Source of the DNA: Coemansia sp. RSA 922 | Taxonomy: Eukaryota > Kickxellomycota > Kickxellomycetes > Kickxellales > Kickxellaceae | Reading direction: 5' to 3' | NCBI GenBank assembly: GCA_027577415.1 | Contig: JANBQS010000504.1 | Location: 1-16,471, forward strand | DNA: 16,471 nt | Shown here: in pieces, positions 1 through 16,471 of the stretch | Layout: every line of letters starts with the position of its first letter | Numbering within the stretch: the stretch's first letter is position 1 | Made by a program: the position numbers and the translations under genes | Notes under the pieces: model-generated | Seen by the model: only the letters and a program-made list of their open reading frames with translations | What the model was told of the DNA's origin: nothing | Databases searched by the model: none

Positions 1-653
1 TGATACCAGCTCGTATGGTGGCTAATAAATGCAGCCGCAAACTGGGCATATGTCTGGGTCATAACCACGGCTGCTGACTCTACCATTGCGTCAAGATGCG
101 AATTGTCAGTCACAAGTAGCTGAGGATGGGCGGTGAACAGATGGCCTACAACAAACGTGCGTCCTGGCAGTTTATATGGTAAGCCAATGTCGGAGCCGCC
201 TTTTCGCGCTGGACTGGTTTTGAGCAGTGCTTGCATTAGGACTTCGGAGCCCCGGACGATGGCCGGACTCTGTATAAGTTGAGTGGCATCTTCGAACGAC
301 AGGCTTTTGAGCCTCTCTACAGTGACATTGGCACGCTGCCACTTGTCGACTGGCCCGCTGAGTATGCGGCGTCGCCATGCTCGCTGAATAGTCACTGTGG
401 CTTCAGCCTCGTCCCCTTGACTGGCCTCACTCTCCCTTGGTCTACTGATGTGCCGCCGTTTAGACAGCTGCTGACTATCAAGAGCTGCTGCTGTTGTCAA
501 AGTAGCAGTTTGCTGTCGATCCGGCTGGTCGTTGCTAGGCGATGGTCTTCGCTTGAGCGTTGTTACTACATCGCCGCTGGAACTAGTCGTCGGCGTCGAC
601 TGTGTACTTTCGTTCTCGCCAGAGGCCGCTTCATTATCGCGCCAGTCGTTCAT
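1..653 (-). CDS. IQ-motif / TCP11-like protein, N-terminal part (runs off the window)
   Basis: An open frame runs from an ATG at 653-651 to the window edge without a stop (217 codons seen), so the C-terminus is missing. The first ~80 residues are polar and low-complexity (Ser, Thr, Gln, Asp, Arg), probably disordered. Residues about 87-98 (TVTIQRAWRRRI) form an IQ-type calmodulin-binding motif. The following part contains LKSLSFEDATQLIQSP and then GRTFVVGHLFTAHPQLL. The second stretch resembles the 'AYMILGHPDAVF' region of T-complex-11-like proteins, followed by a helix comparable to their 'ESAESFV.EFELL' stretch. TCP11-family proteins (Sok1 in yeast) are linked to cAMP/PKA signalling. The IQ motif is directly visible; the TCP11 assignment is from remembered family patterns and moderate only. 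The frame is clean and the upstream bases (654-944) are AT-rich, as expected for a promoter. Confidence 0.6.
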   Translation of the reverse strand, partial: MNDWRDNEAASGENESTQSTPTTSSSGDVVTTLKRRPSPSNDQPDRQQTATLTTAAALDSQQLSKRRHISRPRESEASQGDEAEATVTIQRAWRRRILSGPVDKWQRANVTVERLKSLSFEDATQLIQSPAIVRGSEVLMQALLKTSPARKGGSDIGLPYKLPGRTFVVGHLFTAHPQLLVTDNSHLDAMVESAAVVMTQTYAQFAAAFISHHTSWY

Positions 654-944
654 TAGTCGCAAAAAAATGTAAATTTAGAGTAAATTGGAGAGTCTCATTC
701 AAAAGGAAAATAAAAAATTGCTGACAAAAATACTCTAGTGAACAAAAAAAAAAAAGTGAAAAAGGCACAGACTTTTGGATATTGACATTTTGTGATTACT
801 AATGAGTAATAAGTAGCCATCTGCCAGACCCATGTGCGTATCTCGTGGTTCAAAATAATATCAATGCAAAAAGTATTTGGTTAGTTGTGACATGTGTTCC
901 AAATGGTCATTATTACAAGTCGCTTTGAAGCGCCGCACTATGTC

Positions 945-2633
945 CTACTTTTCCAAAGAACAGGTTGGACTATAGCTAGCATCTCGCGCGATATCTTCTA
1001 GTGCTATCCCTGTAGTCTCTGGTATGGCCCAGTAAACAGATGTTATAGCAGCAACGACCAAGAATGCGTACAGCCAGAAAATAACAGGCAACGTCACGAC
1101 AAATGCCAAGTGCAAGAACGACACAGTCCATATGTAAGAAAATATCCAGTTGGATATGGCGGCAACTGCGCCTGCTCTGCTGCGCAACGCCTGGCTAAAC
1201 ATCTCTGACTGAATGACCCAAGGAATGCTGCCGAGTCCAAGCGAGAATGCGCCTAATGAAAATATAATCGATGCCACTGCTAGCCAACTGCCTGCTCTGC
1301 TACGCACGGTATCCATGGGACAGCTAGCTGAGAGCTGAGAGCTACTCGATAGTAGTGATTCGTGCGATAGACAAAGGCCAGTTTGTGTTTCCCATCCACA
1401 GGCCGTGTCTAGCAAACAAGAGCCGCACCGTGTGTATCCATTGCAGCTGGATTTGTTTACTTGGTCAAATCCAGTAATTGCCACAAATGACCCACCCAAA
1501 ACGACTAGCCCTGCTGCCATAGCCATCGTCGAGATCAATAAGAGCCGTTTGCGTCCCAATCGGTCAATAATACCCAATGACGCAGCCGCAGCCAAGAACT
1601 GAACCAAGCCTAGCAGTATAATCGGTAGCTGAGATGCGTGGGTCTTGGTCAGTCCCAGGATTTTGAACAGATACACGGAAAAATACTGCAAGGCACTAAA
1701 TCCTGACGACTGTTTTGCCACTTGAAGCATACACGAAATTGCCAGTGCCTTTCGGTTGCTGGCATTAAACAACTGGCTGAATTTTGGTGACAGTCCCTCT
1801 TCACTCTGTATCGCCTTTTTCAGCGAGTCGGCTTGGCTAGTAATGTCTTCTTCAGATAGGAGCTTTGGATGATTTAGCTGCCGAATAACCGCTTTAGCCT
1901 CCTCGAATTTCCCGCGATATATCAGGTCACGGGGAGAATTTGGCACAAGCATGAATAGCAAAGCTGCCAAGCACAAACAGAGAAAGCTGTTTATGATAAA
2001 CGCCCATGTACTGCTATTCTCACCAACATTGAGAACCATGATCAACGTGTATCCTACGGGCATCCCTAGGTTTATGGCAACCATGTTGAAGGTAATAAAC
2101 AGACCTCGAAACTCCTTGGGCGACAACTCACCAATATAAACTGGTGCAATCATTGATGATACTCCCAGCGCTACACCAATGACAGTTCGACCGACTATAC
2201 ACATGGTGTAGTTTGTGGATACTCCTACCAGCATGGACCCAGTAGCATATACGAGCGAGCTCATGAGGAGCATTGTTTTTCGACTAAATCTGCTCGCTGC
2301 CACAATAAACAGCACAAGACCTAATATCGCCCCTAAAGACGTGCTGGCACCCAGGTATTCTATCTGCAGGGCATCGAGTTTGTAGCGATCCTTCAGCTTT
2401 GACAGCGTCCCCGAAATAGCCTAAAATCAATAGATACCAATTAACAACTATTTATATGTACACACGCAAGCTCAAAATGTGGTAGTATAATTCTTATTGG
2501 TGCTGTGGGCAATAGTTACCGTCGTGTCTAATCCGTAGAGTAATCCATATGAGGCGATAATAACAACGTAGTATGTTGTGCGTAGCAAGAACAGTTTTAC
2601 AAAGTTCTGGATAGCCGGCATTGCGACGGACAT
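945..2633 (-). CDS. MFS sugar/inositol transporter, HMIT (SLC2A13)-like, two exons
   Basis: Spliced gene: exon 1 2633-2520 (38 codons), intron 2519-2421, exon 2 2420-945; 529 residues. The exon join restores the helix-1 signature (YGLLYGLDTT + AISGTL, matching the family's 'GYDTGVISGAL'). Other sugar-porter signatures: GRTVIGVALG and PVYIGELSP (about 116-138), a changed PESPR motif (PNSPR, about 198-202), DRLGRK (324-329) and PETTG (505-509). The loop between helices 9 and 10 (about 364-405) is expanded and has six cysteines (CNGYTRCGSC, then CGWE). This is like the PSI-type loop of animal HMIT and plant INT2-type proton/myo-inositol symporters. The next segment (GLGSIPWVIQSEMF, SNWIFSY, SFLHL) also resembles HMIT. 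Likely role: proton-coupled uptake of myo-inositol or a related polyol at the plasma membrane. Transporter class is firm; substrate is inference. Confidence 0.88.
2421..2519 (-). other. Intron of the HMIT-like transporter gene
   Basis: A 99-nt phase-0 intron with donor GTAACT (from 2519) and acceptor TTTTAG (ending 2421). A TTAAT stretch about 25 nt before the acceptor could be the branch site. Removing it joins ...LDTT to AISG... in the same frame, which rebuilds the conserved first helix of sugar porters; without it the frame upstream of exon 2 meets stops in the AT-rich stretch. Confidence 0.88.
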
Positions 2634-2737
2634 GGAATAAATTATTAAAGAACAATACTATTTTCTAGGTATATAAAAGCAAGGGATATTGCCAAAGAAG
2701 GCATTTTTTTATCCTGCTTCAGAGACAATATTTTGTC
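2634..2737. promoter_or_regulatory. Divergent promoter with TATA box
   Basis: Short AT-rich interval between the transporter start (2633, minus) and the small plus-strand ORF (2738). TATATAAAAG lies at 2670-2679 on plus, about 60 bp before the ATG at 2738, a normal TATA distance. Read on minus, the same core (TATATA) is only ~37 bp from the transporter ATG, which is close, so it more likely serves the plus-strand transcript. Confidence 0.5.
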
Positions 2738-2914
2738 ATGGCCACCTTGCCTCACTCTAATGACTCGATTGAAGGCGCCAAGACGAGGCTACGCTTGAAT
2801 ACGCAGCGAGAAGACAGAGAGAAAGCAAATGACAGCAGACAGTTTGGCTGGCTAGCTAGCTGGCTTAAGCGCACAGGTGAAATGCCGGAGCAACTGATAT
2901 ATCCCCAAACCTGA
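2738..2914 (+). CDS. Possible small protein of 58 residues, unknown function
   Basis: ATG at 2738, TGA at 2912-2914. The product is polar and charged (many Arg, Asp, Asn) in its first ~36 residues, then has a Trp-rich patch (FGWLASWLKRTGEMPEQL). I do not recognise it. A TATA box lies at a suitable distance upstream and the reverse neighbour starts just beyond, which supports a real transcription unit. An alternative model uses a donor at 2877 (AG|GTGAAA) and an acceptor ending at 2978 (TTCTAAG branch-like sequence, then CCTAG). That would replace the last 12 residues with a ~34-residue tail ending at a TGA near 3083. Either could be right, or the ORF may be chance. Confidence 0.35.
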   Translation: MATLPHSNDSIEGAKTRLRLNTQREDREKANDSRQFGWLASWLKRTGEMPEQLIYPQT

Positions 2915-3291
2915 ACAAATGAGGCGGGTAAAAAAAGGGTATCTCGTTTCTTCGTTTCTAAGAATAACCCAATCCTAGTCGGGTGGCACCACTTGTCAAT
3001 AGATGAATGTGACACTAGTTTCTTGCAAAGTCAAAAAATGCGGCGTATACACAGCTCGTTTCTTCTCTTCCGAGTGAGCTGAGTGAGTCAATGAAGCATT
3101 GACAACTCAATTGTATGTACTTTTCTTTTGTCGCCTGCCACTACTAGTGCTCAAATAGAGACTACAGGCGAGACGTGAGGCTGATGTTGCCAAACGATGA
3201 AATGAATAACAGAGTATTTGTCATACAGTGTTTGAAATACATACTTTATTGTCACCAAACACTAGCATTAAAATACATATCGGGCCCCAGC
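2915..3291. other. Intergenic stretch, no clear gene
   Basis: Lies beyond the small plus ORF and at the 3' end of the HIU hydrolase gene. On minus, AATAAA (plus 3245-3250) sits about 42 nt after the hydrolase stop and is a good polyadenylation signal. A perfect 7-bp inverted repeat with a 3-nt spacer (GTCAATG-AAG-CATTGAC) is at 3089-3105 and overlaps TGAGTCA at 3086-3092, the Gcn4/AP-1 consensus. A reverse frame of ~87 codons across 2752-3015 has no family signal. I see nothing else. Confidence 0.5.
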
Positions 3292-3657
3292 TTAGCTACC
3301 GCGATAAGTGGTGTATGAGAAGGGTGCCAGGTTAAGTGGGATGTGGTAGTGAGCCGCTGGCTGGTCGATCTCGAATGCGACATCGACGAAGGGGTAAAAG
3401 CTCTTCTCTCCGTGTAGGGCAAAGTAGGTCTTGGTATCAAAGCGCACAGTATACACGCCCGGAGCGAGAACATGGGTGGGCTCAAGCAGGGATGGGCAGC
3501 GGCCATCCTCATTAGTGACGCCACGAGCTATCACTGAGCTCTGTCCGGCAGACGCCGCAGTGGAGGTTGGTGCGTAGCTGATAGAGATAGGCACGCCGCG
3601 GGCAGGCAAGCCGCGGGCAGCATCGAGAACGTGCGAGGTGATAGGGCTAACTCCCAT
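3292..3657 (-). CDS. 5-hydroxyisourate hydrolase (transthyretin-like)
   Basis: Single-exon 121-residue protein, the usual length of this family. It hydrolyses 5-hydroxyisourate (from urate oxidase) to OHCU in urate breakdown, as a homotetramer. Hallmarks seen: N-terminal TSHVLDAARGLPA with the active-site His at residue 9, EDGRCPSLL with Arg53, HYHIPLNLAPFSYTTY with His105, and the diagnostic C-terminal YRGS (118-121). That tetrapeptide separates true HIU hydrolases from transthyretin. I see no obvious C-terminal PTS1 or N-terminal PTS2 peroxisomal signal. Start chosen at the ATG at 3657 because the conserved first strand begins right after it. The gene is divergent from the Borealin-like gene and shares its upstream interval; an AATAAA follows the stop. 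Confidence 0.95.
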   Translation of the reverse strand: MGVSPITSHVLDAARGLPARGVPISISYAPTSTAASAGQSSVIARGVTNEDGRCPSLLEPTHVLAPGVYTVRFDTKTYFALHGEKSFYPFVDVAFEIDQPAAHYHIPLNLAPFSYTTYRGS

Positions 3658-4001
3658 GGTTGATTATAGAGATATATGTGGAGGAGAAAAAGGGAACGAG
3701 TTTGGAAAAAGGAAGATAACAGAGACAAGTGGCGGCGACGACGACGTAGCACCAATATTTGCCAGTGCGGCGAATATTGGCGCTGCTCTTGCTAAAATAT
3801 GCGCGCGCTTTGTGGTTCGCCACGGATGCGACTCCATGGCGACTCAGCTCGCTTGGTTTAATGAAAACAGCAACTCTTTATTTTTTTGGCTCTACTTTGC
3901 TTGGCACAATGCAAATCGTTCTTCTACTTCGTACCTACCTCAATTGACTATTAGTTTACTATCGAACGACTCTGCCACTATCATAAGCGCGGGCAGCTCA
4001 A
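3658..4001. promoter_or_regulatory. Shared divergent promoter, HIU hydrolase / Borealin-like gene
   Basis: This interval of 344 bases separates two start codons pointing away from each other, so it must hold both promoters. Near its middle lies a CCAAT box facing an inverted CCAAT box (3752-3780, described separately). The part next to the Borealin-like gene is AT-rich (around 3870-3900). An open plus-strand frame crosses it and overlaps the Borealin ORF in another frame, but has no family signal. Confidence 0.55.
3752..3780. repeat. Palindromic CCAAT/ATTGG element
   Basis: Left arm CCAATATTTGCC (3752-3763), loop AGTGC (3764-3768), right arm GGCGAATATTGG (3769-3780). The arms are 12 bp and pair at 11 positions; the exception, T3760 with G3772, is a wobble pair. 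Each outer end is a CCAAT box, one per strand, the site bound by the Hap2/3/5 (NF-Y) complex. It lies about 95 bp from one ATG and 220 bp from the other, so it could serve both genes. Confidence 0.55.
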
Positions 4002-4433
4002 ATGAATTCGTCGTTACCAGACACAAATCGCGACACTCCGCAGGACGGATGTCTAAGCCCTGGTGCCTTGTCCAGTAGGACAGTTAGGTCAGTCAACAGA
4101 GAAGCACACATACAACTGGCCCACGAGCAGCGCACTGCGATGCTAGAGAACTTTGACATGGAAGTAGAGGACAAGATTCGCTTAATGCGCGCTCAACTCG
4201 ATGCAGACAAAATGGACTTGATTCTCAAGGCAGACTGCGACGTAGCGCAGCTCCCAAAGTGCGTGCGCGATATGCCATTAGCGACGTTTTTGCGCGAGTA
4301 TGGTGGTGACGTGTCTGCCGCCGTACGTGGTGTACTGAAGATCGACGACAAGGGCAGAGAGACCATGGTGCCATTGCCGGAAACGCCGCTTGTCATCCGT
4401 GCTCGACGCAAAGTTGTAGCAAAGACCACATAG
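4002..4433 (+). CDS. Borealin/Nbl1-like chromosomal passenger complex subunit
   Basis: 143-residue protein. Residues about 38-100 match the Borealin N-terminal pattern: a long amphipathic helix (LENFDMEVEDKIRLMRAQLD) followed by a short segment where Leu-Pro and 'lR.M....FL' recur (QLPKCVRDMPLATFLREYGG). In the family this helix forms a three-helix bundle with Survivin (Bir1) and INCENP (Sli15) and targets Aurora B to centromeres and the spindle midzone. The first ~30 residues are Ser/Thr/Pro/Arg-rich, plausible for kinase sites. The C-terminal ~40 residues are basic (IRARRKVVAKTT). The protein is longer than yeast Nbl1 (about 73 residues, from memory) and shorter than animal Borealin. Identity is by pattern recognition; no search was run. 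It converges on the CSN7-like gene downstream. Confidence 0.72.
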   Translation: MNSSLPDTNRDTPQDGCLSPGALSSRTVRSVNREAHIQLAHEQRTAMLENFDMEVEDKIRLMRAQLDADKMDLILKADCDVAQLPKCVRDMPLATFLREYGGDVSAAVRGVLKIDDKGRETMVPLPETPLVIRARRKVVAKTT

Positions 4434-4574
4434 CGGCGGCGTAGTCCGTGTTGCTGTTTGAATTCATTTGCATGTATTCCATATCAAACATCGTCTCCAT
4501 TCTCCCAAATTTTAAACTAGCATGATGTATGTATTGGCCTAGTCGACATAGAGATCCAAAAGACTAGCTGGTAA

Positions 4575-5526
4575 CTAAAATTCGCCTGCACCAGTTCTTC
4601 TCTCTTCGTTTTGGTACTCGGAGCTGGCATACTGAGAATCGTAGCGCGCTAGACTTTCGGGCTCACCGCCTGCCGAGGCGTGTGCCATGTGCAGGTCTTG
4701 CAAGGCAAATGTGAACTCGCGCTCCTTTGCACGCTTAGACACCAATTTCTGCTCGGCGTCATTCACGCCAGCCGTTAGCATGTCGAGCTCCTTCTCACAG
4801 ACCGCTGACCACTTATCCAGCGATTCATAGATGGCCTGGAGGTCTCCCCGACGCACGTCGCGTCCTACAACAAACTCAACCTCAACCAATCGGCGCTGCT
4901 GATCGAGCTTAGCCGACAACAGACCCTTGTAAATGGTGTCAATGACCAGGTCCTCCATCTGCTGCTCGTGTGCGCAGTCAAGCTCGCGGATCAGGTCGTC
5001 ATATGGCAGGACCTTTGAGACTGAGGCAAGGCTCACCAAGGACAAATGCTTCAGTTTCTCTAGCTGCCGCTCCGTTAGTTCTGGTAGCTGCGCAGAGACG
5101 GCTACAACTTGCAAAAAAGAACCAAAAAGAGTGAAATACACAGCCTATTAGTTTCATTCCAATAAGGCGGGTCGGTGATAGACATGCAGTCTTTGTAGCG
5201 GCAATTGCGACTCACCTTTATAATCGCTGAGAGTGCCAAAGGAAAACAGCTCCAGCAGGTTCCAATACGCATTGGGCTGTTCCGACGCTGCGAGCTACAC
5301 TTGTACAACCAAGAAGTGATGTTGTTAGAATACCAATTAGGAATGCTGCGCACAAAAAAATTGGCAGTTACATTGACATTAGCCAAGGACGTACCTCACG
5401 AGCCTTGGGCGAATCCAGCACCCGGCCAAAGTGGTAAATGCCCTCGCTTTCGAGCAGCTGCTGAATGACTTGAATAACCTCCGACTCTGTCGTTGCCGTG
5501 TGTAGTGCGCTCAAGTATGTATCCAT
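4575..5526 (-). CDS. COP9 signalosome subunit 7 (PCI domain), three exons
   Basis: Exon 1 5526-5395 (44 codons), exon 2 5294-5216 (79 nt), exon 3 5101-4575; 245 residues. The joined protein has the CSN7 pattern: EGIYHFGRVLDSPKARE (about 28-44), then NAYWNLLELFSFGTLSDYK, then a PCI/winged-helix region (LPELTERQLEKLKHLSLVSL; LPYDDLIRELDC; MEDLVIDTIYKGLLSAKLDQ). It ends in a C-terminal helix where EKELDMLTAGVNDAEQKLV looks coiled-coil-forming. CSN7 is a scaffold subunit of the COP9 signalosome, which removes Nedd8/Rub1 from cullin-RING ligases. Splicing restores conserved sequence across both junctions, which is strong support for the model. The start ATG at 5526 is the first in frame, ~157 bp after the stop of the F-box-like gene on the same strand. 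Confidence 0.9.
5102..5215 (-). other. Intron 2 of the CSN7 gene
   Basis: 114 nt, phase 1, donor GTGAGT (from 5215) and acceptor TTGTAG (ending 5102). It joins LSDYK to AVSAQLPEL by completing a GCC codon across the junction. Confidence 0.87.
5295..5394 (-). other. Intron 1 of the CSN7 gene
   Basis: 100 nt, phase 0, donor GTACGT (from 5394) and acceptor GTGTAG (ending 5295). It joins SPKARE to LAASEQPNAYWN, continuous in CSN7-type sequences. Confidence 0.87.
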
Positions 5527-5683
5527 TTCGAATTTGTCACGGAAGAAATTTCTTTAGAATGTGGTCTCCAGCTATTAAGAAGAAAAAAAATGGCGAAAGT
5601 AGAAAGAAGGTTTGTGCACTAAGCCTACTGGAGCCCAGTATGGGGGGGACACTCAACCCAGCTGACGTTGTTGCATTGGAGCC
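5527..5683. other. Short spacer with two copies of a GGAGCCC element
   Basis: Between the CSN7 start and the stop of F-box-like gene 1. It holds TACTGGAGCCCAGTATGGG at 5626-5644, whose core is a 6-bp inverted repeat (TACTGG-AGC-CCAGTA). A second related copy is at 5663-5685 and reaches into the F-box-like gene's stop codon. A close relative lies at 11716-11745. It must also contain the CSN7 promoter, but I see no clear TATA box. Confidence 0.5.
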
Positions 5684-7429
5684 CTAGTTCGCTACCGTTG
5701 CCCTTTTGGCTTGTACCGTTTTGACATTGGGGATATTATTGCTCCACCCTCCAAATAGCAAGCGCCGCAGCCGAGTCGCATGTTGTCTGTAGCCGTTTGA
5801 GGCAATCATCTCCTTCATGTGCGCCATGAACAACTCGCGAGAGTTGGCCGGAACGGCCACGTAGTCGAAATTTGGGCATATCAAGGCCAACAACAACGCC
5901 CACTTGACCGCGATTTTAACATCAAAGTCGGAGTCGGAATTAATGCGCCAGCAACGAAACCACTTGCCCATGTGTGGGTATTTTGCTATTACGTATGCGG
6001 GGAGGTTGTGTTTGGCAATGCTTCTGGGCAACGGATCAAACTGTAGGATTTTGGAGCTTAGATATGAGAGAAGTGGGAGAACTTTGACCAGCGCGATGAC
6101 GTCCAAAATATGCATACGCGTATGTGTCAGTTCAAGTGCCTGAATGCGCTTATGTTCGCCGAGTGTCGTCGTTATCGGCCCGAGTCTTGGATGGGACATC
6201 AGCGTAGTGAACTGTCGAACTGGTGCGTTTGGACCAATAGTTAACCCAAACTTCATGTATTCGAACTCCGAAGCGGATCTGGGCTCTGGTAGGTCATAGT
6301 TCCACCCCAGATTGACAGATTGGAGTCTCGGATGACTCGTAGGCGTAAAGACAATGTTATCCCTAAGCACAGTAATCGTGTTTAAGGTCAGATACATGTT
6401 CAGCCACTCGAGTGTGGCAGCATTGCCCCGGAAAGGCGTGTCATCGCCAATAGGACTCGCTAGTACGAGGCTCAGATACCGAAGACGGGGGAAGGGCAAT
6501 GCGCCAGGAAATGTTGGCCCCATTGACGAGTCCGTACACTGCCCGGTTCCAAGAATCAGCTTGTACAGGCAGGGGTACTGCACATAGCTACCGTCGGCGT
6601 TTTGAATGAGACCAGCGATATTCTCGTTTCTCTGCAAATAAATGCTCAGGTATTGCAATGTCGGCGCGTTGTGCCGTGCCAAATGCACCATCGACTCAAA
6701 CTCGAATCCATTGACGTCCATGTATACCAGGCGACGAATAGTAATCAAAGATGAGTCCAAGCATATCGGTCTACTAAGGTAGATAAACTCCATATCGCAT
6801 ATGGACTGGCAGATCTGCGAGGCTAGACTGTTGAATTGCTGGCTCGGGAGACGTGTTTCGATGGAAATGTTGCGCGTCGACTTTATGTAAATCTTTTGTA
6901 CCATAGGCGCTATCTGTTTAATATGACGTACAAACGCGCGGATATTTGCCCCAATATCTTGCGGAGCAGTCACATCGTCTGCGAAATGCTCCGATTTACG
7001 AGTAAAGTCAAACTTGAAACACAGCAAACGAGCCTTTGGAAACGTATAGTCGACGTAGGGCTTACGCAACAACGCCTTGAGTGCGAGTCCATTGTAGATA
7101 TGATCCTCGCCTAATTCGATAAAAAGAATTTTGGCATATAGGTGCGTAGGAAAGTTACTGCGGATGAGACAACCCAACCACGTAGATCCCACTACCCAGA
7201 CTTTGGCTGACACTTTATCAATGGCCAAAGTGTGTGTCCGACAACAGTGCGAGATAGCGACTGCACGAAAGCAATGACAGACACTCAATAGTGGCAACAG
7301 TAGGCCCACATGTCCTTTGGAGCCTTCAATGACGCCATCAAACTGTAGACGGCTGCTACCTACGACATGGCCTACAATGGATTCAATAATATGAAGTGGG
7401 AGTATCTGGATAAGTGGAACACGATGCAT
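5684..7429 (-). CDS. F-box-like / leucine-rich lineage-specific protein, paralogue 1
   Basis: 581 residues in one exon. The frame is open to 7483, but the first in-frame ATG is at 7429 (AAAATGCAT context), and the paralogue at 9885-11645 starts at the matching place. The N-terminus (QILPLHIIESIVGHVVGSSR) has the 'LP..ii..Iv..v' look of an F-box helix, followed by 'LLPLLSVCHCFR', as in F-box proteins. The rest is irregular leucine-rich sequence with recurring 'YPCLYKLIL', 'PFPRLRYLSL' and 'HPRLQSVNL' units, consistent with degenerate LRRs. The C-terminus (MAHMKEMIAS, RLRRLLFGGW) is shared with the paralogue. A substrate-receptor role in an SCF-type ubiquitin ligase is possible but unproven. 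I recall proteins of this pattern as abundant in Coemansia. No transmembrane segment or signal peptide seen. Confidence 0.75.
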   Translation of the reverse strand: MHRVPLIQILPLHIIESIVGHVVGSSRLQFDGVIEGSKGHVGLLLPLLSVCHCFRAVAISHCCRTHTLAIDKVSAKVWVVGSTWLGCLIRSNFPTHLYAKILFIELGEDHIYNGLALKALLRKPYVDYTFPKARLLCFKFDFTRKSEHFADDVTAPQDIGANIRAFVRHIKQIAPMVQKIYIKSTRNISIETRLPSQQFNSLASQICQSICDMEFIYLSRPICLDSSLITIRRLVYMDVNGFEFESMVHLARHNAPTLQYLSIYLQRNENIAGLIQNADGSYVQYPCLYKLILGTGQCTDSSMGPTFPGALPFPRLRYLSLVLASPIGDDTPFRGNAATLEWLNMYLTLNTITVLRDNIVFTPTSHPRLQSVNLGWNYDLPEPRSASEFEYMKFGLTIGPNAPVRQFTTLMSHPRLGPITTTLGEHKRIQALELTHTRMHILDVIALVKVLPLLSYLSSKILQFDPLPRSIAKHNLPAYVIAKYPHMGKWFRCWRINSDSDFDVKIAVKWALLLALICPNFDYVAVPANSRELFMAHMKEMIASNGYRQHATRLRRLLFGGWSNNIPNVKTVQAKRATVAN

Positions 7430-7858
7430 TTTGAGGGGGTGACAGCAAGTAAGTAATGAAGCAGATACAAATGAGTGAGACAATTAATTAAAAATGCAAC
7501 AATTCAACGAGCGCCGTACAAGTAAAATATGCATGTACAGAAATACAATTATGGACTTTGAAAGCCGGTGTCTTCCGATGGGTGGTTCCGGAAAGTTCGA
7601 ATTAAGAGTGCAGGTCGCTGCGCCACTGGCCGCAGCCACTACTTCAACACATCACTCTATGTTCCCAGCGCTTACGTGTACAGCAATCGAGTGTATAAAA
7701 GGCATGATCTGGCCATGGCTCTCTCTTTCGTTGCACCACCATCGGTTTATAACAAAAAGTTTCATATCATTCATTTCTCTTTGCCTTTATATCTGCACTC
7801 AAGTGAAATATTTACACCCTTGCATCAACCCTCTACACAGGAGTAAGAATTCGACACC
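7430..7858. promoter_or_regulatory. Divergent promoter region, F-box-like gene 1 / recombinase-domain gene
   Basis: 429 bp between two divergent starts. A clear TATA box, TATAAAA at 7694-7700 on plus, is ~160 bp before the ATG at 7859. The segment 7740-7850 is pyrimidine-rich, as expected for an untranslated leader. The ATG itself sits in a good context (CACCATG). Small open frames here (from 7494 and 7568) have no family signal. No clear TATA box is seen for the minus-strand gene. Confidence 0.5.
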
Positions 7859-8410
7859 ATGTATTTTGATGGATATTATGAGGAACTAGACGGTAAGGCG
7901 CTGATAGACGATATTATTCGCAGGATTAGCACCACAGAGGAGGGCGAAAATGTGGAGAACAAACCAATTTCTGCTGCACTTCCTACGATACTATTTGATT
8001 ATGATAGTGTCTCGATGGCTAATTCAATAGCGGTAGTTGCTGACACCACTCAGACATCCACACAGGCGGTGCTACCAATGGATTCAAGTCGTCGAAGCGT
8101 TGTTCGTAATGGTCTCTTACGCCAAGGCTTTTCAGAATCGGCCATTACCGCATACTTTGCCCAGTTTACTGACAGCACCAACTACACCTATGACTTTATG
8201 TGGGGTGTTTGGGTGAAGTGGTGTGAAGAAAAAGGTGTAGAACATTGTCAAAGGTCTGATGTGAATTTAGAGGCCTATATTTTTGACAGTGGATGGGGAG
8301 AGACTCGCCAGCAGTCAGCAAGAGGTCATATTAAACTTGTCTGGTCGATTGTTGAGGGATGTCCGCCGCCCAAAAAAGGCCTTAGTATGGTAAAGCGCAG
8401 TCGTAGCTAA
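7859..8410 (+). CDS. Solitary core-binding (SAM-like) domain of a DIRS/Crypton-type tyrosine recombinase
   Basis: 183 residues. The N-terminal ~75 residues are acidic and unrecognised. Residues about 78-170 follow the pattern of the N-terminal DNA-binding domain of eukaryotic tyrosine recombinases: a helix with 'rngLlrqGFSESAItaYf', then STNYTYDFMWGVWVKWCEEK (the family's 'ST...Y...W..W..WC...'), then ETRQQSARGHIKLVWSIVEG, matching the 'hrSaIS' helix that precedes the catalytic domain. The Arg...His-x-x-Arg...Tyr catalytic domain is absent; the protein stops ~15 residues after the binding domain. The gene has its own TATA box, a good ATG context and an AATAAA at 8474. It may be a truncated element or a domesticated DNA-binding protein. 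Family assignment is by remembered pattern. Confidence 0.6.
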   Translation: MYFDGYYEELDGKALIDDIIRRISTTEEGENVENKPISAALPTILFDYDSVSMANSIAVVADTTQTSTQAVLPMDSSRRSVVRNGLLRQGFSESAITAYFAQFTDSTNYTYDFMWGVWVKWCEEKGVEHCQRSDVNLEAYIFDSGWGETRQQSARGHIKLVWSIVEGCPPPKKGLSMVKRSRS

Positions 8411-8473
8411 AAGTTTCCATTTGTGGCAAATGTGTTTGCCTGATTTAATAGTATCATGTTCCTGTCGGTACTG

Positions 8474-8479
8474 AATAAA
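8474..8479 (+). terminator. Polyadenylation signal AATAAA
   Basis: AATAAA 64 nt after the stop of the recombinase-domain gene, in AT-rich sequence (8411-8690) that shows no catalytic-domain remnant or other gene. It marks the likely transcript end. Confidence 0.5.
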
Positions 8480-8693
8480 TGAATTGCGTGAAGTTTGTAA
8501 ACAAAGCAAAGCAAATAATATTGTGTACATTTGGATATCATGAACATGTTGCAAATTCATTTATATAGTATCGGGTAGATTAGAAAATGAGTATATTTGT
8601 TGGATAATAGCGTTGCTGTTACCTAGTATGCCAAAATAAAATATACTAGCAATGAATGCGTGAAGGGGCATCAAAACATTTATAGCAAATATG

Positions 8694-9386
8694 CTACTCC
8701 TCGGGCGTCTCGAGCGTATCGTGCAGCATGGTCATGCCAGTAGAGGGGCGGCCAAACCAAAAGCGCGTGGGCTCCATGGCAGCGGCGTTGATGGCCCTGA
8801 ACTTGGTGCGCATCACCCTCAGCATCATCCTCATGGCGTTCTGGGGCACGGGAGTCAGCTGGATGCCGTACTGGCAGTTTATAGGCGCAGATGGGGCAAC
8901 AGAGGCTCCTGCAGGTGGAGCGGTAGAGGCTCCAGTGACAGCGGCACCCGCTTCAGGCACTCCAGCAGCAGCAGTTCCGGCATCAGAGGTTCCGGCAACA
9001 GAGGTTCCCGCCCCAGTAATCGAGTCAACGGTGCACACCGGGAGGTACCACACGTCGCCAGACTGGACTACGTTCATCGACAGATGGGTGAACTTGTTCA
9101 TCGTCGGATCAAACACCTGAGTGATCATGACGGGCGTAGTGGTATCAACGCTCGACACGCGGGACATGTCAAAGTACGAGATCAGGCGAGAGAGCAGCGA
9201 CTGAGTCAGCGAGCTAGGCATCTGGGCGACCTGGGGCATCTGCAGCAGTTGGCCAGTGGCGACATTGGCGACAGGAGTGTCGGCAACTTTGGGAGCCGGG
9301 CTAGTGGTGTCACCGGCAGGCATAGGGTTGGTCTGAGCCAGAACGGCAATGGCAAGGCAAGAGATGGCGGCGAAGGAGGTCTTCAT
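8694..9386 (-). CDS. Secreted protein with Ala-Gly pentapeptide repeat, unknown function
   Basis: 230 residues. It starts with a typical signal peptide (MKTSFAAISCLAIAVLA, cleavage probably before Gln18). The mature protein has a Pro/Thr-rich stretch, a region of about residues 42-123 (LISYFDMSRV; SGDVWYLPVCTV) and then six contiguous 5-residue repeats of the form AGxxx (126-155). After a Pro/Ala/Ser linker comes a C-terminal part with INCQYGIQLTPV and a Met/Arg-rich helix. Two cysteines (118 and 171) flank the repeat and could pair. There is no C-terminal hydrophobic tail, so no GPI anchor is evident. I do not recognise a family. A TATA box lies ~105 bp upstream. The high GC and Ala content leaves a long open frame on the other strand, which I regard as a shadow. 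Confidence 0.72.
   Translation of the reverse strand: MKTSFAAISCLAIAVLAQTNPMPAGDTTSPAPKVADTPVANVATGQLLQMPQVAQMPSSLTQSLLSRLISYFDMSRVSSVDTTTPVMITQVFDPTMNKFTHLSMNVVQSGDVWYLPVCTVDSITGAGTSVAGTSDAGTAAAGVPEAGAAVTGASTAPPAGASVAPSAPINCQYGIQLTPVPQNAMRMMLRVMRTKFRAINAAAMEPTRFWFGRPSTGMTMLHDTLETPEE
8922..9011 (-). repeat. 15-bp minisatellite coding for six AGxxx pentapeptides
   Basis: Six in-frame 15-nt units encode AGTSV, AGTSD, AGTAA, AGVPE, AGAAV and TGAST. The units near 8975-9010 on plus (TTCCGGCATCAGAGG, then TTCCGGCAACAGAGG) are nearly identical, which shows recent tandem duplication within the gene. It probably forms a flexible, possibly O-glycosylated linker. Confidence 0.7.
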
Positions 9387-9884
9387 GGTGAGTAGCTTTT
9401 TTTGCTGTTGAAAAGTGTCGTTAGGTATAAAAAAAGGCAGGCAAGCGCTGGTGCTGAATCTAAAAACTGAATAGGGCAGAACACGCCGTATTTATACCAA
9501 TATTTCCAAACGGCATGGCCACAGGTAGAAAACACATTTGCTGATATCTATCGTCGTGGCTTTATAGTTTGAACTGTACTACTGCTATCATCGCGAAAAA
9601 GGATCTTTCTGTGTGAAAGCTGCGGAGCTAGGTATCACTGGCAGGTATTGGTGCCTACCCACAGTAAACGCGAGCAACTGGTGACTGTGGTTTAGGCATT
9701 AGGGCAGCGATTCTCATTGCTATAAACTCTGGATGACCAGAGATAATCGGGGCCACTAAGCAACTTTTATTGACAACTTGAGATCGACTGTCCAAGGTAC
9801 CACATGAATACGCAATTTCTTACAAGTGTCGCAAAGAGTTATATGTTAAACAAAAATATATCAGCTCGCGCTACTCTGGATATG
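9387..9884. other. Intergenic: promoter of the secreted-protein gene and 3' flank of F-box-like gene 2
   Basis: 498 bp without a gene. Besides the TATA box at 9489-9496 it holds a small perfect hairpin, CTCTGG-ATGA-CCAGAG, at 9727-9742. I find no tRNA, no further coding frame and no mobile-element ends here. Confidence 0.5.
9489..9496 (-). promoter_or_regulatory. TATA box of the secreted-protein gene
   Basis: TATAAATA on minus, 103-110 bp upstream of the ATG at 9386. A CCAAT motif on plus (9497-9501) lies right beside it. Confidence 0.55.
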
Positions 9885-11645
9885 CTACCAGCTCCAACCT
9901 TCGACCAATGCTTCACTCTCCGCTGCCTGAATCGTTTTAACGCTGCGGATTTCGTTTCTCCATCCGCCAAATAACAAGCGTCGCAACCGAACTGCATATG
10001 GTCTAAATCCGTCAGTAGTAATCATCTCTTTCATATGCGCCATGAATAGCTCGCAATCCATTTCAACCACTGCAGCGTAGTCAAAATTAGGGCAAACCAA
10101 CGCCAACAAAAGCACACAACGTACAGCGTTCTTGATATCATCGAGAGTGCGGATTAACAAGTGCCAGCAACGAAAACGCTTTCCTGTCAGAGCATAGTTT
10201 GTAATTACGTAGGCAGGCAACGCGTGTTTGGCGACTCTGTTGGGCCGTGTACCAAGAGCAGAAAACGAGGAGTGTAGATCTGACAGCAGAGGGAGTGCCC
10301 TGACCAATGCAATGACATCCCAGAGGTTCAAGTGCAATGCTCCTAGATGTAGGACTTGGATGCAGGTATACTCACCCAACATCAAGTGTACGGATCGAAG
10401 CCCGGATCTAATAAGTGGGCCAAATAAGAAGCGCACTGGAGCATTAGTACCAATGCTCAGTACAAACCTCAAGTAATCGGCATCTGATTCAAAGAGTCTT
10501 GGTTCAGATTCCACATCCAGTTGTACTTTGACACACTGAAGTCTTGGGTGACTGACTGGTGTAAAAACCTTGTACTCTCGAAGGACCCTAACTGTCGCAG
10601 GAATCGGTACAAGGACAAGAGATTCCAGTATGGCCGCATTGCCCCTAAACACCGTATCGTCGCCAAAAGGGTACATATATCCAATATTCAGTCGCCGGAG
10701 ATTTGGAAATGGGACTGCACCAGGAAACACTGGCTGCCGCAACTCGTCTAATCCTTGTGGACCAGCTAACTTGAACGCATGTAGGCAAGGGTACTGTACA
10801 TAGCTGCCGTCGACGTTTTGGATGAGACCAGTTATGTCTATAATCGCATCAACATCGATATCCAGAAGCTGCAGTGTCGAGGCATTACGTCGGGCCAGCT
10901 CCATTATCTGCTCGCCACCGTCATTAAAGTCTATGGTCGTATATACCAGTTTGCACAGTCCACTTTGTCTCTGATCAATAATAACCGGCTGATAATAGAA
11001 CTCGTAGTCAATATTCGTCGCACATCGGCTGAGCTGTGCAACCAGGTTATCGAGCCTCTGGGCAGGGAGCTGGCGTTGATTAAAGCCATGGGATAACGTC
11101 GTAATGCGAATTTCCTTCGTCATGGGTGTCAGCAGCCTAATCCGCCGCACAAACGCACTAATGTTGGACTCGATAGCAACTGAAGCAGTCATATTGTCCG
11201 TTAGCTGCTCTTCCGCTGACGGCATAGAAAACGTGAACTTGATCGAGCGAACCTTTGGAAAGGTGCAATTGACATAGGGCTCGCATGACAGTTCCTTCAA
11301 CGCGTTTCCACTGTAGATATCAGGCACATTCACGCTAATGGTCAGATCTTTGACGTATAGATGGGCAGGAAGACCGGTGTCTTTAACATACGTCTGCAGC
11401 CAATACGGCCTCGTCTGGTATTCACCCGAAATGGAAAGTCGCATCTTGTATATCCCGAAAAGACGCGTAAGCGTAGGTGACCAAAAACTGGTGCAAGTAT
11501 CCAATAGCGGCATTAGCAGCCCCGCATATTCCTCGGAGCCTTTGGAGACATTGTCGAACTCTAGGCGGCTGCTACCTGCGACGTAGTCCACTATTAGCTC
11601 GATAATGTGGAGCGGGAGGATCTTAAAAGGAGACAAGAGATGCAT
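9885..11645 (-). CDS. F-box-like / leucine-rich lineage-specific protein, paralogue 2
   Basis: 586 residues, one exon; the first in-frame ATG is at 11645 (the frame is open two codons further). It is collinear with paralogue 1 over its whole length. The N-terminal helix is KILPLHIIELIVDYVAGSSR; 'LYVKDLTI', 'YVNCTFPKVRSIKF', 'DGSYVQYPCLHAFKL', 'FPGAVPFPNLRRLNI', 'GDDTVFRGNAAILESL', 'ALVCPNFDYAAV' and 'RLRRLLFGGW' all have counterparts there. Divergence is high enough that the duplication is not recent. The F-box-like start and irregular leucine-rich repeats suggest a protein-interaction adaptor, perhaps in ubiquitination, but function is unknown. It follows eIF5B on the same strand, ~233 bp away; a TATATA core at about 11780 may be its TATA box. 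Confidence 0.75.
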   Translation of the reverse strand: MHLLSPFKILPLHIIELIVDYVAGSSRLEFDNVSKGSEEYAGLLMPLLDTCTSFWSPTLTRLFGIYKMRLSISGEYQTRPYWLQTYVKDTGLPAHLYVKDLTISVNVPDIYSGNALKELSCEPYVNCTFPKVRSIKFTFSMPSAEEQLTDNMTASVAIESNISAFVRRIRLLTPMTKEIRITTLSHGFNQRQLPAQRLDNLVAQLSRCATNIDYEFYYQPVIIDQRQSGLCKLVYTTIDFNDGGEQIMELARRNASTLQLLDIDVDAIIDITGLIQNVDGSYVQYPCLHAFKLAGPQGLDELRQPVFPGAVPFPNLRRLNIGYMYPFGDDTVFRGNAAILESLVLVPIPATVRVLREYKVFTPVSHPRLQCVKVQLDVESEPRLFESDADYLRFVLSIGTNAPVRFLFGPLIRSGLRSVHLMLGEYTCIQVLHLGALHLNLWDVIALVRALPLLSDLHSSFSALGTRPNRVAKHALPAYVITNYALTGKRFRCWHLLIRTLDDIKNAVRCVLLLALVCPNFDYAAVVEMDCELFMAHMKEMITTDGFRPYAVRLRRLLFGGWRNEIRSVKTIQAAESEALVEGWSW

Positions 11646-11878
11646 TATCAAAAATAAAGCTAAATAGACGACTAAGGTTAGTCAAACCCCCTCCCCAGAA
11701 AAGTCTCGATGATATTGAAGTCGTTGTATTGGAGCCCTGTATGGGCACGATCTTAAGAAGAAGAAAAAAAACACCCTATATAAAAATGGTGACATGCTCA
11801 CATGCCCAGAGGGGTAGTAAATAGATGTGGCATATTTAAGCGCACATGTAACTGAAAAAAAAAGTTGTGGTCTGGAGC
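11646..11878. promoter_or_regulatory. Spacer: eIF5B 3' flank and promoter of F-box-like gene 2
   Basis: 233 bp. It contains TATATA (about 11779-11784, palindromic) 135 bp before the F-box-like gene 2 start, a purine run around 11755-11770, and one copy of the GGAGCCC element (11716-11745) related to the two copies at 5626-5685. The T-rich run just after the eIF5B stop (minus, 11864-11855) may help 3' end formation. Confidence 0.4.
11716..11745. repeat. Third copy of the GGAGCCC dispersed element
   Basis: The first 23 nt (11716-11738) match 5663-5685 at 20 of 23 positions by eye. The last 19 nt (11727-11745, TATTGGAGCCCTGTATGGG) match 5626-5644 at 17 of 19. All copies have the same orientation and lie next to the two F-box-like genes: after the stop of one, upstream of the start of the other. 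Confidence 0.4.
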
Positions 11879-14800
11879 CTAGTCGACGCCAAGTGTGTTC
11901 TTGAGCTTGACAACGAGCTTCCATTCTTCCATAGTCAAATCATCACGGAAGTGCTCCTTGAGGACGTCAATGCTGTCACGAGTAATTTGTGAGTAGAGCA
12001 GATCCTCCTCGTCAAAGTGGCGACCAAACTTCTTGTCGTGGCCTGGCACTATACTCTCAATGCGGATAGTGAAACCGGCACCGGCTTTGCCTTTACGGAC
12101 AATATCAACTGGCTTGTCGTTAACCTTGATGCTGGTTACCTTGCCCAACGTGATAGGTCTGTGGACATGGGTCACAAGGTTTGTCTTCATTACACAGATA
12201 GGAGTTCCCAGGCGCAAGTGACCTTCCTCAATGTCCACACCAAGTAGGAGACCAGAGCGCGTATTGAAGACGTGTTCCTCGCTGATTATCTTCATGATAC
12301 AAGGGTAGATCGTCCGGTCTGCCAGTTCCTTGCGCTTCTGCTCCGCGATCCGAGCGTTGTGCGCCATGTAGTTGTCAACCAAGTGATAGATAATGTCCGC
12401 CGTGTACACCAAGAGGCCAAGCTCCTTGGCCATTCTCTCGGCATCCTTGTCAAATTTAACGTCAAAGCAAAGCATAACGGCGTACTCCTTGGCACGCTCC
12501 AGCATGACCGATGCGCGGGTAACGTCCTTCTTGTGAACGGGTCCAATGTTGATGCCCGACACAGGGATCTTGGACACACGCAATAATTCCAACAGGGCTT
12601 CAAGGGATCCCAGAGTAGAAGCCTGCACCCACACGCCGCGTCCAGACTTGTCAATGGCATCATCCAGCCAAGCCAGATCAGACATGAATTCGTCCATCAG
12701 CTCCTCCTCATCGTCGTCGGGACCAATTACCATCAGGCGCGAGCCTGCAATGGCCTTCTCCAGACCAGGGGCATAGATCTTCACGCCCATAGCGGCCTTG
12801 ATCGACTTGTGGTGGACATAGGCAGACTTGACGCGCAGCTCGCGCATGGGCTGAGGAGTAAGCAGAGCGCGCACGTTGGTGACAATAGGACCGTCCATGC
12901 CACAGATGATAATCCGGTCACCCACGTGAAGCATTCCATTCGACATAATGACGTCGATCGTCGTACCCAGACCCTCAATAACCTTGACTTCGAGCACAGT
13001 GCACTCCAGCTCGGAGAAATACATGAGCTGCTTAGACATGCGCTGCTGTGTAAGCGTGACCAACAAATCAAGCATGTCAGGAATGCCCTCGCCCGAAAAG
13101 GCCGAGGTGGGCACCAGCGACACGTACTTGGCAAAGTTCTTGTTCTTGTAGTGCAGCTCGGCGTTCAGGCCCTGCTCGGCAAACTCGACTTTGACTTGGG
13201 CGACTCGGTCCTCAAACAGGCTGACAGTACGATCTGGCTGATTCTTGAAAGTGTCGCGGAATGGGCTGTTGGGATGCTTGTTCCAACCATATATGCAATC
13301 AATCTTGTTGAGAGCAACGATAAAGGGCGTCTTGCGCTCGCGCAACAGACGCAGCGACTCGAGGGTCTGAGGCTCAAGGCCGTGCATAATATCGACAACA
13401 AGAATGGCGATGTTACACATCGACGAGCCACGCGAGCGAAGGTTGGTGAACGACTCGTGCCCAGGCGTGTCGATAATCAACAAGCCAGGAATCTTGATGT
13501 CAATCTTGCTCGACGGATACATGGCAGCCGTCTTCTTCTCGATAGCATCGGCGGGGAAGTAAGTGGCACCAATCTGCTGCGTAATACCTCCAGCCTCTCC
13601 GCCTTGGACGTCAGTCTGGCGAATCTTGTCAAGAAGTTTGGTGTTGTGCGAGACAGTGTAGTCGCCGAGCAATACGCGCGAGTTGCCATCAAGCGTGAAG
13701 CCAAAGTACTCTCCGTGACCGATCTCCTCAATGGCAAATACCCAAGAGTTGCTGCAAAGCGCTGCCCACGATTCCGGCGCGCGCTCAGCAGGACGCTTGT
13801 GCTCGAGACCAATGAGCGGGGCAAAGGTGCACATTGCCTCACCAGAGATGGATATCGTGCTACCAGCAGCCGATTGAGAAACAGGGCCGACATGGAACCC
13901 AATGGAGCGAGCAAGACGACGTAGCTGAAGCAAGAACTGCTCGTCCGAGCTGGACACGTCCCAGTGCTCGTCAGCAGCGGAGGCAGCCACAAAGGTGGTG
14001 CTGTCGCTTTCAATGCCACCCGCAAGGAACTCCCTTCTGTGGTTCAATGAGGCGGACATGATAGCGTCGGGGATTCTCTTCTCGTCTGTCAAGGCGAACT
14101 CTTTAAGGAGAGCCTTACGAGTGTCCTCAACGTCGGCACTGGGGATACCATTGGCACCACTGCCAAGCCAGACGCCAAAGAACCTAGCCGTCTCCAGCTC
14201 TTGGATGGACGTGGGGACAGATCCAAAGGCCCGGGTGATAGCGTCAGTGAAGGGCCGACTGGCGCTGGCAGAGAACTCGACGCCATTCACGGGCTTGTAC
14301 ATCGAGTACATATCGGCAGAAGCGCGGTCGGTGCGAACCAAGTCCAAGTACTCCAGAACCGTGCACTGCCACGTCAGCGGCTGCCACTCTGGCAGTGCAG
14401 CCAGTGCTAGCTCCTCAGACTCAAATTCGCCGTGGACTATTTGGATCGGCTTGTCGATAGCAGAGTCCATCGCTAGCGATTTTGCAATGTACTTGATTTC
14501 AGTGACACCATCGACAGTGTGGATGGTGCGCTGAACGCAGAGCTTGTAGTTAATAGTCAGCACCAGGACGTGCTCACCGTTGCACACAAAGGAGTCAGCA
14601 CCATCGCGCTGGTCAGGCACAACGCGGTACAGCATTCCTTCTCCCTTGATCACCGACCCAGGCTGCACAACGCGAGGCGAGTTGTCGTCGCCCATCACTT
14701 GGTCTAGCTCAACAATGTCTTGCACATTGCGAGTGGAGCCGTCCCACATCAGGATAGGCGTGTCGCGGCCCCAGCACTTGCCAGTGTCGACGTGACCCAA

Positions 14801-16103
14801 GATACAGCAAATAGGCGAGCGCAGGTTGTCGACAGAGCGAGCAGCCATGGCATTCTGGATACGCTTCTCACGACGTGCAGTTGCAGCCGCCTTGCGTGCA
14901 AGTGCCTGCCTCTGCGTAGCGGTCAACTCTTCATCAGAGCTGCTCTCGTCCGAGTCATACTCTTCCGAGTCCACATCGTCTCTGGCATCAGCAAGGGCTT
15001 CCCAGTCGTCGACTTCGTCATCGTCCGACGTGGCTTCTTCTTCCTCAGCGGCCCTCAGCTTGGCCTCCTCTTCCTCGACAGCCCTCAGCTTGGCCTCTTC
15101 TTCCTTTAGGCGCTTCTTCTCGGCCTCCACTTCGCAGCGTCTCTTCTCGGCCTCCTCTTTGCGACGCCTTTTCTCGGCGGCCCACTTCTGGCGCTCCTCG
15201 GCGTCGCGTTGGAACATGTCTTGGCGACTGAGCTTGCTCTCGCCTGAAAGACCAGCAACCTGCACGCCCGAGGCCAGAATCGTCTTGAGCTGCTGCTCCC
15301 GCCGCGCATTAGCCTCCTTCTGCTTCTTGGTCAGTAGCTTGCCATCGCGCTTCAGCTGCTCCTTGCGCAGGCGATCAGCCTCGCGCTTGGCTTCGCGCTC
15401 GGCGGTCTGGATGGCCTCCTCTTCGGCGGCGAGACGCTCCTCCTCCTCGACACGCTTGAGCTCCTCCTCTTCCAGGCGCCTCAACTCTTCTTCCAGGCGG
15501 CGCTGCTCCTCAACCATCTTTTGCAGAGCAGCAATAGTTGTGCCCTTCTGGACCTTCTTCTTCTTTTCGCCATTGGCAGTGGCAGGAACAGGCGAGACAG
15601 CTTCAGCAGCGGGGGCAGCATCGACCTGGTCGGCAACCTTGACAGACTCATTATCCTTGCCAGTGACGTCCTCGTCCTTACCGGCACCTTTCTTGACAAC
15701 GGCAATCGTCATCGTGTCGAACAACGCCTCTAGCTCGCTAGCCTCAGCTTCCCGCTTGGCCTTGACATCGTCAGCTTTCTGCTTCTTTTGGAGCTTGGCC
15801 CTTTCTCTTCTTTCGCGCTCTTTCTGCTTTGCCGTTCTAAGTGTGCTGTTGGGCGCGTCCCCCCAAGTCTCCCCCCGTTGCCGCAGTATCGTCAGCGATA
15901 GGTAAAAGGGATTTGGCCCTTTTATTGGCCTTGTTCTTCTTTCTCGCGCGCGAGATCATGCTCATGAGGCCGCCGCCCTCGTCATCCTCTGTGGGGCTAG
16001 TCTGAGCTTCAATGTTAGCGGCAGATGTGTAATCCAATAGATCGTCGTCGGCCCAAATAGCATCTTTGGCGCGTCCCTTCTTGTTTGCCTGTTTATTCAC
16101 CAT
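11879..16103 (-). CDS. Translation initiation factor eIF5B, intein-containing, with a +1 frame break
   Basis: eIF5B (yeast Fun12, bacterial IF2 homologue) is the GTPase that joins ribosomal subunits at the end of initiation. N-terminus: [20 protein letters not shown] from the ATG at 16103, then a charged, coiled-coil-like Lys/Glu/Arg tail with the family segment [10 protein letters not shown]...VAGL. The GTPase has GHVDTGK|T (G1, interrupted by the intein), [13 protein letters not shown] (switch I), DTPGH (G3), NKID (G4) and SAFSGEG (G5). Domains II-IV follow, ending [16 protein letters not shown], like other eIF5Bs. The frame from 16103 stops at 15837; the rest is in the +1 frame and needs one base skipped between 15955 and 15839. 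With that, the precursor is 1,407 residues and the spliced protein 1,029, close to yeast (about 1,000). No introns seen. Confidence 0.95.
13643..14776 (-). mobile_element. Intein in the eIF5B P-loop, with a degenerate LAGLIDADG endonuclease
   Basis: 378 codons in frame with the host gene. Block A: Cys1 and [14 protein letters not shown]; 'VMGDDNSPR' follows at residues 28-35. Block [10 protein letters not shown] with His69, in the CNxxH form of nuclear (PRP8-type) inteins. Block [21 protein letters not shown] then TVSHN with His377-Asn378; the next host residue is Thr, a competent +1 nucleophile. Protein splicing should therefore work and rejoin GHVDTGK to TKLLDK. The middle holds two LAGLIDADG-like motifs: FFGVWLGSG (Ser206 where the catalytic Asp is expected) and FLAGGIESD (Asp258 kept). 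They are only 52 residues apart, so the endonuclease is probably shrunken and inactive. Inteins are rare in eukaryotic nuclear genes; I recall one in eIF5B of the chytrid Batrachochytrium. Confidence 0.95.
15839..15955 (-). other. +1 frame break in eIF5B (window of overlap)
   Basis: Frame 0 (from 16103) is open to the TAG at 15839-15837; the main frame is open from 15955 downward. Two runs of six G (minus) at 15876-15871 and 15864-15859 lie inside the overlap. Losing one G from either restores one continuous frame. On the coding strand no GT occurs between 16098 and 15839, so no GT-AG intron can fix it. The simplest reading is a one-base indel in a homopolymer (sequencing or real). Confidence 0.8.
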
Positions 16104-16471
16104 GGCGGAGTAGAGTAAACAGTCCTTTTATTGGCCTGAACTGGTGGCGTGTAACGATGTAAAGCCAGTAGCTCTCCCGAATATGCTGTGCTATGTAAGG
16201 GTCCAAAGTACGAGTCGTAGAACTAGATGTTGTAGCAAGAATTGAATAATTCAAATTTATGTAAAAATAAGAGCTATAATAAAGAATAGAAAATCGAGAG
16301 CACCAAAGAACTGAAAGTGTGTGTTTTTTAAAGGCTTTGAAGACCGCGTGCACAACGCCAAAGAGTGCTTTGTCAGTCATGTGCGATTTGATCAGACCTA
16401 GTTTTGAGAGAATTTGTTATTAGAACTCGTTAAAAAAATACAAGGCAAAACCGGGCTATGGCGGGTTGAGC
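16104..16471. promoter_or_regulatory. eIF5B upstream region; possible last exon of a neighbouring minus-strand gene
   Basis: AT-rich sequence upstream of the eIF5B ATG. CCAATAAAAG on minus (about 16128-16119) could be a CCAAT/TATA-like element but is close to the start. At 16425-16400 on minus, TTCTAATAAC followed by AAACTAG looks like a branch site and 3' splice site, which would begin an exon at about 16399. In one phase this exon reads SDQIAHD then stop; in another it continues as LIKSHMTDKALFGVV and stays open to 16093, overlapping the eIF5B start. I cannot choose between them. The frame through 16380-16093 has no family signal and crosses clearly non-coding-looking sequence. Confidence 0.3.

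Follow-up and report, generated by a model that had tools for sequence, protein, structure and literature searches.

A putative intein in the GTP-binding loop of eIF5B in Coemansia sp. RSA 922, present in all three eIF5B copies found in the genome

Inteins in the fungal translation initiation factor eIF5B have been recorded in print, with Table 1 of Green 2018 (PMC5784728) entering three inteins under IF2 eIF5B, from Chytridiomycota and Glomeromycota, so that the preliminary description of the locus studied here was right to mention an earlier fungal case. Several inteins per genome are likewise on record, as in the example of three in F. fujikuroi (PMC5784728), and seven Prp8 insertion sites across species are described in the excerpts of Green 2019 that we consulted. 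Inteins that interrupt nucleotide-binding loops are also known, such as DnaBi1 of M. smegmatis, in which, according to the consulted excerpts of PMC6195587, one P-loop residue serves both as Mg ligand and as splicing residue, and the P-loop intein of RadA, cited there as disrupting ATPase function. In the excerpts available to us of papers treating inteins together with Coemansia or Zoopagomycota (including PMC8778642), we found no report of eIF5B inteins.

The intein of Coemansia sp. RSA 922 that we describe here shares its host protein and its residence in a fungal nuclear gene with the entries in PMC5784728, as compared through the table entry, and differs from them in occupying two paralogous loci and in having an endonuclease without a conserved Asp. 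What is new beyond the known fungal eIF5B inteins is its presence in all three gene copies found, its homogenisation between paralogs and the intein-rich genome in which it resides.

Splice junctions and host gene

We analysed a window of 16,471 nucleotides, contig JANBQS010000504.1 (copy C504 hereafter). Inspection of the sequence places 378 in-frame codons on the minus strand, a strand that the preliminary description had left unstated, beginning with Cys-Trp-Gly at 14776 and closing with Ser-His-Asn (GDYTVSHN) at 13643. They are flanked by GHVDTGK and TKLLDKIR, both part of eIF5B, and their removal restores eIF5B exactly (Table 1). The full terminal set of splicing residues is present in the sequence and in alignments A1–A3 (Cys1, the block B His, the His-Asn end and Thr +1), and the preliminary reading of 378 codons with an N-terminal Cys, a CNxxH block, a His-Asn end and a +1 Thr interrupting GHVDTGK/T (here and below, a slash within a motif marks the insertion point) proved exact in coordinates and residues. 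The profile search it had proposed matched Pfam Hom_end_hint (PF05203) over ORF residues 317–693 (E 6.3e-16), and phmmer related the intein to PI-SceI (E 3e-7) and to Prp8 inteins (E 5e-6). A Hint fold is present, as judged from PF05203 and from a structure model compared with 1jva, 1vde and 6mx6, the modelled Hint core superposing on the Prp8 intein 6mx6 at 1.4 A over 141 residues. Both relatives differ in host protein and insertion site: PI-SceI, the yeast VMA1 intein, is longer (454 residues vs. 378), and the solved Prp8 inteins matched are mini-inteins.

Table 1 Features of the eIF5B locus in the window
Feature	Position	Strand	Basis
eIF5B gene: N-terminal low-complexity region, interrupted P-loop, GTPase core, domains II–IV	11879..16103	-	Pfam, 3wbi match, frame
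C-extein, 587 residues	11882..13642	-	match to yeast eIF5B
+1 Thr, P-loop Thr and predicted splicing nucleophile	13640..13642	-	sequence
Intein, Cys1 to Asn378 (378 residues)	13643..14776	-	Pfam, phmmer, residues, model
Block F and the adjoining terminal splicing block	13643..13720	-	H377 and N378 invariant in A1, A2, A3
Degenerate endonuclease block E	14000..14029	-	D258 kept; Glu at 256 and Ser at 259, for Asp and Gly in A3
Degenerate endonuclease block C, GVWLGSG	14156..14176	-	column 206 Asp in at least 90% of A3 rows, Ser here
Splicing block with N66 and H69	14558..14590	-	both invariant in A1, A2, A3
Splicing block with C1 and G13	14738..14776	-	both invariant in A1, A2, A3
Final N-extein codons GHVDTGK, first part of P-loop	14777..14797	-	sequence

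We consider it very probable that the insertion is a class-1-type cis-splicing Hom_end_hint intein of the VMA1/PI-SceI and Prp8 type, a long-resident, non-homing parasite of eIF5B that has been spread or refreshed by gene conversion between paralogs. By analogy with the family, Cys1 would attack the bond after Lys(-1), the N-extein would then pass to Thr+1, and Asn378 would cyclise with the aid of His377, joining the exteins as GHVDTGKT. Because the P-loop Lys and Thr stand 378 residues apart until splicing, the precursor should be GTPase-dead, and the earlier proposal that the split falls exactly at this Lys/Thr pair, so that the precursor should not bind GTP-Mg normally, holds as far as the sequence goes and finds parallels in DnaBi1 and RadA (excerpts of PMC6195587). 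Splicing as a gate on translation would be plausible.

The host gene is recognised by Pfam (GTP_EFTU, E 5e-30; IF-2, E 4e-15; GTP_EFTU_D2, E 3e-7), and its C-extein aligns over 586 residues with yeast eIF5B chain 3wbi at 788 bits; a second entry of fungal type (4n3g) reaches 785 bits, and the best entry of another group (7tql) 635 bits. These groups we take to be fungi and animals; the scores fit a fungal host without naming it.

In the window copy, a G run within the low-complexity N-terminal part (the plus-strand C run at 15859–15864) differs in length by one base and breaks the frame, which is open at this point in both other copies (C385 and C953); the difference is either a sequencing error or a young lesion. 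The natural start lies at 16103, while the listed 1,281-residue ORF starts downstream of the break. For the intact C385 copy, we computed masses of 156.4 kDa for the precursor and 115.2 kDa for the spliced protein, in agreement with the earlier estimates of about 155 and 114 kDa. The window copy also holds the most private nonsynonymous intein codons (19, vs. 9 in C385 and 4 in C953), which together with its broken N-terminal frame suggests that this allele could be decaying or mis-sequenced; its C-extein dN/dS of 0.107 against C385 speaks against old decay into a pseudogene.

Elsewhere in the window, two similar minus-strand ORFs (5684–7483 and 9885–11651) have no Pfam match at E 0.1, and relatives adjoin eIF5B on C385 and C953. 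Other ORFs match, in Pfam, a sugar transporter with a sub-threshold plexin (PSI) repeat (945–2315), HIUase/transthyretin (3292–3657), the Borealin N-terminal domain (4002–4433) and a PCI domain (4575–5141).

Three genomic copies and the state of the endonuclease

Searching the draft assembly (20.4 Mb, 960 contigs), we identified four matches to the IF-2 domain, namely eIF5B on C504, C385 and C953, all three with the intein, and a bacterial-type IF2 on C631 without it, which we read as mitochondrial. An exact degenerate pattern for the empty site GKTKLLDK, with zero mismatches, had no match in this assembly, which may be incomplete. Across the entire window, C504 aligns collinearly with C385 at 95.4% (16,498 columns), so that they behave as two haplotypes or as a very recent large duplication; C953 carries a diverged, partly collinear eIF5B paralog.

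These copies bear on the reading of the insertion as a spliceosomal intron or an assembly artefact, for which one could point to the draft state of the assembly and to the frame break upstream in the window copy. Exact removal would require TG...AC ends, no intron-type removal that we tried restores the protein, and an RNA intron was rejected since no GT-AG, GC-AG or AT-AC ends giving protein occur within 45 nt of either end. Three contigs carry the intein, two of them collinear as above, and its frame is open in all three copies, with 10–12 and 19–20 stops in the other two frames. Third-position GC content is matched between intein and C-extein in C504 (0.67/0.67) and C385 (0.66/0.66) and stands at 0.68 vs. 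0.71 in C953. We regard an intron or artefact as exceedingly improbable.

Divergence between copies, calculated by Nei-Gojobori counts, revealed a marked difference between intein and host. In the C-extein, dS is 0.084 for C504/C385, 0.336 for C504/C953 and 0.340 for C385/C953, compared with 0.084, 0.085 and 0.092 in the intein, and synonymous changes in intein vs. C-extein differ for both comparisons with C953 (Fisher's exact p = 1.7e-10 for C504/C953 and 5e-10 for C385/C953) and not for C504/C385 (p = 1.0). With synonymous divergence to the paralog of about 0.09 in the intein vs. 0.34 in the C-extein, the intein block has been homogenised between paralogs. Between a point 72 nt ahead of the insertion and one 130 nt within it, no sites are private to C953; such sites stay few across the intein and return to high density some 200 to 300 nt past its junction with the C-extein. 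No other trough is as long as the intein block, but low stretches occur elsewhere between the paralogs too (e.g., +1860 to +2130 for C504/C953), so that conversion is patchy and extends beyond the intein. Donor and recipient may have been either copy. For comparison, the two PRP8 copies of this genome (C261 and C263) give dS of 0.03–0.13 in exteins and 0.06–0.11 in inteins. The preliminary description had framed the presence of the intein as old inheritance or horizontal spread; on the dS evidence, that alternative needs to be widened, as the history also includes homogenisation of the intein between two eIF5B paralogs.

The endonuclease differs from its relatives at conserved positions in blocks C and E (Table 1), of which we take columns 206 and 258 to be the catalytic pair of PI-SceI. 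PI-SceI has GDG and DSDG in the alignment where the eIF5B intein has GSG and ESDS, identical in all three copies, and the seven viral inteins in A2 keep GDG together with Asp at 258. Blocks C and E lie about 30–50 residues closer together than in those seven, and Pfam Hom_end scores 0.023 in the window copy (below cut-off) and 6e-5 and 2e-5 in the other two (above). The pair of acidic residues in blocks C and E that an active LAGLIDADG homing endonuclease requires is thus incomplete. With the conserved Asp lost in all three copies, the endonuclease looks inactive, and we infer little or no cutting by it. Because all three share the same damaged motifs, the simplest account of the exchange is ordinary gene conversion, or a nuclease dead before the last exchange. 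Gene conversion would then have refreshed the intein or spread it between eIF5B paralogs, and the intein would be kept because excision from the invariant P-loop must be exact.

Intein dN/dS of 0.19 to 0.46 shows purifying selection. An alternative reading is a domesticated switch, in which redox-, metal- or stress-conditional splicing would set the amount of active eIF5B and hence translation start. The insertion does split the nucleotide-binding loop, five cysteines (1, 65, 138, 316 and 341) are common to the three intein copies, and a P-loop DnaB intein is sensitive to reactive oxygen (excerpts of PMC6805012 and PMC6195587). Against this, we found here no sequence feature separating a conditional from an ordinary intein, and selection constrains the intein less than its host (C-extein dN/dS 0.107 for the haplotype-like pair C504 vs. 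C385), a pattern that is itself compatible with a switch. We consider such a switch unlikely; a resident element that is hard to lose from an invariant loop is the simplest account, with a regulatory role possible.

Relatives at P-loop sites in archaea and viruses

The same Lys/Thr bond is occupied in archaea. A DNA pattern for HN/TTLLD(K or R)I returned 33 prokaryote loci (L037–L069), 31 of which encode aIF2 interrupted by an intein that ends here, a selection that the pattern makes by design and that says nothing of frequency. The assignment to aIF2 rests on a strict downstream motif in 15 and on reading near-identical downstream sequence in 16; L040 and L066 are chance pattern matches and were set aside as non-aIF2. 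GH[VI]D(x)GK directly precedes the intein in 28 aIF2 loci, and the inteins at this bond span 146–570 residues.

One could therefore propose that the eIF5B intein descends from archaeal aIF2 inteins, its site having been occupied since the archaeal ancestor of eIF5B, as the position is identical and the host factor homologous. The sequences themselves have little in common: with the remaining inteins of this genome serving as control, the eIF5B inteins reach phmmer scores of at most 11.8 bits to aIF2 inteins, compared with 41.4 within their own genome and 110.6 to viral inteins, and an aIF2-intein profile scores the YME1 intein (60 bits), PRP8 site 1 (52) and RPB2 (38) above eIF5B (19–21). Archaeal descent is disfavoured by these scores, and we hold it to be very unlikely. 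Dissimilar inteins at the same IF2/eIF5B bond in archaea and in this genome argue that a P-loop hot spot has been invaded repeatedly, and at least two intein lineages seem to have invaded this bond.

Higher similarity was found in viral contigs. The eIF5B inteins score up to 110.6 bits to the viral-contig intein L207 and 98.9 bits to L079, compared with at most 41.4 bits to any other intein of their genome, the eukaryotic inteins compared being those of this genome and PDB entries. In a first viral scan, eIF5B was the closest genome intein for 36 of 38 inteins longer than 300 residues (VMA1 for the other two), and 26 of 42 insertions with both ends located lay at GK/T or GK/S. A second scan gave eIF5B as closest in 75/76 (PRP8-3 in 1/76), with 55 sites at GK/T or GK/S, 8 at another residue followed by K/T or K/S, 9 before an SGK-type triplet and 4 elsewhere. 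Because eIF5B inteins were part of the first query and P-loop inteins the source of the second, a third scan was restricted to VMA1, PRP8-3 and PRP8-5 as queries: among 50 domains with the N end located, P-loop-type sites occurred in 9/9 of the eIF5B-closest vs. 4/41 of the rest. Several of the nine had, however, appeared in the earlier two sets with different ids, and many of the 41 are without a located C end and may be non-intein Hint domains. In an annotated phage collection, 354 records match, with helicases predominating among the best 30 of the 354, and a plasmid scan gave one record. Scanning viral contigs with the intein alone yielded one stretch and no relative; a control scan with the PRP8-1, RPB2 and YME1 inteins yielded 52 stretches and no relative, and genome contigs scanned with the C-extein alone yielded 13 stretches and no relative.

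The P-loop inteins of viral contigs and phages (L207, L079, L071 and the phage helicases) thus share with the eIF5B intein the highest similarity found and mostly a Lys/Thr or Lys/Ser insertion, and differ in their hosts, which are helicases, AAA proteins and other ATPases. Trees place the eIF5B intein variably. In the first, a starred clade (97) unites the 38 viral inteins and leaves eIF5B outside, among the other fungal inteins; two further trees separate eIF5B and the viral rows from VMA1 and PRP8 (support 90 and 88, neither starred). The AU test rejects none of the groupings of eIF5B with VMA1 (p = 0.51), PRP8-3 (p = 0.46) or PRP8-5 (p = 0.45). Long branches and degenerate sequence make the tree placement unsafe. 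Kinship to viral inteins is clear by similarity, while viral descent is favoured by similarity without being shown by the trees.

A more far-reaching history can be offered tentatively, one that we think possible and rather doubtful: a mobile lineage specialised on P-loops (inserting at Lys/Thr or Lys/Ser, DNA GGNAARACN, in proteins with no other relationship, mostly viral ATPases) would have had one member cross into fungal nuclear eIF5B, where the nuclease decayed and host gene conversion kept refreshing the paralogs, so that all functional eIF5B would now be splicing-dependent.

Other inteins of the genome and implications

Inteins in fungal nuclei had been described at the outset as confined to few genes, which does not describe this genome. 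Using family models and single inteins as queries, which may have missed others, we identified no fewer than 11 intein sites, spread over six genes: eIF5B, PRP8 (six), VMA1, RPB2, a YME1-like protease and a mitochondrial-type EF-Tu. Host names come from PDB matches of the exteins (PRP8, V-ATPase subunit A, RPB2 with S. pombe on top, YME1) and, for EF-Tu, from Pfam. The six PRP8 inteins, on C261 (L022, L023) and C263 (L020, L021), measure 443, 402, 468, 563, 464 and 409 residues within an open frame of 5,154 residues (spliced length 2,384), the sixth running off the contig end on C263. In the excerpts of the intein literature consulted, we found no report of six inteins in one gene, which is no proof of absence.

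The VMA1 intein (C82, L019) has 432 residues and the RPB2 intein (C2, L026) 462, the latter matching, within its own genome, itself and one PRP8 intein weakly. Spiromyces is a kickxellalean genus. RPB2 inteins were reported in 2006 from the zygomycete Spiromyces aspiralis (excerpts of PMC1635734). On C933 (L035:1270-2310, minus strand), a Ser1 intein of 347 residues interrupts the YME1-like AAA protease (GVGA/S...HN/SKMRSLF). A distinct intein-like family, starting CFPEDHQ... or CLSEDS... and ending in Gly-Asn instead of His-Asn, occupies PRP8 sites 2 and 6 and the EF-Tu on C76 (L208), where the member spans 297 residues at HVD/CPGHAD; its PRP8-2 member has no intein Pfam match. LAGLIDADG_3 matches on C13 (12660–13103 and 42238–42438) are perhaps, as a guess, intron-encoded endonucleases of a mitochondrial contig.

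With at least 11 sites, six of them in one gene, this genome would lend itself well, as a natural collection, to tests of why inteins build up. The eIF5B paralog pair lets the homogenisation of an intein be followed in a nuclear genome over a tract that can be measured, and a universal translation GTPase whose GTP-binding loop would form only through protein splicing offers a clean setting in which to ask whether translation can be gated by inteins.
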